DNA of 64,000 nt from an uncultured Prevotellaceae bacterium (GTDB lineage Bacteria; Bacteroidota; Bacteroidia; Bacteroidales; Bacteroidaceae): the NCBI GenBank assembly GCA_902776195.1, contig CACYPF010000011.1:62001-126000 (forward strand), in the 5' to 3' direction. Positions 1-64,000 of the stretch are shown piece after piece. Position numbers and translations under genes: made by a program. Every line of letters starts with the position of its first letter. The first letter of the stretch is position 1. Under the pieces are notes generated by a model, which did not search any database, was not told where the DNA came from, and saw nothing but the letters and a program-made list of their open reading frames with translations.

Positions 1-189
1 CGGTTCGTCACAGGCGTTAGTCAGTTCCGTACCCTGCGCCCTGAGGACTTCACGGTAATAGCCGACTATGAGGAGATTTCTCAAAAACCATCCGATAAAT
101 GCAATATCTACTTGAAGGTGATTCCGCATGGCATCAGCAGAGCGGTATTAGACACCAAGGAAGTAGACTACCTGATAGAAGAGGAATGA
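1..189 (+). CDS. YbbR-domain protein, C-terminal end (partial)
   Basis: Open frame from the first base of the window to TGA at 187-189, about 62 residues. The text (RFVTGVSQFRTLRPEDFTV..., ending in DYLIEEE) resembles the last YbbR repeat of CdaR-like proteins. In Bacteroidales a YbbR-domain protein usually precedes coaE, and the stop codon here overlaps the coaE start (ATGA, 186-189), which suggests translational coupling. The upstream part of the gene lies outside the window. The assignment rests mostly on gene order and is moderately sure. Confidence 0.6.
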   Translation, partial: RFVTGVSQFRTLRPEDFTVIADYEEISQKPSDKCNIYLKVIPHGISRAVLDTKEVDYLIEEE

Positions 190-746
190 AGATAGGTATC
201 ACTGGGGGCATCGGTTCTGGCAAGAGTTATGTATGCCAGCATCTGACAGCAAAATATGGCAAGGAGGTATACGACTGTGATGCTGCCGCCAAACGGCTCA
301 TACGCACCTCACCAACCATCCGGCAGAGACTCACGGATCTCATTGGTACAGACACCTACATTGACGGACAACTCAACAAAGCGGTAGTGGCACAATTTTT
401 ACTACAGAGTGAAGATCATGCCAAAGCCATTGACTCCATCGTCCACCCTGCCGTCTTCCGTGACTTCGAGGAGAGTGGCATGGCATGGATGGAGAGTGCC
501 ATCATGTATGAGTCAGGTATCTATCGGCTGGTGGACAAAGTCATTGTCGTAACCGCCCCTTTAGAGATTCGTATCGACAGGGTGATGCGACGTGACCATA
601 TCACCCGTGAGAAAGTGCTGCAATGGATGCAGCGGCAACTGCCTCAGGAGGAGGTCATCAGCCGTGCAGACTACGAAATCATCAACGATGGCATTAACGA
701 CATCGACATCCAATTAGAACACATTATTAAAAAAGAAAAGATATGA
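186..746 (+). CDS. coaE: Dephospho-CoA kinase
   Basis: Phosphorylates the 3'-hydroxyl of dephospho-CoA, the last step of coenzyme A synthesis, in the cytoplasm. The 186-residue product starts MKIGITGG and has the P-loop GGIGSGKS at residues 7-14, the DCDAAAKRL segment and the 'IVHP' motif that are usual for CoaE; its length is close to the family norm of about 200. The start at 186 is chosen over an in-frame ATG at 99 because it begins directly before the P-loop strand and overlaps the previous stop. The 3' end overlaps the next gene by four bases (ATGA), so the three genes here are probably one transcript. Confidence 0.95.
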   Translation: MKIGITGGIGSGKSYVCQHLTAKYGKEVYDCDAAAKRLIRTSPTIRQRLTDLIGTDTYIDGQLNKAVVAQFLLQSEDHAKAIDSIVHPAVFRDFEESGMAWMESAIMYESGIYRLVDKVIVVTAPLEIRIDRVMRRDHITREKVLQWMQRQLPQEEVISRADYEIINDGINDIDIQLEHIIKKEKI

Positions 747-1186
747 AACAGACTATTTTAGCTATCTCGGGAAAACCGGGACTCTACAAACTGGTATCAC
801 GTGCCAAGAACAGCCTCATCGTAGAGGCACTTGACGGAACGGGCAAGCGCATGCCCGCCTTTGGTTCCGACCGTATTACATCCCTTGCCGACATCGCCAT
901 GTTCACGGAGACAGAGGATGTCCCCTTGATGAAGGTTCTTGCATCCCTGCGTGACCTGGAGAAAGGGAAGGTTACCAGTCTTAACTACAAGAAGGCTACA
1001 CCTCAGGAACTCCACGACTATTTCACTAAGGTGCTTCCTGAGTGGGATCAGGAGCGTGTCCACAACAGTGATATCAAGAAGCTCCTGCAGTGGTATGACA
1101 TCCTCATCAATGCAGGCATCACAGACTTTGAAGAGGAGATGGCACCCACAGAGGGTGATAACGTTGACGACCGAAAGGAAGAATAA
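743..1186 (+). CDS. DUF5606 domain protein
   Basis: A 147-residue acidic protein beginning MKQTILAISGKPGLYKLV. It matches the DUF5606 family that follows coaE in most Bacteroidales; the function is unknown. The N-terminal 50 residues read like a small beta-rich domain (ISGKPGLYKLVSRAKNSLIVE), followed by a helical part with a very acidic C-terminus. No signal peptide or membrane segment is visible. It overlaps the coaE stop by four bases and is followed at once by a strong hairpin terminator, so it is the last gene of the unit. Confidence 0.8.
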   Translation: MKQTILAISGKPGLYKLVSRAKNSLIVEALDGTGKRMPAFGSDRITSLADIAMFTETEDVPLMKVLASLRDLEKGKVTSLNYKKATPQELHDYFTKVLPEWDQERVHNSDIKKLLQWYDILINAGITDFEEEMAPTEGDNVDDRKEE

Positions 1187-1193
1187 TCAAAGA

Positions 1194-1229
1194 AAAGGCA
1201 CTTCGTGAATGAAGTGCCTTTCTTTTTTC
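1194..1229 (+). terminator. Intrinsic terminator after coaE operon
   Basis: Perfect 11-bp stem AAAGGCACTTC / GAAGTGCCTTT with a six-base loop (1205-1210), followed by CTTTTTTCTT. It sits between convergent genes, and the A-run on the left side means it could also serve the minus-strand gene ending at 1230. Confidence 0.9.
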
Positions 1230-4193
1230 TTAGAACCTTGGACGTCCGAAGCCACCGCCCCCACCGGGACGACCGCCAGGACCACCGAAGCCACCACCCC
1301 GGCGACCACCAGGTCCACCCTCATGTCCTCTCGGGCCTCCATTCTTACCACCGAAGATGTTCAGCCGATAGATGACATGCAGCATCGCATAGTTGGTAAT
1401 AGCATTATACTCCGTATCGCTGCGACGCATGGCATCCACCGTACGACTGAATGTAGACTGCTGATGGAGGATGTCATACATCTGAAGCGAGAGTGTCAGC
1501 GCATTCCCTCGCAGGAACGACTGTGACACCTGTGCGTTCCATATCAGCTCATTGGTATTCATCGACGCATCGTTATATCCACGGCGACTATTCATATTCA
1601 TGCTCGTTGACAGTTGCGTACCCCAAGGTGCTGTCAGTTGCAGACTGCCACCGTACGAGAATGTCCAGGTGTCGAGGTTGTTATTACTCTGCAACTCACT
1701 ACGGGCATGCATAAACTCCAGCGAACCGTTCAGCTCTACCTCCAACCAGTCATTACGATAGCTGCCGGCAAGGCGCTCTCCGATTGTCGTCGTACGGGTT
1801 GTCGATTTCTGGGAGTCTTCATTCCTGCTGACACTTACATATCCCACGTTATTATTATATCGGAGCGTTGTAAACGTGTTGACATTGAAGTAACCCGCAG
1901 AGTCGATGGCAGTATTGAACATAAACATACCGAACGTGTTCCAGTTGCCGTTGATATTCTCCGGTCTGATGGTACTTCCACCCGACTGCTCGTTATACGT
2001 CACCATATTAGAGATAGAGTTACGTGTTGTCGAGAAATTGACGTGCGCCATGATACTCCGCTGATGGTTCTGGATATAGTTATTATAGAACAGGCGGAAG
2101 TTCTGTGTGAACGAGGGTTTAAGTCCCGGGTTACCCTTCCGGATGTTCAGCGGGTCACTATCATCCGTGATGTCCAACAGGTCACTCATTGACGGCTGAC
2201 TGCTGTTGGCACGGTAGGTGAAGCGCAACTGGCTCACCTTCGAGATTTTCCAGCGGAAGTCGGCTGTAGGTGCGAAATTCGTCACCGTGCGTACTGTATC
2301 GGTATGCACGCCCTGATAGTCTTGTGTGAAATGCGAGCGCTGCGGCAGCACCTGGAAGCCCACATTCAGATTATAAGCCTTACGGACGATGCGTAACATA
2401 ATCTCTGCCGTATGGTTGTAGTTACGATATTCTGAGAAGCGGCTCAGTTTGTCATCCTTATAAGAATCATAAGGATAGCCGACCTGTCTCAGGTAGTCAT
2501 CCCATCCACGATATTGGGGCTCGATGCCAAAAAAGTCGATATACTTTTGGGTGAATATATTGCTAAAATCATATGTAGCACGGTCACTTTTCCTATAACT
2601 ATACTGGTACTGGTAACTGAACTGCAGGTATGTCTGTCGGAAGATAGGCTCGCTATAGGTGGCACGGATGCCATAGTTCCAGTTTTTCGTCGGTGTCACC
2701 GCATAGCGGTTTGTCTGATGGGTAGAGTCCTCCCCATGCTGGTTCACCAATTGGAAATACTCCACCAGACTATTAGAAAACGACTTATCCATGCCGTCTC
2801 CCACATTACCGGAGAAACGCAGGGTGACATTCCTGCCACTGTTGTTCAGCCTACGGTTCAGTTGCAACCATCCCCCCATACTCTTCGAGTCGCTATAGGT
2901 AATGGAGTTACTCCGGTCCCTGTTGATCAAGACATCCTCGTCAACGAGTGTCCCCAACGCACTATCGTCCAGTGGGTCCTTCACCCACCGGTATGGGTCA
3001 GCATCCATCGTGAGGGAGATTCCCTCCGATAAGCCATCACTTGAGTTGTAATTGAACTGTGGGCGCATCATGATATTCGTCAACGAGTCAGGTGTCCATT
3101 CCAAGCGGAAACGTGCATCCCAACTGTTTGAACGGGAGAGATTGCTGCGCAGACTGTTTTTGAACGTAGACGAAGACCCCGTCATGAAATTCTCCGAAGA
3201 GGTGCGTACCACGGCATCCCCATCGTTATGGTTCCAGCGGATGCTGGCATCAAACTTCAAGCGGTCTTTCTTCTCGTAGTTCAGGTTGAAGCCCGCCATT
3301 TTCGTTGCTGTCAGACCTTGTCTGCCGCCTCCGAAACGACCACCACCGCCGCCAGGGAATCCCATATCGTTGACATTATTGGCACTCAGGGGAACAAAAA
3401 TCTTCAGGTCGGAGCTCTGCATACCAGCAAAGATACGACCGCTATAACGATGACGGGTTCCTGCCGCCAAGTCGGCATTCACCATATATCCTTTATTCAT
3501 ACCCCGCTTGATGCCAAAGTCCAGCACGGTCTCCTCCTCACCATCGTCGATACCACTGACACGGGCAAGGTCACTCTTCTGGTCATAAGCCCTCACCCGC
3601 TCAACGATAGACGTAGGCAGGTTTTTCATTGCCGTCTTCGTGTCACCCGTCATGAACTCCTTACCGTCAATCAGGATTTTCTTCACCTCCTTACCATTGA
3701 TGGTCACCTTACCAGCGTCATCCACCTGTGCGCCAGGCAGTTTACGCACCAGTTCCTCTATGACCGATCCTTCTGGGGTACGATAAGCTGAAGCGTTATA
3801 TACAAAAGTATCTTCTTTCAGCGTCACCTTGGAAGCCTGTCCTGTCACCGTTGCTCCTTTCAGCATAATAGCATCAGGGGACAAATCGATTGTTCCCAAA
3901 GCAATATCCTTGTCAGCAGACACTTTGATGGTCTTGGTAAACGGTTTAAATCCCACACAGGTTATCTGAACAATATAGGAGCCTGCAGCAGGAGCTTTCA
4001 CACGGAAAAATCCATTCAAGTCAGTGAGCGAACCCGTCACCATCGTACTGTCCTTTTTCAATAATCGGACAGTAGTCTGAGCCACCGGCTCCTGAGAGTC
4101 ACTCTCTAACACCTTACCGGTAATGTTTCGTTGTGCCATAGCCTGTATTCCCGATACAGCCATCAGCATAAACAGCAAAAATTTCTTCATCAT
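1230..4193 (-). CDS. Outer-membrane beta-barrel protein with carboxypeptidase-regulatory-like N-domain
   Basis: A 987-residue TonB-receptor-like barrel protein. A signal peptide (MMKKFLLFMLMAVSGIQAMAQ) is followed by a CarboxypepD_reg-like domain (residues about 24-110, NITGKVLESDSQEPVAQTTV), a plug-like segment (about 115-210, with KKILIDGKEF) and a long beta-rich barrel with many aromatic-ended strands. This is the architecture of the 'outer membrane beta-barrel family protein' group (OMP_b-brl_3) of Bacteroidota. Unlike SusC there is no SusD partner next to it. The last 40 residues are almost only Gly, Arg and Pro (GGPRGHEGGPGGRRGGG...), and a shorter Gly-rich insert (GGGGGRFGGGRQG) occurs near residue 285. 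Two ATGs abut at 4193/4190, so the exact start is uncertain by one codon. Substrate unknown. Confidence 0.85.
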   Translation of the reverse strand: MMKKFLLFMLMAVSGIQAMAQRNITGKVLESDSQEPVAQTTVRLLKKDSTMVTGSLTDLNGFFRVKAPAAGSYIVQITCVGFKPFTKTIKVSADKDIALGTIDLSPDAIMLKGATVTGQASKVTLKEDTFVYNASAYRTPEGSVIEELVRKLPGAQVDDAGKVTINGKEVKKILIDGKEFMTGDTKTAMKNLPTSIVERVRAYDQKSDLARVSGIDDGEEETVLDFGIKRGMNKGYMVNADLAAGTRHRYSGRIFAGMQSSDLKIFVPLSANNVNDMGFPGGGGGRFGGGRQGLTATKMAGFNLNYEKKDRLKFDASIRWNHNDGDAVVRTSSENFMTGSSSTFKNSLRSNLSRSNSWDARFRLEWTPDSLTNIMMRPQFNYNSSDGLSEGISLTMDADPYRWVKDPLDDSALGTLVDEDVLINRDRSNSITYSDSKSMGGWLQLNRRLNNSGRNVTLRFSGNVGDGMDKSFSNSLVEYFQLVNQHGEDSTHQTNRYAVTPTKNWNYGIRATYSEPIFRQTYLQFSYQYQYSYRKSDRATYDFSNIFTQKYIDFFGIEPQYRGWDDYLRQVGYPYDSYKDDKLSRFSEYRNYNHTAEIMLRIVRKAYNLNVGFQVLPQRSHFTQDYQGVHTDTVRTVTNFAPTADFRWKISKVSQLRFTYRANSSQPSMSDLLDITDDSDPLNIRKGNPGLKPSFTQNFRLFYNNYIQNHQRSIMAHVNFSTTRNSISNMVTYNEQSGGSTIRPENINGNWNTFGMFMFNTAIDSAGYFNVNTFTTLRYNNNVGYVSVSRNEDSQKSTTRTTTIGERLAGSYRNDWLEVELNGSLEFMHARSELQSNNNLDTWTFSYGGSLQLTAPWGTQLSTSMNMNSRRGYNDASMNTNELIWNAQVSQSFLRGNALTLSLQMYDILHQQSTFSRTVDAMRRSDTEYNAITNYAMLHVIYRLNIFGGKNGGPRGHEGGPGGRRGGGFGGPGGRPGGGGGFGRPRF

Positions 4194-4314
4194 TATTTGT
4201 TAATTATGCACTTTGGACGCTCCGAAAGGGGAAAAGTTTAACAATATGAATCAAAAAAAATGTATTAATGACAATTATTCTACGTTTTTATAGATGTGTT
4301 TACAAATTTTATAT

Positions 4315-4322
4315 TATATTTG
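4315..4322 (+). promoter_or_regulatory. Promoter -7 box for aroB
   Basis: TATATTTG matches the Bacteroidota TAnnTTTG consensus. It ends only eight bases before the proposed aroB ATG at 4331, so the transcript would have almost no leader. Confidence 0.6.
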
Positions 4323-4330
4323 CAACCGCA

Positions 4331-5392
4331 ATGGAACAGCAAAGGGTTATCTTTTCAGAGAATCTGCGCCAGACACTGGAGCAAGCCGTGAGTGAATGTC
4401 CCCACGACCGCTTATTGATACTTGTCGACAATACAACCCATGATTGTTGTCTGCCCGTCATCAGTGACTATGACTGTATGAAAGAGGCACAGGTAATCAC
4501 TATTCAAGCGACAGACACCCACAAGACACTGGAGACGCTCGCTTATGTTTGGAGTGAGATGCAGCGGATGGGAGCCACCCGCCATTCCCTGATGATTAAT
4601 CTTGGAGGAGGGATGGTCACAGACTTAGGAGGGTTTGCGGCCTCTACCTTCAAACGGGGTATTCCTTATATTAATATCCCCACCACCCTGCTCTCCATGG
4701 TGGATGCCAGTGTGGGTGGCAAGACAGGTATCAACTTCGGGGGACTGAAGAACGAGATTGGTGTTTTCAACAATGCCCGATGTGTCATTCTCGACACCAC
4801 TTTCCTGCGCACCCTCGACCATGAGAACATTCTCTCTGGCTATGCGGAGATGCTCAAACACGGATTGATAGACTGCGACAGCCATTGGGCAGAATTGCTA
4901 AATACCACTACAAGAACTATAGGAACTATAGGAACTATAAAAGATTTCTCCCACCTCCTTGCCAAGAGTGTCGCCGTGAAGCAGCGTATCGTCACGGAGG
5001 ATCCCACCGAGAAAGGGCTTCGTAAGGCATTGAATCTCGGACATACCGCAGGACATGCCTTTGAGTCTTTTGCCTTAGAGCACACCCCTATTCTCCATGG
5101 CTATGCCGTAGCCTATGGATTAGTGGTAGAACTATACCTCTGCTGCATGAAGATGGGATTCCCACAGGATAAGATGCGACAGACCGTCAATTTCATCAAG
5201 GAGAACTACGGACGCATGAGCATCACCTGTGACGACTATCCACACCTCATAGAACTCATGCACCATGACAAGAAGAATATGGGCAACGACATCAACTTCA
5301 CTTTGCTGAGCGGAATAGGAGACATCCGCATCAACCAGACTGCATCAGAGGAGGAGATTAAAGAAGCTTTGGACTTTTACAGGGAGTATTAA
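4331..5392 (+). CDS. aroB: 3-dehydroquinate synthase
   Basis: Second step of the shikimate pathway: converts DAHP to 3-dehydroquinate using NAD+ and a divalent metal. The 353-residue product has the NAD-binding GGGMVTDLGGF motif near residue 95, the LLSMVDASVGGKTGIN segment, and HTAGHAFE with metal-binding histidines. Start 4331 is chosen over an upstream ATG at 4268 because the family N-terminus begins here and a TAnnTTTG promoter lies in between. Between AELLNT and KDFSHL the protein carries a short Thr-Ile-Gly repeat encoded by a 3 x 9 bp tandem repeat (4914-4940). Stand-alone transcription is likely. Confidence 0.95.
   Translation: MEQQRVIFSENLRQTLEQAVSECPHDRLLILVDNTTHDCCLPVISDYDCMKEAQVITIQATDTHKTLETLAYVWSEMQRMGATRHSLMINLGGGMVTDLGGFAASTFKRGIPYINIPTTLLSMVDASVGGKTGINFGGLKNEIGVFNNARCVILDTTFLRTLDHENILSGYAEMLKHGLIDCDSHWAELLNTTTRTIGTIGTIKDFSHLLAKSVAVKQRIVTEDPTEKGLRKALNLGHTAGHAFESFALEHTPILHGYAVAYGLVVELYLCCMKMGFPQDKMRQTVNFIKENYGRMSITCDDYPHLIELMHHDKKNMGNDINFTLLSGIGDIRINQTASEEEIKEALDFYREY
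4914..4940 (+). repeat. 3 x 9-bp tandem repeat inside aroB
   Basis: Three copies of GAACTATAG (the last ends in A) in frame, encoding repeated T-I-G. The core AACTATA is shared with a heptad array at 16782-16809. A nine-base unit keeps the frame when copies are gained or lost. Confidence 0.85.
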
Positions 5393-5453
5393 TCCCTGAT
5401 ACAATACACTACTACCTATTTAGATTGCTAACAACCGAAAGGCGGGGCTCATC

Positions 5454-5481
5454 CGGGAGGACGTGTCCCGCTTATATTTTT
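5454..5481 (+). terminator. Possible terminator after aroB
   Basis: Five-base GC stem CGGGA / TCCCG (5454-5458 with 5466-5470) followed by CTTATATTTTTTTC. The stem is short, so this is a weak call. Confidence 0.35.
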
Positions 5482-5491
5482 TTCTTATTTT

Positions 5492-5523
5492 TTTGGAATG
5501 TCAGAATTTTTATATTACCTTTG
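5492..5523 (+). promoter_or_regulatory. Promoter of the uxs-permease pair
   Basis: A TTTGG box near 5492-5496 and TACCTTTG at 5516-5523 with about 19 bases between, the usual Bacteroidota arrangement. The start codon at 5556 follows about 30 bases later. Confidence 0.7.
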
Positions 5524-5555
5524 CAGTATCAATTCAATTACTGAAATCAAAAGCT

Positions 5556-6494
5556 ATGAAAAGAATCTTAGTAACTGGCGGAGCCGGATTCATAGGCTCG
5601 CACTTATGCGAACGCCTCGTCAACGAAGGCAATGACGTGATTTGCATCGACAATTTCTATAGTGGTTCCAAGGAGAACGTATGGCACCTGATCGGAAAGC
5701 CTAACTTTGAGCTGGTACGCCATGATGTCATCAATCCCTATTGGGCAGAAGTGGACGAGATATTCAATCTCGCATGTCCTGCCTCTCCTATCTATTACCA
5801 GAATGACCCGATACAAACCACTAAGACCAGTTTCTTCGGTGCCTACCATATGCTGGGACTGGCACGCCGAACGAAGGCAAAGATTCTTCAGTCATCAACC
5901 AGTGAGGTATATGGTGACCCTAACGTACACCCACAACCCGAAAGCTACTGGGGTAATGTGAACCCCATTGGACTGCGTTCCTGTTATGATGAGGGCAAGC
6001 GTGTCGCTGAGACGCTCTTCTTCGATTACCATAGACTACACAACGTTCGCACCAAGGTCATCCGCATATTCAACACCTATGGTCCCCGCATGGCAGTGAA
6101 TGACGGCCGTGTGGTATCCAACTTCGTGGTACAGGCACTGCGCGGTGAGGATATCACTATCTACGGTGATGGTCAGCAGACTCGTTCTTTCCAGTATGTA
6201 AGTGATTTGATTGAGGGTATGCTCCGTGTAATGGACACTGACGACAGCTTCACTGGTCCTGTTAATCTCGGAAACCCTGGTGAGTTCACCATGCTTGAAC
6301 TGGCAGAGAAGGTGATTAAGAAGATTGGAGGTAAGAGTAAGATTGTGTTCCGCCCTCTGCCGAGTGACGATCCGAAGATGCGCCGTCCGGACATCACCGT
6401 CGCAAAACGAGAATTAGGATGGGAGCCCAAGGTATCCCTGGACGAAGGCCTCGATCATATCATCGCTTATTTCCGCGATTATCTGAAACTATAA
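5556..6494 (+). CDS. uxs: UDP-glucuronate decarboxylase (UDP-xylose synthase), extended SDR family
   Basis: Likely converts UDP-glucuronate to UDP-xylose with bound NAD+. The 312-residue protein starts [19 protein letters not shown] (Rossmann GxxGxxG at residues 8-13), has the [10 protein letters not shown] segment with the catalytic Ser/Thr, and the YxxxK pair in SCYDEGKR. These features and the [19 protein letters not shown] segment are typical of UXS rather than of 4-epimerases. An upstream in-frame ATG at 5463 is rejected because it lies before the promoter. The SLC13 permease follows after 16 bases, probably in the same transcript without obvious functional link. No capsule genes adjoin it. 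Confidence 0.9.
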
Positions 6495-6510
6495 AACATC
6501 TGACAAGTCT

Positions 6511-8310
6511 ATGGAAACAGAACTTTTTTGGGGCTTCACACTCCACGCATGGATTACCATCGTAACAGTCCTAGGAATGTTCATAACACTCCTATGCACT
6601 AAACTGCGTACAGACCTCGTCTTCTTGTGTGCCATCGGTGTTTTATATGTCACTGGTGTCCTTGATGCCAAAGAGGCATTTTCCGGTTTCAGCTCCACCT
6701 CGGTAGTCATCATTGGGGTATTGTTTATCGTCGTGGCAGGACTGACTCATACGGGAGTACTGCAATGGATAGTCAAAAACCTGTTAGGGCAACCCAGTTC
6801 TTATGCCAAGGCGGTAGTCAGGCTGATGCTCCCAGTGGCTGCACTCAGTTCGTTCTTGAGTAACACCACCGTCGTCGCTATGTTTGTCAACATCGTGAAG
6901 ATGTGGTCGAAGAAGTTAGGGGTGTCTCCGTCCAAATTGCTAATCCCATTAAGTTATGCGTCTGGCATGGGTGGTATATGCACGCTGATCGGCACACCTC
7001 CCAACCTGATCATCTCTGGATTATATACCGAAAAGACGGGGGATACCATGAATGTATTAGCGACAGCAATTCCCGGACTATTCTGCCTTTGCGTCGGTGT
7101 ACTCTCTGTTATCGCCTTACGAAAGTTGTTACCAGAGAGGAAAGTCCCTGAGTCTGCCTTCGAAGCGACAACCGAATATACTGTCGAGTTGTTAGTACCA
7201 TCGGATAATCCATTTATCGGTAAGACATTGGGAGAAGCAGGACTTTTCAACGTCAAAGGTGGCTCTCTGTTGGAGTTTTACCATTTCGACAACGTGCCGT
7301 CTCCGCTTACCCAGGATGAGTTCATCCTGGGAGGTGACCATCTGGTCTATGCCGGACAGATTGATGAACTACTGGAACTGAAAAACACACATGGACTGGT
7401 AAGTGCCAATCACCATGTGTTCTCCCTGGACGAGTTGGACAAAAACCGTCAGCTCCGCACAGCATACATCACTTTTGGCAGTCCTTTGATTGGCAGGACC
7501 ATTGAGAACAGCAACTTCGAGCATGACAATAACATGACGTTAGTCGCTGTTGCCCGCTGTGGAATACGTATTAATGAAACTCCTCGCAAAGCGGTGCTAC
7601 GGGCTGGCGACACCTTACTATTGTCGTGTTCCCCGCAAATGAATATCAATACTGACAAGCTATCGTCGCAATTACAGTTCTTCGATAACTCCCAGATACC
7701 TAATATCAACTGGAAGACTACTGCCTCCTCAGTTATTATGCTGGCAATGGTTGCCATTTCCGCCCTCAACATCATGCCCCTGCTGCAATGTGCCTTCATC
7801 GCTGCCGCCGCTATGCTTATCGTAGGCTGCTGCACACCAGCACAGGCGATGAAGTCGATTAATGGGGAAATACTGATGGTGTTTGCCGGTAGTGTAGTAC
7901 TGGGGCTCGCGATCCAGAAGACGGGAATAGCAGAACGCCTTGCCTTCGGCATCCTTGACATCTGTGGCACCAATCCACTTGTCGTGATGACTGCGATTTG
8001 TCTGGTGGGCACCTTTATCACGGAGTTTATATCCAACACGGCAGCTGGTGCCATGTTCTTCCCAATCATGTACGAGGCAGCAGAAAAAATGGGCTATGAG
8101 CCTTATACTTTCCTCATTGCCCTGATGATTAGTGTTAGCAGTAGTTTCGCCACACCTATCGGCTCTCCCACGCACATGCTGGTATATGGTCCTGGCGGTT
8201 ATCGGTTCAGCGACTTCATGCGTATTGGTCTCTTGATGAATTTCATTATTCTCATTGCCAATATTTTCATTGTGAACATCGTCTATCCACTCACACCGCT
8301 ACAACCGTAG
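6511..8310 (+). CDS. SLC13/DASS-family permease with two TrkA-C (RCK_C) domains
   Basis: A 599-residue inner-membrane transporter. About five hydrophobic segments (residues 12-200) with the family motif SNTTVVAMF and GTPPNLI, then two soluble RCK_C domains (about 222-292, TEYTVELLVPSDNPFIGKTL, and about 315-375), then a second membrane half with SNTAAGAMFFPI and GSPTHMLVYGPGGY. The repeated SNT and G-P/T-P-x-N signatures identify the DASS fold used for dicarboxylate or sulfate uptake with Na+. The substrate cannot be read from the sequence. It follows uxs by 16 bases. Confidence 0.85.
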   Translation: METELFWGFTLHAWITIVTVLGMFITLLCTKLRTDLVFLCAIGVLYVTGVLDAKEAFSGFSSTSVVIIGVLFIVVAGLTHTGVLQWIVKNLLGQPSSYAKAVVRLMLPVAALSSFLSNTTVVAMFVNIVKMWSKKLGVSPSKLLIPLSYASGMGGICTLIGTPPNLIISGLYTEKTGDTMNVLATAIPGLFCLCVGVLSVIALRKLLPERKVPESAFEATTEYTVELLVPSDNPFIGKTLGEAGLFNVKGGSLLEFYHFDNVPSPLTQDEFILGGDHLVYAGQIDELLELKNTHGLVSANHHVFSLDELDKNRQLRTAYITFGSPLIGRTIENSNFEHDNNMTLVAVARCGIRINETPRKAVLRAGDTLLLSCSPQMNINTDKLSSQLQFFDNSQIPNINWKTTASSVIMLAMVAISALNIMPLLQCAFIAAAAMLIVGCCTPAQAMKSINGEILMVFAGSVVLGLAIQKTGIAERLAFGILDICGTNPLVVMTAICLVGTFITEFISNTAAGAMFFPIMYEAAEKMGYEPYTFLIALMISVSSSFATPIGSPTHMLVYGPGGYRFSDFMRIGLLMNFIILIANIFIVNIVYPLTPLQP

Positions 8311-8434
8311 GAAAGTATCAAGCCCATGCTCATGTGGGAAATAGAATATCTGCTTAGCGGTAGCATTTGTTTTAAATGTATACCTAATCTGTTGCAGATT
8401 TACTAAAAAGTTCTGAATCTTCAAAATTTATCCT

Positions 8435-8442
8435 TACTTTTG
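8435..8442 (+). promoter_or_regulatory. Promoter -7 box for the GH5 gene
   Basis: TACTTTTG matches TAnnTTTG and lies 28 bases before the GH5 start. The 124 bases between the permease stop and this box hold nothing else that I recognise. Confidence 0.6.
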
Positions 8443-8469
8443 CAGTCAGGAACTTAAACTAAAGAAATA

Positions 8470-9837
8470 ATGAAAATGAAAAGACTATTGACTACATGCA
8501 TGTGTTTATTATTAGCTTGGGAAGCATTTGCCCAAACCGGTCTAGACAAGACAGCCACTCAGATTGCTTCCGAGATGATGCCCGGATGGAACCTTGGGAA
8601 CACCATGGAGGCTGCGCGTAATTATGCTATTACGTGGGAGACTCCTAACCGCCCAGCAGTAGAAGTGTTCACCAATGACGGTGGACTGGAATCAGAAACA
8701 ATGTGGCAAGGAACAGAGACCACACAAGAGGTGATAGACTATGTGAAGAGTTGTGGTTTCAAGTCTGTCAGAATTCCATGCTCATGGGTATGGGGACATA
8801 TCAGTAATGCACAAGATTACACGATAGATGCCACATGGATGCAGAGAGTACGGGAGATTGTTGATTATTGTATCAAAGACGGACTTTATGTCATATTAAA
8901 CGATCATTACGACGGTGGCTGGCTAGAAAGGAATATCAACGCGACAGGTTCTGCAAAGACAAAGAACGAAGAGGTATTAAGAGCTATCTGGACACAGATT
9001 GCCAATGTGTTCAAGGACTATGATGAACATCTTATCTTCGCAGGACTTAACGAGCCAAATGTAGAGAACCAGGCTACCGTCACGCAACTGGTTTCGTATG
9101 AACAGATTTTCATAGACGCCGTCCGTGCTACAGGAGGTAATAACGCCAAGCGACTATTAGTGGTACAGGGACCTTCTACTGACATTGATAAGACCTGTAA
9201 TTGGATGACCAATAAGATGCCGACAGACCCTATTGGCAACAAGCTTGCCATTGAGATACATTTCTATTACCCTTGGAACTTTTGGGGTATGGAAAAAGAT
9301 GAGAGTTGGGGCAACATGTTCTATTATTGGGGAAGTGCTAACCATGTCAGCGGATCAAAGCATAATGCCACCTATGGTGAGGAGAGTGACATGATTAAAC
9401 TTGCTGACCGTTTGAAGACCTCGTTTGTCGATAAAGGCATTCCTGTGATTAACGGTGAATATGGTGTAATCTGGCGTACGAACATCAGCGGTACTAATGA
9501 AAGCCAGGAAAAACACAACGCCTCTATCAAGTATTATTACAAGACCATGAACAAGATTTGCATGGAACGAGGTATCGTCCCCTTTGCATGGGATACCAAC
9601 AGTACTGGCAACAACCAGATGACCATTATCAATCGCTCAACCAAAACGATTTATAACAGTTATATGATGGAGGGCATCAAGGAAGCCATGAAAGAACTAG
9701 GAATCACCGCTATTCAAAAAGTAAAGAAAGAGTCTTATTCTTATAACAGACGTACATATAACCTTAGAGGGCAGCAAGTGACGAATCCACGACACGGTAT
9801 TTATATTCAGAACGGGAAAAAATACATCGCAAAATAA
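8470..9837 (+). CDS. Secreted glycoside hydrolase family 5 (cellulase/xyloglucanase type)
   Basis: A 455-residue endo-glucanase candidate. Signal peptide MKMKRLLTTCMCLLLAWEAFAQ, then a (beta/alpha)8 barrel with GWNLGNTMEA near residue 39, the acid/base glutamate in NEPN (E195) and the nucleophile in GEYG (E330); HFYYPW is also a GH5 hallmark. The last 30 residues (YNLRGQQVTNPRHGIYIQ...) look like the short C-terminal tail common on secreted Prevotella proteins. Subfamily assignment (GH5_4 is my guess) cannot be settled by eye. It stands alone with its own promoter and terminator; no SusC/SusD pair adjoins it. Target is presumably beta-glucan or xyloglucan. Confidence 0.9.
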   Translation: MKMKRLLTTCMCLLLAWEAFAQTGLDKTATQIASEMMPGWNLGNTMEAARNYAITWETPNRPAVEVFTNDGGLESETMWQGTETTQEVIDYVKSCGFKSVRIPCSWVWGHISNAQDYTIDATWMQRVREIVDYCIKDGLYVILNDHYDGGWLERNINATGSAKTKNEEVLRAIWTQIANVFKDYDEHLIFAGLNEPNVENQATVTQLVSYEQIFIDAVRATGGNNAKRLLVVQGPSTDIDKTCNWMTNKMPTDPIGNKLAIEIHFYYPWNFWGMEKDESWGNMFYYWGSANHVSGSKHNATYGEESDMIKLADRLKTSFVDKGIPVINGEYGVIWRTNISGTNESQEKHNASIKYYYKTMNKICMERGIVPFAWDTNSTGNNQMTIINRSTKTIYNSYMMEGIKEAMKELGITAIQKVKKESYSYNRRTYNLRGQQVTNPRHGIYIQNGKKYIAK

Positions 9838-9839
9838 AT

Positions 9840-9866
9840 AAAAAGGAGGATGTCATCCTCCTTTTT
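9840..9866 (+). terminator. Bidirectional terminator between GH5 and GH31
   Basis: Near-perfect palindrome AAAAAGGAGGAT / ATCCTCCTTTTT with a three-base loop; A-run on one side and T-run on the other, between convergent genes. Confidence 0.9.
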
Positions 9867-9911
9867 ATCACTTAAAGCCCACTTTCACATCATTTAAAGC
9901 CCTTAAATGGG

Positions 9912-12335
9912 TCAATTAAAGCCTTCATTTGCAGAGCAAACCAGTTCTTTCCCGGTATAGTCTACTGTCTTTGACGTTCCATCTGGCAAGACAATCGTGA
10001 ACTTACGAGTAGAAAGCATGCCTGGATAGTTGCCCTGCCGGTCACCGATTGTTAATGTCCGAGTGCGGTCATTCCAATGGAAGGATATGGTCGTGTATAT
10101 ACCATGCTCATAATTATACGAGTCTCCCTCATCCTCATAAAGAGTAAAGTCACCATCTGCACCAGGATAGAGTAGAATCTCAAGATGGTCCCATTGTTTC
10201 TCTCCCGTGTATTGCATATCCGGTCCGAGAGGCAAGATACTGCCCGCACGCACAAACATCGGTACAAGTTCGAGTGAGGTCTGAAGCGTCAGCATCTGTC
10301 CACCTTGATAGGCTTTACCTGTCCAGAAGTCATACCAGAGGACACCTTTCGGCAAGTATTTCGTTACTTCCTTAGAGGCACTCCAGTCCACCATCTGTTC
10401 GCCATTCTCCATCTTCACATTCTTCTTGTCCCATCCTGTCATGGCATCCTCCCGGATAATCTGCTCCTGAGTATATTGCGGATCAAGAATTGGGGCTGCA
10501 AGGATACTGCGTCCAAACATAAACTCGTCAGTCATGTCCCACACTTTCTTGTCTGTGGCAAAATCACAGAACAGTGGACGGAGATAACTTTCATTGTTCG
10601 ATGTCACCTGCCAAGCAGTACTATACAAATAAGGTATCAGACGATAACGCAAGCGTATCATTTTCTCTATGACATCATAGACCATCTCACCTTTCTTTCC
10701 GAACTGCCATATCTCACGAGGAGCATCTGCACCATGACTGCGGAACACAGGGCAGAAAAGTCCATATTGCATCCAACGGATATACAATTCCTGATATTGA
10801 GGGTTCTGTGGCGCTGTATTAGCGCCCTTGGTATTATACCACCCACAGAAAAAGCCACCGATATCCGTATTGAAATTAGGACAGCCTGTCAAAGAATAAC
10901 TTAAACCTGCGGGTACTTGTTTACGAAGCATTTCCCATGAGGAGGCGACATCACCACTCCACAGTCCTGACCCATAATGCTGTTGTCCGGCAAAGGCTGA
11001 GCGTGTCATGATGAATACTCGTTTCTGTTCTGATGTCTTACGCTGTGACTGGTAAACGCCCCGGACGGTCTCCAATGGAAAGGCATTGCGCAATGAACGC
11101 CATGTACCATTCAGACCGGCTTTGTGGTCGTAGTCAGACTCTTTCGGATTGAAGAAATCAGGGTCGGTAGAATCCATCCACCATGCGTCCGTTCCTTTAT
11201 CGAAGAGCGTTTTCAAATTCTGCCAATATATATCCCGTGCTTCCTGTGAGAAGGCATCATAGACGCGCACACCAGACGGATAGTCCATACGTGGCGGCCA
11301 TCCTGTGAGTCCGCTCTGGGGCCATGTCTCAAAATCAAACAGCAGTCCCTTCTCATCCAGTTGACGGTATGCCTTGGTCTTTGGACCGAAACTTGCCCAG
11401 ATAGAAATCATGAAGTGGGCGTTCTTCTTGTGGATGTCGCTGATCATCTGCTCTCCGTTAGCATACTCCTCCGTGAGGAAGTCCATGGCATTCCACAGGT
11501 AGTTCGAGCCCCAGTACTGCCAGTCTTGGATGATACCATCAAGTGGCACCTGTAACTCACGGTACCTGTCGACCACCGAGAGCACCTCGGCAGCACTCTT
11601 GTAGCGTTCCTTGCACTGCCAGAAACCGTAAGTCCATAAGGGGAACATCGGGACATCACCTGAGAGATGACGCATCTGTGCTATCACACCATCCGCACTT
11701 CCACCATACATGAAATAGTAGTCCTCACAATCTCCCACCTCCGACGAGAACGACATGCCCTTTACTGGGTCGTCATCAAACTGCGTACGGGAGTAGTTGT
11801 CCCAATAGATGCCCCAGCCTTTGATGGACTGTAAGACATTCTGGAAGTCCTCTAGATTAGACTGCTCCATCAACTTGTGCTCACCACGACGGTTCATCTT
11901 GCCATTCTGGATAGTGCCAAGACCATAGATCGCCTCGTCTTTGTCGAGTTGGAAACTCTGCGTCACACGATATTTACCGGCATCCGGTCCTTCTGTCCGT
12001 GGCTCGAAGGTTGCAGCACCTTTCTCGCGGAGCAGCGTCTTACCCTTAGCAGAGAAAGTGAGAGCACCTGTCTTTGAGTCCATCACCACCGTAAGTACCT
12101 CACTACTCACGGTATTGCCCTTCTGAATCACCTTCACATTCTCCGGTTTCGCTATCACCACGAGCCCCTGCTTGTCATATTTATGACCTGCAGGCGACTT
12201 CACGACCCTCACTGTTCTGGGGGTATAGAACTCTAACCGTACTGTCGTTTCCCCTGTTTGAATCTCCACAGGGTTCCCACTCATTACAACTGCTGCCATG
12301 CACAACAAGATTGTCAAAATACTTTTTCGTTTCAT
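9912..12335 (-). CDS. Glycoside hydrolase family 31 (alpha-glucosidase/alpha-xylosidase), secreted
   Basis: An 807-residue enzyme with signal peptide (MKRKSILTILLCMAAVVMS). N-terminal beta-sandwich, GH31 barrel with nucleophile Asp in WWMDSTDPD (about residue 388), acid/base region SGDVASSW, and C-terminal beta domains including a DUF5110-like end. FGPKTKAY and the RSHG segment are typical of the family. ATG at 12335 is preferred; a GTG sits one codon upstream. It lies 57 bases after menE on the same strand, with a TACCTTCG box (reverse of 12371-12378) that could be its own promoter. With the GH5 gene next door, side-chain removal from xyloglucan is a reasonable guess, but alpha-glucosidase activity is equally possible. 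Confidence 0.88.
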   Translation of the reverse strand: MKRKSILTILLCMAAVVMSGNPVEIQTGETTVRLEFYTPRTVRVVKSPAGHKYDKQGLVVIAKPENVKVIQKGNTVSSEVLTVVMDSKTGALTFSAKGKTLLREKGAATFEPRTEGPDAGKYRVTQSFQLDKDEAIYGLGTIQNGKMNRRGEHKLMEQSNLEDFQNVLQSIKGWGIYWDNYSRTQFDDDPVKGMSFSSEVGDCEDYYFMYGGSADGVIAQMRHLSGDVPMFPLWTYGFWQCKERYKSAAEVLSVVDRYRELQVPLDGIIQDWQYWGSNYLWNAMDFLTEEYANGEQMISDIHKKNAHFMISIWASFGPKTKAYRQLDEKGLLFDFETWPQSGLTGWPPRMDYPSGVRVYDAFSQEARDIYWQNLKTLFDKGTDAWWMDSTDPDFFNPKESDYDHKAGLNGTWRSLRNAFPLETVRGVYQSQRKTSEQKRVFIMTRSAFAGQQHYGSGLWSGDVASSWEMLRKQVPAGLSYSLTGCPNFNTDIGGFFCGWYNTKGANTAPQNPQYQELYIRWMQYGLFCPVFRSHGADAPREIWQFGKKGEMVYDVIEKMIRLRYRLIPYLYSTAWQVTSNNESYLRPLFCDFATDKKVWDMTDEFMFGRSILAAPILDPQYTQEQIIREDAMTGWDKKNVKMENGEQMVDWSASKEVTKYLPKGVLWYDFWTGKAYQGGQMLTLQTSLELVPMFVRAGSILPLGPDMQYTGEKQWDHLEILLYPGADGDFTLYEDEGDSYNYEHGIYTTISFHWNDRTRTLTIGDRQGNYPGMLSTRKFTIVLPDGTSKTVDYTGKELVCSANEGFN

Positions 12336-12395
12336 CACATGTTTATGAGTCGTTTCATTTACTTATCCTTGCGAAGGTACTTCTTTAATTTCATG

Positions 12396-13388
12396 TTACC
12401 GGGTTGCCAACCGTTCTGCTTCCGCACGAGCGGGTTTTCCGGTCTCTGTCATGGGGAGATGACCGACAGAGAGATACTTGCGTGGCTGCCAGTATTTAGG
12501 AAGTACCTGACGGCAAATATCCTGAACAGGGAGAAGATCATGCGCCTCGGTGAGTAGGACGACTTGCTCACCCAGTCTTTGATCAGGTGCCTTAGTGATC
12601 ATATAGGGTACATGAAGATGCGGATGCAACAGTCGCTCCACCTCCTCTATCTGTATCTTGATACCCCCCGAGCAGATGACATTGTCTTTTCTGCCGAGGA
12701 TACGGAATTGTTGAGTTGAAAGTTGAAAGTTGAAAGATGAAAGATGACAGTTGGCAGGTGAGAGTTCGGCAATATCGTTGGTGACAAGGGGACCGTCATG
12801 AACGGCAGGGGCATTGATGACAAGACAACCTTCCTCGTTCAATGACACATCAACTCCCTCGAAAGGAGTATACCAGTCGCTACGTTCAGGTCCGTTGAGC
12901 CGGCGGAGGGCAATATGTGACAGTGTCTCTGTCATCCCATACGTGCTCCACACAGCATTAGGTAAGTCTTTCAATGCCGCCGCCAACTCATCGTTGACGG
13001 CACCACCACCGATAATCAGATGACGAATCTGCAGCAGCCGCTCGGGAGCCTGTTGTAACAGGTTCCATACCTGCAAGGGTACCATCGCCGCAAAATCGAC
13101 AGGACCATCCCACTCTGGACAACCTTTCGGCTCCACACTGACTAATCGCATGCCGCAAGTCAAGGCACGTACCACCATCATCTTTCCCGCGATATAGTCG
13201 AGGGGCATACAGAGCAATGCCGTGTCACCCTCCTTCAGTCCCAGAAACTGACACGTGATACGAGCCGAAGCCTCCATGCGCCGTTTCTCCACGAGCAAAG
13301 GTTTCGGCTTACCTGTCGACCCGCTGGTATGCACCAGTACTGTCGGACGGTCGTTATGCCACTCGGTTAAGAATTCGCTGAGATCCAT
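12396..13388 (-). CDS. menE: O-succinylbenzoate-CoA ligase
   Basis: Adds CoA to o-succinylbenzoate in menaquinone synthesis. The 330-residue ANL-family enzyme has the AMP-binding loop TSGSTGKPKPL near residue 20, STYGMTETLSH, and the hinge segment GRKDNVICSGG. It is short compared with E. coli MenE (about 450) because it starts right before the P-loop. Directly before the hinge, the stretch around NCHLSSFNFQLSTQQ is encoded by a heptanucleotide repeat array (12715-12763) and is absent from what I expect of the family. Overlaps menC by 22 bases; last gene of the men cluster. Confidence 0.92.
   Translation of the reverse strand: MDLSEFLTEWHNDRPTVLVHTSGSTGKPKPLLVEKRRMEASARITCQFLGLKEGDTALLCMPLDYIAGKMMVVRALTCGMRLVSVEPKGCPEWDGPVDFAAMVPLQVWNLLQQAPERLLQIRHLIIGGGAVNDELAAALKDLPNAVWSTYGMTETLSHIALRRLNGPERSDWYTPFEGVDVSLNEEGCLVINAPAVHDGPLVTNDIAELSPANCHLSSFNFQLSTQQFRILGRKDNVICSGGIKIQIEEVERLLHPHLHVPYMITKAPDQRLGEQVVLLTEAHDLLPVQDICRQVLPKYWQPRKYLSVGHLPMTETGKPARAEAERLATR
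12715..12763 (+). repeat. Heptanucleotide array in menE (7 units)
   Basis: Seven consecutive seven-base units: GTTGAAA three times, GATGAAA, GATGACA, GTTGGCA, GGTGAGA. The array is within the menE reading frame (minus strand). Confidence 0.9.
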
Positions 13389-14404
13389 AACTGGTCACCA
13401 CGTATTTCCAAAGGCATGGGAATATTATCGGTAAAGAGCTGACCGGTACCCAGCCCTTGTGGCATGTGGATGCCGGGACCATAGATGTCAGCGGCAAGCT
13501 GGGCAACGGCATTCAGCCCGACATTACTCTCCAGGGCAGAGGTAATCCATGAGCCGATTCCCATGTCACGAGCGATGTCCACCCACTCACGAACACCGGT
13601 CATACCTCCATGTAAAGATGGTTTCAGGATGATATATGACGGACGGATGATGTTCAGCATCTGCCGTTTCTGTTCCGGGTCATTGACACCTATCAGTTCC
13701 TCATCCAAGGCGATACGCAAAGGAGACTCACGACAGAGTTCCGCCATGTTCCCCCATTGTCCTGCCTTGATGGGTTGCTCGATAGAGTGCAGGGCATATT
13801 GCGAGAGCAGCTCCAGTTTATACAAAGCCTCATCGAAAGGGAAGGCACCATTGGCATCCACCCGCAGCTCGATCTCCCGGGGACCGAATCGCTCACGGAT
13901 TTTCTTCAATAAGGCAAGCTCCGCATCGAAGTCTATGGCACCAATCTTCAATTTGACACATCGGAAACCTTGTGCCAGCTTATCCTCGATACGCCCCCGC
14001 ATCTCCTCGAAAGTTCCCATCCATACCAGTCCGTTGATAGGGATGCCCTCTTCACCACGAGCAAAAGGAGAGTCAAAAAGGAGTGGAGCGTTGGAAGATG
14101 GGTGTTGAGCGCTGAGCGAGTACCATGCTGTCTCCAAGCCGAAGAGCATGGAGGGATAGTCGCGCATCGCCTCCGTATCCAGCTCCCCCGTCCGTTCCAT
14201 GCCATCACAGAAATGACGGAGCATCAAAGCATAATTAGGTATATCGTCACAGCTGAGGTTGGGCAAGGGAGCACACTCCCCTACTCCAACCCGTTCACCA
14301 TCGGTCATCTTAACCAGCCAGATACGACGCTCGGTATATACACCCCGACTGGTACCTGCCGGCTGCTTGAAATGGAGTACACGCTCCTCTATCTCTATCT
14401 TCAT
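13367..14404 (-). CDS. menC: o-Succinylbenzoate synthase
   Basis: Dehydrates SHCHC to o-succinylbenzoate; enolase superfamily, muconate-lactonising subgroup. The 345-residue product shows the metal and catalytic signatures [10 protein letters not shown] (K-x-K), RVDANGAF (metal Asp), SIEQPI (metal Glu), ALDEEL (metal Asp) and ILKPSLHGG (Lys). Overlaps menB by four bases and menE by 22. The segment [13 protein letters not shown] between the capping domain and [15 protein letters not shown] is encoded by a degenerate heptad array (14083-14117). Confidence 0.93.
14083..14117 (+). repeat. Degenerate heptanucleotide array in menC (5 units)
   Basis: Units GTGGAGC, GTTGGAA, GATGGGT, GTTGAGC, GCTGAGC in exact seven-base register. 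More diverged than the arrays in menD and menE but with the same consensus (G-x-T-G-A-x-x). Confidence 0.65.
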
Positions 14405-15222
14405 GGAATCTTCGGATATTGGTCGAAATCTGGTTTACGTTTCTCCAAGAACGCCTTACCACCCTCCTGTGCCTCATCGAGGAAATAATACAACATCGTG
14501 GCATCACCAGCCAACTGCTGGATACCAGCCTGTCCGTCAAGTTCCGCATTCAGACCAGCCTTGATCATACGGAGAGCGATGGGTGAGCGTTCCATCATCT
14601 CCTCAGCCCATGCCACACACTCATCCTCCAACTGGTCGAAGGGAACTACCTTATTGACCATACCCATCTCCTCAGCCTCTTTTGCTGAGTACTGCCGACA
14701 CAAGAACCATATCTCACGTGCCTTCTTCTGTCCTACGATGCGGGCAAGGTAACTGCTACCGAAACCAGCATCAAAAGAACCAACCTTCGGACCTGTCTGT
14801 CCGAAGATGGCATTCTCGGAAGCGATGGTCAGGTCACATACCAAGTGCAGCACATGACCGCCACCGATGGCATAGCCGTTGACCATGGCGATGACAGGTT
14901 TCGGCAAGCGACGGATCTGCATCTGTACGTCAAGGACACTCAGACGAGGTACCCCCTCGTCATCCACATACCCGCCACGTCCTTTGACATGCATGTCTCC
15001 CCCCGAGCAGAAAGCCTTGTCGCCGGCACCTGTCAGCAACACCACACGGATGTTCTGCATCTCACGGCAAAGGGCGAAAGCCTGCGACAGTTCCAATGTC
15101 GTCTTGGGCGTAAAGGCATTACGATAACGGGGACGGTTGATGGTAATCTTTGCAATCCCATGATACTCTTCGAAGAGTATCTCCTCGAACTTCCTAATCT
15201 CTTTCCATTCTCTTTGTGCCAT
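14401..15222 (-). CDS. menB: 1,4-dihydroxy-2-naphthoyl-CoA synthase
   Basis: Ring closure of o-succinylbenzoyl-CoA to DHNA-CoA; crotonase fold. 273 residues with the MenB signatures [24 protein letters not shown], and [19 protein letters not shown]. The start at 15222 lies just inside the end of menD (stop at 15225-15227); its end overlaps menC by four bases, consistent with tight operon packing. Confidence 0.96.
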
Positions 15223-15224
15223 AT

Positions 15225-16778
15225 CTATTTCTTTTTGAATTGTCCATAATAATCTTTGAGGACCCGCTCATCCTCAGCGGCATCCGTAAACACCTCCAAA
15301 AGCATGGGGCGGTCACTCTGTTCCTGGAGCAACCTATCGATACCGTCCTGCATCTCCACCATGTTCTCGGCTCTCATATATACGACATCATTCTGTTCAC
15401 AGATCCCCTTTGCGGAAGTATGATGCTCGGCAGCAACATACTTGTCACGTACAGGACTCTGTTCCAAGCCTTGCAACATATTAAAAATTCCCCCTTTACC
15501 ATTATTCATCAGAAGGATACGGAAGTTTCCACGCAAACTCTGGTTCCACAGCGCGTTCTGGTCGTAGAAGAAACTAAGGTCACCAATGACACAGAACACA
15601 AGGTCGTCCGTCCCAAGGGAATAGCCCGCAGCTGTGGACAAGGAGCCGTCAATACCATTGACCCCACGATTACAATAAAACGGATGGCAGGCATAAATAT
15701 TTGCCAGACGGACTGCGGTACTGTTTGCATAATGGAGGGATGAAAGTTGAGAGTTGAGCGTTGAGAGTTGAGAGTTAAAGTATTTCACGGTAGCCATTTG
15801 CGAATAGGCTGGCATATAAGCCAATGCATGGCGATGCACACGTTCCAGTAATTCATCCCACAACTGTACGAACGGGTGCGGTTGCTGCTCTAACATAAAC
15901 CGTATCTGGTCAGCAACAACAGCATGATCACCCATCAAGACATGAGTCAGGTTCATAAAGGGATCCGTCACCTCCCCCGACTCATTTACCAACCATGTTT
16001 CCTTCGCCTTACGGAGGAAGCGTTTCCATCGCTTGCTGACGATACTTCCACCGGTATAGAGCACAAAGTCAGGCACATAGCGATCATCATCCTCTACCAA
16101 GGACACCGCTTCATCCATATGTGGGTTGAAAGGCTGACCAGCTACCAACATGGGACGTTTTGCTTGCATGAACATACGCAAGATGTGTGACAATGTATGC
16201 GGTTGGATATCAGCTGGTGTACGTTCTATTTTCCTCTCCTCAGGAAGATGCTCCCATGTGTACTCAAAGAGTGGTTCACTGATAGGGACATTGATATGAA
16301 CAGGAGCATGACGCTCCATCAACGCCTCGTTGACCAGGCGGTTGCAATACCAACGCTCTTCCTCATCATGTGGCTCTGGCAACGATACTGCCTTTTTCAC
16401 AAACCGTCCCAAAGCATCGGGCTGCGGCAGGGTCTGTCCGTCTAACTGATCTATCCATGCCGCAGGACGGTCGGCAGAGATAACGACCAGCGACTGATGT
16501 TGGTAATATGCCTCTGCAACGGCTGGAGCGAGGTTGAGCAATGCCGTACCACTGGTGACACAAACGACAACAGGAGTATCGGTAGCCTGCGCCATACCCA
16601 ACGCATAGAAGCCAGCTGACCGCTCATCGGTCACCGGATAACAAAGGATATCCGGGCACTCATTGAGATTGTGTACGATAGGAGAATTACGACTACCCGG
16701 ACATACAATGGCGTGACGGATGCCATGTGCCACCAACAAGGCAGTCAATATGTTTATATTACCTTTATTACTATACAT
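15225..16778 (-). CDS. menD: SEPHCHC synthase (2-oxoglutarate decarboxylase/isochorismate adduct)
   Basis: ThDP-dependent first committed step of menaquinone synthesis. About 517 residues. PGSRNSPI near residue 29 and the ThDP motif starting [14 protein letters not shown] and ending NNGKG are visible. ATG at 16778 is used; a GTG is one codon upstream. Near residue 335 the protein contains [14 protein letters not shown], a seven-residue repeat encoded by a six-unit heptad array (15739-15780) between the middle and ThDP-binding domains. Family length is usually about 550, so the insert has not made the protein unusually long. Confidence 0.94.
15739..15780 (+). repeat. Heptanucleotide array in menD (6 units, 42 bp)
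   Basis: GATGAAA, GTTGAGA, GTTGAGC, GTTGAGA, GTTGAGA, GTTAAAG. The 42-base length is a multiple of three, so the frame is kept. Confidence 0.92.
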
Positions 16779-16781
16779 CAC

Positions 16782-16809
16782 AACTATGAACTAAGAACTA
16801 TGAACTATA
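16782..16809 (+). repeat. Heptanucleotide array at the menF end / menD upstream gap (4 units)
   Basis: AACTATG, AACTAAG, AACTATG, AACTATA. On the minus strand it supplies the last residues and the TAG stop of menF (IVHSS-stop) and the spacer before menD. Confidence 0.85.
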
Positions 16810-17813
16810 TTGCGCATGGTATCGAGTTTGATCTCCGTCTCCTGCCATTCCTGCTCCTCCTGACTGTCTTTCAAAATACCACCACCGGCATACAGCCGAT
16901 AGCCGTTAGAGAAAATCTCCATACAACGAAGAGTCACAAAAAGGTTGGTCTTTCCCTCCACCTGTAATGGTCCCATAAAACCACTATAGTAACTACGGTC
17001 ATGATGCTCGTTATGCTGGATGAAACGGAAAGCATCCTGCTTGGGAAGCCCACAGACGGCAGGTGTCGGATGAAGTGCTTGGATAAGATCACCAATACCT
17101 TGACTATTGTTCAGCTTAAATTGGAAGTCACTACGCAGATGAGCAAGATGTCCGGCACGAATAGTACGAGGTCCACTCTCCTTAAACTCTGACGTGAACT
17201 GCTCCAATTGCTCTGTAATATATGTCGCCACATAACGCTGTTCCTGGATATTCTTATCGCTCCACAGCACTTCCTCACTAAACGGCATTGTACCTGCAAG
17301 GGCAACAGTCTGCCATTCCTCTTCCCCACCCGACAACAAGATTTCGGGAGTTGCCACCAGCCACATCCCACTCGTGGGTGTCGAGACCAGAATAATCATC
17401 ATACGAGGATAACTGGCACAAGCACGCTGATATAACTCCACCGGCGATGCCGTACTATCAGCAGGAATGAAGATGCTACGGGAGAGTACCAACTTAGAGA
17501 AATCGTGATTCTCCAGATGGGCATGGAAATTGGAGAAGTCAATATGATAGTCTGTCCGAGGATCGGTAGAGATTGACGGCGAAGCAATGGTCGGTACTGT
17601 CTCCAACTGTCCCCAAGGAATATCATGCGTCACCACATCAGGGCGTATTAACAAGATAGGACGTTCGACAGAAGGAGCAAAAGGAGCGATAACGAATCCA
17701 CCCTTATCACTTAGTTCCGCACACGAAGTGACTTCGACAGGCTCACCCGATGTCTGCATCACCAGCGTCTGCTGCTGTTGATAGGGCAAACGGAAAAGGG
17801 CGAAACTCCGCAT
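16791..17813 (-). CDS. menF: Isochorismate synthase
   Basis: Converts chorismate to isochorismate with Mg2+. The 340-residue chorismate-binding enzyme shows LVATPEILLSGG, VALAGTMPF, LHPTPAVCGLPK and RSYYSGFMGP, the conserved C-terminal signatures of the MenF/EntC group. The stop codon lies in a heptad array (16782-16809). It begins one base after the menI stop region and is surely co-transcribed. Confidence 0.93.
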   Translation of the reverse strand: MRSFALFRLPYQQQQTLVMQTSGEPVEVTSCAELSDKGGFVIAPFAPSVERPILLIRPDVVTHDIPWGQLETVPTIASPSISTDPRTDYHIDFSNFHAHLENHDFSKLVLSRSIFIPADSTASPVELYQRACASYPRMMIILVSTPTSGMWLVATPEILLSGGEEEWQTVALAGTMPFSEEVLWSDKNIQEQRYVATYITEQLEQFTSEFKESGPRTIRAGHLAHLRSDFQFKLNNSQGIGDLIQALHPTPAVCGLPKQDAFRFIQHNEHHDRSYYSGFMGPLQVEGKTNLFVTLRCMEIFSNGYRLYAGGGILKDSQEEQEWQETEIKLDTMRNIVHSS

Positions 17814-17814
17814 A

Positions 17815-18228
17815 CTACTTACGATTTTTAATGATATAGTTCGTTACTCGGACGGTGGATATCAATTCCTCTGCAGTATTTTTGATTTCCACATGCCATA
17901 CATGCAGCGTACTGCCACGATGCTGTAAGCGGGCATAGGCAGTAACCATGTCGCCTTCACTGACCGCTTGTACATGACTGCCGCTGACTTCTATACCGAC
18001 ACAGGCACAATCAGGACAGAGGGCTGAAGAGCCCACGCCTGCCACATTCTCAGCCAAAGCAAGAGAGGCACCACCACTCAAAAAGCCAAATGGCTGGCGG
18101 TTACGCTCATCCACTTTCATACGTGCCATACAAGTATCGTCCTCGGGTGTGGAGATAAACTCCATCCCGAGGGCAGTACTCAAATTCGGTTTACTATTGA
18201 TAATCTGATTGATTCTTTCTACATTCAT
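17815..18228 (-). CDS. menI: Hotdog-fold thioesterase, probable DHNA-CoA hydrolase
   Basis: A 137-residue PaaI/YdiI-like thioesterase. The segment GFLSGGASLALAENVAG contains the Glu that acts as catalytic residue in YdiI-type enzymes, and GIEVSGSHVQAV matches the following strand. Its place directly upstream of menF within the men cluster makes hydrolysis of DHNA-CoA the obvious role. The start shares one base with the stop of the ROK gene upstream (TAATG). menA and menG are not in the window. Confidence 0.85.
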   Translation of the reverse strand: MNVERINQIINSKPNLSTALGMEFISTPEDDTCMARMKVDERNRQPFGFLSGGASLALAENVAGVGSSALCPDCACVGIEVSGSHVQAVSEGDMVTAYARLQHRGSTLHVWHVEIKNTAEELISTVRVTNYIIKNRK

Positions 18229-19208
18229 TATTTAAAAAGTGAATATTCAGGAACTTCCCAGGCGAGGGCACTGGCACCTAAGACATCACGCTCACGGTCG
18301 TCCAGTTTAGACACTATGATCTTCACCTTGCCACGCATATTACCAAACACATATTCCTCAAACGCCTCACGAGTCGGTTCCAGCAACCACTTACCTGCAT
18401 GGGAGATACCTCCCGTCAGAATGATTGCCTGAGGATTGACGATGCTGGCATAGTTGGCTAATCCCAAACCAAACAAATGCCCAGTGCGGCGATATACCTC
18501 AATCGCCATCTCGTCACCCTTGTCACAGCACTCCTTTATCGTTCGTGGTGTCAACTTCACTAAATCCCTCATCAGAGACGCTTTATCAGATTCCTCCATC
18601 ATCTCTTTTGCTGTACGGACGATTCCCTTTGCCCCGACATAAGCCTCCAGACAACCCGACTTACCACAGCCACAGACACGGCCATTCTCAACGATACAGG
18701 TATGTCCTATCTCACCAGCAAAGCCCTGAAAGCCCTGATGCTCATAACCGTTGGAGAAGAAACAGCTTCCCAATCCAACACCAAGATTAATGACGATAAA
18801 GTCCTTCATTCCATGTGCAGAACCAAACGCATGTTCGCCTAATGCCGACACATGCGCATCATTCGCCAAAGCGACAGCCAGTCCCATGCGGTCACGCATC
18901 ATGGCAGCCAAGGGAATTTCACCTTTCCAAGGCAGATTCGGAGCATTCACTATAGTACCTGAAATAAAACTGGCACTAGGAGAACTGATTCCTACTGAGC
19001 GTATCTTCTCATAGCCTCCATTCGCCTCTACGATTGTGACTATTTTCTCACTCAGCACTGCTACGAAATTGTTCACATCCGCATAGTCCGTAGTCACGAA
19101 ACTATCTTCTGCGATAATGTTCCCCCTGATGTCGACAACCGCATAGGTAGTTAGTTCATTGCTGATATCAACACCGACGACTCTTGTTTTGATATTGTCC
19201 TCTTCCAT
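18228..19208 (-). CDS. ROK-family protein C (third of three tandem copies)
   Basis: A 326-residue ROK (repressor/ORF/kinase) protein without a DNA-binding domain. It has the catalytic ANDAH motif (canonical NDAN), GEIGH and the zinc-binding CGCGKSGCLEAY. The first phosphate loop is unusual: GVDISNELTTYAVV instead of a DxGGT-like motif. Family knowledge suggests glucose or amino-sugar kinase, but the altered ATP loop makes this uncertain. It ends on the menI start codon and shares the C-terminus EYSLFK with its two neighbours. Confidence 0.82.
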   Translation of the reverse strand: MEEDNIKTRVVGVDISNELTTYAVVDIRGNIIAEDSFVTTDYADVNNFVAVLSEKIVTIVEANGGYEKIRSVGISSPSASFISGTIVNAPNLPWKGEIPLAAMMRDRMGLAVALANDAHVSALGEHAFGSAHGMKDFIVINLGVGLGSCFFSNGYEHQGFQGFAGEIGHTCIVENGRVCGCGKSGCLEAYVGAKGIVRTAKEMMEESDKASLMRDLVKLTPRTIKECCDKGDEMAIEVYRRTGHLFGLGLANYASIVNPQAIILTGGISHAGKWLLEPTREAFEEYVFGNMRGKVKIIVSKLDDRERDVLGASALAWEVPEYSLFK

Positions 19209-19235
19209 GAATATCTGTAATTATTAAGTTATATT

Positions 19236-20219
19236 TTACTTGAATAAGGAGTATTCTTTAACTTCCCAAGCAAGAGCACTTGCTCCCAAGATCTCCCTTT
19301 CGTTATTATTTAAAGGCGAGACAACCAGACTCACCTTACCTTTCAGGTTCTGGAAAATATTGGCTTCAAAAGTCTCCTTCATGACATCCATCAACCACTT
19401 TCCATAGGCAGTCATGTCACCCGTCAGGATAATGGATTCCGGATCGACCAAAGAAGCATAAGTAGCCAATGCCCTTCCTAAGACACGCCCTGTGCGATGG
19501 AAAGCCTCAATGGCAGCCTCGTCCCCTTGCTCACATGCTTCAGCTATCTTTTGTAAAGTTAACGCATCATCACCTTTCAATATACTGGTTCTTCCATCTT
19601 CCTTCAGAATCTCACGGAATGTATGTACCAAGCCTCTGGCTGAGGCGTATTCTTCCAAGCAGCCACGATGCCCGCAGCTACACTGACGACCGTTCTCATC
19701 CACACACATATGACCAAACTCTCCGGCATATCCTTCTGCACCCAGATGAGGATGATTATCAAGGTAAATACAACTACCTAACCCACCATGACTGATCGTC
19801 ACAAGGATGAAATTAGACAATCCATGGGCGGCACCAAAAGTTTTCTCTCCAACTGCAGCCACATGCGCATCGTTACCCAATGCGACTGCTAAGCCCAATC
19901 TGTCACGCAACATGGCTGCCAATGGAACATGACCCTTCCACGGCATATTAGGAGCATTCTCCATACTACCTGTTATGAAATTACCACTTGGAACACTCAT
20001 GCCTATGGAACGAACACTCTCATACCCTCCATGTTGCTCCATCAGCATGATGAGTTTATCACTAAGAACAGCCACATACTCATTCACATTCTGATAGTCG
20101 GAAGTGCAGAATGTCTCTTTTGCCAATATTCCACCTTGAACATCCACAATGGCATACGTTGTAACATCAGTACTCACGTCAACACCGACAACATGCCGCT
20201 TAACTATATTTTCACTCAT
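19236..20219 (-). CDS. ROK-family protein B (second of three tandem copies)
   Basis: A 327-residue paralogue of the flanking genes. GVDVSTDVTTYAIV replaces the normal phosphate-1 loop, GNDAH carries the catalytic Asp, GEFGH and CSCGHRGCLEEY form the zinc site. The phosphate-2 loop is ISHGGLGS rather than the family's LGTGIG, so nucleotide binding may be altered. Gaps of 27 and 15 bases to its neighbours and the same strand argue for one transcript. Confidence 0.82.
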   Translation of the reverse strand: MSENIVKRHVVGVDVSTDVTTYAIVDVQGGILAKETFCTSDYQNVNEYVAVLSDKLIMLMEQHGGYESVRSIGMSVPSGNFITGSMENAPNMPWKGHVPLAAMLRDRLGLAVALGNDAHVAAVGEKTFGAAHGLSNFILVTISHGGLGSCIYLDNHPHLGAEGYAGEFGHMCVDENGRQCSCGHRGCLEEYASARGLVHTFREILKEDGRTSILKGDDALTLQKIAEACEQGDEAAIEAFHRTGRVLGRALATYASLVDPESIILTGDMTAYGKWLMDVMKETFEANIFQNLKGKVSLVVSPLNNNEREILGASALAWEVKEYSLFK

Positions 20220-20234
20220 CAGTAGTAATCATTA

Positions 20235-21215
20235 TTATTTAAACAGAGAATATTCTTTCACGTCCCAGGCAAGAACACTAGCTCCCAATACATTCAAGTC
20301 TTTGTCCTCATTAAAAGAGTTCATCAATTTGACTTTCCCTTTCATGTTATGAAACACATGAGTCTCAAAAGCGTCATTTGCCGGCTCTAACAACCACTTC
20401 CCAGCCCTGGACACGACACCTGACAGGATGATGGCCTCAGGATTAAACAAGGAGGCATAGTTAGCAAGACCAATTCCCAAAGCATGACCTGTACGGCGCA
20501 TCGTCTCTATGGCAAGCTGGTCGCCTTGATTACAGAACTCTATAATCAACCGAACCGTCAAGTTCTGGACACTCCGCATCAAAGAGGGGTCATCACTTTC
20601 TGACAACACTTCCTGTGCGGTTTGCAACACACCCTTAGATGCTGTGTATGCTTCCAGACAACCTTGTTTCCCGCAACCACACTGCCGCCCGCCAGAGGCA
20701 TAAGTCGTATGACCTATCTCACCAGCAAACCCATTGGTACCCTGATGGATGTTTCCGTGACTGAAAATACAACTACCCATACCGCTCCCCAGATTGACCA
20801 AGACAAAGTCTTTCATACCATGAGCAGCCCCAAATGCATGTTCCGCCATCGCTATGGCATTCGCATTATTATCGACAGCAACTGCCAAGCCCAACCGGTC
20901 ACGTAACATGGCTGCCAATGGCACAATACCTTTCCAGGGGAGATTAGGAGAGTTCTCCATACATCCTGTATTAAAATTTCCACTTGGAGCACTTATTCCT
21001 ACTGAGCGTATCCCATCAGGATTCCCACTTTTTTCCATCAGAAGGGCTATACTGTCAGCCAGTTTCGTCACATACTCGCTGATATTGGGATAATCAGCCG
21101 TGGCAAACTCTTCACGCGCCAAAATCTCGCCACGTATATTGACTAAAGCAGATATCGTCCTGTCAACACGAATATCAACGCCTATTACCTGGGTTTTATA
21201 GTTATTCTCAATCAT
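20235..21215 (-). CDS. ROK-family protein A (first of three tandem copies), catalytic Asp replaced
   Basis: A 326-residue ROK protein starting MIENNYKTQVIGVDI. Zinc motif CGCGKQGCLEAY and GEIGH are intact. At the catalytic position the text is DNNAN where ROK kinases have NDAN, so Asp is Asn (codons GAT AAT AAT GCG AAT). ATG at 21215 is chosen because it follows a good promoter by about 20 bases and aligns with the two paralogues; an ATG at 21410 would add 65 residues that lie across the promoter. It heads the ROK-men operon. Confidence 0.82.
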   Translation of the reverse strand: MIENNYKTQVIGVDIRVDRTISALVNIRGEILAREEFATADYPNISEYVTKLADSIALLMEKSGNPDGIRSVGISAPSGNFNTGCMENSPNLPWKGIVPLAAMLRDRLGLAVAVDNNANAIAMAEHAFGAAHGMKDFVLVNLGSGMGSCIFSHGNIHQGTNGFAGEIGHTTYASGGRQCGCGKQGCLEAYTASKGVLQTAQEVLSESDDPSLMRSVQNLTVRLIIEFCNQGDQLAIETMRRTGHALGIGLANYASLFNPEAIILSGVVSRAGKWLLEPANDAFETHVFHNMKGKVKLMNSFNEDKDLNVLGASVLAWDVKEYSLFK

Positions 21216-21234
21216 ATGTGTTAGTAATAATGGG

Positions 21235-21266
21235 CAAATATAGGAAGAAATCCCCACCCAACCAAA
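21235..21266 (-). promoter_or_regulatory. Promoter of the ROK-men operon
   Basis: Read on the minus strand: TTTGG (21266-21262), 19 bases, then TATATTTG (21242-21235). Exactly the Bacteroidota consensus. The next nine genes on this strand lack clear internal promoters up to menE. Confidence 0.75.
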
Positions 21267-21416
21267 TATTGTCTGCATTTTTAGCAAATATTTAACGTAT
21301 GCCAGATAGAGAATGAAAAAAAACGCTAAAAAGGGAATTGTATCAGAATATTTTAGTACCTTTGCTGAATAAAATCCAGCGAAAATAGGCTGCACCTCGG
21401 AAAAACTCAAATAAAA

Positions 21417-21448
21417 TTTGGTTTTTCACTCAGTTTGCACTACCTTTG
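21417..21448 (+). promoter_or_regulatory. Promoter of the lysS operon
   Basis: TTTG at 21417-21420, 20 bases, TACCTTTG at 21441-21448, 27 bases before the lysS ATG. A second TACCTTTG at 21356-21363 may be an additional upstream start. Confidence 0.7.
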
Positions 21449-21475
21449 CAACCATTAATAATATAAAAAAACAAT

Positions 21476-23206
21476 ATGAACGTTTTAGAACTCAGTGAAC
21501 AAGAGATTGGCAGACGCGAGAGTCTGCAAGAATTGCGCCAAATGGGAATCAATCCTTACCCTGCCGCAGAATATCCGACCAACGCTTTCTCTACCGACAT
21601 ACGCGACAATTTCCGTGACGACGAAGAACCCCGTCAGGTTTGCATTGCCGGCCGTATGATGAGCCGTCGTGTGATGGGTAAGGCAAGTTTTGCGGAGATT
21701 CAGGATAGCAAAGGACGAATCCAAGTATATATCTCTCGTGACGACCTGTGTCCCGGAGAGGATAAAGATTTATATAATAAAGTATTTAAGCGGTTATTGG
21801 ACATTGGTGACTTCATCGGTGTCAAAGGCTTTGTGTTCCGCACACAGACAGGAGAGATTTCTGTCCATGCACAAGAGCTGACCCTGCTGTCGAAGTCTTT
21901 AAAGCCATTACCTATTGTCAAATACAAGGATGGTGTCGCTTATGACAAGTTTGAGGACCCAGAGCTCCGTTACCGCCAGCGTTATGTTGACCTGGTGGTC
22001 AACGATGGTGTGAAAGACACCTTCCTCCAGCGTGCCACCGTTATCCGTACGTTAAGGAAAGTACTGGATGAGGCAGGCTACACAGAAGTGGAGACACCGA
22101 CACTCCAGATGATTGCCGGTGGTGCCAGTGCGCGTCCTTTCATCACTCATTTCAACGCTTTGGACCAGGATATGTATATGCGTATCGCCACCGAACTTTA
22201 CCTGAAGCGACTCATCGTCGGTGGTTTTGAGGGTGTTTATGAGATCGGCAAGAACTTCCGCAATGAGGGAATGGACCGCAACCACAATCCTGAGTTCACT
22301 TGTATGGAGCTCTATGTTCAGTATAAGGACTATAACTGGATGATGTCATTTACGGAGAAGCTGCTGGAGACGATTTGTATCGCTGTCAATGGAAAACCAG
22401 AGCGTGAGATTGACGGTAATATCGTCAGTTTCAAGGCTCCCTATCGCCGTCTGCCTATCCTTGACGCTATCAAAGAGAAAACCGGTTTTGACTGTGACGG
22501 TAAGACAGAAGAAGAGATTCGTGCTTTCTGCAAAGAGAAAGGCATGGAGGTTGACGAGACCATGGGTAAAGGAAAACTGATTGACGAGCTCTTCGGTGAG
22601 TTCTGTGAGGGGACCTTCATCCAACCAACCTTCATCACCGACTATCCCGTGGAGATGTCACCTCTGACTAAGATGCATCGCAGCAAGCCCGGACTGACTG
22701 AGCGTTTCGAGTTAATGGTCAATGGCAAGGAACTTGCCAATGCCTATTCAGAGTTAAATGATCCTATCGATCAGGAGGAACGCTTCATTGAGCAGATGAA
22801 ACTGGCAGACAAGGGTGATGACGAGGCGATGATTATCGACCAGGATTTCCTGCGTGCCCTGCAATACGGCATGCCACCTACCAGTGGTATTGGCATCGGC
22901 ATTGACCGTCTGGTGATGCTGATGACGGGCAAGACCTTCATTCAAGAGGTATTGTTCTTCCCCCAGATGAAACCAGAGAAGAAGATTCCTCAGAGCACTG
23001 TGGCTGAATGGGCAGAAATAGGAGTCAGCGAGGACTGGGTTCCCGTACTCCGTAAAGCTGGCTTCAACCTCATCTCCAACATCAAGGAAGAAAAGGCGCA
23101 AGGACTGCAACAGAAAATTGGCGATATCGTTAAGAAATACAAACTGGAAATGCAAAAGCCCAGTGTTGATGAAGTGCAGGGCTGGATTGACAAAGCTAAT
23201 AAATAA
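21476..23206 (+). CDS. lysS: Lysine--tRNA ligase, class II
   Basis: Charges tRNA-Lys. 576 residues: N-terminal OB-fold anticodon-binding domain (residues about 55-165, [18 protein letters not shown]), class II core with motif 2 [15 protein letters not shown] and motif 3 [11 protein letters not shown], plus a C-terminal extension of about 70 residues ending in a Lys-rich helix, usual in Bacteroidota. The stop codon directly abuts the gpsA start (TAAATG), indicating an operon. Confidence 0.97.
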
Positions 23207-24202
23207 ATGTACGACTGCGGGAAGATAGCCATCATTGGCGGCGGCAGCTGGGCTACCGCAATTGCCAAGATCGTGGTGGGACACACACACCACATTGGAT
23301 GGTATATGCGTCGTGACGACCGTATAGATGATTTCAGGCGCATGGGGCATAACCCCGCATATTTGATGAGTGTCCATTTCAACACAGATGAGATATTTTT
23401 CTCTTCGGACCTCAACAAGATAGTACAGATGTACGACACGCTGGTGTTTGTCACGCCATCTCCCTATCTGAAGAGTCACCTGAAGAAACTGAAGACCCGT
23501 ATCCGCGACAAGTTTGTCATTACTGCCATCAAAGGTATCGTTCCCGATGAGAACCTGGTATGCTCAGAGTATTTCCATCAGGTATATGACGTACCTTACG
23601 AGAATCTTGCGTGTATCGGAGGTCCCTCACATGCTGAGGAGGTCGCATTGGAGAGACTGAGTTACCTGACTATAGGATGTGCCGACCGTGAGAAAGCCCA
23701 AGCCTTTGCCGAGATAATGACCAGTGAGTATATCAAGACCAAGACCTCTACCGATGTGATAGGTATTGAATACTCCTCCGTATTGAAGAATGTCTATGCT
23801 ATTGCTGCGGGTATCTGTAATGGACTGAAGTTCGGTGACAACTTCCAAGCAGTGCTGATGGCGAATGCCGTACAGGAGATGGCACGTTTCCTGCAAGTGG
23901 TTCACCCCATTGAGCGGAATATTGTTGACAGCGTTTATCTGGGAGACCTCCTTGTGACGGGCTACTCTAATTTCTCCCGCAACCGCACGTTCGGTACGAT
24001 GATCGGAAAAGGCTACTCTGTCAAGTCGGCACAGATAGAGATGGAGATGATAGCGGAGGGCTACTTCGGTACCAAGTGCATGAAGGAGATTAATCGCCAC
24101 TGTCATGTAAACATGCCTATTCTGGATGCTGTTTATAATATCCTTTATGAGCGCATCTCCCCACAAATTGAAATCAAGCTATTAACAGATTCATTTAGAT
24201 AA
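23207..24202 (+). CDS. gpsA: Glycerol-3-phosphate dehydrogenase [NAD(P)+]
   Basis: Reduces dihydroxyacetone phosphate to glycerol-3-phosphate for phospholipid synthesis. 331 residues with the Rossmann motif [10 protein letters not shown] at 8-17, KGI..., GPSHAEEVA and the substrate-site segment [18 protein letters not shown]. Starts immediately after lysS and ends ten bases before pgi. Confidence 0.95.
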
Positions 24203-24212
24203 CAATAAAACT

Positions 24213-25565
24213 ATGAGTATTAAACTTGACATCACAAAGGCTGCTTGTTTCTTGGAAGCAGGTGCCGTTAAAGCTTTCGAGCCGAAAGTAAAAGCCGCAC
24301 AGCAGGCATTAGAGGAGGGCACATGCCCTGGTAATGATTTCTTAGGATGGCTGCATCTTCCCAGCAGTATTACTCCTGCTTTCTTAGATGAGGTACAGGC
24401 TGTTGCCAATACCCTCAGAGAGAAATGCGAGGTAGTTGTTGTGGCAGGTATCGGTGGCTCTTACTTAGGTGCCCGTGCCGTTATCGAGGCTTTAGGAAAC
24501 TCTTTCGCATGGCTTATTCAGGACAAGAAGAATCCTACCATTCTCTTTGCTGGCAACAATATTGGTGAAGACTATCTCTCTGAGATGACCGAATACCTGA
24601 AAGGAAAGAAATTTGGAGTTATCAATATCTCTAAGTCTGGCACAACCACCGAGACCGCTCTGACTTTCCGTCTGTTGAAGAAACAGTGTGAGGCACAGAT
24701 GGGCAAGGACGCCGCAAAAGACGTGATCGTTGCCGTCACCGACGCTAAGCGTGGTGCCGCCCGTACTTGTGCAGACAAGGAAGGCTATAAGAGCTTCATC
24801 ATTCCCGATAATGTGGGTGGACGCTTCTCCGTACTTACTCCTGTAGGTCTGCTGCCTATCGCATGCGCCGGTTTCGACATCAAGCAACTCGTACAGGGTG
24901 CTGCTGACATGGAGAAGGCTTGTGGCAAGGATGTTCCTTTCGAGGAGAACCTCGCTGCGCAGTATGCCGCTGTCCGCAACGGTCTGTATGGTGCTGGCAA
25001 GAAGATTGAGATCATGGTGAACTACCAGCCTAAGCTCCACTTTATCTCTGAGTGGTGGAAACAACTCTACGGAGAGTCTGAGGGTAAGGACAAGAAGGGT
25101 ATCTTCCCTGCATCATGCGATTTCACTACCGACCTGCATTCTATGGGTCAGTGGATCCAGGATGGTGAGCGTACCATCTTCGAGACGGTCATCAGCATTG
25201 AGGAGCCTAACCGCAGCCTGCTCTTCCCCAGCGATGAGGAGAATCTGGATGGTTTGAACTTCCTTGCCGGCAAGCGTGTTGATGAGGTCAACAAGATGGC
25301 AGAGCTCGGCACTCGCCTCGCTCACGTGGATGGTGGTGTGCCCAACATCCGCATCAGTGTTCCCAAACTGAACGAATACTATATCGGACAACTCATCTAC
25401 TTCTTCGAGATTGCCTGTGGCATCAGTGGTAACGTATTGGGAGTAAACCCATTCAACCAGCCAGGCGTAGAGGCATATAAGAAGAATATGTTTGCCCTGC
25501 TTGACAAACCCGGCTATGAGGCTGACTCCAAGGCTATCAAGGAGCGTCTTGCCAAAGAGAGTTGA
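24213..25565 (+). CDS. pgi: Glucose-6-phosphate isomerase
   Basis: Interconverts glucose-6-phosphate and fructose-6-phosphate. 450 residues, the shorter Bacillus/Bacteroidota type. Visible are [12 protein letters not shown], the phosphate-binding [23 protein letters not shown] and the late [11 protein letters not shown] segment. Third gene of the lysS operon. Confidence 0.97.
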
Positions 25566-25569
25566 AGAA

Positions 25570-26283
25570 TTGAAGAAAGCAATTCAATTATATTTAAAGA
25601 AGCACGGCTTTGGACAGTTCTGCCCTAAAGCCGTGCTTTTCGACATGGACGGTGTCATCTACGACTCGATGCCCAACCATGCCCATTCCTGGCATCAGTC
25701 AATGGCGGCGGCAGGTATCGATATGGAGGAGAGTGAGGCGTACCTGTATGAGGGGATGCGTGGAGTTGAGACCATCAAGCTCAAAGCAAGGCAACAATGG
25801 CACAGGGAAATCAGTGATGAGGAGGCACAAAAGTTATACGAGCTGAAAGCTAAAATGTTCAGTCAATGCCCCCCTGCCCTGAAGATGGAAGGTACCGAAG
25901 AGCTCATGCGCCAGATTAAAGCTGACGGTTTAAAGATTTGTGTGGTAACCGGAAGTGCACAGCATACCTTATTGGATAAGTTAGCAGGAGACTTCCCCGG
26001 ACTGATTGACCCAGACCTCATGGTGACCAGTTATGATGTCAGTCACGGGAAACCCGCCCCAGACCCTTATCTGGCAGGAATGAAGAAAGCACATGTCTAT
26101 CCCTGGGAGTCCATCGTCGTAGAGAATGCCCCATTAGGAGTCCAGGCAGCTGTTGCCGCCAGATGTTTCACGATTGCTGTCAATACCGGTCCTTTACCCG
26201 ATGAAGAACTAATCAGTAAAGGGGCCGACCTTCTAATGCCGGATATGAGAACACTTAGTCGTCAATGGAGTCATTGGCACTAG
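25570..26283 (+). CDS. HAD-superfamily phosphatase, beta-phosphoglucomutase-like
   Basis: A HAD hydrolase of about 237 residues. Motif I DMDGVIYDS, motif II CVVTGS, Lys in HGKPAPDPYL, motif IV VVENAPLGV. No ATG lies in frame between the pgi stop and motif I; the best family-like start is TTG at 25570 (KKAIQLYLKKHG follows), five bases after the pgi stop. In-frame ATGs at 25492 and 25516 would overlap pgi and add residues with no family likeness. Its 3' end overlaps the convergent lipoprotein gene by 29 bases. Substrate unknown; position suggests sugar phosphate metabolism. Confidence 0.85.
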   Translation: MKKAIQLYLKKHGFGQFCPKAVLFDMDGVIYDSMPNHAHSWHQSMAAAGIDMEESEAYLYEGMRGVETIKLKARQQWHREISDEEAQKLYELKAKMFSQCPPALKMEGTEELMRQIKADGLKICVVTGSAQHTLLDKLAGDFPGLIDPDLMVTSYDVSHGKPAPDPYLAGMKKAHVYPWESIVVENAPLGVQAAVAARCFTIAVNTGPLPDEELISKGADLLMPDMRTLSRQWSHWH

Positions 26284-26809
26284 TGTCCAACCGGGTGTCT
26301 CGTCTTACAGAAAGCTCACCCATTCTGGAGAGACGTACCACCAAGGGAATATACTCATCTGTCTGGGGATGACAGACGCTGGCAGCAAACTCCAGCCAGT
26401 CGCCATCTGCCTTATCAAACACCAGACCTTCCAAGATACCCGTCTTCCTATAGTCCTCATCCAAGTAACGGTCAAAATCCTTCTTGGTAAACCTATGATT
26501 ATAGAACTGAGAACCATCCTGACGGGACACAACCAACGTGATACAGTTATCCACAAACTGCTGACCTGCCTCATCCTTCACCATTGGCAGGGAGTCACTT
26601 GGCTGGCGGTTAATATCCAGATGATAGGTACGACCTATCCAACTAACATCGCGGCTGTCTGAATAAGACTGTAGGCGAACAGGCCCCTGCGGCTTTGGGA
26701 TTTCCACCCGTTCTGTAATAATATCATTACTCTTTTTCTTTTCGCCACATGCCATCAATGTCAAGGCAAGACAGCCAACTATGATGAGATAAATATTGCT
26801 GGTTTTCAT
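26255..26809 (-). CDS. Lipoprotein, DUF4738-like
   Basis: A 184-residue lipoprotein. Signal peptide MKTSNIYLIIVGCLALTLMAC with the lipobox cysteine at residue 21 (LMAC-G). The rest is a mixed domain with DVSWIGRTYHLDI and GILEGLVFDKADGDW. I associate it with DUF4738 of Bacteroidales from memory, moderately sure; function unknown. ATG at 26809 is preferred to an upstream in-frame ATG at 26833 because it precedes the signal peptide and because the promoter box lies at 26831-26838. The promoter is supplied by a tandem repeat element. Confidence 0.7.
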   Translation of the reverse strand: MKTSNIYLIIVGCLALTLMACGEKKKSNDIITERVEIPKPQGPVRLQSYSDSRDVSWIGRTYHLDINRQPSDSLPMVKDEAGQQFVDNCITLVVSRQDGSQFYNHRFTKKDFDRYLDEDYRKTGILEGLVFDKADGDWLEFAASVCHPQTDEYIPLVVRLSRMGELSVRRDTRLDTSANDSIDD

Positions 26810-26830
26810 CTGTTCTCTATTTTTATGATG

Positions 26831-26990
26831 CAAAGATACGATTAAGTGAGAAGAAAACCAAAAAAATTTTGAGTTTTCTCGAACGTGAGTATCTTCGACC
26901 GAAGGTCAAAGATACGATTAAGTGAGAAGAAAACCAAAAAAATTTTGAGTTTTCTCGAACGCAAGTACCTTAAACGAAGTTAAAGGTACG
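26831..26990 (-). repeat. Tandem intergenic repeat carrying promoter and hairpin
   Basis: Two units (26831-26906 and 26907-26981) share their first 55 bases exactly; a degenerate third begins at 26982 and runs into the 3' end of the ATPase gene, giving its stop codon. Read on the minus strand, each full unit has TTTGG, 19 bases, TATCTTTG, a complete promoter directed at the lipoprotein gene. Each junction folds into a hairpin (26889-26915 and 26965-26989) with GAA loop; the two stems differ by paired changes. Similar intergenic sequences are, to my recollection, scattered in Prevotella genomes. Confidence 0.85.
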
Positions 26991-26991
26991 A

Positions 26992-29613
26992 TTAAGTATG
27001 TAAAAAACCAAGGAATTTCCGGAGTTTTTTATCACGACACAGTTCTCCTATCCACAAGACTAAAGAGGTTGCTCCTATTATCATCACCCAATCTTTCCAA
27101 CATAAAGGAGTCACATTGAACATCCGTCCTCCTAATGAGACGATCAGGATTTGTCCAAAGAACACCAGGAGCGCAATGAATAAGAAACCCTTGCAACCCC
27201 GTAGTATCAATGCACTTCCCCCCGTAGCATAGGCACGGGCATTGAACAGATTCCAGAACTGAAGCATCACAAAGATGGTGAAGAACATACTTTGCTCATA
27301 GAGTGACCACCCATGACGCTCGTAAGTATAAAGCAGGAAGAGGAGAAGGACGAAGAAGGAGCACCCCACCCCGATAATCTGCCATGCCATCGCACGGTTG
27401 ATAATAAAAGCACGACGGTCACGCGGTTTTTCCCTCATCACCGCAGGAGAAGGAGGTAAGGAAGATAATGCCATCGCCGCAAAGGTATCCATAATCAGAT
27501 TGACCCATAACATCTGCGTTACCGTCAATGGGACCTCCGTCCCCATAAAGGCACCTGCCAATACTATCAGACAAGCCGCGACATTTACCGTTAACTGGAA
27601 AAGGATGAAACGCTGGATGTTCCGGTAGAGGGAGCGTCCCCACATCACAGCCCGTCCTATGCTGCTGAAAGAATTATCAATAATAGTAATATCAGAAGCT
27701 TCCTTGGCAACCGATGTACCATCGCCCATGGAGAGTCCCACATGAGCCGCCTTCAGGGCAGGAGCATCATTGGTACCGTCACCAGTGACGGCAACGACCT
27801 GTCCCAACTGCTGTAAAGCGACAACAATCCGTTTCTTGTCCATTGGACGGGCACGGGCTATCACTTTCAAGTCCATCACCCTTTCCAACACCTCCTCATC
27901 CGTTAAGGCAGAGAACTCTGGACCCGTGATTAATTGTTTGTCAGTATCCTCTTCCGTCCACAGTCCCACCTGTCTGGCTATCTCGCAGGCTGTAGCTGCA
28001 GTATCTCCTGTCACGATTTTCACAGCAATACCGGCATTCATACACTCACGGACAGCTGGAGGCACATCCTGACGGACCGGGTCGGAGATAGCCACAACAC
28101 CCAGGAATACCATCTGGTCAGTTATCAGCTGCTGGTTCTCTATCACTTTTTCGCCCTCATCCAATCGCTTGTATGCAAAACCCAGCGTACGCATTCCCTG
28201 TTTCTGGAAAGCAAGGAGTCTTTTCTGTATGCCTGCACGGTTCTCCTCCGACATGACACACTTTCCGTACACAATCTCCGGAGCTCCCTTGACATAAAGG
28301 ATCCTCTCCTGACCTTTCCTGATGACTACCGCCATCAACTTACGCTCTGTAGAGAAGGGCAGCTCTTCCTCATATACCACTTCATCTTTCAATGCCTGGT
28401 AGTCAATGTCCTGGTCATGTAACCACAAGAGTAAAGCTCCCTCTGTCGGATTCCCCAAGACGACAGGATGTCCGCCATCCCTTACTTGCAAGGATGCCGT
28501 CGTGTTAACAGCAATACCTTGACAGACAATATCCTTATTGTCTTGGCTATCCATATCAAAACATGCCTCATAGACATGCATCTGGTTCTGTGTCAGTGTA
28601 CCTGTCTTATCCGTACAAATGACGGTAGCAGCTCCCATGGTCTCACAAGCATGCATCTTCCGCACCAGGTTATTGGTCTTCAGCATTCGACGCATGCTAT
28701 AGGCAAGACTTAGTGTCACAGCCATGGGCAATCCTTCCGGGACAGCGACGACGATCAGTGTCACAGCAATCATGATGGTCTGAAGGACATAAGAGATGAA
28801 AGGAACCCACGCGAAGTCATTATGCACAAAGAACATCAGGACCCTTCCTACAATGACAAGGAAAGCAACCCCATAGCTCATTCTTGCTATCAGCGTCCCT
28901 AACCTGTCCAGTTGCTCATTCAGCGGAGTCTTGACAGTATCGTCAATCCGGGCTGCCTCATATACCTTTCCATTCTCCGTCCTGTCACCCACGGCATGCA
29001 CTTCAAAGACACCATGTCCTTCCATGACCTTGGTACCGCGAAGTACCTGATTGGTGGGGAAGGTAGCCTCCTGGTCGAACTCCTGTTCCTCTACACTTTT
29101 ATGACAAACAGGTTCTCCTGTCAGCGTCGACTCATCGACATTCATGGATACTGCCTCCAAAAGCATACCGTCCGCAGGAATCTCATCACCAGTATTGATT
29201 AAGACGACATCCCCTACTACTATGTCACATTTGGCGACCTGCTGTCTCTGACCATTGCGGATAACCATGACAGGCTCCTCGTCATTCACCTGGTTGAGAA
29301 TGGCAAACTCCCGGTCTGCCTTTACTTCAAACAGAAAAGCCATTCCCGTGGCTAACAGAATGGCTACAAAGATACCAACTGGCTCAAAAAAGACAGTACT
29401 CCCCTCACCCAGTATATAATATTCGTAAAAAGAGATACCTACCGACAACAATCCCGCTACCAATAATATGATGATGAGAGGATCCTTAAACTTTGTCAGG
29501 AAGCGTTTCCATAAAGGAATCTTTTCAGGCTCAGAAAGTATGTTGGCACCGTATCTCTCACGACTCTCCAGTACTTCCGAGTCTGTCAGTCCTGTATAAT
29601 GCTGTTGTTTCAT
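26992..29613 (-). CDS. Calcium-translocating P-type ATPase (PMCA type)
   Basis: An 873-residue P2-type ATPase of the inner membrane. Cation_ATPase_N at residues 1-60 (GLTDSEVLESRERYGAN), A-domain with LTGEPV, phosphorylation site CTDKTGTLTQ, KGAPE in the N-domain, TGDGTNDAPALKAA in the P-domain, and the membrane segment with PEGLPMAVTLSLAY that binds Ca2+. A start at 29613 is chosen over 29643 since TATCTTTG (reverse of 29619-29626) lies between them; the message would have almost no leader. The last ten residues and stop are within a degenerate repeat unit. Confidence 0.92.
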   Translation of the reverse strand: MKQQHYTGLTDSEVLESRERYGANILSEPEKIPLWKRFLTKFKDPLIIILLVAGLLSVGISFYEYYILGEGSTVFFEPVGIFVAILLATGMAFLFEVKADREFAILNQVNDEEPVMVIRNGQRQQVAKCDIVVGDVVLINTGDEIPADGMLLEAVSMNVDESTLTGEPVCHKSVEEQEFDQEATFPTNQVLRGTKVMEGHGVFEVHAVGDRTENGKVYEAARIDDTVKTPLNEQLDRLGTLIARMSYGVAFLVIVGRVLMFFVHNDFAWVPFISYVLQTIMIAVTLIVVAVPEGLPMAVTLSLAYSMRRMLKTNNLVRKMHACETMGAATVICTDKTGTLTQNQMHVYEACFDMDSQDNKDIVCQGIAVNTTASLQVRDGGHPVVLGNPTEGALLLWLHDQDIDYQALKDEVVYEEELPFSTERKLMAVVIRKGQERILYVKGAPEIVYGKCVMSEENRAGIQKRLLAFQKQGMRTLGFAYKRLDEGEKVIENQQLITDQMVFLGVVAISDPVRQDVPPAVRECMNAGIAVKIVTGDTAATACEIARQVGLWTEEDTDKQLITGPEFSALTDEEVLERVMDLKVIARARPMDKKRIVVALQQLGQVVAVTGDGTNDAPALKAAHVGLSMGDGTSVAKEASDITIIDNSFSSIGRAVMWGRSLYRNIQRFILFQLTVNVAACLIVLAGAFMGTEVPLTVTQMLWVNLIMDTFAAMALSSLPPSPAVMREKPRDRRAFIINRAMAWQIIGVGCSFFVLLLFLLYTYERHGWSLYEQSMFFTIFVMLQFWNLFNARAYATGGSALILRGCKGFLFIALLVFFGQILIVSLGGRMFNVTPLCWKDWVMIIGATSLVLWIGELCRDKKLRKFLGFLHT

Positions 29614-29618
29614 GACTG

Positions 29619-29626
29619 CAAAGATA
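29619..29626 (-). promoter_or_regulatory. Promoter -7 box of the P-type ATPase gene
   Basis: TATCTTTG on the minus strand, five bases before ATG. Diverges from TAACTTTG at 29672-29679, which serves the plus-strand DUF4230 genes. Confidence 0.6.
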
Positions 29627-29689
29627 ACTAAAAAAATAAGCATAACTATAGCATTTTGGGATTTTTTTAACTAACTTTGTAGCCGACTG

Positions 29690-30370
29690 ATGAAAGAAAT
29701 GAAAAAATACACTCTGATACTTTCCCTTCTGCTTTGCCTCACCGCATGCCATCATGAGAAGCAAGCAGAGACACCGCCTCCCCCCGTGGATACCTTGTCT
29801 GTTCTTGTAACACAAATCCAGCAATGCTCCCGTATCTATACGACGGCATACCAGATTCACAAGGTAGTGACTCATGATGACGTCATCCGGCTAAAGGGGA
29901 GTTTCCTTGCTCAGAGTTTCAATATCAAGATGCCTTTGGGCGACCGCAAGATTGCCATCCCTATAGATGCGACGCTGAAAGCGTATATAGATATGAGTCA
30001 GTTCTCCCAAAGCAATGTGGAGAAAGAAAACGGGAAAATCATCATCACGTTGCCCGATCCGCAGGTAGTGATGACCAGTTCCAGAATAGACCAGAAGAAT
30101 ATCAAGGAATATGTCGGACTGGTACGTTCCCACTTTACCGACGCTGAAATGTCAAACTATGAGCAGCAAGGTCGTGCCGCTATCATTGAGAGTATTCCGC
30201 AATTAGGTATCATCCCCACTGCCCAGGAGAATGCCGCTCGTGTCTTAGTTCCCTTAATCACCCAGATGGGCTATCGGGAAGAGGACATCATTATCCAGTT
30301 CCGTAAGGAGTATGGGGTACGCGACATCCAGTCACTGATTAATATGGATATTGAAAATGCAAAGAAGTAA
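29690..30370 (+). CDS. DUF4230 lipoprotein
   Basis: 226 residues with a lipoprotein signal (KKYTLILSLLLCLTAC, lipobox LTAC). The rest fits DUF4230: IYTTAYQIHKVV, LGDRKIAIPIDATLKAYIDMSQ, NIEVTLP-like IIITLPDPQVV, and a long helical part. Function unknown. Start may be 29690 or the ATG at 29699. Overlaps the following DUF4230 gene, so two paralogues are translated together. Confidence 0.8.
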   Translation: MKEMKKYTLILSLLLCLTACHHEKQAETPPPPVDTLSVLVTQIQQCSRIYTTAYQIHKVVTHDDVIRLKGSFLAQSFNIKMPLGDRKIAIPIDATLKAYIDMSQFSQSNVEKENGKIIITLPDPQVVMTSSRIDQKNIKEYVGLVRSHFTDAEMSNYEQQGRAAIIESIPQLGIIPTAQENAARVLVPLITQMGYREEDIIIQFRKEYGVRDIQSLINMDIENAKK

Positions 30371-30947
30371 TAAGATTATACTGACGTTATATGCTGTCGG
30401 CATCATCCTGACAGTGGTGGTGCTTGCCTGGATATTCAACAGTGTGAAGACGAGCAGTCTTGAGATAGGAGCCGACCAGCAGATTGATATCACCCCAGAG
30501 CAGATCCAGAGTATCAAGGAGATCGGGGAATGGGAATTCCTTTCTATCAGTGATGAGGAGATGGTTGACACGACTCGTCACGGACTATTCAGTGACGACC
30601 ACTTAGTCAGGATCTATTATGGTACGTTACGGTTGGGCATCAACCTCAAACAAGTGAGGACGGGGTGGATCGTTCCCAGTGGTGACTCTCTGTCTATTAC
30701 CCTTCCAAAAGTGGGGCTGCTCGACCGGGATTTCATTGACGAGGCTCGTACCAAAAGTTTCTATGAGAACGGCAACTGGGCTCCGAAAGACCGTGAGGCA
30801 TTACTTCAAAGAGCCTATCAACGGATGCTGCGACGGTGTCTGACTCCCCAGAATATCGAAAATGCCAAGCAAAACGGCAATGCACAGGTCAGACAAGTGC
30901 TGCAGGGCATGGGCTTCAAACACGTCAACATACAATACGAAGACTAG
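30357..30947 (+). CDS. DUF4230 protein, membrane-anchored
   Basis: 196 residues beginning MQRSNKIILTLYAV, with one N-terminal membrane helix (about residues 7-27) and a DUF4230-like body (EWEFLSISDEEMVDTTRHG, YYGTLRLGINL, ITLPKVGLLDRDFID). Overlaps the previous gene by 14 bases and is followed four bases later by the symporter start. Tandem DUF4230 pairs are common in Bacteroidales; role unknown. Confidence 0.8.
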   Translation: MQRSNKIILTLYAVGIILTVVVLAWIFNSVKTSSLEIGADQQIDITPEQIQSIKEIGEWEFLSISDEEMVDTTRHGLFSDDHLVRIYYGTLRLGINLKQVRTGWIVPSGDSLSITLPKVGLLDRDFIDEARTKSFYENGNWAPKDREALLQRAYQRMLRRCLTPQNIENAKQNGNAQVRQVLQGMGFKHVNIQYED

Positions 30948-30951
30948 GCAA

Positions 30952-32331
30952 ATGGAAATTCTTAATCAATTCTTTAGTGATTTAAGCGGGCTGCTATGGG
31001 GCTGGCCGATGATTATCCTTCTGCTGGGCACCCATATTTACCTGACAATTGTCCTTCGGTTCCCCCAGCGATATATCTTTAAGGCAGTACGGCTGTCTGT
31101 GAAGCGAGACAAGGAGGCGACAGGTGACGTGTCTCAGTTTGCCTCTCTTGCCACAGCCTTGGCGGCTACCATAGGGACAGGCAACATTATCGGTGTGGCG
31201 ACAGCCATCGCGTTAGGAGGACCCGGTGCCGTCTTATGGTGCTGGCTGACGGGAGTCTTTGGTATCTCCACCAAATATGCTGAGGGACTCCTTGCTATTA
31301 AATACAGGAAGAAGAAACCTGATGGCAAGATCATCGGAGGACCGATGTTCGCCCTGGAATATGGGTTAGGATGGAAATGGCTCGCCGTCTTATTCGCCCT
31401 GTTCACCGCCATCGCCTCTTTCGGCATAGGAAACACCGTACAGGCGAATGCCATTGCCACCTTGACCAAAGAGACCTATCATCTCTCTCCTTATATCACT
31501 GGAGCCTTTGTCTGTGCACTGACCGGCTCTGTTGTCTTGGGAGGTGTTAAGAGTATTGCCCGTGTTTGTTCGATGCTGGTTCCTTTCATGGCACTGTGCT
31601 ATGTGGCAGGCTGTATATATATAATAGGTGTCAACGCCGACTATGTCCTGCCTGCCATCAAACTCATCTGTGTCTCAGCCTTCACTCCTCAGGCTGCCGG
31701 TGGCGGTTTCATCGGTACTACCGTGATGATGGCGGCACGCTTTGGTATTGCCCGTGGCTTATTCAGCAACGAGTCGGGACTGGGTTCCGCACCCATCGTT
31801 GCCGCTGCCGCCCAGACCCGTAATCCTGTTCGTCAGGCATTGGTATCCAGCAGTGGTACTTTCTGGGATACTGTCGTGATCTGTGCCATGACAGGTATCG
31901 TGATTGTCAGCAGTGTCCTTGCCTATCCAGACATCACCTTTGACAACGGTGCCGTCCTGACCAAGGTTGCTTTCTCGAAGATTCCGGTAGTCGGTACCCC
32001 TATTCTGACACTCGGGCTGTTGACATTCGCCTTCTCCACCATATTGGGATGGTGCTATTATGGAGAGAAAGCCGTGGAATATCTGAAAGGAAGGAAGTGG
32101 GTCCTCTGCTACCGTATCCTGTATATTGCCGCTGTCTTCTTAGGAAGCATCATGAACCTGAGCATTGTATGGAATATCGCCGACTGCATGAATGCCCTCA
32201 TGGCGATACCTAACCTGATATCGCTGATAGCCCTTAGTGGTATCATCGTTCATGAGACGCGAAAATACCTTTGGCGTGAAAGACTTGACAGGAGTGATGA
32301 GGACGAATTCCTAATGGAGCGGGAGAATTAG
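30952..32331 (+). CDS. Alanine/glycine:cation symporter (AGCS family)
   Basis: A 459-residue inner-membrane Na+ or H+ coupled amino acid carrier. About ten hydrophobic segments; AGCS signatures ATIGTGNIIGVATAIALGGPGAVLW, GGPMFALEYGLG and ARGLFSNESGLGSAPIVAAAAQT are split across the expected places. The start at 30952 follows the DUF4230 stop by four bases. The 3' end overlaps the convergent histidine kinase gene by 21 bases. Confidence 0.92.
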   Translation: MEILNQFFSDLSGLLWGWPMIILLLGTHIYLTIVLRFPQRYIFKAVRLSVKRDKEATGDVSQFASLATALAATIGTGNIIGVATAIALGGPGAVLWCWLTGVFGISTKYAEGLLAIKYRKKKPDGKIIGGPMFALEYGLGWKWLAVLFALFTAIASFGIGNTVQANAIATLTKETYHLSPYITGAFVCALTGSVVLGGVKSIARVCSMLVPFMALCYVAGCIYIIGVNADYVLPAIKLICVSAFTPQAAGGGFIGTTVMMAARFGIARGLFSNESGLGSAPIVAAAAQTRNPVRQALVSSSGTFWDTVVICAMTGIVIVSSVLAYPDITFDNGAVLTKVAFSKIPVVGTPILTLGLLTFAFSTILGWCYYGEKAVEYLKGRKWVLCYRILYIAAVFLGSIMNLSIVWNIADCMNALMAIPNLISLIALSGIIVHETRKYLWRERLDRSDEDEFLMEREN

Positions 32332-33102
32332 GACAAAGCGGGTTCCCCGGCGAGCATAGCGCTCATCCATTCGGAGTGTACCTCCCATTTTCTGGGCTAC
32401 ACGCTGACAGATACTCAGGTCAAGCTCTGCCTCATCATTCATATCCTCAGGATCCTCAAACCATGTAAACAACTTGCTTACACGATTCTGCGGAACACCA
32501 TTACCCGTATCTTCCACAAAGATGGTCAGACAGTCTGTATTCTCACTGGTATTACAACCCACGATTACTTCACCGGCTTCCGTGAAACGGCAAGCGTTCA
32601 GTATCAGCTTGTTGAGAACCAGCTCCACCAGATGGCGGTCATTCTTCACAAAGAACTCATCACTCAGTTCCCTTTTGAAGTTCAGTTTCACTGCCTGACG
32701 GTGATAGATACTGTACATATTAGCTTCCAGACAACGACGGCAGAGAGCATTCGGACTAAACGACTCGATATGGAACTGATGCCCCTCATGTCCACATTCC
32801 GTAAACATGAGTATCTCATCCATCAAGGTATCTATCAGGTCAGCGTTATAATTCAGCTGCTCACGGATGTCACGCTTCTCGTTCTTGGAGAGGTAAAGGT
32901 CTTCTTTTCCGATGACATCCGCCAATCCTGTCATCGCCTTCAAAGGAGTACGTATCTCATGATGAATATTATTCAGGAAGGCCTTCTTCATCTTTTCAGA
33001 CTTAGAAGTCTCACACAGTCTTTCTCTCAGCGTCTTGATGCACCACAAGCTGTAAGCCAGTGCTATCAATAGAATAATCCCTAATATGATAAATATCAAC
33101 AT
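32311..33102 (-). CDS. Short sensor histidine kinase without sensor domain
   Basis: 263 residues: one membrane helix (3-22), H-box NNIHHEIRTPLKAM with the phospho-accepting His near residue 48, N-box ILNACRFTEAG and G1 box VEDTGNGVP. There is no extracytoplasmic or PAS domain and no response regulator beside it. The GLG-like G2 box is weak (LDLSICQRVAQKMGG). Promoter TATATTTG on the minus strand at 33142-33135 and an AAGGAGGG ribosome site before ATG. Partner regulator unknown. Confidence 0.85.
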   Translation of the reverse strand: MLIFIILGIILLIALAYSLWCIKTLRERLCETSKSEKMKKAFLNNIHHEIRTPLKAMTGLADVIGKEDLYLSKNEKRDIREQLNYNADLIDTLMDEILMFTECGHEGHQFHIESFSPNALCRRCLEANMYSIYHRQAVKLNFKRELSDEFFVKNDRHLVELVLNKLILNACRFTEAGEVIVGCNTSENTDCLTIFVEDTGNGVPQNRVSKLFTWFEDPEDMNDEAELDLSICQRVAQKMGGTLRMDERYARRGTRFVLILPLH

Positions 33103-33193
33103 ATTTTAATCCCTCCTTGTTCTTTTCTTCGCTGCAAATATATAGATTATTCCACAACAATCCAAATTTTTCCATCAATTTCCTTTAAAAAAA

Positions 33194-33856
33194 CTAAAAT
33201 ATCTTAACAACGGTCAAGTGTCCATCATCCACTTTAAAATGAATCTCCTTGCCTGCGAAAGGCATTCCATATTCCCGCTGGGCATCAGCATGATAATGGG
33301 GACGGGGGTCTAAGGAGAGTATCTCCTCAATGACCTGCCACTGCTCCTCATCGTAGCAAGGACGGAGATTCTCGGGGATCATCACCTGCAGCCGCTGCCA
33401 CTGATGACTATCCGTAAAACCGCCACGTGCCTCCGGATGACTGTCAACATAAGGGAGATAGGGCTTGATATCGTAAATCGGAGTACCATCCATCAGGTCT
33501 GCTCCCAACACCTCTATACTGGGAATCTCCGGATGAACGGCGAGAATACGGACAGACGACAGTCCAAGGTTGTTGGGACGGAAGGGAGAGCGTGTTGCCC
33601 ACACCCCCATCCGTTCGTTACCTCCCAGCAAGGGAGGACGCACGGTGGCATGTTTCTCCGCTTCCACATTCTCTGAGAATCCCCATATCAGCCACAGATA
33701 ATCGTAATCTTCCAAGCCTTTCAATGCTTCCGACTGTGCATAAGCCTTGGTGAAAATGACAGTACCTGTCACTTCCTTGACGATACCACTCTGCCGCGGA
33801 ATGCCGAACTTCGACGTAAAGGGCGATTGGAAATGGGCTATCGGCTCTATATTCAT
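33194..33856 (-). CDS. trmO: tRNA (adenine(37)-N6)-methyltransferase
   Basis: TsaA/TrmO family: methylates t6A37 of certain tRNAs using SAM. 220 residues; N-terminal beta-barrel with FGIPRQSG, the signature DYDYLWLIWGFSEN, and MGVWATRSPFRPNNLGLS, then DLMDGTPIYDIKPYLPYVD. ATG at 33856 is preferred to 33871 as the family starts with IEPIAHF. Monocistronic. Confidence 0.92.
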   Translation of the reverse strand: MNIEPIAHFQSPFTSKFGIPRQSGIVKEVTGTVIFTKAYAQSEALKGLEDYDYLWLIWGFSENVEAEKHATVRPPLLGGNERMGVWATRSPFRPNNLGLSSVRILAVHPEIPSIEVLGADLMDGTPIYDIKPYLPYVDSHPEARGGFTDSHQWQRLQVMIPENLRPCYDEEQWQVIEEILSLDPRPHYHADAQREYGMPFAGKEIHFKVDDGHLTVVKIF

Positions 33857-33912
33857 GGTGCGAAGATACAAATAATTCTGTTAAAAGCCAAGTGACACAA
33901 TATAAAATAACA

Positions 33913-33943
33913 CAGCGGACAGAATTTCACATCCCATCCGCTG
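33913..33943 (-). terminator. Possible terminator after the pectate lyase gene
   Basis: Seven-base stem CAGCGGA / TCCGCTG with a 17-base loop, followed on the minus strand by TGTTATTTTATATTG. Long loop, so only a tentative call. Confidence 0.4.
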
Positions 33944-34001
33944 CCGATTTGAATTAGTAGTTGTTGTTTTCAGTGTTTTATATCTTTACTCTTGCGTTAA
34001 A

Positions 34002-35930
34002 TTATTCACCACCAGTCTCTCCAAAGAAGCCTACGAGAGAAGACTTATAGTTGTCGAGCAGAGCACCAAGAGTCGTGTCATAAGCGGAATCATCATTATC
34101 ACTACCCACATTATCCTTGAAGGTATAAGTGATGTCGCCATGATTCAGGCGACCAGCACCGTAGAAGCCTGTTACGACAACAGGAACATCCTCAGCAGCC
34201 ACAGCCTCATACTCATACATCAGTTCCTTATCAGAATCGAAGTTATTATATTTGGTGCCACCCTGTTTTGTAACCTCGGTCTCCGGCACCTTTGTGTCAC
34301 GGGTAGCCGTCTCATAGGCATCATAGCCTGTTGTAGCGTCCGGGTTGTTCTGTGTATAGTAACTGAAGTTCTTCGTTGTCTTGTCGAAGTAGTTGCCGAA
34401 GGATTTGATCATACCACCATTCTCTCCGGAGAACGTGCCAGATCCCTTAGCGTCAGTACCCTGCAACGAAGAGAGGACAGGCTTCTTAGTCTTCAGGAAG
34501 TAGTTGTTCTCCACGAAGACACTGGCACCAGTGGTAGCACCCACACCATACTTAGCGACATTGTCGAAGTAGTTGTTCCAAACATGGACACTCATCGTAC
34601 GGACACGAGGATGACGGGAGTCTGAGTGGTCGAACCAGTTATGGTCGTAGCTGATATAGTTAGGACCTGACTCTTTCTTCATACCAAACATGTTCGTCTT
34701 ACCAGTATCCCAGAAGCGGTTATAAGATACGGTCACATATTTTGAGTTTGTCTTCACATCAGTGGCACCATCACCCTTGGCATGGTCGCCAGAACCAGAC
34801 TTTCCATAGAACTGGTCTGTATGATGAACCCAGATGTTTGAGTTGTCTGTATCGAGAGAGATACCATCGTCCATGCAGCGCATGATACCGATATTACGGA
34901 ACTCCACGCCCTTGGCATTACGTACCAGGAAGCCGAAGCCACGGAGTGTAGCATCATCACCGACACCTTCGATGGTGATATTCAGCTCGCTATCCGCATT
35001 CTTTCCTTTGATCTGCAGCCCCTCCTCACTACTGCTCATACCGTCAAGGTCGTCTTTCTCCACCAGTCCGATGAAGCGGAAGGTGATAGGAGTCTTGTCG
35101 TAACCTTTCTGATAAGCATCAATGATCGTCTGGATACCAGTACACTTTGTCGTACTACCCTTGCTGTTGGTAACCACGTCTGTTTCTATCTTCGCAGCGG
35201 TATTCTTGGTGACATACATCACTTTACCGTTAGCTTTCAGTGTTCCGTCATTGTCATAAGCACCAGGAGCATAACCATTCATAAAGGCGAAGCCCTGACG
35301 GCTGTAGCCCTTCACTACAAGACCTTTCGCCTCATTGGCAGCAGCAGTATTCTCCTTACCGGCCTCATCGACAGGCACCACCTTGATGGCATAGTCGCTA
35401 CCCTTCACCAAGCCCAGCACATCAGCACGACCATAGGAGCCATAGTTACGCACCAGCTCCTTGTCGATTATCTTATAGTCGGAATAATTTCCACCTTTTA
35501 TATATACATGATAGGTCTTGGCACCTGTGAATGGCTCAAACTTCACGTAGGCAGACTCCAACCAGCCTTTCGCCTCGGTGATCTTCACCTTGCCGTCCAC
35601 GTTGACAACAGTACCGGACTGACCATTATCTGCCTTATTGAATACAATTCCTGTCACCTGATTGTCATAGGTGTCGTCTCCAGCCTGTTGTCTGACAATC
35701 ACCTTGTTATCATCAGCAAACCCTATCTCACTGACTGCACTGGTGTTGTAATACCTCTTCACACCATCACTCAGGGTCAGCACCACCTGGTTGACGGAAG
35801 AGTTGGCTGAGGTGGAATAGTCTGAGGATGTATCATTGACAGACCCGGAGTCCCACGACTGTGCCTCCACATTCATGCTTAGTCCCATCATCAGGACAAG
35901 TAGTGTAAAAACAGATGTTAGTCTTTTCAT
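34002..35930 (-). CDS. Secreted pectate lyase, polysaccharide lyase family 1
   Basis: A 642-residue pectin-degrading enzyme. Signal peptide ending NVEAQ, an N-terminal region with a DGVKRYYNTSAVSEIGF strand motif (about 50-75), an Fn3-like part (about 110-200) and a right-handed beta-helix. PL1 signatures: GIMRCMDDGISLDTDNSNIWVHH (only roughly the family's Ca2+ region), YNRFWDT, YDHNWFDHSDSRHPRVR (catalytic Arg) and VHVWNNYFDN. It follows a small secreted-protein gene by 21 bases. Confidence 0.9.
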   Translation of the reverse strand: MKRLTSVFTLLVLMMGLSMNVEAQSWDSGSVNDTSSDYSTSANSSVNQVVLTLSDGVKRYYNTSAVSEIGFADDNKVIVRQQAGDDTYDNQVTGIVFNKADNGQSGTVVNVDGKVKITEAKGWLESAYVKFEPFTGAKTYHVYIKGGNYSDYKIIDKELVRNYGSYGRADVLGLVKGSDYAIKVVPVDEAGKENTAAANEAKGLVVKGYSRQGFAFMNGYAPGAYDNDGTLKANGKVMYVTKNTAAKIETDVVTNSKGSTTKCTGIQTIIDAYQKGYDKTPITFRFIGLVEKDDLDGMSSSEEGLQIKGKNADSELNITIEGVGDDATLRGFGFLVRNAKGVEFRNIGIMRCMDDGISLDTDNSNIWVHHTDQFYGKSGSGDHAKGDGATDVKTNSKYVTVSYNRFWDTGKTNMFGMKKESGPNYISYDHNWFDHSDSRHPRVRTMSVHVWNNYFDNVAKYGVGATTGASVFVENNYFLKTKKPVLSSLQGTDAKGSGTFSGENGGMIKSFGNYFDKTTKNFSYYTQNNPDATTGYDAYETATRDTKVPETEVTKQGGTKYNNFDSDKELMYEYEAVAAEDVPVVVTGFYGAGRLNHGDITYTFKDNVGSDNDDSAYDTTLGALLDNYKSSLVGFFGETGGE

Positions 35931-35951
35931 AGCTTGTTCTCCTCCTTGCCT

Positions 35952-36296
35952 TTACTTGATAATCACTTTCTTGTTACCGACGATGTAGAGACCTTTCTTC
36001 AGGCCCTCAACACCTTTACCCATATACTGACCTTGCAGACTGTAAACAGCGTCATCCTTCAGAGCCTCGACCTGGCGGAGAGTGCTGATATCTGTGGCGT
36101 TAGAGAAATCAATCTCAACAGTCTCCATATCTTTTGCCGAAGAGGTCGTACCATTTTTGTAGTACAGGATCACATTATCACCCTCGAAGGTAATCTTAAC
36201 GAGCTGCGTCACATCAATCTTCTCAGGCTCTGTCCCCTCTGCCCTCACCGCCATTGACAGCAGAAACACTCCACACAAAAGTAAAAGTTTCTTCAT
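35952..36296 (-). CDS. Small secreted protein paired with pectate lyase
   Basis: 114 residues with signal peptide MKKLLLLCGVFLLSMAVRAEG. It contains one EGDNVILYYKNGT ... METVEIDF motif similar to the N-terminal segment of the adjoining lyase, and ends with LKKGLYIVGNKKVIIK, the short C-terminal tail of many secreted Prevotella proteins. It looks like a shortened accessory version of the lyase's non-catalytic ends. Function not known. Promoter TAATTTTG on the minus strand at 36335-36328. Confidence 0.7.
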   Translation of the reverse strand: MKKLLLLCGVFLLSMAVRAEGTEPEKIDVTQLVKITFEGDNVILYYKNGTTSSAKDMETVEIDFSNATDISTLRQVEALKDDAVYSLQGQYMGKGVEGLKKGLYIVGNKKVIIK

Positions 36297-36327
36297 TTCT
36301 TTTCGCTCTTAGTTATTTTACTGAGTG

Positions 36328-36335
36328 CAAAATTA
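36328..36335 (-). promoter_or_regulatory. Promoter -7 box of the pectate lyase operon
   Basis: TAATTTTG read on the minus strand, 31 bases before the ATG at 36296. A perfect ten-base palindrome GTTTGCAAAC (36387-36396) lies about 50 bases upstream and might be an operator. Confidence 0.6.
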
Positions 36336-36529
36336 CTAATAATCAGGTATATTCCATCATGTCTTATACCATTATTCACCGTAAACGTTTGCAAACATCA
36401 TTCTATTACGAGAACTTTTGAAGGAATATTTTACCCTTTTATCTTTTGTTTCGTTTTTTTGCGCTATCTTTGCACACATAATTCATAATAAAAATAATGA
36501 AGGTAGGAAACTGTTGAAGTAAAACAATC

Positions 36530-37672
36530 ATGTACGATCAAATTCGGGAAGATACCCTCTTTATAATATTATACAGCATGGTGACAGCTATGGCATTGAT
36601 GTCCAGTTGTTATATGCTGCTCCGTCGTGCCAATGCCTTTGCCCCCGACATAACGTCGCCAGTACGCTTACGTCGCTGGACAGCAGTTTTCTTTGCCTCC
36701 GCTGCATTGAGCCACTTTTGGTATATGCCGATATTCTTTCATACCTCAATGGAGGATATTATGATGACCGACCTTACAGGCGGATTGCTTGACAGCATGA
36801 CGATTTTTCCTTCGGCAATCATCGTCATGCTCAACATGCTGCAAGACCGCAGGCGACCGCTGTGGCCTATCGCTTTGATGATAGCACCGTTTGTCGCTGG
36901 AGGGGTATTCAGCGTTGCCACCCTTAGTTATGCTCTTATCCCGATGTTATATGTCTATATGCTGCTGTTGGGAGTATGCCTAGTCATATATATGGTACGC
37001 GCGACAAAACAATACGGACATTGGCTGCGCAACAATTATGCCGATCTAGAGCATAAGGATGTCTGGCAGAGTTTTGTAGTACTGGCCTTCATACTGCTAT
37101 TGTTCGTTTTCTATGCGTTTATAAGCCAAGGTCCGCTTTCCCAATACGCCTTGCAGGTGTTTGACATCGTGCTTATCGGCTATTTCCTGTGGCGGGTAGA
37201 AACGCTAAGCGACCTGAGCATCCCTGTTAATGATACGGCAGAAGAAATGCCCACTACTGAGAAAGTGGAAGACAATGACCTTTCATTATCCACCTGTAAT
37301 CGCCCGGCTTTGCCGCCTGGCATGTCCAAGAACATCGGGCTATTGCTTCAGCAGCGTTGCATAGATACGCAACTCTATTTACAGCACGACATGACCCTTG
37401 CCCAACTTGCCAAATCCATCGGTACCAACCGTCTTTATCTCAGCCAGTATTTCTCCAGTCAGGATATGAATTATAATACCTATATCAACGATTTACGTAT
37501 CAACCATTTTGTCGGTCTCTATCGCGAGGCTTTAGACACTCAGCGTTCTTTCACCATCCAGCAGTTGGCTTTAGAGAGTGGCTACCGCAGTTATAGCACC
37601 TTTAGTGATGTCATTAGGCGCAAGACGGGAAAGTCGGTGAGAGCATGGATGAAAGAGCTTGGCGAACCATAA
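36530..37672 (+). CDS. Membrane-embedded AraC-type transcription regulator
   Basis: 380 residues. The first 235 hold about six to seven hydrophobic helices (for example LFIILYSMVTAMALMSSCYML and FVVLAFILLLFVFYAF), then a linker, then a C-terminal HTH_18 domain (about 275-378) with MTLAQLAKSIGTNRLYLSQYF and a second helix-turn-helix at IQQLALESGYRSYSTFSDVIRR. This type senses through the membrane without a separate sensor. Promoter TATCTTTG at 36465-36472. A pair of 21-bp direct repeats begins two bases after its stop codon, and the amidohydrolase genes follow, so it is the likely regulator of that region. Confidence 0.87.
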   Translation: MYDQIREDTLFIILYSMVTAMALMSSCYMLLRRANAFAPDITSPVRLRRWTAVFFASAALSHFWYMPIFFHTSMEDIMMTDLTGGLLDSMTIFPSAIIVMLNMLQDRRRPLWPIALMIAPFVAGGVFSVATLSYALIPMLYVYMLLLGVCLVIYMVRATKQYGHWLRNNYADLEHKDVWQSFVVLAFILLLFVFYAFISQGPLSQYALQVFDIVLIGYFLWRVETLSDLSIPVNDTAEEMPTTEKVEDNDLSLSTCNRPALPPGMSKNIGLLLQQRCIDTQLYLQHDMTLAQLAKSIGTNRLYLSQYFSSQDMNYNTYINDLRINHFVGLYREALDTQRSFTIQQLALESGYRSYSTFSDVIRRKTGKSVRAWMKELGEP

Positions 37673-37673
37673 A

Positions 37674-37715
37674 GTTACGAAATCTGCAAAATAAGTTACG
37701 GAATCTGCAAGAATC
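37674..37715 (+). promoter_or_regulatory. Operator candidate: two 21-bp direct repeats
   Basis: GTTACGAAATCTGCAAAAT... (37674-37694) and GTTACGGAATCTGCAAGA... (37695-37715), exact period 21 bases, two helical turns. The second ends 46 bases before the -7 box at 37761. The first unit recurs unchanged at 40117-40137. AraC-type activators commonly bind direct repeats with this period. Confidence 0.7.
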
Positions 37716-37718
37716 TGA

Positions 37719-37757
37719 CCCGCAAGCCAATGATGTCATCATGGTTTGCGGGATTTT
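37719..37757 (+). terminator. Terminator of the AraC gene
   Basis: CCCGCAAGCCA pairs with TGGTTTGCGGG (one G-T wobble), followed by ATTTTTG. It lies between the direct repeats and the next promoter. Confidence 0.75.
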
Positions 37758-37760
37758 TGT

Positions 37761-37768
37761 TACTTTTG
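37761..37768 (+). promoter_or_regulatory. Promoter -7 box of the GNAT-amidohydrolase unit
   Basis: TACTTTTG matches TAnnTTTG. No good TTTG box at the usual spacing, as expected for an activator-dependent promoter. Confidence 0.6.
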
Positions 37769-37812
37769 TGAACTTAAAACGACAAAGAAGTTTATAAAAC
37801 GTAATTGGCTAT

Positions 37813-38361
37813 ATGATTATACTCAGAAAACTATCGAAGAGTCACCCGGACATCCCGCTGGTGTGGAAACTTTTCTCTGAATCGTTCCACGAGCATGAGC
37901 GTATCATCTTGTCCGAACTATTGGACTGTCCACAGGCAACTTTATATGGCATTTACCCTGATGAAGAGTCCCATCAGTTTGCAGGATTCTTCATCGTCCT
38001 CGACTGCGAACGAATCGTGTATCTGTACTATTTAGCCGTCTGTCCTGAAATGCGCTCTACCGGCATAGGTGGAAAGGCGCTACACACCTTAATAGACATG
38101 TATAATGGCAGACAGATAACGCTGTCCTACGAAAGCATCCTCCAGCCCAGTGACAACGCTGATCAACGTAAGCGCAGGCAGGCGTTCTATTTACGAAACG
38201 GTTTCCATGAAAGCCCTTGGTATTTTTGCTTTGATGGTACCGAATATGTATTGGCTAGTACAGAAGAACCTATCGATATTGCTGGCGCCAAAGAGATGTT
38301 TTATCAATTTGCCAACTTTGATTCCGATTTTTACACTCATAACATAACAGAAGACAAATAA
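37813..38361 (+). CDS. GNAT-family N-acetyltransferase
   Basis: 182 residues with the GNAT core YYLAVCPEMRSTGIGGKALH (acetyl-CoA loop R-S-T-G-I-G-G) and FYLRNGFHES near the C-terminus. Substrate not evident. First gene after the operator; the amidohydrolase follows after 20 bases and is probably co-transcribed. Confidence 0.85.
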   Translation: MIILRKLSKSHPDIPLVWKLFSESFHEHERIILSELLDCPQATLYGIYPDEESHQFAGFFIVLDCERIVYLYYLAVCPEMRSTGIGGKALHTLIDMYNGRQITLSYESILQPSDNADQRKRRQAFYLRNGFHESPWYFCFDGTEYVLASTEEPIDIAGAKEMFYQFANFDSDFYTHNITEDK

Positions 38362-38381
38362 TCAAATAAAGAAGCAAAACA

Positions 38382-40054
38382 ATGAAAGAGACAGCAGACA
38401 AAGTTTATAGGAACGCAAAAGTTTATTCCGTTGCACTGGATGGAACAGAAACGCATGCGGAGGCACTCGCTATCAAAGACGGCAAATTCGCATACGTTGG
38501 AGATGAGACAGGTGCCACTGAGTGGATTGGTGATGCCACAGAGGTCATTGACTGCAAAGGGAAGAGCGTTATCCCCGGTCTTGGAGATGCGCATTTGCAT
38601 AATGCGCAAGCTACGCTGAAGTACGGCACGTGCAGCTTTAGCGATATTATACCAAATCCTGAGACTGACACCCCCGACGGTGTGGTCAAGCTGATTCAGG
38701 AGAAACTGAAAACCTATGCTGAAGAGCACAAGAATGCCCCTGTGATTAGAGGATTCGGCTGGGATAGAATGTGGTTTGCCGGTGCACTACAGGGCATCGT
38801 GAGACCGTTTACCAGACATGATGTGGATGCGGTTATACCTGATAAACCAGTCGTTCTCACATCGTTCTGCGGTCATCTTGTCTTGCTGAATACGAAGGCT
38901 CTGGAAACTGCAGGTGTTACAAAAGATACTGATGACCATAATGGACTGATCATCAAGGAAGCCGACGGAACGCCCAGCGGCTATATCTCTGAACCTGCCA
39001 TATTCCACCCTATCATTTATAGTATTCCGAACTATGATTTCACGCCGGAGGAGTATCACGACTGCTTAAAGAAAGCGTTTAATGATTTGAACGCAAGTGG
39101 ATACACACTTTTATGCGACTGCCAACAGGTAGAGTCCTCTTATGCTGTCCTTTCAGAAATGGCTAAAAATGGCGAATTTACCGCCAGAGTATCCGGTGTT
39201 CATAATGTCAACGATGCAACAAGGGAGTCGGATTTCGAAAAAGCCATCGCCAACCGCACGAAGTTTGATGTCGATGAGCTCTTTATGGTGGATACGGTAA
39301 AATACTTTGCTGATGGTTCCCTCGCTATGATTGAGCCATACACAGAGAGTGCGTCCGACAAAGAACCAGGCACCAGAGAACCGCTTCTATGGGATGAGGA
39401 GCATCTGAAGGAGTCGATGGCACTTGCCAACAAGGAAGGCTTCAACATCCATACACATGCCATGGGAAGTTATGCCATACGCAGAGTGATTGACTGCTAT
39501 GAGAACGCGCAGCAGTTGTACCCGAATCCCAAAATCAGAAACATCATTGCGCATTGCACATTCATAGAGCCAGAGGATCGTGTGCGTATGGGCAAGAGCC
39601 ATATCATAGCCAGCAATCAGCCCGGTTGGTTCAGTGACAACCCCACCGAAGAACCTGTCATGGTAGCTTGGTGGGGTGAAGATGTATAGACAATGGTGTG
39701 GTGTGTGCTTATGGTTCCGACTTCCCTGTCAATGCCGCTTACGGTCTTGCAGGTATTCAGGTAGCTATGACGCGAAGGCATGTTAAGCAGGATCCGACTT
39801 ATGAGCTGTTCAAGGATTTACCCGCTGCCTTGCCCAATGAGTGTGTATCTTTGAAGGAAGCGCTTCAGGCACATACCATCCATGTGGCATATCAGGCACA
39901 TCTGGAAAAAGTTACCGGCTCCATCGAAGTCGGTAAATCCGCAGAGCTGGTTGTTCTTGATAGTAATATAGAAACCACTCCCGCAGACCATATTCAGGAT
40001 ATCAAAGTGCTTGAAACTTTATTTAAAGGGAAAACAGTATTCAAAAACATTTAA
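38382..40054 (+). pseudogene. YtcJ-like amidohydrolase 1, frameshifted
   Basis: Two frames together give one amidohydrolase_3 protein of about 556 residues. Part one (38382-39689) has the metal-site motif GDAHLHN, FADGSLAMIEP and HTHAMGSYAIRR, and stops at TAG 39687-39689. Part two reads on from the frame that gives IDNGVVCAYGSDFPVNA and ends at 40054 with the family's C-terminal SIEVGKSAELVVLD. Restoring one base near 39685 rejoins the frames (GEDV-IDNGV). No slippery heptamer is present, so this is a mutation or a sequencing error rather than programmed shifting. No signal peptide. Hydrolyses C-N bonds of some amide in family members; substrate unknown. Confidence 0.8.
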
Positions 40055-40065
40055 TTAGCAAAACA

Positions 40066-40137
40066 ATGAAAAAGATTATTCGCTCGACTTTGCTGCTCGG
40101 CTTTGCCAAGGATAAAGTTACGAAATCTGCAAAATAA
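40066..40137 (+). pseudogene. Remnant of a secreted-protein gene start
   Basis: A 23-codon frame, MKKIIRSTLLLGFA followed by KDKVTKSAK. The first 14 residues read as a truncated signal peptide; the rest is just translation of the shared 21-bp operator unit. It looks as if a gene was cut where the operator sequence joined it. Confidence 0.5.
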
Positions 40138-40158
40138 CTCACGAATTCAGCAAGAATC
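40117..40158 (+). promoter_or_regulatory. Operator candidate, second copy of the 21-bp repeat pair
   Basis: The first unit (40117-40137) is identical to 37674-37694, and the identity extends five bases upstream (ATAAA). The second unit (40138-40158, CTCACGAATTCAGCAAGA...) matches the corresponding unit at 37695 in 16 of 21 positions. It also ends 46 bases before its -7 box. Confidence 0.7.
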
Positions 40159-40192
40159 ACGGTTCAAGGCATGAACCGTGATTCTTTTTTTA
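40152..40192 (+). terminator. Strong hairpin between operator and promoter
   Basis: Perfect 15-bp stem AAGAATCACGGTTCA / TGAACCGTGATTCTT with loop AGGCA, followed by TTTTTT. The first seven bases of the stem belong to the second repeat unit. Confidence 0.85.
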
Positions 40193-40203
40193 GGGAATAT
40201 TGC

Positions 40204-40211
40204 TAATTTTG
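40204..40211 (+). promoter_or_regulatory. Promoter -7 box of amidohydrolase 2
   Basis: TAATTTTG; the start codon of the gene is at 40276. As in the first copy, no clear upstream TTTG box at consensus spacing. Confidence 0.6.
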
Positions 40212-40275
40212 TAAGCGCAAAACTTCAAATATGTTCTCTCCATGTAAGCTAATAGACATAACAAATAAGAAAATA

Positions 40276-42013
40276 ATGAAACAAACAGTTCGCATGAGTG
40301 TTAAGAAGATGCTGTCGTGCATCGTAGTTTTGAGTGTTATCATCGCCATGGGTACGCTTGTCTGCTGCTCAAGCAATGACAATCCAAGTAATGGAGTACC
40401 CATTTCCGAAAAGGCTGACCTCGTGGTCTATGGAAAAATTTTCACCTCTGATGACAATAAGGTGGTAGAAGCCTTTGCCGTGAAAGACGGCAAGTACATC
40501 TATGTAGGCGACAAGACGGGAGCCGAAGCCTATGTCGAGGCAGGCAAGACCGAGGTGGTGGACTATACCGGCAAGGGACTTGTAATGCCCGGTTGCGGCA
40601 ACGGACATGCACACTACTCGATGGCTCACTCCGTCAAATTAGTCGGTGCGACAGTAGGATTAGAGGACAATGCCAGCAAGTTCCTGACGGAAATCGTACC
40701 TGCTGCTGTCAAGCAGGCAAGAGACGCAGGGGCAAAAACTATCTTTGGCTTCGGATGGAATCTTCATGTCTTCGAGAGTAATATGCCTACTCGCCAACAG
40801 TTGGATGCCATCTGCAGTGATATTCCTATGTACTTCTCAGACAATGAGGGCTGACGGCACCGTGCTCAAAAAAGATGGAGACATATTAGGTGGTGAGATT
40901 GTAATGGGTACTGACGGCACACCTACAGGCTATCTGAAGGAGCAGGCCGGCACTTACGCACGTTCCTTCTTAGACAATGAAAGTCTCTTTAGCCTTGACA
41001 TTGCAAGTGATATCTTGCCAAAAATCGAGCAGCAACTGTTGTCTGAGGGCTACACCATGTATGTCGATGGTTGGGGCAACTATTACTATAACACTAATTT
41101 CTATCAGGCCGCTCAACAGTTAGACAATGCTGGTGGTATGCACTTCGTGTTGGGCCTGTCCTACGAGATTGAAAGTTGGATGAATATTGACGAAGCCCTG
41201 GCCAAGGCTGCTGACGCCAAGAAATTTGCTTCCACTCGCGTCAAACCGAACTGGATTAAACTCTTTATGGACGGCACGGTGGAGACTGGCACCGGATTTG
41301 TGGATCCGCTCTATCCTGACGGACATCAGGGCCTGCCCAACTGGTCGGAAGAACAACTGACCGACATGACGCGTGTGGCTAATGAAAACGGAGTAACTAT
41401 GCACATACATGCCATGGGCAACAAGGGCGTCACGCGTATTATCAACGCCTTCATCAATGGCGGAAAGGATGAGATGCGTAACACGCTGGTTCACGTGCGT
41501 AATATTGACGAAGCAGATTACAAGCGTATGGCAGACCATAATATCTATGTCACCTCTGGTGTGCTTTGGCATTTTGCTGAGGATGGTTTGGTGGAGCATA
41601 TGCGCGAGCATGGTATCGTTCCTGCAGGTCAGGAAGACAAATCTTATCCGATGAAATCGTATTTTGAAAACGGCATTATTGCGACTACCCACTCGGACTA
41701 TCCTGCAACGAGCGGCAGCCCCGACGACCCGTTTGGCATTATGGAGATAGCCGTGACAGGTATGTTTACAGGAGCGATTGGAAAGCCCTACTGGACAGAA
41801 GAACTCGTCACCCGCGAGCAGGCCATCACCGCAATGACCATCAACATTGCCAAGCAGATGTTCATCGAGGATGAGCGAGGCAGCATCAAGACAGGCAAGT
41901 ATGCCGACTTCCTCCTCGTCACCAAGGATGTGCTTTCGTGTCCTGAGAATGAGATTCACGAGGCCAAGCCCGCAGCCACCTACTTCGAGGGGAAAAAGGT
42001 TTTCTCGATGTAA
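40276..42013 (+). pseudogene. YtcJ-like amidohydrolase 2 (lipoprotein), deletion and frameshift
   Basis: N-part: signal ending VCCSSNDN with a lipobox Cys, then KADLVVYGKIFTSDD, metal motif GHAHYS, up to TGA at 40852-40854 after YFSDNEG. C-part in another frame resumes with RADGTVLKKDGDILGGE and continues normally with LFMDGTVETGTGF, HIHAMGNKGV, THSDYPATS and SIKTGKYADFLLV to 42013. Compared with gene 1, a segment of about 16-20 residues (GHLVLLNTKALETAG there) is missing at the break, so a short deletion caused the shift. Not explained by a single sequencing indel. Confidence 0.8.
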
Positions 42014-42037
42014 CGTGCCGGCATGGCATGACTCTGA

Positions 42038-42071
42038 ATGATTATCCGCAATCTGCGGATAATCATTTTTT
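42038..42071 (+). terminator. Terminator after amidohydrolase 2
   Basis: Perfect 13-bp stem ATGATTATCCGCA / TGCGGATAATCAT, three-base loop, then TTTTTAT. Confidence 0.9.
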
Positions 42072-42420
42072 ATAATCCTGATTACTACTGATGCGATAAA
42101 ATCGCGTTAGGTATAAATATTCAAAATAGAGAGAGTTCTTTGACAGATTGATTGAGATTGACAGAGTCGTGTGGCTTGGTGATGAGTTCTCCCAGTGAGA
42201 CTTTCTCCAGAGCTGAGATTCTAATCAGTGTTGCCACCTCGGTGATGGAGTATGGGCTTTTATAGTTCGCCTTGATTCTGGCGATAATCAGATAGGCGAT
42301 GACTGCCACCCAAAGATGAGTCCGCACAGCATTCTCTGAATACCCCCACAGGGTCTTCACTACGATATTCTGCTTGACCCATTTGAAGAAAACTTCGATG
42401 TCCCACCTATGTCTATATAA
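42072..42420 (-). mobile_element. IS4-family transposase remnant
   Basis: Minus-strand frame 42121 to about 42417 codes for the C-terminal ~98 residues of an IS4-type DDE transposase. YRHRWDIEVFFKWVK fits the Y-(2)-R-(3)-E-(6)-K signature, and RTHLWVAVIAYLIIARIK follows. The N-terminal two thirds are absent: at about 42418 the sequence changes to an amidohydrolase remnant on the plus strand. The left part 42072-42120 has no coding and may hold the element's end. Not functional. Confidence 0.8.
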
Positions 42421-42874
42421 GCAGGAAACCTCAGAGGCGCTGATGTCGAAGGCAGAGATTGCCCGCATTGCCACACAGCGTGCCGAACTGAGTGGTGAGT
42501 ATTTCCATATTGTCGGAGCCAAGGCGTTCCTCGATGGTGTGACCGAGGCACACACGGGTTGGCAGAACCAGGATTATCTGGACCTGCCCGGCTATCACGG
42601 TGTGGAGCGCACGGCTCCAAAGGACATGTTGGGCGGAATATGCCAACCGCGTAATGTCAAGGAGGTCATCACCCGCGAGCAGTCGCTACGTGCCATGACC
42701 ATCAATGTGGCACGTCAGTGGCATCAGGAGCATCGCATGGGTAGCATTGAGTTCGGTAAGATTGCCAACATGGCGGTATTCGATTGCGACTTCCTGCACG
42801 ACGACATCGAGAAGGTTGCACAAGCTAATATCGTTGCCACGATCGTTGATGGCGAGGAAGTTTATAAAGCATAA
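42421..42874 (+). pseudogene. Amidohydrolase 3, internally deleted C-terminal remnant
   Basis: The frame from about 42421 gives SKAEIARIATQRAELSG, KAFLDGVTEAHTGW, then jumps to CQPRNVKEVITREQSLRAMTINVARQ and SIEFGKIANMAVFD, ending at 42874. Against gene 2 the N-terminal half is gone (replaced by the IS remnant) and about 130 residues with metal ligands are missing between TGW and VITREQ, still in frame. No start codon of its own. A decayed third paralogue. Confidence 0.75.
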
Positions 42875-42918
42875 GAAAAAAACAAACGCATTTATTTTGT
42901 TCTTCACTCGTTTTTTCG

Positions 42919-42926
42919 TAATTTTG
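42919..42926 (+). promoter_or_regulatory. Promoter -7 box of the MBL-porin-SSS unit
   Basis: TAATTTTG, 28 bases before the ATG at 42955. This promoter does not carry the 21-bp repeats. Confidence 0.6.
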
Positions 42927-42954
42927 TCGCCAATTAACCAATTAAGAAAAACAA

Positions 42955-43686
42955 ATGAGAAGAATTTGTGTTGTTTTAATGACTATTTGCCTTGCAATAG
43001 GATGCATGGCGCAGCAGTTTGAGAAGGACGTGTTTACGACAGCATCGGGAAAAAAACTGACGATTACCTGTATCAAACACGCCAGTATCATGATGGAGTA
43101 TGACGGCAAGGTGATTTACTTCGACCCTGTCACTAACATGGAGCCACGAACAGACTTCACCACATGGCAGAAGGCTGATTTCATCTTCGTGACCCATGAG
43201 CATCACGACCATTTCGACTCCATGGCATTGACAGAGCTGCGCAGAAACTATACCGTCGTCTATTGTAACCATAACGTATATACCCAGTGGGGCAGCGGAT
43301 ATGTGCTTGCCAATGGCGACAAGGCTGAGGTCTGTGAGAACATCACCGTGGAGGCTGTCCCTGCCTATAACACCACTGCCGGGCGCGAGAAGTTCCATCC
43401 CAAAGGACGTGACAACGGCTATGTGCTGAACGTGGAGGACCTGCGTATCTATGTGGCTGGCGACACGGAGGACATCCCAGAGATGGCTAACCTGAAAGAT
43501 ATCGACATTGCCTTCCTGCCCTGCAACCAGCCGTACACCATGACGGTGGAGCAGCTGGTGAAGGCGGCGAAGACCATCCGTCCGAAGGTGCTGTTCCCTT
43601 ATCACTATAATGACACTCCCGTCCGCAAGGTAGCGATGTTCCTGGGCGGCAGCGGCATTGACGTGAGGATCAGGAAATACCAATAA
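42955..43686 (+). CDS. Secreted MBL-fold metal-dependent hydrolase
   Basis: 243 residues with signal peptide MRRICVVLMTICLAIGCMAQ (alternatively a lipobox at AIGC). The metallo-beta-lactamase motif THEHHDHFDS provides the metal ligands, with VAGDTED and FPYHYND as later ligand motifs. It belongs to the UlaG-like/beta-lactamase_2 group. Followed after 42 bases by a porin and then a Na+ symporter, so it may act on a small substrate taken up by them. Substrate unknown. Confidence 0.85.
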   Translation: MRRICVVLMTICLAIGCMAQQFEKDVFTTASGKKLTITCIKHASIMMEYDGKVIYFDPVTNMEPRTDFTTWQKADFIFVTHEHHDHFDSMALTELRRNYTVVYCNHNVYTQWGSGYVLANGDKAEVCENITVEAVPAYNTTAGREKFHPKGRDNGYVLNVEDLRIYVAGDTEDIPEMANLKDIDIAFLPCNQPYTMTVEQLVKAAKTIRPKVLFPYHYNDTPVRKVAMFLGGSGIDVRIRKYQ

Positions 43687-43728
43687 CCCAAGACATCAAT
43701 TCATTCACCAAAATAAAAATTAAACAAG

Positions 43729-44820
43729 ATGAGAAAGGCTTTTTTTAAGGAGGCGTTGCTTGCCGTTGCGCTTGCCGCCTTCAGCAGCACTGCCGCCATG
43801 GGGCAATCTGGCGAGCAGAAACAGAAAGAGATGACTGACTGGTTGAAAGATGTTGCCGACCGCGTCGAACTGCACGGCTACGCACAGGGAGGGTTCAACT
43901 ACACCCACCAGAATGCCGAAGACAAAGGCACTTTCGAGCTCAAACGTGTCCTCTTCTGGGTCAATGCTCGTATCACAGACCGATGGTCGTTCCTTTTCAT
44001 GCACGACTTCTCGAGCGTCGTACAGGAGTATTACACCGACTATCGCCTCACCAACAACAAGGCACTGACCGTTCGCCTTGGACAGTTTAAGAACGGCGTA
44101 TCCCTCGAGAACCCCCTATCCCCTACTTCCATGGAGGCTATTGATGTCTACTCAGAAGGTGTGACCTATCTGACGGGCTGTGGCAGCGACCCCCTGATGG
44201 GGGGGCAGTATGGTCGTGACCTGGGACTCTCCGTTTTTGGTGAGACCAACGACGGCAAACTGCACTATGAGGTACAGGTGATGAACGGACAGGGTATCAA
44301 CAAGAAAGACGGTAACAAGGAGAAGGACTTCATCGGGCGACTGGAATACCGCCCTGTGAAAGGACTCAACCTCGTTGCCACAGGACAGATCGGACGCGGG
44401 CATGCCGTCGCCAACTCGCTCTACAATCCGGATATTCATGAAGGCGACAACTATAAGCGTAACCGCTGGACGGTAGGCTTCGACTACAAATCGAAAGACT
44501 TCAACGTACATGGGGAATATATAGAAGGTAAGGACGGAAGTGCCACCAGCCGTGGCGCCTACGTCACTGGTGCCGTTCCCTTGTACAAGGGACTGGAGTT
44601 CGTAGGCTCTTATGACTTCTTCAATTTCAACACCTCGCTCGGCATGGACCAGCATAAGGCGATTGCCGGTCTGCAGTACTGGTTCTTCAAGAAGTGCCGC
44701 TTCCAGGTGCAGTATGTCTATAAGAGTGCTTATATTAATAATAAGGTGTTCACCCACGGTGCCTGCCACCAGGTCATGGCACAGGTGCAGGTAAGACTGG
44801 ATTATTCAAAGAAAAAATAA
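43729..44820 (+). CDS. OprP-like outer-membrane porin
   Basis: 363 residues: signal peptide ending AAMGQ, a short coiled stretch, then a beta-barrel with alternating aromatic strands (VELHGYAQGGFNY, GRLEYRPVKGLNL, VQVRLDYSKKK at the end). It resembles the phosphate-selective porin O/P family. Ends three bases before the SSS transporter start, so the two are likely a passage across both membranes for one substrate. Confidence 0.82.
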   Translation: MRKAFFKEALLAVALAAFSSTAAMGQSGEQKQKEMTDWLKDVADRVELHGYAQGGFNYTHQNAEDKGTFELKRVLFWVNARITDRWSFLFMHDFSSVVQEYYTDYRLTNNKALTVRLGQFKNGVSLENPLSPTSMEAIDVYSEGVTYLTGCGSDPLMGGQYGRDLGLSVFGETNDGKLHYEVQVMNGQGINKKDGNKEKDFIGRLEYRPVKGLNLVATGQIGRGHAVANSLYNPDIHEGDNYKRNRWTVGFDYKSKDFNVHGEYIEGKDGSATSRGAYVTGAVPLYKGLEFVGSYDFFNFNTSLGMDQHKAIAGLQYWFFKKCRFQVQYVYKSAYINNKVFTHGACHQVMAQVQVRLDYSKKK

Positions 44821-44823
44821 ATC

Positions 44824-46347
44824 ATGATCATTAAAATTCTTCTCACTATCATCTTCTTTGCCGTGATGATAGGCGTGGGTGTCTACTCACGCAAACAGGC
44901 AAGCAGTGTGGACGGTTTCGTCCTGGGCGGCCGTGCCGTGGGACCTTGGCTGACTGCCTTCGCGTATGGCACGAGTTATTTCTCCGCAGTGGTCTTCGTG
45001 GGCTATGCCGGACAGTTTGGTTGGAAATACGGTATGTCGGCGACATGGATTGGTGTGGGCAATGCCGTCATCGGCTCCTTGCTTGCCTGGATCCTGTTAG
45101 GTCGCCGCACGAAACTGATGACACAGCATATCGAGAGCCGCACCATGCCGGACTTCTTCGGAACACGTTTCGACAGTCAGGGACTGCGTGTGGTAGCCTC
45201 CGTCATCGCCTTCGTCTTCCTGATTCCCTATACCGCCGGTGTCTATAAAGGCATCTCCACCCTCTTCGAGATGGGATTCGGTATTCCCTACGAGTACTGC
45301 GTGGTGATCATGGCAATCCTCACCGCCGTCTATGTCATCCTCGGAGGTTATAAGGCAACGGCGATGAACGACTTCATACAGGGTGTCATCATGCTCTTCG
45401 GCATCGTCATCGTCATCGCCGCCGTGCTGAACACGCAAGGGGGACTGACGGCTGCCGTGGAGAAGATGGCGGCACTGCCCTCAGACAGTGACCCGTCTGT
45501 GAATGGCGGCTTTGCTGACTGGTTCGGTCCTGACCCCTGGAACCTGCTGGGTGTCGTCATCCTCACCTCCCTTGGTACATGGGGACTCCCGCAGATGGTG
45601 GGTAAGTTCTACTCCATCACCGATGAGAGTGCCATCAAGCGCGGCACCATCATCTCCACCATCTTCGCCTTTATCGTGGCTGGTGGCTGTTACTTCCTCG
45701 GTGGCTTCGGTCGTCTGTTCGGCATGCCACCCGTCCTGCCTAACGGAAAACTTGCCTTCGACTCCATCGTACCCTCCATGTTGGTGACATTACCCGACGT
45801 GATTATCGCCCTGGTGGTATTGCTGGTGCTCTCCGCCTCCATGTCGACCCTCGCCTCCCTGGTACTCACCTCGTCCAGTACGATGACCCTCGACCTCATC
45901 TACCGTGACAAGAAAGCGGCTCCCGGTGAGGTGGAGGAAGGTACCATCGACGATGTCGTGGCTGAGCGGATAGAGCGCCGTAAGGTGGTGGTGATGCGTG
46001 TGCTGATCGTGTTCTTCATCGTCATATCCCTGATGATAGCACTCAATCCCCCCACCTTCATCGCCCAGCTGATGGGTATCTCATGGGGTGCCCTTGCCGG
46101 TGCCTTCCTCGCCCCCTTCATGTTGGGACTCTACTGGCGCGGGGTCACCACGGCAAGCGTATGGGCATGCTTCATCTGGGGCGTGGGCATCACCGTAGTC
46201 AACATGCTGCTGGGTAACCCCATCAACCCCATCAACTGCGGTGCTATCGCCATGGTAGGCGGTTTCCCCGTCGTATGGCTCGTCAGTCTGCTGTCACCGA
46301 AGATGAACAAGGAGACCGTCAGCAATATCTTCGAATGCTACAAATAA
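44824..46347 (+). CDS. Sodium:solute symporter (SSS family)
   Basis: 507 residues, about 13 membrane helices. SSS signatures: VDGFVLGGRAVGPWLTAF, GYAGQFGWKYGMSATWIG, and the GTWGLPQMVGKFYSI segment typical of solute:sodium symporters. Substrate cannot be deduced. Third gene of the MBL-porin-SSS unit. Confidence 0.9.
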   Translation: MIIKILLTIIFFAVMIGVGVYSRKQASSVDGFVLGGRAVGPWLTAFAYGTSYFSAVVFVGYAGQFGWKYGMSATWIGVGNAVIGSLLAWILLGRRTKLMTQHIESRTMPDFFGTRFDSQGLRVVASVIAFVFLIPYTAGVYKGISTLFEMGFGIPYEYCVVIMAILTAVYVILGGYKATAMNDFIQGVIMLFGIVIVIAAVLNTQGGLTAAVEKMAALPSDSDPSVNGGFADWFGPDPWNLLGVVILTSLGTWGLPQMVGKFYSITDESAIKRGTIISTIFAFIVAGGCYFLGGFGRLFGMPPVLPNGKLAFDSIVPSMLVTLPDVIIALVVLLVLSASMSTLASLVLTSSSTMTLDLIYRDKKAAPGEVEEGTIDDVVAERIERRKVVVMRVLIVFFIVISLMIALNPPTFIAQLMGISWGALAGAFLAPFMLGLYWRGVTTASVWACFIWGVGITVVNMLLGNPINPINCGAIAMVGGFPVVWLVSLLSPKMNKETVSNIFECYK

Positions 46348-46356
46348 AGAACTAAG

Positions 46357-46385
46357 GAAGCCCTGCCGGTTGGCAGGGCTTCTTT
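46357..46385 (+). terminator. Terminator after SSS transporter
   Basis: Perfect 11-bp stem GAAGCCCTGCC / GGCAGGGCTTC, loop GGTT, then TTTG. Also ends just before the stop of the minus-strand small gene, so may work in both directions. Confidence 0.85.
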
Positions 46386-46387
46386 GC

Positions 46388-46480
46388 TTACATGCAGCTC
46401 GTCACTCCAAGGGGGGTGGCGACGGCGGTGAGGATACTCACGATGAGCTGGATCACCATCTTCCAAGTCTCTTTCTTCAT
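46388..46480 (-). CDS. 'Smalltalk' peptide, 30 residues
   Basis: A 31-codon frame: begins MKKETWKMVIQLIVSILTA and ends GVTSCM. It matches the tiny Bacteroidota family called 'smalltalk protein', which is usually found beside HU-like genes. One hydrophobic helix and a terminal SCM. Its ATG overlaps the TGA of the HU-like gene (46477-46480), so it is translationally coupled. Function unknown. Confidence 0.85.
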   Translation of the reverse strand: MKKETWKMVIQLIVSILTAVATPLGVTSCM

Positions 46481-46986
46481 CCTTCACCCCCTTCCTCTGT
46501 TTTGTTCTCTGTCTCCGCAACCACGGCATTCTCATGCGTCTCCTCGAAGACGATGTCCTTCACCATCACCTTCTCGACGGAGAACGGTTTCACGATGACG
46601 GGGGTACCGTCCTTGCCCTCACGGATCTCAGGCTGTCCCTCCACACGGACGGTCTCGGGGGTGAAGAGCACACGGCGACCGTAGATGCTGTTTGCCGTCA
46701 CGTCGGCTGCCTTGGCTGAGCCGAGACTGGAGAAACCTACCTTGAAGGTACCGATACCGTCGATCTTCACCTTCTGTCCCATCTCCAGGTAGTGCTTCAG
46801 GGCGGCACCCAGCTCGTCGAGCACGGCGATGCAGTCTGACTTCTTCACGGTAGCCTGTGTCTGGATGAAGTTGGCGATCTCCTTGGTGGAGATGGGGTTC
46901 TTGTCGTAGACCGCACGGGCGAAGAACTTGCCGAAGGCGTTGGAACGGAGGTTGTTGTTCTTGTACTTAATGAATTTCTGACTCAT
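46477..46986 (-). CDS. HU-like DNA-binding protein
   Basis: 169 residues. N-terminal HU/IHF-like domain (about 1-125: STKEIANFIQTQATVKKSD, LEMGQKVKIDGIGTFKVGF) and an acidic C-terminal tail (ENKTEEGGEG). Longer than classical HU (90), as usual for the Bacteroidota 'HU-HIG' type. Transcribed from a distant promoter with a 220-base leader. Confidence 0.88.
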   Translation of the reverse strand: MSQKFIKYKNNNLRSNAFGKFFARAVYDKNPISTKEIANFIQTQATVKKSDCIAVLDELGAALKHYLEMGQKVKIDGIGTFKVGFSSLGSAKAADVTANSIYGRRVLFTPETVRVEGQPEIREGKDGTPVIVKPFSVEKVMVKDIVFEETHENAVVAETENKTEEGGEG

Positions 46987-47212
46987 ATTCTAACTGTTTT
47001 AAAGGGTTAATGACTTGCCATCCGCACGTGGCTTCAGGCGTTTTGTTGAGAGCGATGCCTTGCATCATGGTGGCGGATGCTTTCTCTCGCAGAGGGGTCG
47101 GTCTCGTATGCGCCATCGGAGACTTTCCTATCTTTGATCGGAGGCACCGCCCACTGGCGGCGCAGGCATCTGTCGCTCTCGGTGTGGTGTCCGGAACACT
47201 GGTGCAAAGTTA
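46987..47212 (-). promoter_or_regulatory. Promoter and long GC-rich leader of the HU-smalltalk unit
   Basis: TAACTTTG on the minus strand (47212-47205) with CTTG 20 bases upstream (47236-47233). No other promoter lies nearer the ATG at 46986, giving a leader of roughly 215 bases, distinctly more GC-rich than the surrounding intergenic DNA. No known riboswitch was recognised. Confidence 0.5.
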
Positions 47213-47350
47213 CACCTGTTTTACTGCCTCCGCAAGCCCCCTCCCCCTGCCGTTAGCAGCCAGCCTGCACTCCGATGCCTTCTATCTCTGCTTTCTTAAC
47301 TTTCATTTAGAATTTTGCCCATTTTATTTAGTTCCGTTAACGAATCCGTC

Positions 47351-47529
47351 AGTTTTCACTTTTCATCATTCACCATTTCATCATTTGCTTGTTTTTTACT
47401 GCTGAGCCGCCAATTTTCTAAAAATGCCTTAAATTATTATATAATTATAATTATATAATAATTTATTATAAAGATTGACTTTAAAAAAAGTACCTAATGA
47501 TGAAAAGATGAAAGTGAAAAGTGAAAACT
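47351..47529. repeat. Long inverted repeat around a perfect AT palindrome
   Basis: AGTTTTCACTTTTCA (47351-47365) is the exact reverse complement of 47515-47529. Between them lies a perfect 36-base, A/T-only palindrome (47430-47465). Both arms continue with TTCA-rich / TGAA-rich heptad-like repeats. The region 47213-47544 codes for nothing I recognise. Confidence 0.85.
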
Positions 47530-47544
47530 TTTGTCCCGAAACAC

Positions 47545-47575
47545 TTTGTGATTTGAATAATTTCTTTTATCTTTG
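47545..47575 (+). promoter_or_regulatory. Promoter of the AAA/DUF4143 ATPase gene
   Basis: TTTG at 47545-47548, 19 bases, TATCTTTG at 47568-47575. Confidence 0.75.
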
Positions 47576-47578
47576 CAA

Positions 47579-47644
47579 CCAAGATTTGAACATTTCGTAA
47601 CCAAGATTTGAACATTTCGTAACCAAGATTTGAACATTTCGTAA
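47579..47644 (+). repeat. Three perfect 22-bp direct repeats in the ATPase 5' leader
   Basis: Unit begins CCAAGATTTGAAC and ends TTTCGTAA; copies at 47579-47600, 47601-47622 and 47623-47644, without mismatch. They fill the whole space between the transcription start expected near 47580 and the start codon. Confidence 0.95.
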
Positions 47645-47657
47645 ATACGTTTTGAGT

Positions 47658-48848
47658 ATGATGGAGTATAGAAGACTACATTTTGCAGAAGTACTTGAAC
47701 GGACGAATGAGCCTCGTAGATTCATTCAGGTATTAGCCGGTCCACGGCAGGTCGGGAAATCAACACTCATGGATCAGGTATTGGCAGAATGCCAGTTACC
47801 TCATTATCTGTATAATGCAGACGGGATTGACGAGAACGACACGGATTGGATCAGACGGATATGGGAGAGTGCCCGGGCTCAAATGGACACCCAGCAGCAG
47901 AAAGAGGCAGTGCTGGTGATAGATGAGATTCACAAGATTAGTCATTGGAGCGAAATCGTCAAGCGGGAATGGGATGCCGACACCCGTGACCGCCGTCAGT
48001 TGAAAGTGTTCTTATTAGGCTCGTCACGCCTGATGTTACGAAAAGGTTTGAAGGAGTCGCTGGCTGGTCGTTTTGAGTTGATACGCTTAGGGCACTGGAC
48101 ATTGCGGGAAATGGAGGAAGCCTTTGGGTGGTCCCTTGATGAATGGGTCTATTATGGAGGATATCCCGGGAGTGCTCCACTCATCAAGGATATGCGTCGT
48201 TGGCGGAGATATGTCAAAGAGTCGTTAGTGACCCCTGCGATAGAAAAAGATGTCATCCTGACATCGAACATCTACAAGCCGACACTGATGAAGCAACTCT
48301 TTGAACTGGGATGCTCCTATTCCGCAGAACTGCTTTCGCTGACAAAGGCGTTGGGGCAGTTGCAGGATGCGGGAAACGTAACAACGCTGTCATCCTATCT
48401 TGACATCCTTGACCAGTGCAACTTATTGGCAGGACTGCAAAAATATGCGAATGATGCCGCTCGCCGTTACCAGTCGGTGCCCAAGTTTCAGGTGTACAAT
48501 AATGCTTTGTTGACTGCTTACAAGGGAACCTCCTTTGATAAGGACCGCATTGCCCCACAGGTATGGGGCAGGTGGGTGGAATCCGCCGTAGGAACCTATC
48601 TTTTAGGAGAAGTGGAGGAGGCAGGCTATAAACTCTATTATTGGCGAGAACGCTCTGACGAGGTTGATTATGTAATTGCCCGTCAGGGAGAGGTCGTCGC
48701 ATTGGAGGTGAAAAGTGGGAGGCGTGGCATGAATAGTGGTCTTCCTAAATTCTGCGACACCTTCCATCCCAAGCGTTCCCTTGTCATCGGAACAGACGGC
48801 ATTCCTTTCGATGATTTCTTCCGAATGAGCATAGAAAACTTATTTTAA
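47658..48848 (+). CDS. AAA-family ATPase with DUF4143 C-domain
   Basis: 396 residues. AAA_14 domain with P-loop AGPRQVGKST near residue 30, Walker B VLVIDEIHK and LGSSRLMLRKG (sensor 1), then a DUF4143 domain whose end has a PD-(D/E)xK-like core (DEVDYVIARQGEVVALEVKSG). Such genes are abundant, often acquired, and of uncertain role. ATG at 47658 or 47661; a TTG at 47652 is less likely. Confidence 0.88.
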   Translation: MMEYRRLHFAEVLERTNEPRRFIQVLAGPRQVGKSTLMDQVLAECQLPHYLYNADGIDENDTDWIRRIWESARAQMDTQQQKEAVLVIDEIHKISHWSEIVKREWDADTRDRRQLKVFLLGSSRLMLRKGLKESLAGRFELIRLGHWTLREMEEAFGWSLDEWVYYGGYPGSAPLIKDMRRWRRYVKESLVTPAIEKDVILTSNIYKPTLMKQLFELGCSYSAELLSLTKALGQLQDAGNVTTLSSYLDILDQCNLLAGLQKYANDAARRYQSVPKFQVYNNALLTAYKGTSFDKDRIAPQVWGRWVESAVGTYLLGEVEEAGYKLYYWRERSDEVDYVIARQGEVVALEVKSGRRGMNSGLPKFCDTFHPKRSLVIGTDGIPFDDFFRMSIENLF

Positions 48849-48880
48849 CTTCTCTTTTGTGATAAAAGATGTAAAAATCT

Positions 48881-48910
48881 TTGCACATTGTAATACATTT
48901 CGTATCTTTG
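48881..48910 (+). promoter_or_regulatory. Promoter of the candidate ncRNA
   Basis: TTTG at 48881-48884, 18 bases, TATCTTTG at 48903-48910. No open frame starts within 300 bases downstream on this strand until 49254. Confidence 0.7.
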
Positions 48911-48913
48911 CAT

Positions 48914-49106
48914 GACATTTGGGCTGAGCCCGTAGTATTCGTATTCCACAATAGTCCACAACAAAAAGAGAATTACGTCTACGAAGACTACCTGCTCGCA
49001 CCCTTAGGGGCGCGAGTCTTGGTGGTGTTTCAACAGACGTAAGGGATGTGGACCCCTGTGGAATATGTTGTTTCTAAACCATTCTTTGCGCCCCTTCTTT
49101 ATTTTA
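48914..49106 (+). ncRNA. Structured RNA candidate, 6S-RNA-like
   Basis: The region folds as one long rod: TATTCCACA (48942-48950) with TGTGGAATA (49057-49065); GTCCACA (48954-48960) with TGTGGAC (49047-49053); an asymmetric internal bubble of 12 and 4 bases; TTACGTCT (48973-48980) with AGACGTAA (49035-49042); then an apical part with CTACC/GGTGG and CTCGC/GCGAG stems. The length of about 190 and the rod with central bubble resemble 6S RNA. Ends near a T-rich stretch (49096-49106). Sequence likeness to a described family was not tested; it could be another structured RNA. The gap 49107-49253 shows nothing else. Confidence 0.5.
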
Positions 49107-49253
49107 ATAACTGAAAAAAGCAGACGCAATGAAAAAGTTCCCGGACACCTCATGAGAGATGATTGACACATTATTATCATCTAGTCATTGGTATTCTTCA
49201 CGGTTTACTGACGACTTATTAACAACAGATTTAAATAACCTACAGCAATAATT

Positions 49254-49736
49254 ATGAATCAAATAGAAGAGAACTCATTGTTGGCTCTCATCCGTGAGAG
49301 CCTGACCAGTAACGGTCAACCGACTATCATTAGTATCAACGTTCATGCCACTGGGCAGTATATCGCCCATGTGGATCAGTATTATCAACATGGTAATTTC
49401 GTGGAAGCGGAGGAAGTGAAGGAAACTACGCCTGAGGATTTACAGAAAGCCGTCATAACCTCCATGTCGGAAGGTCTCTGGTGGGCAAATACCTCATGGG
49501 CTGTCGTTTACCGAGTTTATCAAATCAAAGGGTATAAAGGAAATATCAGCCAATTCTTGTCTCTTGTACATCAATGGAAATGGGAGAAGGCACCTGATTT
49601 CCCTTGTACCTATGATGCCATACAGAAGCCAGTCGCAAGTGGCAAGATGATAGGTAATATTGATAAATGGCAGCAAGAAGGTGCTTCTGAGCAAATGATT
49701 AGGTTGGGAAGATTCCTTTTAGATCATCTGAATTGA
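49254..49736 (+). CDS. Unrecognised 160-residue protein
   Basis: MNQIEENSLLALIRESL... A soluble protein without signal or membrane helix. SEGLWWANTSWAVVYRVYQIKG is Trp-rich in the middle; QKPVASGKMIGNIDKWQ follows. I do not recognise the family. The length, codon use and lack of overlap suggest a real gene. It sits between the ncRNA candidate and a toxin-antitoxin pair. Confidence 0.6.
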   Translation: MNQIEENSLLALIRESLTSNGQPTIISINVHATGQYIAHVDQYYQHGNFVEAEEVKETTPEDLQKAVITSMSEGLWWANTSWAVVYRVYQIKGYKGNISQFLSLVHQWKWEKAPDFPCTYDAIQKPVASGKMIGNIDKWQQEGASEQMIRLGRFLLDHLN

Positions 49737-49878
49737 ATACGTGATGTTCTGAAAAACATTCTGATATTCTGAATAAATATCTGAGTCTCCGACAAAAATT
49801 GCCGGGGCTATTCCCTTTTCCTATCTTTGCTGCGTCAAACAAAGGAAACGTTTTTGACAGTGCTCTTTGAAATTGATA

Positions 49879-50202
49879 TTATGTCAAGAGACTGGAAAGT
49901 TTCTTGGGATCCATTCGCATATCCCATATTGCAACTATATGAACTCGATGGCGAGGCTCATCAATGGCATAGATGATTTTAAAATGCTTCATGACGATAT
50001 GACCTCTGTATTGATGTTTACCTTTGAATGGAGTCAGGATAGAATATGACTTGGGATACTCCCTTAGTCTTCTTTCCATCTCTTTGACACTATCTACCCA
50101 TCCATAAAAGGCTTTATTGCCAAATTCCTGTTGGGCGTAAATAAGATGTTGGAGGTATTGCTTTCTGGCTTTAGCCTTCCAGAATATCAAATATTTGCCC
50201 AT
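49879..50202 (-). CDS. RelE/ParE-family toxin
   Basis: 107 residues: FWKAKARKQYLQHLIYAQQEFG, then FGNKAF...VKEMERRLREYPKSY, GKHQYRGHIVMKHFKIIYAID and HIVAIWDMRMDPKKL. This is the RelE/ParE fold with basic residues on strands three and four. Overlaps the antitoxin stop by 16 bases, as second gene of the pair. Confidence 0.85.
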   Translation of the reverse strand: MGKYLIFWKAKARKQYLQHLIYAQQEFGNKAFYGWVDSVKEMERRLREYPKSYSILTPFKGKHQYRGHIVMKHFKIIYAIDEPRHRVHIVAIWDMRMDPKKLSSLLT

Positions 50203-50465
50203 GGGAATTGCTGCTTAACGTCAGCCCAAAGTTCTTCGGATGCACACCACTGATTAGGGTCGTCCCACGAGGCTTCCGCTTCGTCGATCTCTTTCTGCAC
50301 TTCTTCTAAAGTGCGTGGGAACCCGAGGTCTTTGTTGCCAAATGAATAGTCAATTTCATCAGTCATAGACTGTGTGGTGGGGGGTGTATAAACTCCCACA
50401 GGCTCGCAGGCGGACATTCCGCCTTCCTCTTCCTCAAATGGAGGATATTTCTTTTCTTCACTCAT
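50187..50465 (-). CDS. Antitoxin partner of RelE/ParE toxin
   Basis: 92 acidic residues (MSEEKKYPPFEEEEGG...), no visible DNA-binding motif. SFGNKDLGFPRTLEEVQKEIDEAEASW is a helix likely to wrap around the toxin. First gene of the pair, under a good promoter (minus strand: CTTT/TTTG region 50516-50513, 20 bases, TACCTTTG 50492-50485). Confidence 0.75.
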   Translation of the reverse strand: MSEEKKYPPFEEEEGGMSACEPVGVYTPPTTQSMTDEIDYSFGNKDLGFPRTLEEVQKEIDEAEASWDDPNQWCASEELWADVKQQFPWANI

Positions 50466-50552
50466 AGTTGTAATAATTATAGTGCAAAGGTAAAGATTCC
50501 GTGAATAAGAAGCAAATTATTTTTTAATTATTAACATCCAAAATACAATGAT

Positions 50553-52883
50553 ATGTTTAGTTTACAGTATAATTTAATGATGCCCACACAGGGATGTACG
50601 AAGGAGGACTTCTACAAAGTCGTCGGCTCTGACCGTGTGAAGAACAGAATTGCCGAGTTCCGCCAACTGAAAGCGGAAGGCAACGACAAGGAGGCGGATG
50701 CCAAGAAGCGGGCACTGCCTGTCTTCATCTATCAGGCGACCTTTGAGGAAACGGAGTCGAAGAGCGGTGCCAAGGCTTGTTGGCGCAAGCAGCAGGCGGC
50801 ACGTCTGAACGGACTGGTGATGCTCGACATCGACCACATCGACCACCCTGGCACCGTCTTTATGCACATACCCAGAGAGTTATTCGAGGATGGTGCCAGG
50901 AATCAGGTGATGTTGGTACACGTCACCCCATCGGGCAAGGGGCTGCGTGTGGTCTTCAAGGCTGATGCGGAGACGGGTGACCTCAGTGCCAACCAACACG
51001 CCTTTGCGAAACTGTTGGGCGTGGAGCCTGACGAGGCTTGCAAGGATGCCAGCCGTGCGTCGTTCGCTCCACAGGAGGACGAGATACTCTATATCAATGA
51101 CAACATCTTTGAGTACCAGAATGAGGAGTATGAGAAGTTGTTTGGAGAGCAGTATAGAGATGGAAGATGTAAGACGGAAGATGTAAGATGTCAGCCATCA
51201 GCCATCAACCATCAGCCATCCTACAAAGGCATCCCCTATTCCAAGATCATTGACGAGTATTGGCAGCGGACGGGCGGTGTACCTGTGGATGGGGAGCGTA
51301 ATGTCCGGCTGCATAAGCTTGCCGTCAACCTTCGTGCCATCATGGAGAACGACCCTCAACAGATATTGACTGTCATCCCCCGTCTGGGACTCTCTGAGGA
51401 CGAGGTGCGGCGTATCGTGGACTCCGCCTGCAAGGAGCCGCCCAAGGGTTTCTCCCGAAAGATGAGAGCCGTGCTGAAGGCGTTGGGTGCCGACATGGAG
51501 GCAGACGGACGGGGACGAGTTGACGGGATACCGTACGACGACTTCGCCCGACGGCTCAAGCCCCTGTTATGTCCTCCCTATGATGTCGCCTGTGCCGGGG
51601 TGGACGACGCTAACAAACTGGGTGCCGTCTTTGTGGCTGGTGCCATGTACTGCACCCTGATGACCCGTTGCTACTACAGACACTATGACGGACGCATGCA
51701 GCGCATGAATCCGCAGGTGTATATCATCGGTGAGCCGGCAAGCGGCAAGTCGTTCGCCACCCGTCTCGACAAACAGATCATGGCGGCGATGAAGAGTGCC
51801 GACGAGCCGGCACGGCAGGCGGAGGAGGCGTATAAGAAGGAGGCGAAGGCACGCACCACCTCCACAAAGGAGCAGAAGAAAGCGGCACTGGAGCGTCCCG
51901 AGGGGATGATACGCTATCTGCCGTCACGCACCTCCAACCATGTGTTCTACCGCCGGCAGATCAATGCCATGGAGGTGGTGAACGGTGACCTGCTGCCCCT
52001 GCATCTCTATACCTTTGACTCAGAGCTGGACTCCTCGCTGACGGCACAGAGCGGCGGCTCCTGGATCGGTAAGCATGACGTGGAGCTGAAGGCGTTCCAT
52101 AACGAGGAGAGTGGTGTGGACTATGCCAATGGCGACAGTGTGAACGGGGTCATCCCTATCTTCTGGAACCAGGTGATCACGGGAACGCCCATCTCCCTCT
52201 CCAAGAAGGTGACGCTGCGGAACGTCAACGACGGTCTCTGCACCCGTATCGCCATCTTCCGCATGGTGTCATCGCAGTTCCAGATGATGCCGAAAGGAGA
52301 GCAGCGTGTGAACCATGAGCAGGATGTGAGACTGAAACAATGGGGCTTCCAGTTTGAGCAGATGCGGGGAGAGCTAAGCATCGGCAAACTGGTGGACCAT
52401 GTCTATACCCTCTGTGAGCAGACGGCAGCGGAGGCGGCGCTCGCCAACGATACCGTGCTGGACTACCTCCGTAAGCGTGCCGTGTTCTATGCTACGTGGT
52501 TCACCATCCCCCGTATCTACGGGCGACAATGGGAGAACTACCGTAAGACGGGGAAGGTCACCGTCAACAAGGGTGACTTGCAGTTTGCCACCCTTATCTA
52601 TGATGCCGTGCTCTATTTCCAGGATTACTTCTTCGGGCAGATGCTGGAGGACTCGTGGGAGAACGCCACCAAGGACTTCGTGCCGAGACGGAGGCGAGAC
52701 GGCACCGTGGAACTCTATGAGATGCTGCCCGACCAGTTCAAGGCGGAGGATATGATGAGGGCTGGCTCTTTCTCCACGAACAAGACCGCGTCGAATCTCG
52801 CCGCCCGCTGGGTGTCGGACGGACTGGTGAGACGGGTGCGCCAAGGGGTCTATCAGAAAAACGTTAAGTGTATAAAGGTATGA
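50553..52883 (+). CDS. VirE_N (BT4734-like) / DUF3987 primase-helicase-like protein
   Basis: 776 residues. N-terminal BT4734-like domain (about 20-200: KRALPVFIYQATFEE, NGLVMLDIDHIDHPG, VHVTPSGKGLRVVFKA), a linker, then DUF3987 with P-loop IIGEPASGKSFATR and TFDSELDSSL. These proteins occur on Bacteroidota mobile elements and near capsule loci; the role is presumed DNA replication. Residues about 203-223 are coded by a nine-unit heptad array (51159-51221). Start could also be ATG 50577 or 50580. Overlaps the next gene by four bases. Confidence 0.88.
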   Translation: MFSLQYNLMMPTQGCTKEDFYKVVGSDRVKNRIAEFRQLKAEGNDKEADAKKRALPVFIYQATFEETESKSGAKACWRKQQAARLNGLVMLDIDHIDHPGTVFMHIPRELFEDGARNQVMLVHVTPSGKGLRVVFKADAETGDLSANQHAFAKLLGVEPDEACKDASRASFAPQEDEILYINDNIFEYQNEEYEKLFGEQYRDGRCKTEDVRCQPSAINHQPSYKGIPYSKIIDEYWQRTGGVPVDGERNVRLHKLAVNLRAIMENDPQQILTVIPRLGLSEDEVRRIVDSACKEPPKGFSRKMRAVLKALGADMEADGRGRVDGIPYDDFARRLKPLLCPPYDVACAGVDDANKLGAVFVAGAMYCTLMTRCYYRHYDGRMQRMNPQVYIIGEPASGKSFATRLDKQIMAAMKSADEPARQAEEAYKKEAKARTTSTKEQKKAALERPEGMIRYLPSRTSNHVFYRRQINAMEVVNGDLLPLHLYTFDSELDSSLTAQSGGSWIGKHDVELKAFHNEESGVDYANGDSVNGVIPIFWNQVITGTPISLSKKVTLRNVNDGLCTRIAIFRMVSSQFQMMPKGEQRVNHEQDVRLKQWGFQFEQMRGELSIGKLVDHVYTLCEQTAAEAALANDTVLDYLRKRAVFYATWFTIPRIYGRQWENYRKTGKVTVNKGDLQFATLIYDAVLYFQDYFFGQMLEDSWENATKDFVPRRRRDGTVELYEMLPDQFKAEDMMRAGSFSTNKTASNLAARWVSDGLVRRVRQGVYQKNVKCIKV
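51159..51221 (+). repeat. Heptanucleotide array in the DUF3987 gene (9 units, 63 bp)
   Basis: GATGGAA, GATGTAA, GACGGAA, GATGTAA, GATGTCA, then GCCATCA twice, ACCATCA, GCCATCC. The consensus changes midway but the seven-base register is exact. 63 bases add 21 codons in frame. Confidence 0.92.
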
Positions 52884-53380
52884 GAGGAAACAGACGATTA
52901 TCCCCCCACTTCACACTGGGGCAGTTGATGGAGGTGAATGTGGAGCATCGGGGCAGGACACTGCCCGCACAGGACACCCCGGGACAGGCGGTCGTCTGTC
53001 ATCTGGAACTGCTGTGTGAGTGTTATCTCGAACCGCTGTACCAGGCGGGCGAGGAACCACGGATACGGTGTGCCTATCTCTCGAAGCGGCTCAATGACTA
53101 TCTCGGGGAGCGTGAGGACGACTGGCACACACGGGGCTCCGCCGTGGACATCTACTGTGACGGACTGCCCCACGCCATCCGTCTCTTCAACATCATTCAC
53201 AAGCGTTTCCTCTATGAGGGCGTGGGCTTCGACGAGTTGTTTATCTATATCAGGGGCAGGACTACGTGGCTGCACGTCAGTTACGACTGCTGCTGTGACC
53301 CCCGGCGGGTAAAGGACAACCAGAACAGTCTGCGATATGGTATTTTCAAGTATAATCAAAGAATGAGACATTATGAGTAA
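52880..53380 (+). CDS. M15-family D-Ala-D-Ala carboxypeptidase-like protein
   Basis: 166 residues. The zinc-site pattern of M15 peptidases is visible: WHTRGSAVDI (His and Asp) and TTWLHVSYD (Trp-x-His). No signal peptide, as in phage endolysins. ATG at 52880 overlaps the DUF3987 stop (ATGA). Overlaps the following gene by eight bases. Confidence 0.82.
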   Translation: MRGNRRLSPHFTLGQLMEVNVEHRGRTLPAQDTPGQAVVCHLELLCECYLEPLYQAGEEPRIRCAYLSKRLNDYLGEREDDWHTRGSAVDIYCDGLPHAIRLFNIIHKRFLYEGVGFDELFIYIRGRTTWLHVSYDCCCDPRRVKDNQNSLRYGIFKYNQRMRHYE

Positions 53381-53813
53381 ACAACAAGCAAGAGGACTGC
53401 GTAACTGCAATCCACTGAATATCAGAAAGAGTAAGAAAGTATTCTGGATCGGAGAGAAGGTCAAGGGCAGCGACCCCGACTTCTGCCAGTTCGAGAGCAT
53501 GGGACTGGGTTTCCGTGCCGCCCTGAAACTGCTGCGCACGTACCATCAGAAGTACGGGTGTACCACCATCCGTAAGATCATCCGACGGTGGGCACCGGAG
53601 ACGGAGAACCAGACAGAGGCGTATATCCAGACCGTCAGCCGTCTCACCGGCTGGCATCCTGACGCACCCCTGCCTCCCATGAAACGCGAGACGGAAGTCA
53701 TCTGGAGTGACCTCGTCCTCGCCATGGCGAGTGTGGAGTGCGGACTGTCGGCACAGGGCAGGAACGAGCAGAAAGAAGCCGTGTACCATGGCTGGGTGAT
53801 GCTTTATCCGTAA
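53373..53813 (+). CDS. Phage-type 'structural protein P5'-like lysozyme-fold protein
   Basis: 146 residues starting MSKQQARGLRNCNPLNIRKS; the signature RGxRNxNPLNIR ... FxSMGLGFRAALKLL ... IIRRWAPETENQTEAYI belongs to a family annotated in Bacteroidota as 'structural protein P5', likely muralytic. Third gene of a tightly overlapping set. After it, 53814-53991 shows no gene. Confidence 0.82.
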   Translation: MSKQQARGLRNCNPLNIRKSKKVFWIGEKVKGSDPDFCQFESMGLGFRAALKLLRTYHQKYGCTTIRKIIRRWAPETENQTEAYIQTVSRLTGWHPDAPLPPMKRETEVIWSDLVLAMASVECGLSAQGRNEQKEAVYHGWVMLYP

Positions 53814-53991
53814 GAAAGTCTACAAATCATATCAAGCCTCTTTTCGCACTCACTGGCGGGTGAAAAACTGAATTCGCAGGTTAACGACAGCATAAAGCCC
53901 CTGTAATGCCTGACGGGGTAAGGGGAAGGTGGGCGCTACCCAAACTGCAAAATGTAGTCTACATCACTATTTGTTGCGGATTTTAGGTAAT

Positions 53992-55863
53992 TTATACTGG
54001 TAATGTGAAGACAAATCTCGCTCCCTCTGTGTAACTGGTATCAAGGGTGATGTCACCACCGAGGCGGCGGGCCACATTACGGCTCAACGGGAGTCCGATG
54101 CCCACGCCGTCCTTGAACTCATCCAACTGGACAAACTCACCGAAGATCTCCTCTGCCTTTTCTGCGGGAACACCACAACCTGTATCCTCCACGATGATCT
54201 TCATAAAGGTGTCCTCCTGGGCACATGACAGACGGATGGAACCGCCAGAAGGAGTAAACTTCATCGCATTGTCGAGCAGATGGGAAAGTGCCAATACCAC
54301 GTCCTGCTCTGAGGTCTGTATCATCAAGGTGTCATCGACCTGCGTGGTAAAGTCAAAGTGGTAGTCGGATTTCTCAGGAATACCAGAATGCGTAATGGCA
54401 TTAGCGCATAACTGATTGACACTCACGGTATCGGTGCGGTCGATATGTGTACGGCTGCTGGTCTCAGAGAGTGACAGCAACCCATTGATGAGAGTCGTGA
54501 TGCGGTTGGTATTCTCCTGAATCTGCAGACTCGCCTCCTTCCGTACCTCGTCAGGGAGGTCGGCATCAGGCATCGCCATCATCTGCGAGAAGCCAGAGAG
54601 GATATTCAGCGGGGTACGGATCTCATGACTGACATTCTTGATGAAGTTGGTCTTCATACGGTCTGACTCACCAGCACGGTCGAGTGCCACGGTCAGTTCC
54701 TCGTTCTTAACAGTCAGTTGGTGACTCATGGCTGCAAGTTCGTCGTTCTTTTTCTTTAACCGGCGGTTCATCCAATACCAATAACCTACCAGGACAGCCA
54801 ACGCAAATGCGATGAAGACCGTGGTGAACAACATGATACGGCTATGCTCCAGCTGGTGTTCCATCTCCATCTCACTGACACGGAAGAGCGTATTCAACTC
54901 ATTAATCTGTGTACGGGCATCCTTCTTATACAAGGAGTCGGTACCCTCATACACACTCTTATACATCTGCGCAGCCTCCTCATAACGCCCCATCCCCCGG
55001 AGAATCTCCGCACGCTGTTCCTGAGCTATGACGATGGAGGATATATCTCCATAGCTCATGACCTGATCATAATAGCGGGTACTATAGTCATACGCCTTGG
55101 CATAGTCCTTACGCTGCAGGTAAAGCTGGGCATAGGCATGCAGGACCGCCATCGGGATGAAGTCGCCACTTCCGTCAGCGCGTTTCTCCACCTCCTTGAT
55201 ATCCTGCTCCGCCTCATCCAGCATTCCCAGTCCCAGGTGCATCTCGGAACAGGAGAGATAATAGTAGGCATACCATACCTTGTAACTCGACGCATCACCC
55301 CTTTTCCTCTTAGCCTCCTCTTCTTCCAGATACTGTCTCCACTGCGTGGTGACCACCTTCATCTCCTCATAGCTCTTCTTATCAACCAGCGCGTCACAAT
55401 AGTAAGAGAAGACATCACTGGTACATGACGGATACTCTTTCAGCTCCTTGATCAGTCTCAGACTCTGCCTGTAACTGGCGATAGCCTCATCCGTATAGCC
55501 CATGTTCAGATAAGCAATACCCATGGCATAGTCAGCAAGGGCGAGTCCGTATTTATCATCACGGTCCGTGGCATCCTGATGCATCCGCTTCACCTCCTGC
55601 AACCCCGTATTGACCTTTCCGCTGAACACATAGGTATTCACCAGTAACAACCACGTATCATAATAGTAGTTCCACAAGCCGTGCTTTCTGAAGAAAGCGA
55701 GGTTTTCCGGAACCAACATAATGAGTGAGTCATTCTTGTCGTAGTTATACAGGTTGCTGAGACGGTCACGACGCTGGTCCGACTCTCGCGTCAGGGATTC
55801 GTCAGCACCCATGACAGAGACGGACAACGACAACGTCAGGAGAAAGAGGATAGTTCGATACAT
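53992..55863 (-). CDS. Sensor histidine kinase with periplasmic TPR domain
   Basis: 623 residues: signal peptide (ends VMGAD), TPR repeats (about 85-330, e.g. GLALADYAMGIAYLNMGYTDEA), one membrane helix (about 345-367, FTTVFIAFALAVLVGYWYW), a coiled coil, H-box NVSHEIRTPLNIL, N-box LLDNAMKFTPSGG, G1 VEDTGCGVP and G2 GVGIGLPLS. No receiver or AraC domain, so it is not a hybrid sensor. Located directly downstream of two glycosidase genes on the same strand (7 bases after GH31), so possibly in their operon. Confidence 0.9.
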   Translation of the reverse strand: MYRTILFLLTLSLSVSVMGADESLTRESDQRRDRLSNLYNYDKNDSLIMLVPENLAFFRKHGLWNYYYDTWLLLVNTYVFSGKVNTGLQEVKRMHQDATDRDDKYGLALADYAMGIAYLNMGYTDEAIASYRQSLRLIKELKEYPSCTSDVFSYYCDALVDKKSYEEMKVVTTQWRQYLEEEEAKRKRGDASSYKVWYAYYYLSCSEMHLGLGMLDEAEQDIKEVEKRADGSGDFIPMAVLHAYAQLYLQRKDYAKAYDYSTRYYDQVMSYGDISSIVIAQEQRAEILRGMGRYEEAAQMYKSVYEGTDSLYKKDARTQINELNTLFRVSEMEMEHQLEHSRIMLFTTVFIAFALAVLVGYWYWMNRRLKKKNDELAAMSHQLTVKNEELTVALDRAGESDRMKTNFIKNVSHEIRTPLNILSGFSQMMAMPDADLPDEVRKEASLQIQENTNRITTLINGLLSLSETSSRTHIDRTDTVSVNQLCANAITHSGIPEKSDYHFDFTTQVDDTLMIQTSEQDVVLALSHLLDNAMKFTPSGGSIRLSCAQEDTFMKIIVEDTGCGVPAEKAEEIFGEFVQLDEFKDGVGIGLPLSRNVARRLGGDITLDTSYTEGARFVFTLPV

Positions 55864-55869
55864 AATGTC

Positions 55870-58185
55870 TTATTTTGTAATGGTCTGTAACTGACTGTCA
55901 CCGGGTTTGTAGAGTAATCCCGTACAGGTCTTCGCATCAACCTTGTAAGCCTTCATCTCCACTTTGTCCCACTGTATCTGGTCGGTACGCTGGGCAAGGG
56001 GAACATGAGGAATCAGACTACCGTCACGAACGAGGATGACAGCAGGTATCTCACCTACCTTGATGGTCTGGTAACCACCCTCATAAACCTTTCCACCCTG
56101 ATAGTCTATCCACTTGCCGCGAGGCAGGTATACCATGCGGCTGTCACCTGACTCCAACAAGGGAGCGACGAGGATCTGGGAGCCGAACATATACTCATCC
56201 TCCACCAGCCAGGCACCGGGGTCGTCAGGAAACTCCACCAACAGGGCACGTACCATCGGCAGTCCCCGCTCGGTACAGTCTTTTGCCTGTGCATAGACAT
56301 ACGGCATGAGTTTGTACTTCATCTCAGCAGCCTGACGGAAAGCCTTGGTGAACGACTCACTGATGAGCCAGGGCTCTGTGGGAGGTGCACCATGGGCACG
56401 GGTATGACTGGACAGGAAACCGAAGGGCAGCCAACGGCGGTAGATATCCTCCGGCGACGCAGTCACGAAACCACCCATGTCATGACTCCAGAACGAGAAA
56501 CCACTCAGTCCGAAGGAAAGTCCGCCACGCAGGTCACCTAACATTCCCGTATTGGTAGTAGCGGCATCACCACCCCAATGGAGGGCATACCGCTGTGAGC
56601 CAGCCCATGCGGAGCGTGCCCAGATAACACCCTCACCGGGATGAGAGCGCTCCACCTGTTCCCATAAAGCTTTGTTATAACGCAACGGATAGAGGTTATG
56701 CTCATACTTCCCGCCACGACCACTGTAGTAGAAACCGTCATAGGGTGCAGCCTCACCGAAGTCACACTTAATGGTGGAGACACCCTGACGCATCAGTCCC
56801 TCGATCTTTGACTGATACCAGCTGACAGTCTGCGGATTCGAGAAGTCGAGGACAGCATCCTCGTACGGCATACCGCCATCGGCATTCTTCACATGCATCC
56901 CCTTCTCTACGATCTCACGGAAGAAGCGGTTCTTGGGAGTGAAATAAGGTAACTGCCACAGACAGGTATGGAAACCGTCTTTCCTCATCTGGTCAAGCAT
57001 ACCCTTCGGATCCTTGAAACGGTCTTTGGCAAACTCATAGTCACACTGCCAGTCAACGCCAAACCAACCGGTATCGAAATGAATCACATCGGACGGTATC
57101 TTATGCTGGCGCAACTGCTTGGCAATCTCCAAGCCCTCTTCCTGTGAGAAATAGGTAATACGGCTCATCCATGTACCAAAGGTCCACAGGGGCAGCATCG
57201 GTGACTTTCCTGTGATATTGGTATACTCGTTGAGGATATCCTTCGGTTCTCCGAAGAACACGAAGAAGTCGAGCTGCTCGTCAGCCATAAACAGGCGGTC
57301 GGCACCGATATACGACGCACCGAAGTCTGCCGTCACAGGAGCAGAGGTATGCAGGAAAATGCCATAGCCACGGTTGGAGAAGAAGAAAGGCACGGGCTTG
57401 TACTGTCCGTCGGTCTCTGGTCCCTGCGGGTCAGTCACCATAATCTGTACCTTCTGTCCTACCTTATTCAAGGCACCGAATGACTCTCCACAACCATAGA
57501 TACGCTCACCCGGGGCAATCGTCAGCACGGGATTGACACTCCGGGAGTTGTCAGCACCACGTTTGATAAAGGAGAAAGGTAACAGTTTCACCTGTGACGA
57601 GTCATTATCGATGATATGACGGGTCTGCGTCATCACCTTGCCGTTCTTGTCTTTCAAGATGATACGCCAAGGGTATTTCTGTATCTCCACACTGCCGTAC
57701 TCCGTCCTGTACGCCACAACACCGTCATTGCGTACCAACCGCCATGCCGATGACGAGGGTACTGCCCCGGCAAGCATCAGACTCTCACTGTCTTTCCGTG
57801 GAGCCTCTATAGGTGATGTCGCCATACGGATTCGTACACAGCGGGGACTGACGAAGTCTATCTTCAACGACAGGTTGGGGTCGTTGTCATATTGTGTGTC
57901 AGGGAAGTCGAGCATCCGCATCCTCACAGGCCAGTAGCCGTTGAGGTTAAATGCCTGACGGGGTGACAGACGATAGCGTTTCCAGTTCACCAGTCCCTCC
58001 CCTTTTGCCACATCGAACGATGCCAGCGAGTCGGCAAGGAAATAGGTATTACTCAGGTCGGAGAAATCACCCGACTGGTCTTTGGGCATACACTGCAGGT
58101 ACTGTATTCCTGCGGAAGTCTGCAACTGTGCCTGCGCCGCCATTGAGGCACCCAGCAAGCAAACCATACTGATTATCTTTCTCAT
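55870..58185 (-). CDS. Glycoside hydrolase family 31, YicI-like alpha-xylosidase
   Basis: About 771 residues. Signal peptide MRKIISMVCLLGASMAAQAQ, N-terminal sandwich, barrel with nucleophile in IKCDFGEAAP and acid/base in HWGGDAATT; FGTWMSRITYFSQEEGL and SGFSFWSHDMGGF are those of YicI-type alpha-xylosidases. ATG 58185 overlaps the stop of the GH2 gene (ATGA), and an upstream ATG at 58260 is rejected because the signal peptide starts here. Together with the GH2 gene it probably trims xyloglucan-type side chains. Confidence 0.9.
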   Translation of the reverse strand: MRKIISMVCLLGASMAAQAQLQTSAGIQYLQCMPKDQSGDFSDLSNTYFLADSLASFDVAKGEGLVNWKRYRLSPRQAFNLNGYWPVRMRMLDFPDTQYDNDPNLSLKIDFVSPRCVRIRMATSPIEAPRKDSESLMLAGAVPSSSAWRLVRNDGVVAYRTEYGSVEIQKYPWRIILKDKNGKVMTQTRHIIDNDSSQVKLLPFSFIKRGADNSRSVNPVLTIAPGERIYGCGESFGALNKVGQKVQIMVTDPQGPETDGQYKPVPFFFSNRGYGIFLHTSAPVTADFGASYIGADRLFMADEQLDFFVFFGEPKDILNEYTNITGKSPMLPLWTFGTWMSRITYFSQEEGLEIAKQLRQHKIPSDVIHFDTGWFGVDWQCDYEFAKDRFKDPKGMLDQMRKDGFHTCLWQLPYFTPKNRFFREIVEKGMHVKNADGGMPYEDAVLDFSNPQTVSWYQSKIEGLMRQGVSTIKCDFGEAAPYDGFYYSGRGGKYEHNLYPLRYNKALWEQVERSHPGEGVIWARSAWAGSQRYALHWGGDAATTNTGMLGDLRGGLSFGLSGFSFWSHDMGGFVTASPEDIYRRWLPFGFLSSHTRAHGAPPTEPWLISESFTKAFRQAAEMKYKLMPYVYAQAKDCTERGLPMVRALLVEFPDDPGAWLVEDEYMFGSQILVAPLLESGDSRMVYLPRGKWIDYQGGKVYEGGYQTIKVGEIPAVILVRDGSLIPHVPLAQRTDQIQWDKVEMKAYKVDAKTCTGLLYKPGDSQLQTITK

Positions 58186-60596
58186 AGCTTGATAGTATTT
58201 GATTTCAGTCCTATAGCTTTGGCGGTCAATGTACCATGACCATTGACCACAGCGAAGCAACGTCCGAAGAACGCCTTACGCTTTGTGTCCTTGAAACGCT
58301 CCATGGAGGTTTGACAACCATTATCGACACCGATGATCTCCGCATCGGTCTCGAAGAACACCTGGTTCTCTGCCCATGGACAGCGATTGCCGTCCTTATC
58401 CACCACCTCTGCCTTGACGAAGGTAGTAGTCTTTCCTCGGTAGTCGATGCTGAGTTGGATATGGTCTGGCTGTCCTGCCGTCCTGATAACTTGTTCACGG
58501 ACGACTTTCCCGTCCTTGCGTGCCACCGCTTTAACCTCACCAGGCTCATACCTCACACGCCACATGACATGATACTGATGACTATCCATCTTGCGACGAA
58601 CGCCCTGACTTTTACCATTGACAAATAGCTCTACCTCATCGGCATGGTTATAATAACACCACATATCGATCTCCTGACCCTCCAGCCAGTTCCAGTGAGG
58701 GAAGAGGTGCAAGACGGGCTGGTCGGTCCACTCACTCTGATACATATAATATACATCCTTCGGTTGACCCGCCAGATCGATGATACCAAAGTAACTGCTG
58801 CGTGCCGGGAAGGAATAGGGAGTAGGCTCACCGATATAATCGAAACCAGTCCAGATAAACTGACCACCCACATAGGGGGTATGCTTCACCACATCCCAGG
58901 TCTCTTCATGGGTACTTGACCATGAGGCATGCATATTGTCATAGGCGGAACACATCATCGTCGGGTCTGTATAGGGCAGCCACCATTCCTTGGGTGCCTT
59001 ATAGATACTGTCTGAAGGCATCATGTAGAATCCTGTCGTCTGTAGTGCTGACACGCTCTCCGTCATGATAAACGGACGACCTGGGAAATTCTGGGGTACA
59101 TCCTTAACCCACTCGTGATGATAGTTGAAACCAATCACGTCAATCGCTTTGCCTTTGAACAGATGATTGTTGGGGGAAGGTTCGTTACATCCCGCCGTGA
59201 TAGGACGAGTAGTGTCATAACGACGTACGATCTCGGCGAGGTGATCGGCAAGCAGGGTATTGACGCTTATCTCACCATCCTTCGCCAGCGTCGAGGCATC
59301 ATGTCCGGCATTCAGAATAAGGTTTGCCTGCTCTAAAGTCAGGGTATCAGCCTCAGCCGACGACCACTGCTCCAGTACCTCATTACCTATCGACCACATC
59401 AATATACACGGATGGTTACGGTCACGCAGTACCAGGTCGGTAAGGTCACGCTCATGCCACTCATCGAAGAAACGGGCGTAGTCGTTCTGTGTCTTACGAC
59501 GACGCCACATGTCAAACGACTCGTCCATGAAAATCAAGCCCATCGTATCGCACATATTCAACAACTCGGGGGCAGGAGGGTTGTGTGACGAACGGACAGC
59601 ATTAACACCCATCGCCTTCAACTTTGTCAGTTTACGGTGCATGGCATCCTCATTAACGACGGCACCGAGACAACCGAAGTCATGGTGCTCACAGACTCCA
59701 TTCAACTTCATATTCTTGCCGTTGAGCCAGAACCCTGTCTGTGCATCGAAACGGAAGTCACGGAAAGCCGTCAGCGTCTCGTAGGCATCAACAGTTTTTC
59801 CATTGACCACCACTTCCGTCAGAAGCTTATAAGTATGGGGATCTGCTGGTGACCATAGCTGGGGCTCTGGAACCCTTATGGTTGACGAAAGTCCTTTAGC
59901 ACTCCCTATCTTTTTCCCTGTGGCATCATACAGTGTGTTCACCACCTGTACCTTCTCGTTTGTGACACCATCAAGTGTCACATAGGCTGCCACCGTCCAC
60001 CACTTCCTGTCAGCTACAGCAACGGGGAGGGTCTTTACATGCGTTCCCCAATGTGCCACACGCACCTTACCGGTCTTGGTAAACCACACATGGCGATAGA
60101 TTCCACAACCGGAATACCAACGTGAATTGGGTTGGTCACTATTATCTACACGCACAGCTATCACATTACTTCCTTTCTTCAGAAACTGTGTTATCTCATA
60201 TTCGAATGAGCTGTAGCCATAAGGTCGATGACCTACTTCCTGTCCGTTTACATAGACCGTAGAATTCATATACACACCATCAAACTCGATGAAATAACGG
60301 CTCTGTAGAGCGTCATCACCTGAAAGTGTGAACGTTTTCCGATACCAACCGATACCACCAGGCAAGGCTCCCCCACCCGCTCCCGAGGGATTAGAGGCAA
60401 GGAAATCACCCTCTATCGCCCAGTCATGGGGTAAGTTGAGCATACGCCAATGTCCATCCTGATACGATTGACCCGCCATCTGTGCGGAGTCAGCAAGGAT
60501 GAAACGCCATCCTGCATCAAAGTTCTGACGCTCACGAGCCTGTGAGTAAATTGCAGCCATCAACATGACTGTTAAAAGAAGGATTCTGTTATGCAT
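58182..60596 (-). CDS. Glycoside hydrolase family 2, beta-galactosidase-like
   Basis: 804 residues with signal peptide MHNRILLLTVMLMAAIYSQA. Sugar-binding domain (GIGWYRKTFTL), Ig-like domain, barrel with acid/base in SIGNEVLEQW and nucleophile in MTESVSALQ, then DUF4982 and C-terminal domains. First gene of the GH2-GH31-HK set. Substrate specificity (beta-galactoside or other) cannot be fixed by eye. Confidence 0.88.
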   Translation of the reverse strand: MHNRILLLTVMLMAAIYSQARERQNFDAGWRFILADSAQMAGQSYQDGHWRMLNLPHDWAIEGDFLASNPSGAGGGALPGGIGWYRKTFTLSGDDALQSRYFIEFDGVYMNSTVYVNGQEVGHRPYGYSSFEYEITQFLKKGSNVIAVRVDNSDQPNSRWYSGCGIYRHVWFTKTGKVRVAHWGTHVKTLPVAVADRKWWTVAAYVTLDGVTNEKVQVVNTLYDATGKKIGSAKGLSSTIRVPEPQLWSPADPHTYKLLTEVVVNGKTVDAYETLTAFRDFRFDAQTGFWLNGKNMKLNGVCEHHDFGCLGAVVNEDAMHRKLTKLKAMGVNAVRSSHNPPAPELLNMCDTMGLIFMDESFDMWRRRKTQNDYARFFDEWHERDLTDLVLRDRNHPCILMWSIGNEVLEQWSSAEADTLTLEQANLILNAGHDASTLAKDGEISVNTLLADHLAEIVRRYDTTRPITAGCNEPSPNNHLFKGKAIDVIGFNYHHEWVKDVPQNFPGRPFIMTESVSALQTTGFYMMPSDSIYKAPKEWWLPYTDPTMMCSAYDNMHASWSSTHEETWDVVKHTPYVGGQFIWTGFDYIGEPTPYSFPARSSYFGIIDLAGQPKDVYYMYQSEWTDQPVLHLFPHWNWLEGQEIDMWCYYNHADEVELFVNGKSQGVRRKMDSHQYHVMWRVRYEPGEVKAVARKDGKVVREQVIRTAGQPDHIQLSIDYRGKTTTFVKAEVVDKDGNRCPWAENQVFFETDAEIIGVDNGCQTSMERFKDTKRKAFFGRCFAVVNGHGTLTAKAIGLKSNTIKL

Positions 60597-60623
60597 GTTT
60601 TGTCTCAGGTTATTTTATGACCA

Positions 60624-60655
60624 CAAAATTACGAAAAGTCGGGGGCAAAACAAAG
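60624..60655 (-). promoter_or_regulatory. Promoter of the GH2-GH31-kinase operon
   Basis: CTTTG (60655-60651), 19 bases, TAATTTTG (60631-60624) on the minus strand, 28 bases before the GH2 ATG. TATCTTTG at 60717-60724 faces the other way and serves the dehydrogenase. Confidence 0.7.
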
Positions 60656-60747
60656 AATTTTATTCTTTTTTTCTAATATAGGGTGTATTTTTAGTTAATT
60701 ATTGCCGAAAAAGAATTATCTTTGCACGGTATATCAATGAATATCGC

Positions 60748-61701
60748 ATGAAGATAGTTATATTAGACAGTTATGGTGCTAATCCGGGAGATTTGTCTTG
60801 GGATGGACTGAATGAAGTGGGACCTGTGACCATCTATGACCGCACAAAGCCAGAAGAGACGGTAGACAGGGCTGCTGATGCAGAGATCCTGTTAACCAAC
60901 AAGGTCATCCTGGGACGAAAAGAGATAGAGCAGTTGCCCAAGCTCCGCTATATCGGTGTGCTGGCAACTGGCTATAATGTCGTTGACATAAAGGCGGCAC
61001 ATGAGCGGGACATCGTGGTGACCAACGTACCTGCCTACAGCACGGAGAGTGTGGCACAGATGGTGTTCTCACACCTGCTGACGGTAGTCAACCACACAGA
61101 GCACTACGCCCTGCAGAACCGGGACGGACGTTGGAGCAGTAATCCTGACTTCTGTTATTGGGACACCCCTTTGACAGAAATTGCCGGTAAGACGTTTGGC
61201 ATCGTCGGACTGGGGAATATCGGCAGTCGGGTAGCTGAGATAGCCATTGCCTTTGGTCTCAAGGTGAAGGCACTGACCTCAAAGCCAGCCGACGCTCTCC
61301 CTGCCGGTATTGAGAAGACTGACTTTCCTACGCTGCTCTCCACGGCAGATATCCTGTCACTGCATTGTCCGCTGACAGACGATACCCGTCACCTCATCAA
61401 TGCCGAGGCACTGCGTCAGATGAAACCCACCGCTATCCTCATCAATACGGGTCGTGGTCCCTTAATAAATGAGACGGATGTGGCAGAGGCACTGTCATCA
61501 GGACAGATTGCAGCCTATTGCGCCGATGTCCTCAGCGAAGAACCGCCCAAAGCAGACCACCCACTGTTGGGACTCCACAATGCCTATATCACCCCGCATA
61601 TTGCCTGGGCAACTCATGAGGCTCGTATCCGACTGCTGAACGTTGCCATCTCCAATGTAATAGCATTTGCAGAAGGACACCCCCAAAACAAGGTGTTATA
61701 A
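60748..61701 (+). CDS. D-2-hydroxyacid dehydrogenase, glycerate dehydrogenase-like
   Basis: 317 residues. NAD-binding motif GIVGLGNIGSRVAE (about 150-163), LHCPLTDDTRHLINAE, NTGRGPLINE with conserved Arg, and HIAWATHEAR with the catalytic His. Closest by pattern to hydroxypyruvate/glycerate dehydrogenases. Has its own promoter; cupin gene follows after 39 bases. Confidence 0.9.
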   Translation: MKIVILDSYGANPGDLSWDGLNEVGPVTIYDRTKPEETVDRAADAEILLTNKVILGRKEIEQLPKLRYIGVLATGYNVVDIKAAHERDIVVTNVPAYSTESVAQMVFSHLLTVVNHTEHYALQNRDGRWSSNPDFCYWDTPLTEIAGKTFGIVGLGNIGSRVAEIAIAFGLKVKALTSKPADALPAGIEKTDFPTLLSTADILSLHCPLTDDTRHLINAEALRQMKPTAILINTGRGPLINETDVAEALSSGQIAAYCADVLSEEPPKADHPLLGLHNAYITPHIAWATHEARIRLLNVAISNVIAFAEGHPQNKVL

Positions 61702-61740
61702 ATCGTATAATTATATATTTATCTATAAAAATAAAAAACT

Positions 61741-62211
61741 ATGAGACAAACAAGATTATGGGTAATTATCGCCATTCTCTGTATCTGTGGCGCTACTGTG
61801 GCATTTATAGCATGTGAGAAAGCTCATGCAGATAATGCGTCACCGTCACAAGTGGAATCCACAGAACTGATACGCACCAGTCAGAGCTGGGACGGCGTAG
61901 AACTGCCAGACTACCTCAAAGGACGTCCGGAACTGGTTGCTGTGAAGTATGTATTCCCCGCTGGTAAGAAATTGGGATGGCACCACCACCCCGTCATGAA
62001 CTACGGAATACTGATACAAGGTGAACTGACCATCATCGGACAGGATGGAAAGGAGAAAGTGGTACATGAGGGTGAGCCCGTCGTGGAGATGGTGAACACA
62101 ATCCATCATGGCGAGAACAGGGGCTCAAAACCAGTCATCCTCTATATGTTCTACCTATCGCAGAAGGATCTGCCCTTGGCTGTGCAACACCCTGAGATTC
62201 CTATAGAATAA
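61741..62211 (+). CDS. Lipoprotein or secreted cupin-domain protein
   Basis: 156 residues. N-terminal helix with IAC near residue 25 (AFIACEKAHAD) suggests a lipoprotein. Cupin motif 1 GKKLGWHHHPVMNYGILIQGE with metal histidines and motif 2 HHGENRG. Substrate unknown. Probably co-transcribed with the dehydrogenase. Confidence 0.82.
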   Translation: MRQTRLWVIIAILCICGATVAFIACEKAHADNASPSQVESTELIRTSQSWDGVELPDYLKGRPELVAVKYVFPAGKKLGWHHHPVMNYGILIQGELTIIGQDGKEKVVHEGEPVVEMVNTIHHGENRGSKPVILYMFYLSQKDLPLAVQHPEIPIE

Positions 62212-62299
62212 AAGGGGGGTAAGCCTCTGATATTATCACGCCAACGCCTTTTTAGGGAGGGCTCAGTTGGCATGTTGAATACATATCGAAGAAAAATAG

Positions 62300-62307
62300 T
62301 ACCTTTG
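62300..62307 (+). promoter_or_regulatory. Promoter -7 box of the AraC gene at 62331
   Basis: TACCTTTG, 23 bases before the ATG. Confidence 0.6.
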
Positions 62308-62330
62308 CAGCCAGAAGGCTACGAACCGCT

Positions 62331-63236
62331 ATGACAATAGACTTGTATATCAACAAAGCAAATGACTACGCACAGGACATCGGTGCGCCAGTCTATCATC
62401 CCCATGTCTCAGTGATTCACTACGACGAGGTGGGTGAGATACGACATACGCTGAATCGTATCAACTGTTACGGAATTTTCTTGCAGAAGGAATTTCCGGA
62501 AGGGCTGACTTATGGTATCGGCACCTATCATGAGGGCGATGGCTCACTCATGGCATACTCCCCTGGGCAGATTGGCGGCAAATTGGATGATGGTACCCTT
62601 CGGCGGTACCACGGCTGGGTGCTGCTATTCGACCATGAGTATATCCAAGGGTCATTAATAGAACAAAAACTCGAAGGGTATCATTTCTTCTCATACTATT
62701 CAAACGAAGCACTCATTCTGACCCCAGAAGAAAAAGACATTCTTTCTCAGCTAATGGCAAACCTGCGCAAGGAGTTGGAGCTACAGTCTAATACTTTTGG
62801 GCATGAGGACATTGTCAGAAATTACATTCTGCTAATCCTTGACTACTGCAACCGCTTTTATTTCCGTCAGTTCAAGGAAATGGCAGCTGAAGACAGCGAC
62901 ATCCTCAGTCGATTCCAACAGGTACTGAACAATTATTATGCCTCTGGTAAACAGAAGTCGGACGGACTGCCAAGCGTAAAATATTGTGCGGGCGAGCTAT
63001 GTCTTTCACCCGGCTATTTTGGGGACATCGTAAGAGGTGCGCTTGGCGAGAGCCCGAAGGACTATATACGGGGATTCGTCATAATGCGTGCCAAAAACCT
63101 CATTCTAAGTGGCAAGTCCATCGCTCAAATCGCTGAAGAATTAGGATTTGAATATCCCCAGCATTTTACCCGTATGTTCAAGAATACTACTGGCAAGACA
63201 CCAAGACAGTTCCTTGACGAACAGCGCAAGAAATAA
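62331..63236 (+). CDS. AraC-family transcription regulator
   Basis: 301 residues. N-terminal cupin-like ligand domain (about 20-150, GYHFFSYYSNEALIL) and C-terminal HTH_18 (about 205-298) with CAGELCLSPGYFGDIVRGALG and IAQIAEELGFEYPQHFTRMFKNTTG. Such regulators in Bacteroides often precede a RibD-like reductase gene that they control; here the next gene begins with exactly that reductase's start. Confidence 0.9.
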   Translation: MTIDLYINKANDYAQDIGAPVYHPHVSVIHYDEVGEIRHTLNRINCYGIFLQKEFPEGLTYGIGTYHEGDGSLMAYSPGQIGGKLDDGTLRRYHGWVLLFDHEYIQGSLIEQKLEGYHFFSYYSNEALILTPEEKDILSQLMANLRKELELQSNTFGHEDIVRNYILLILDYCNRFYFRQFKEMAAEDSDILSRFQQVLNNYYASGKQKSDGLPSVKYCAGELCLSPGYFGDIVRGALGESPKDYIRGFVIMRAKNLILSGKSIAQIAEELGFEYPQHFTRMFKNTTGKTPRQFLDEQRKK

Positions 63237-63298
63237 CTTTCCCCATTTTGGGTAGTTTTATCTGTAATCCGTCTATACGGATATTAGACTTATCGTCG

Positions 63299-63306
63299 TA
63301 CCTTTG
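63299..63306 (+). promoter_or_regulatory. Promoter -7 box of the chimeric gene
   Basis: TACCTTTG, 20 bases before ATG at 63327. GTCTA-N9-TAGAC just upstream (63271-63289) is a weak palindrome that might be an operator. Confidence 0.55.
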
Positions 63307-63326
63307 CAGCAGATTAAGAAAAAAAA

Positions 63327-63962
63327 ATGAGACCTTATGTTATTTGCCACATGATGGCTTCGCTCGACGGCAGGATTGACTGCAAAATCTTACTGACAAT
63401 AGCCATGTCTTTACTTTTATTTTCGTGCAGCAGCGATGATGCCCAGGCACAGACAGCAAACTATGAGACTATGACACAAAAAATGTACATCACAATCGGT
63501 GGAAAGACAGAGTCAGTTACACTTGCTGATAATAGTGCCACACAAGCACTTGTGAAGAAACTCCAGCAAGCATCTGTCACGGTGACACTCAATTCGAGCG
63601 GGGACTTTGAGATATGGGGAGCTTTGGGCTTCCCGCTGCCAACGAGCAACGAACAAATAAATGCACAACCGGGGGATGTCATCCTTTACAGCGGCAGCAA
63701 TATCTGCATCTTCTATGGTACGAACTCATGGAGTTACACCCGTTTAGGTAAGATTGACAACTTGTCGGCAAGCGAACTGAGAACTTTTCTCAAAGCGGGT
63801 GAAAGCAATATTGGTGTTACACTGTCACTTAACAACCCTACAAGTATCAACAAGGTAAAAACAGACAAGTCCTCTTCGAGAACCTACACCCTGCAAGGCA
63901 CGGTGGCACAGACCGGACAGAAAGGTATTGTCATCCAAAACGGAAAGAAAATAATAAAATGA
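63327..63962 (+). CDS. Chimeric protein: RibD-like start fused to cyclophilin-like lipoprotein
   Basis: 211 residues. Residues 1-19 (MRPYVICHMMASLDGRIDC) are the opening of RibD/dihydrofolate-reductase-like proteins. From residue 20 the text is that of a lipoprotein (KILLTIAMSLLLFSC, lipobox Cys at about 34) with a cyclophilin-like domain (MYITIGGKTESVTLADN, GDVILYSGSNICIFYGTNSWSYTRLG) and a C-terminal tail GIVIQNGKKIIK. The original lipoprotein start seems to be lost; an internal ATG at 63402 would not give a complete signal. A deletion that joined two genes in frame explains it. Secretion may be impaired. Confidence 0.75.
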   Translation: MRPYVICHMMASLDGRIDCKILLTIAMSLLLFSCSSDDAQAQTANYETMTQKMYITIGGKTESVTLADNSATQALVKKLQQASVTVTLNSSGDFEIWGALGFPLPTSNEQINAQPGDVILYSGSNICIFYGTNSWSYTRLGKIDNLSASELRTFLKAGESNIGVTLSLNNPTSINKVKTDKSSSRTYTLQGTVAQTGQKGIVIQNGKKIIK

Positions 63963-64000
63963 AGAAAATATTAATAATGACAGCCATTTTCAGCGGAATA
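63959..64000 (+). CDS. Start of a secreted protein (partial)
   Basis: ATG at 63959 overlaps the previous TGA (ATGA); the 14 visible residues MKKILIMTAIFSGI look like a signal peptide. The gene continues beyond the window. Confidence 0.5.
   Translation, partial: MKKILIMTAIFSGI

Follow-up and report, generated by a model that had tools for sequence, protein, structure and literature searches.

Paired direct repeats as predicted operators of a seven-helix membrane AraC regulator in an uncultured Prevotellaceae bacterium

The araI1-I2 operator of AraC is a direct repeat with a 21-bp period. In Bacteroides, HTCS proteins combine a membrane sensor and an AraC-type output in one polypeptide and control nearby catabolic genes; to our knowledge, few operators have been identified for regulators of the Bacteroidota. 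Membrane-bound one-component regulators also include the TTRs ToxR, TcpP, and CadC; a census of these transmembrane transcription regulators describes the Bacteroidota as rich in them, gives ~56% of those it counts as single-pass, covers hybrid TTRs, and names as an open question how a membrane-bound factor finds and activates its promoter (PMC10269533). BtsS is described as a 7TM receptor for pyruvate (PMC10653868). Among the papers listed for the open-licence PMC literature, none dealt with AraC regulators of a seven-helix type or with the operators considered here.

The regulator and the repeat pairs at its locus

The window, i.e., the whole stretch of 64,000 nucleotides that was analysed, carries the following features, in which W1 and W2 are the two operator-promoter units:

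36530-37672, + strand: membrane regulator, 380 aa, with seven predicted TM helices, a linker, and a C-terminal AraC domain (Pfam, hydropathy, AlphaFold2)
37675-37691, + strand: operator W1, predicted half-site 1, TTACGAAATCTGCAAAA (repeat search, 17-bp fit)
37696-37712, + strand: operator W1, predicted half-site 2, TTACGGAATCTGCAAGA, period 21 (repeat search, 17-bp fit)
37719-37758, + strand: hairpin (37719-37752) and T-run, likely terminator of the regulator gene (MFE -22 kcal/mol, z -4.64)
37761-37768, + strand: putative -7 box of promoter W1, TACTTTTG, Bacteroidetes type (48-bp gap from half-site 2 to TA)
37813-38361, + strand: GNAT acetyltransferase, first gene after promoter W1 (Pfam PF13508/PF00583)
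38382-40054, + strand: amidohydrolase (Amidohydro_3), made up of the open pieces 38382-39689 and 39698-40054 (Pfam)
40118-40134, + strand: operator W2, predicted half-site 1, TTACGAAATCTGCAAAA, the same as in W1 (repeat search, 17-bp fit)
40139-40155, + strand: operator W2, predicted half-site 2, TCACGAATTCAGCAAGA, period 21 (17-bp fit)
40156-40191, + strand: hairpin (40156-40182) with T-run, likely terminator for the amidohydrolase gene ahead of it (MFE -17.3 kcal/mol, z -4.98)
40204-40211, + strand: putative -7 box of promoter W2, TAATTTTG (48-bp gap from half-site 2 to TA)
40231-42013, + strand: second amidohydrolase-type gene in two overlapping open pieces, 40231-40854 and 40745-42013 (Pfam)

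The regulator is a member of the AraC/XylS family, with a C-terminal domain of ~100 aa in which two HTH motifs are modelled. It matches HTH_18/HTH_AraC (E 2e-9), with PF12833 and PF00165 both above cut-off, and these two are the only Pfam families matched by all 35 of the 35 family members scanned. Among the sequences of solved structures, five matched, the best being those of the AraC-family "TCP pilus virulence regulatory protein" (ToxT). The AlphaFold2 model (mean pLDDT 79.5, pTM 0.58) has seven long helices and two HTHs, with recognition helices at residues 301-310 (HTH1) and 355-366 (HTH2). TM helices are predicted at about 9-34, 45-69, 74-103, 112-131, 137-169, 176-196, and 202-225, and hydropathy across the family gives seven separable hydrophobic segments, grouped by eye from 11 overlapping candidate windows, with a positive-inside pattern. 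The protein is thus predicted to unite a transmembrane region, located in the membrane, and a DNA-binding domain in one chain. No non-HTH Pfam family was matched by more than 5 of the 35 members (Cation_efflux came top, best E 2.6e-5), and the NCBIfam matches listed for the membrane part were just scattered and weak. In the regulator, Pfam gave no match to a histidine kinase, to a receiver, or to a periplasmic propeller domain; among the 25 of 46 Pfam families listed for the 35 members, HisKA, HATPase, and receiver families were absent, as was any match of the TM part to BtsS/LytS-type families.

The sequence GTTACGAAATCTGCAAAAT occurs at 37674 and 40117, with a copy bearing three mismatches at 37695; with up to three mismatches allowed, this amounts to three matches versus 0.02 expected. 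By eye, the 26 bases ATAAAGTTACGAAATCTGCAAAATAA are the same at both repeat pairs, the second units share 16 of their 21 bases, and the pairs end at 37715 and 40158, with the -7 boxes starting 46 positions later. The original prediction had described this same arrangement, with period-21 pairs at 37674-37715 and 40117-40158, and all of it was borne out. With the half-site fitted as 17 bp, W1 and W2 both have a period of 21 and a 48-bp gap between half-site 2 and the TA of the box. The box TACTTTTG is presumably a Bacteroidetes -7 box, of the consensus TAnnTTTG. The DNA between operator and -7 box is unrelated in W1 and W2, and the hairpins differ. The W1 hairpin sits inside the operator-promoter interval.

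The gene at 40231-42013 has, by eye, a lipoprotein-like start, and its piece 40231-40854 falls under the Pfam cut-off (E 8.9e-5, 22.6 bits vs 29.7). It had been proposed that the operators define a small regulon of amidohydrolases. Amidohydrolases are indeed among the predicted target genes across sites, but so are carboxylesterases, DUF3089 proteins, and MACPF lipoproteins. In the bacterium's own genome, a carboxylesterase, MACPF lipoproteins, and a kinase-like HATPase protein are among the genes found behind operators; the restriction to amidohydrolases did not stand. The next gene after a paired site is often a hydrolase.

Recurrence of the predicted operators in relatives and genomes

The relatives comprised 78 loci, the best 80 rows by similarity, from which 14 were removed as redundant at 90% identity or as having no usable protein, leaving 64; for L093 and L105, both among those without a usable protein, the stop was placed manually, with the end of the match as guide. 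A de novo search for a repeat pair ahead of a -7 box gave scores of at least 12/17 in 51 of the 64 non-redundant relatives, versus 1 of 3,200 dinucleotide shuffles, and of at least 13/17 in 46 of 64, versus none of 3,200. The predicted operator is an asymmetric half-site in direct repeat ~21 bp apart, as in the AraC/XylS family. With periods of 20-22 allowed, the 55 sites have 21 in 34 cases, 20 in 17, and 22 in 4; 52 of the 55 have a gap of 47 or 48 bp between half-site 2 and the -7 box (32-58 allowed), with spacers that are unlike one another. The operator starts between -59 and +109 relative to the regulator stop, and inside the reading frame in 20 of 55. The unit was expected to be conserved where relatives keep the regulator, which holds for many of them but not for all: 51 relatives have a pair, and an adjacent site is lacking in 9 of 64 close relatives, three of which (L110, L113, L127) have one elsewhere in the locus, and in 24 of 51 more distant ones, three of which (L047, L050, L051) likewise have one elsewhere.

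A profile search gave 132 matches, of which 18 were omitted by hand (16 judged copies by equal score, and two partial, L069 and L127), six had no standard -7 box, and three were identical in sequence. In the resulting 105 sites, with periods of 19-23 allowed, the period is 21 in 72, 20 in 25, 22 in 6, and 19 in 2, and the gap is 46-49 bp in all 105 (40-57 allowed), including 19 sites away from regulators; this class was assigned by BLAST, and two of its loci, L150 and L166, end in regulator-like remnants. In a further 20 regulator loci, 19 of them from other genera, the operator is downstream in 10 (including L223, which is training locus L120), divergent in two (including L238, from the same genus), and absent in eight. 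L120 was omitted from the 54-row alignment A3 and, by score, from the covariation set, and L203 yielded no full regulator.

In the bacterium's own genome, an exact spaced core pattern has four matches versus none for the reversed control, and a profile built from other genomes only finds seven sites at E <= 7.1e-6, the next match being at 0.007. These seven fall into three half-site types that match three regulator copies; the genome has three full regulators and, at C1, a 3' regulator remnant with an operator. Among 120 genomes of the genus, 34 have the operator and 38 the regulator, and 31 of the 34 operator genomes have both (hypergeometric 1.2e-18). The three without a detected regulator are MAGs that are 62-84% complete, and 7 of the 38 regulator genomes lack a strong operator. 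By this count (3 of 34 operator genomes), the repeats are not widespread without regulators. The candidate of a widespread repeat element was rejected, as the own genome has only seven clear sites.

Protein-DNA covariation and alternative readings

Half-site distance between loci follows the distance between HTH parts (rank r 0.54) rather than TM parts (0.06), with a spacer control at 0.25; in the second set, rho is 0.51 with the HTH part and 0.10 with the membrane part. For base 3, the top three covarying residues are 364, 356, and 360, and for base 5 the top two are 364 and 360, all within modelled helix 355-366. Overall, the 5' block (bases 3 and 5) covaries chiefly with HTH2 residues 356/360/364, and the 3' block (bases 11 and 12) with HTH1 residues 302/305/307. 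This may correspond to the AraC/XylS mode of binding, in which the two HTHs of a monomer read a half-site one helical turn apart. For bases 11-13, columns 278, 280, 349, 352, 368, and 370, outside the recognition helices, covary as strongly as 302/307, and these seem to mark off one subgroup.

Prediction was assessed in 28 other regulators with 56 half-sites, located with a PWM from the training set; the window regulator is one of the 28, and its 76% homologue L052 is in training. The p values that follow come from permuted sequences and ignore shared ancestry: for HTH2 residues, prediction succeeded at base 5 (51 half-sites, p 0.0005) and base 3 (34, p 0.024) but not at base 12 (p 0.20) or base 11 (p 0.09); for HTH1 residues, it succeeded at base 11 (31, p 0.0005) and base 12 (38, p 0.0035) but not at base 3 (p 0.58), base 5 (p 1.0), or base 13 (p 0.15). 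As a cross-block exception, HTH2 residues predicted base 13 in 54 of 56 (p 0.003), which makes the block specificity of the code imperfect. Relative to guessing the commonest base, the gain is small for base 5 (51 vs 47), base 3 (34 vs 30), and base 12 (38 vs 33), large for base 11 (31 vs 17), and nil for base 13 with HTH1 (50 vs 50). Random triples of other variable HTH residues equalled the result in 4, 15, 10, and 32 of 300 draws for bases 5, 3, 11, and 12, and TM triples in 0, 4, 1, and 4. Locus L034 departs from the simplest rule, having D360 and R364, yet A at base 5. Domain shuffling, suggested by an r of 0.05 between HTH and membrane distances, was dropped because the 78 loci had been chosen as the 80 rows of highest similarity, and rho is 0.49 in the second set, where selection was weaker.

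The hairpin between operator and promoter had been regarded as an odd feature. That each site has a different hairpin is correct, but a terminator reading fits better than oddness: a spacer hairpin with z <= -2 is present at 36 of the 97 sites whose upstream gene is co-directional and at none of the eight where it is divergent (Fisher p 0.049, with eight divergent sites only and mononucleotide shuffles). As an explanation of the hairpins, intrinsic termination of the upstream gene is preferred to a role in the switch. Strong hairpins and T-runs directly after the W1 and W2 repeats could also suggest that the repeats act in RNA, in a regulator 3' UTR whose hairpin would control termination or stability, and 84 of the 97 co-directional sites come after a regulator gene, a share inflated because the loci were mostly fetched via the regulator. 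This is very unlikely, given that spacing to the promoter is fixed while the distance to the regulator stop varies, that the divergent sites (8 of 105) have no such hairpin, that RNA folding finds no significant hairpin at own-genome sites C8, C6, C33, and C17, and that covariation with HTH helices is not predicted by RNA action.

The repeats might instead be bound by some other protein, for instance a recombinase or a nucleoid protein, or mark a transposon end, and owe their place near AraC genes to the common descent of mobile cassettes; duplication of the cassettes is clear in the own genome, a transposase fragment lies at 42121-42555 in the window, and an ATCACGG arm is found in 16 of 105 spacers. 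Such a reading is extremely improbable, as half-sites track the HTH part of the neighbouring regulator and not its membrane part, recognition-helix residues predict half-site bases, and all 105 sites lie 46-49 bp ahead of a -7 box (the six without a standard box having been excluded beforehand). It is somewhat easier to imagine, but still unlikely, that the regulator binds the pair and represses, or toggles between repression and activation like AraC, both being within the capability of AraC-family proteins. Against this, 47-48 bp separate half-site 2 from the -7 box, leaving the pair well upstream and clear of the core promoter, and the 300 bp upstream of the regulator genes scanned (146 strand-regions) hold no pair ahead of a -7 box, the best scoring 10/17. 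Sites that are reversed and upstream of the core promoter are, moreover, the layout of a class I activator (PMC12052159).

Proposed mechanism and comparison with known systems

Taken as a whole, recurrence, genome co-occurrence, and helix-base covariation and prediction strongly support the original assignment of the half-sites to the adjacent AraC regulator. That the repeat pairs are operators of the seven-helix membrane regulator at 36530-37672, acting as a one-component receptor, has in our estimate a probability of roughly 0.87. The seven-helix part, predicted N-out/C-in, would be fused to a cytoplasmic AraC domain; on sensing its signal, a membrane dimer would bring together two AraC domains, and each would bind one half-site, the two sites lying on the same DNA face at a spacing of about two helical turns. 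Placed at about -68 and -89 in reverse orientation, the domains would then activate the promoter as class I factors do, and the hairpins would end upstream-gene transcription before the promoter is reached. The centre of half-site 2 near -68 assumes the conventional placement of a -7 box, and the orientation comes from covariation, with the HTH1 block promoter-proximal.

In close relatives, a regulator's own target promoter normally comes directly behind its gene, which makes a compact regulator-operator-target cassette. Judging from these sequences, a membrane protein family of gut Prevotella appears to be sensor and gene switch in one, its gene usually followed directly by a paired site that fits its own DNA-reading helices, at a fixed distance from the next promoter. 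Since the targets are mostly ester/amide hydrolases, with a lipoprotein-like start in about half of the first genes, the signal may, speculatively, be a hydrophobic ester or amide that the target enzymes attack. A broader proposal, which we hold tentatively and consider rather doubtful, is that a new family of seven-helix receptors serve as their own transcription factors: a hydrophobic ester or amide would be sensed in the membrane, the receptor's AraC domains, acting from an operator where the receptor gene ends, would turn on a ligand-destroying hydrolase, and cassette duplication with few recognition-helix changes would create new insulated receptor-operator pairs, so that the family's DNA code would be readable from sequence.

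The cassette exists in dozens of natural versions in which regulator, site, and predicted target adjoin; the promoter geometry is rigid, and the protein-DNA code can be read in part. These versions could serve for regulon mapping predictions in uncultured Prevotella, as a natural library for AraC-domain specificity, and as candidate sensor parts for gut bacteria, and the hydrolases behind the operators offer a lead to the ligand.

Among membrane-bound systems, the TTR census differs in that seven helices and an AraC domain are predicted here, the term "AraC" being absent from its main text (PMC10269533). HTCS proteins carry HisKA/HATPase and receiver domains in the chain, and Pfam matched none of these in the window protein. 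BtsS/LytS-type 7TM receptors resemble it in their multi-helix membrane sensor part but feed kinases, whereas here the same chain is predicted to bind DNA, with no phosphotransfer. On the DNA side, the locus resembles AraC at araI1-I2 and the marboxes of MarA, SoxS, Rob, and RamA, with two HTHs per monomer and asymmetric half-sites. Class I marboxes are reversed and upstream of the core promoter (PMC12052159; PMC8811837), an orientation that is predicted here as well, and the reverse site of a class I AraC-type promoter, at about -56 to -85, may be compared with the predicted half-site 2 centre. AraC itself has a cytoplasmic sugar-binding sensor in place of a predicted seven-helix membrane sensor, and, relative to AraC and marbox promoters, the present locus is set apart by two tandem half-sites in predicted reverse orientation, a Bacteroidetes-type promoter, and a putative operator at the regulator gene's 3' end.

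Probable operators behind the predicted membrane regulator and their recurrence

The original prediction placed two direct-repeat pairs in the window, each of period 21 and equally far, at its end, from a TAnnTTTG box, and the positions that it gave were right. A 17-bp half-site fit to these two operators, W1 and W2, yields the following half-sites, with 48 bp in each case separating half-site 2 from the box's TA:

37675-37691 and 37696-37712, the two half-sites of W1
40118-40134 and 40139-40155, the two half-sites of W2

The regulator at 36530-37672 has relatives (E <= 1e-30) in 38 of 120 genomes of the genus; at the family level, 26 of 251 genomes have it, spread over 7 of 30 genera. A first set of 78 loci from named genome records was drawn from the best 80 matches among at least 576 relatives; nearly all are uncultured Prevotella, Prevotellaceae, Bacteroidaceae or Bacteroidales assemblies, and many record titles name a ruminant-stomach source. 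A scan of the DNA around the 3' end of the regulator in 64 non-redundant loci, blind to the sequence of the repeat but with periods of 20-22 and gaps of 42-55 preset, found in 51 of them a pair that precedes a -7 box and matches at no fewer than 12 of 17 positions, as against one of 3,200 dinucleotide shuffles; nine loci had no repeat pair there. Upstream of the regulator, no pair exceeded 10/17 among 146 strand-regions. A PWM search was run on a second set of 51 more regulators, most of them taken from the 120 genomes and with identities to the first set below 90%. It placed an operator within 300 bp in 25 (vs 0 of 1,020 mononucleotide shuffles); by eye, operators could be made out at another two, and 24 had no clear site within that distance. 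Among 20 family-level loci, 19 of them from other genera, the operator lay downstream in ten, upstream and divergent in two, and was not found in eight. At one locus (L038, 355-2613, minus strand) the regulator frame lacks its stop and runs on into a 752-aa ORF with a tail unlike the AraC ending, and the operator follows the longer frame.

A search for the repeat in its own and related genomes, a check that the original prediction had proposed, returned seven sites in the source genome and an operator (E <= 1e-6) in 34 of the 120 genus genomes. The regulator is present in 31 of these 34, where about 11 would be expected (hypergeometric 1.2e-18); the three without a detected regulator are incomplete MAGs, and seven of the 38 genomes with the regulator yielded no operator at this threshold. 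The prediction that the repeats are AraC half-sites is strongly supported by recurrence behind homologous regulators, this co-occurrence, and covariation between helix-turn-helix (HTH) residues and half-site bases. Judging from sequence comparison, the regulatory architecture is real and conserved, and the interpretation extends from the window to a family.

The geometry is narrow. Half-site 2 stands 47 or 48 bp from the TA of the box in 52 of 55 sites (46 once, 49 twice), while spacer sequence varies among subgroups, and in 20 of the 55 the operator starts within the regulator's open frame. In 105 sites collected by profile, including 19 not flagged as regulator-adjacent, every gap measures 46-49 bp and 103 of the periods fall within 20-22, but the 55 sites are the cleaner evidence because the larger set favours the profile's own length. 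Counting from the TA of the -7 box, the 55 promoters also share a T-run (-17 to -14) and a G-rich run (-11 to -8); at -33, where a TTTG usually stands, none is clearly conserved in them.

Regulators, sites and candidate target genes

The source assembly contains two further full copies of the regulator, on contigs C33 (55% identity) and C17 (54%). Directly behind each lies a similar repeat pair, followed by hydrolase genes: two amidohydrolases at C33, and a carboxylesterase and an amidohydrolase at C17. A sequence-only profile, R1, made from 54 sites that all belong to other genomes, retrieved W1, W2, C33 and C17 together with sites on contigs C8, C6 and C1, all at E <= 7.1e-6, with the next match at 0.007. 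The C8 site (L016, 7410-7508) is of the C33 type and precedes a run of lipoprotein genes from 7608, of which three of three scanned have MACPF domains; no regulator occurs within the 14 kb read. In another genome (G007, locus L161), a MACPF gene lies directly behind a regulator of this kind. The C6 site, the weakest of the seven, precedes a 638-aa HATPase_c protein (5475-7391; HisKA match below the cut-off), and the regulator family may therefore feed a two-component system. At the C1 site (2924-3021, minus strand), a short 3' regulator remnant lies upstream, behind another gene; the operator is followed by a terminator-like hairpin and a fragmented gene, which on inspection by eye looks like the C33 amidohydrolases. 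A full regulator sharing the C1 half-sites is present in another genome (L200). By mean mismatches, the half-sites group as W1 with W2, C33 with C8 and C6, and C17 with C1, and each group probably pairs with one regulator of the genome.

Amidohydrolases do stand behind the sites, as the original prediction of an amidohydrolase regulon had it, but the candidate targets are wider and include carboxylesterase, MACPF, HATPase_c and DUF3089 genes. Scanning 85 first downstream ORFs gave Amidohydro_3 in 23, COesterase in 21, DUF3089 in 17, and MACPF and Na/H exchanger in two each; a regular expression found a lipobox-like start in 45. One family of about 190 aa, with a start similar to MKTRFKKxxKxxDI, accounts for nine of the 85 (at loci L054, L080, L102, L127, L166, L172, L175, L179 and L180), and the single member scanned alone, that of L175, had no Pfam match. 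Ester and amide hydrolases predominate, and our guess is that the signal is an ester or amide related to their substrates.

The window's own amidohydrolase-type genes appear broken, each reduced to a remnant or split into two open pieces, through either true decay or an assembly error:

38382-40054, amidohydrolase-type gene
40231-42013, amidohydrolase-type gene
42374-42874, amidohydrolase-type piece, overlapping the end of the next frame
42121-42555, minus strand, DDE transposase frame

Probable reading of the half-site by the AraC domain

The more two AraC domains differ, the more their half-sites differ (rank r 0.54); distances in the membrane part show no such relation (0.06), and spacers follow the AraC domain less closely than half-sites do (0.25). 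Base 3 covaries most strongly with residues 364, 356 and 360, and base 5 with 364 and 360; in the AF2 model, 356, 360 and 364 lie in helix 355-366, the recognition helix of HTH2. Residues 307 and 302 belong to the top-ranking columns for bases 11-13, and 302, 305 and 307 lie in helix 301-310, the recognition helix of HTH1; columns 352, 370, 349, 368, 278 and 280 rank equally high and apparently set one subgroup apart. In the training table, D360 occurs with G at base 5 (5/5 regulators), L360 with A (16/16) and R360 with C (4/4, one C/T).

Prediction was assessed on 56 half-sites of 28 other regulators, among them the window regulator and both its paralogs. With kinship ignored, HTH2 residues predict base 5 (51/56) and base 3 (34/56) and fail for bases 11 and 12, while HTH1 residues predict base 11 (31/56) and base 12 (38/56) and fail for bases 3, 5 and 13. 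Out of 300 trials, random triples of other HTH residues did as well 4 times for base 5, 15 times for base 3, 10 times for base 11 and 32 times for base 12, and the margin over guessing the commonest base is large for base 11 only. Against a clean split stand base 13, which HTH2 residues also predict (54/56, p 0.003), and the L034 regulator, which has D360 and R364 yet A at base 5. The DNA code of the family appears to be partly readable.

Spacer hairpins, proposed activation and the predicted membrane sensor

Both window spacers, that of W1 and that of W2, form strong hairpins and close with a T-run. Hairpins of z <= -2 occur in 36 of 97 sites with a co-directional upstream gene and in none of eight divergent sites (Fisher p 0.049; mononucleotide shuffles); at z <= -3 the counts are 26/97 and 0/8 (p 0.20), and a rank test on z gives p 0.012. 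Within the source genome, the divergent C8 and C6 sites have no significant spacer hairpin, and neither do C33 and C17 despite their co-directional upstream genes. Most simply, the hairpin would be an intrinsic terminator that has to fit a spacer of promoter-fixed length. An ATCACGG arm recurs in 16 of 105 spacers (e.g., window 40156-40182), seemingly beyond the needs of an ordinary terminator; shared descent may explain the recurrence, a second function being a possible alternative.

MarA recognises the GCAC end through its HTH1. In the present family the HTH1 block faces the promoter, and the half-sites would therefore lie in reverse orientation; half-site 2 would be centred near -68, if the -7 box is, as we presume, at its usual place. 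Orientation and distance together suggest class I activation, in which the two AraC domains of one membrane dimer would activate the promoter. Class I marboxes are likewise in reverse orientation, upstream of the core promoter (PMC12052159), and RamA binds its class I and class II sites in opposite directions (PMC8811837).

Seven hydrophobic segments are predicted for the window protein, the cytoplasmic side carrying the positive charges, and its AF2 model has seven helices (mean pLDDT 79.5; residues 229-259 below 50). Beyond HTH models, no Pfam family matches more than five of 35 members. The operators are AraC-type and of an already known kind, combined here with an uncharacterised, predicted seven-helix membrane sensor and a cassette layout.
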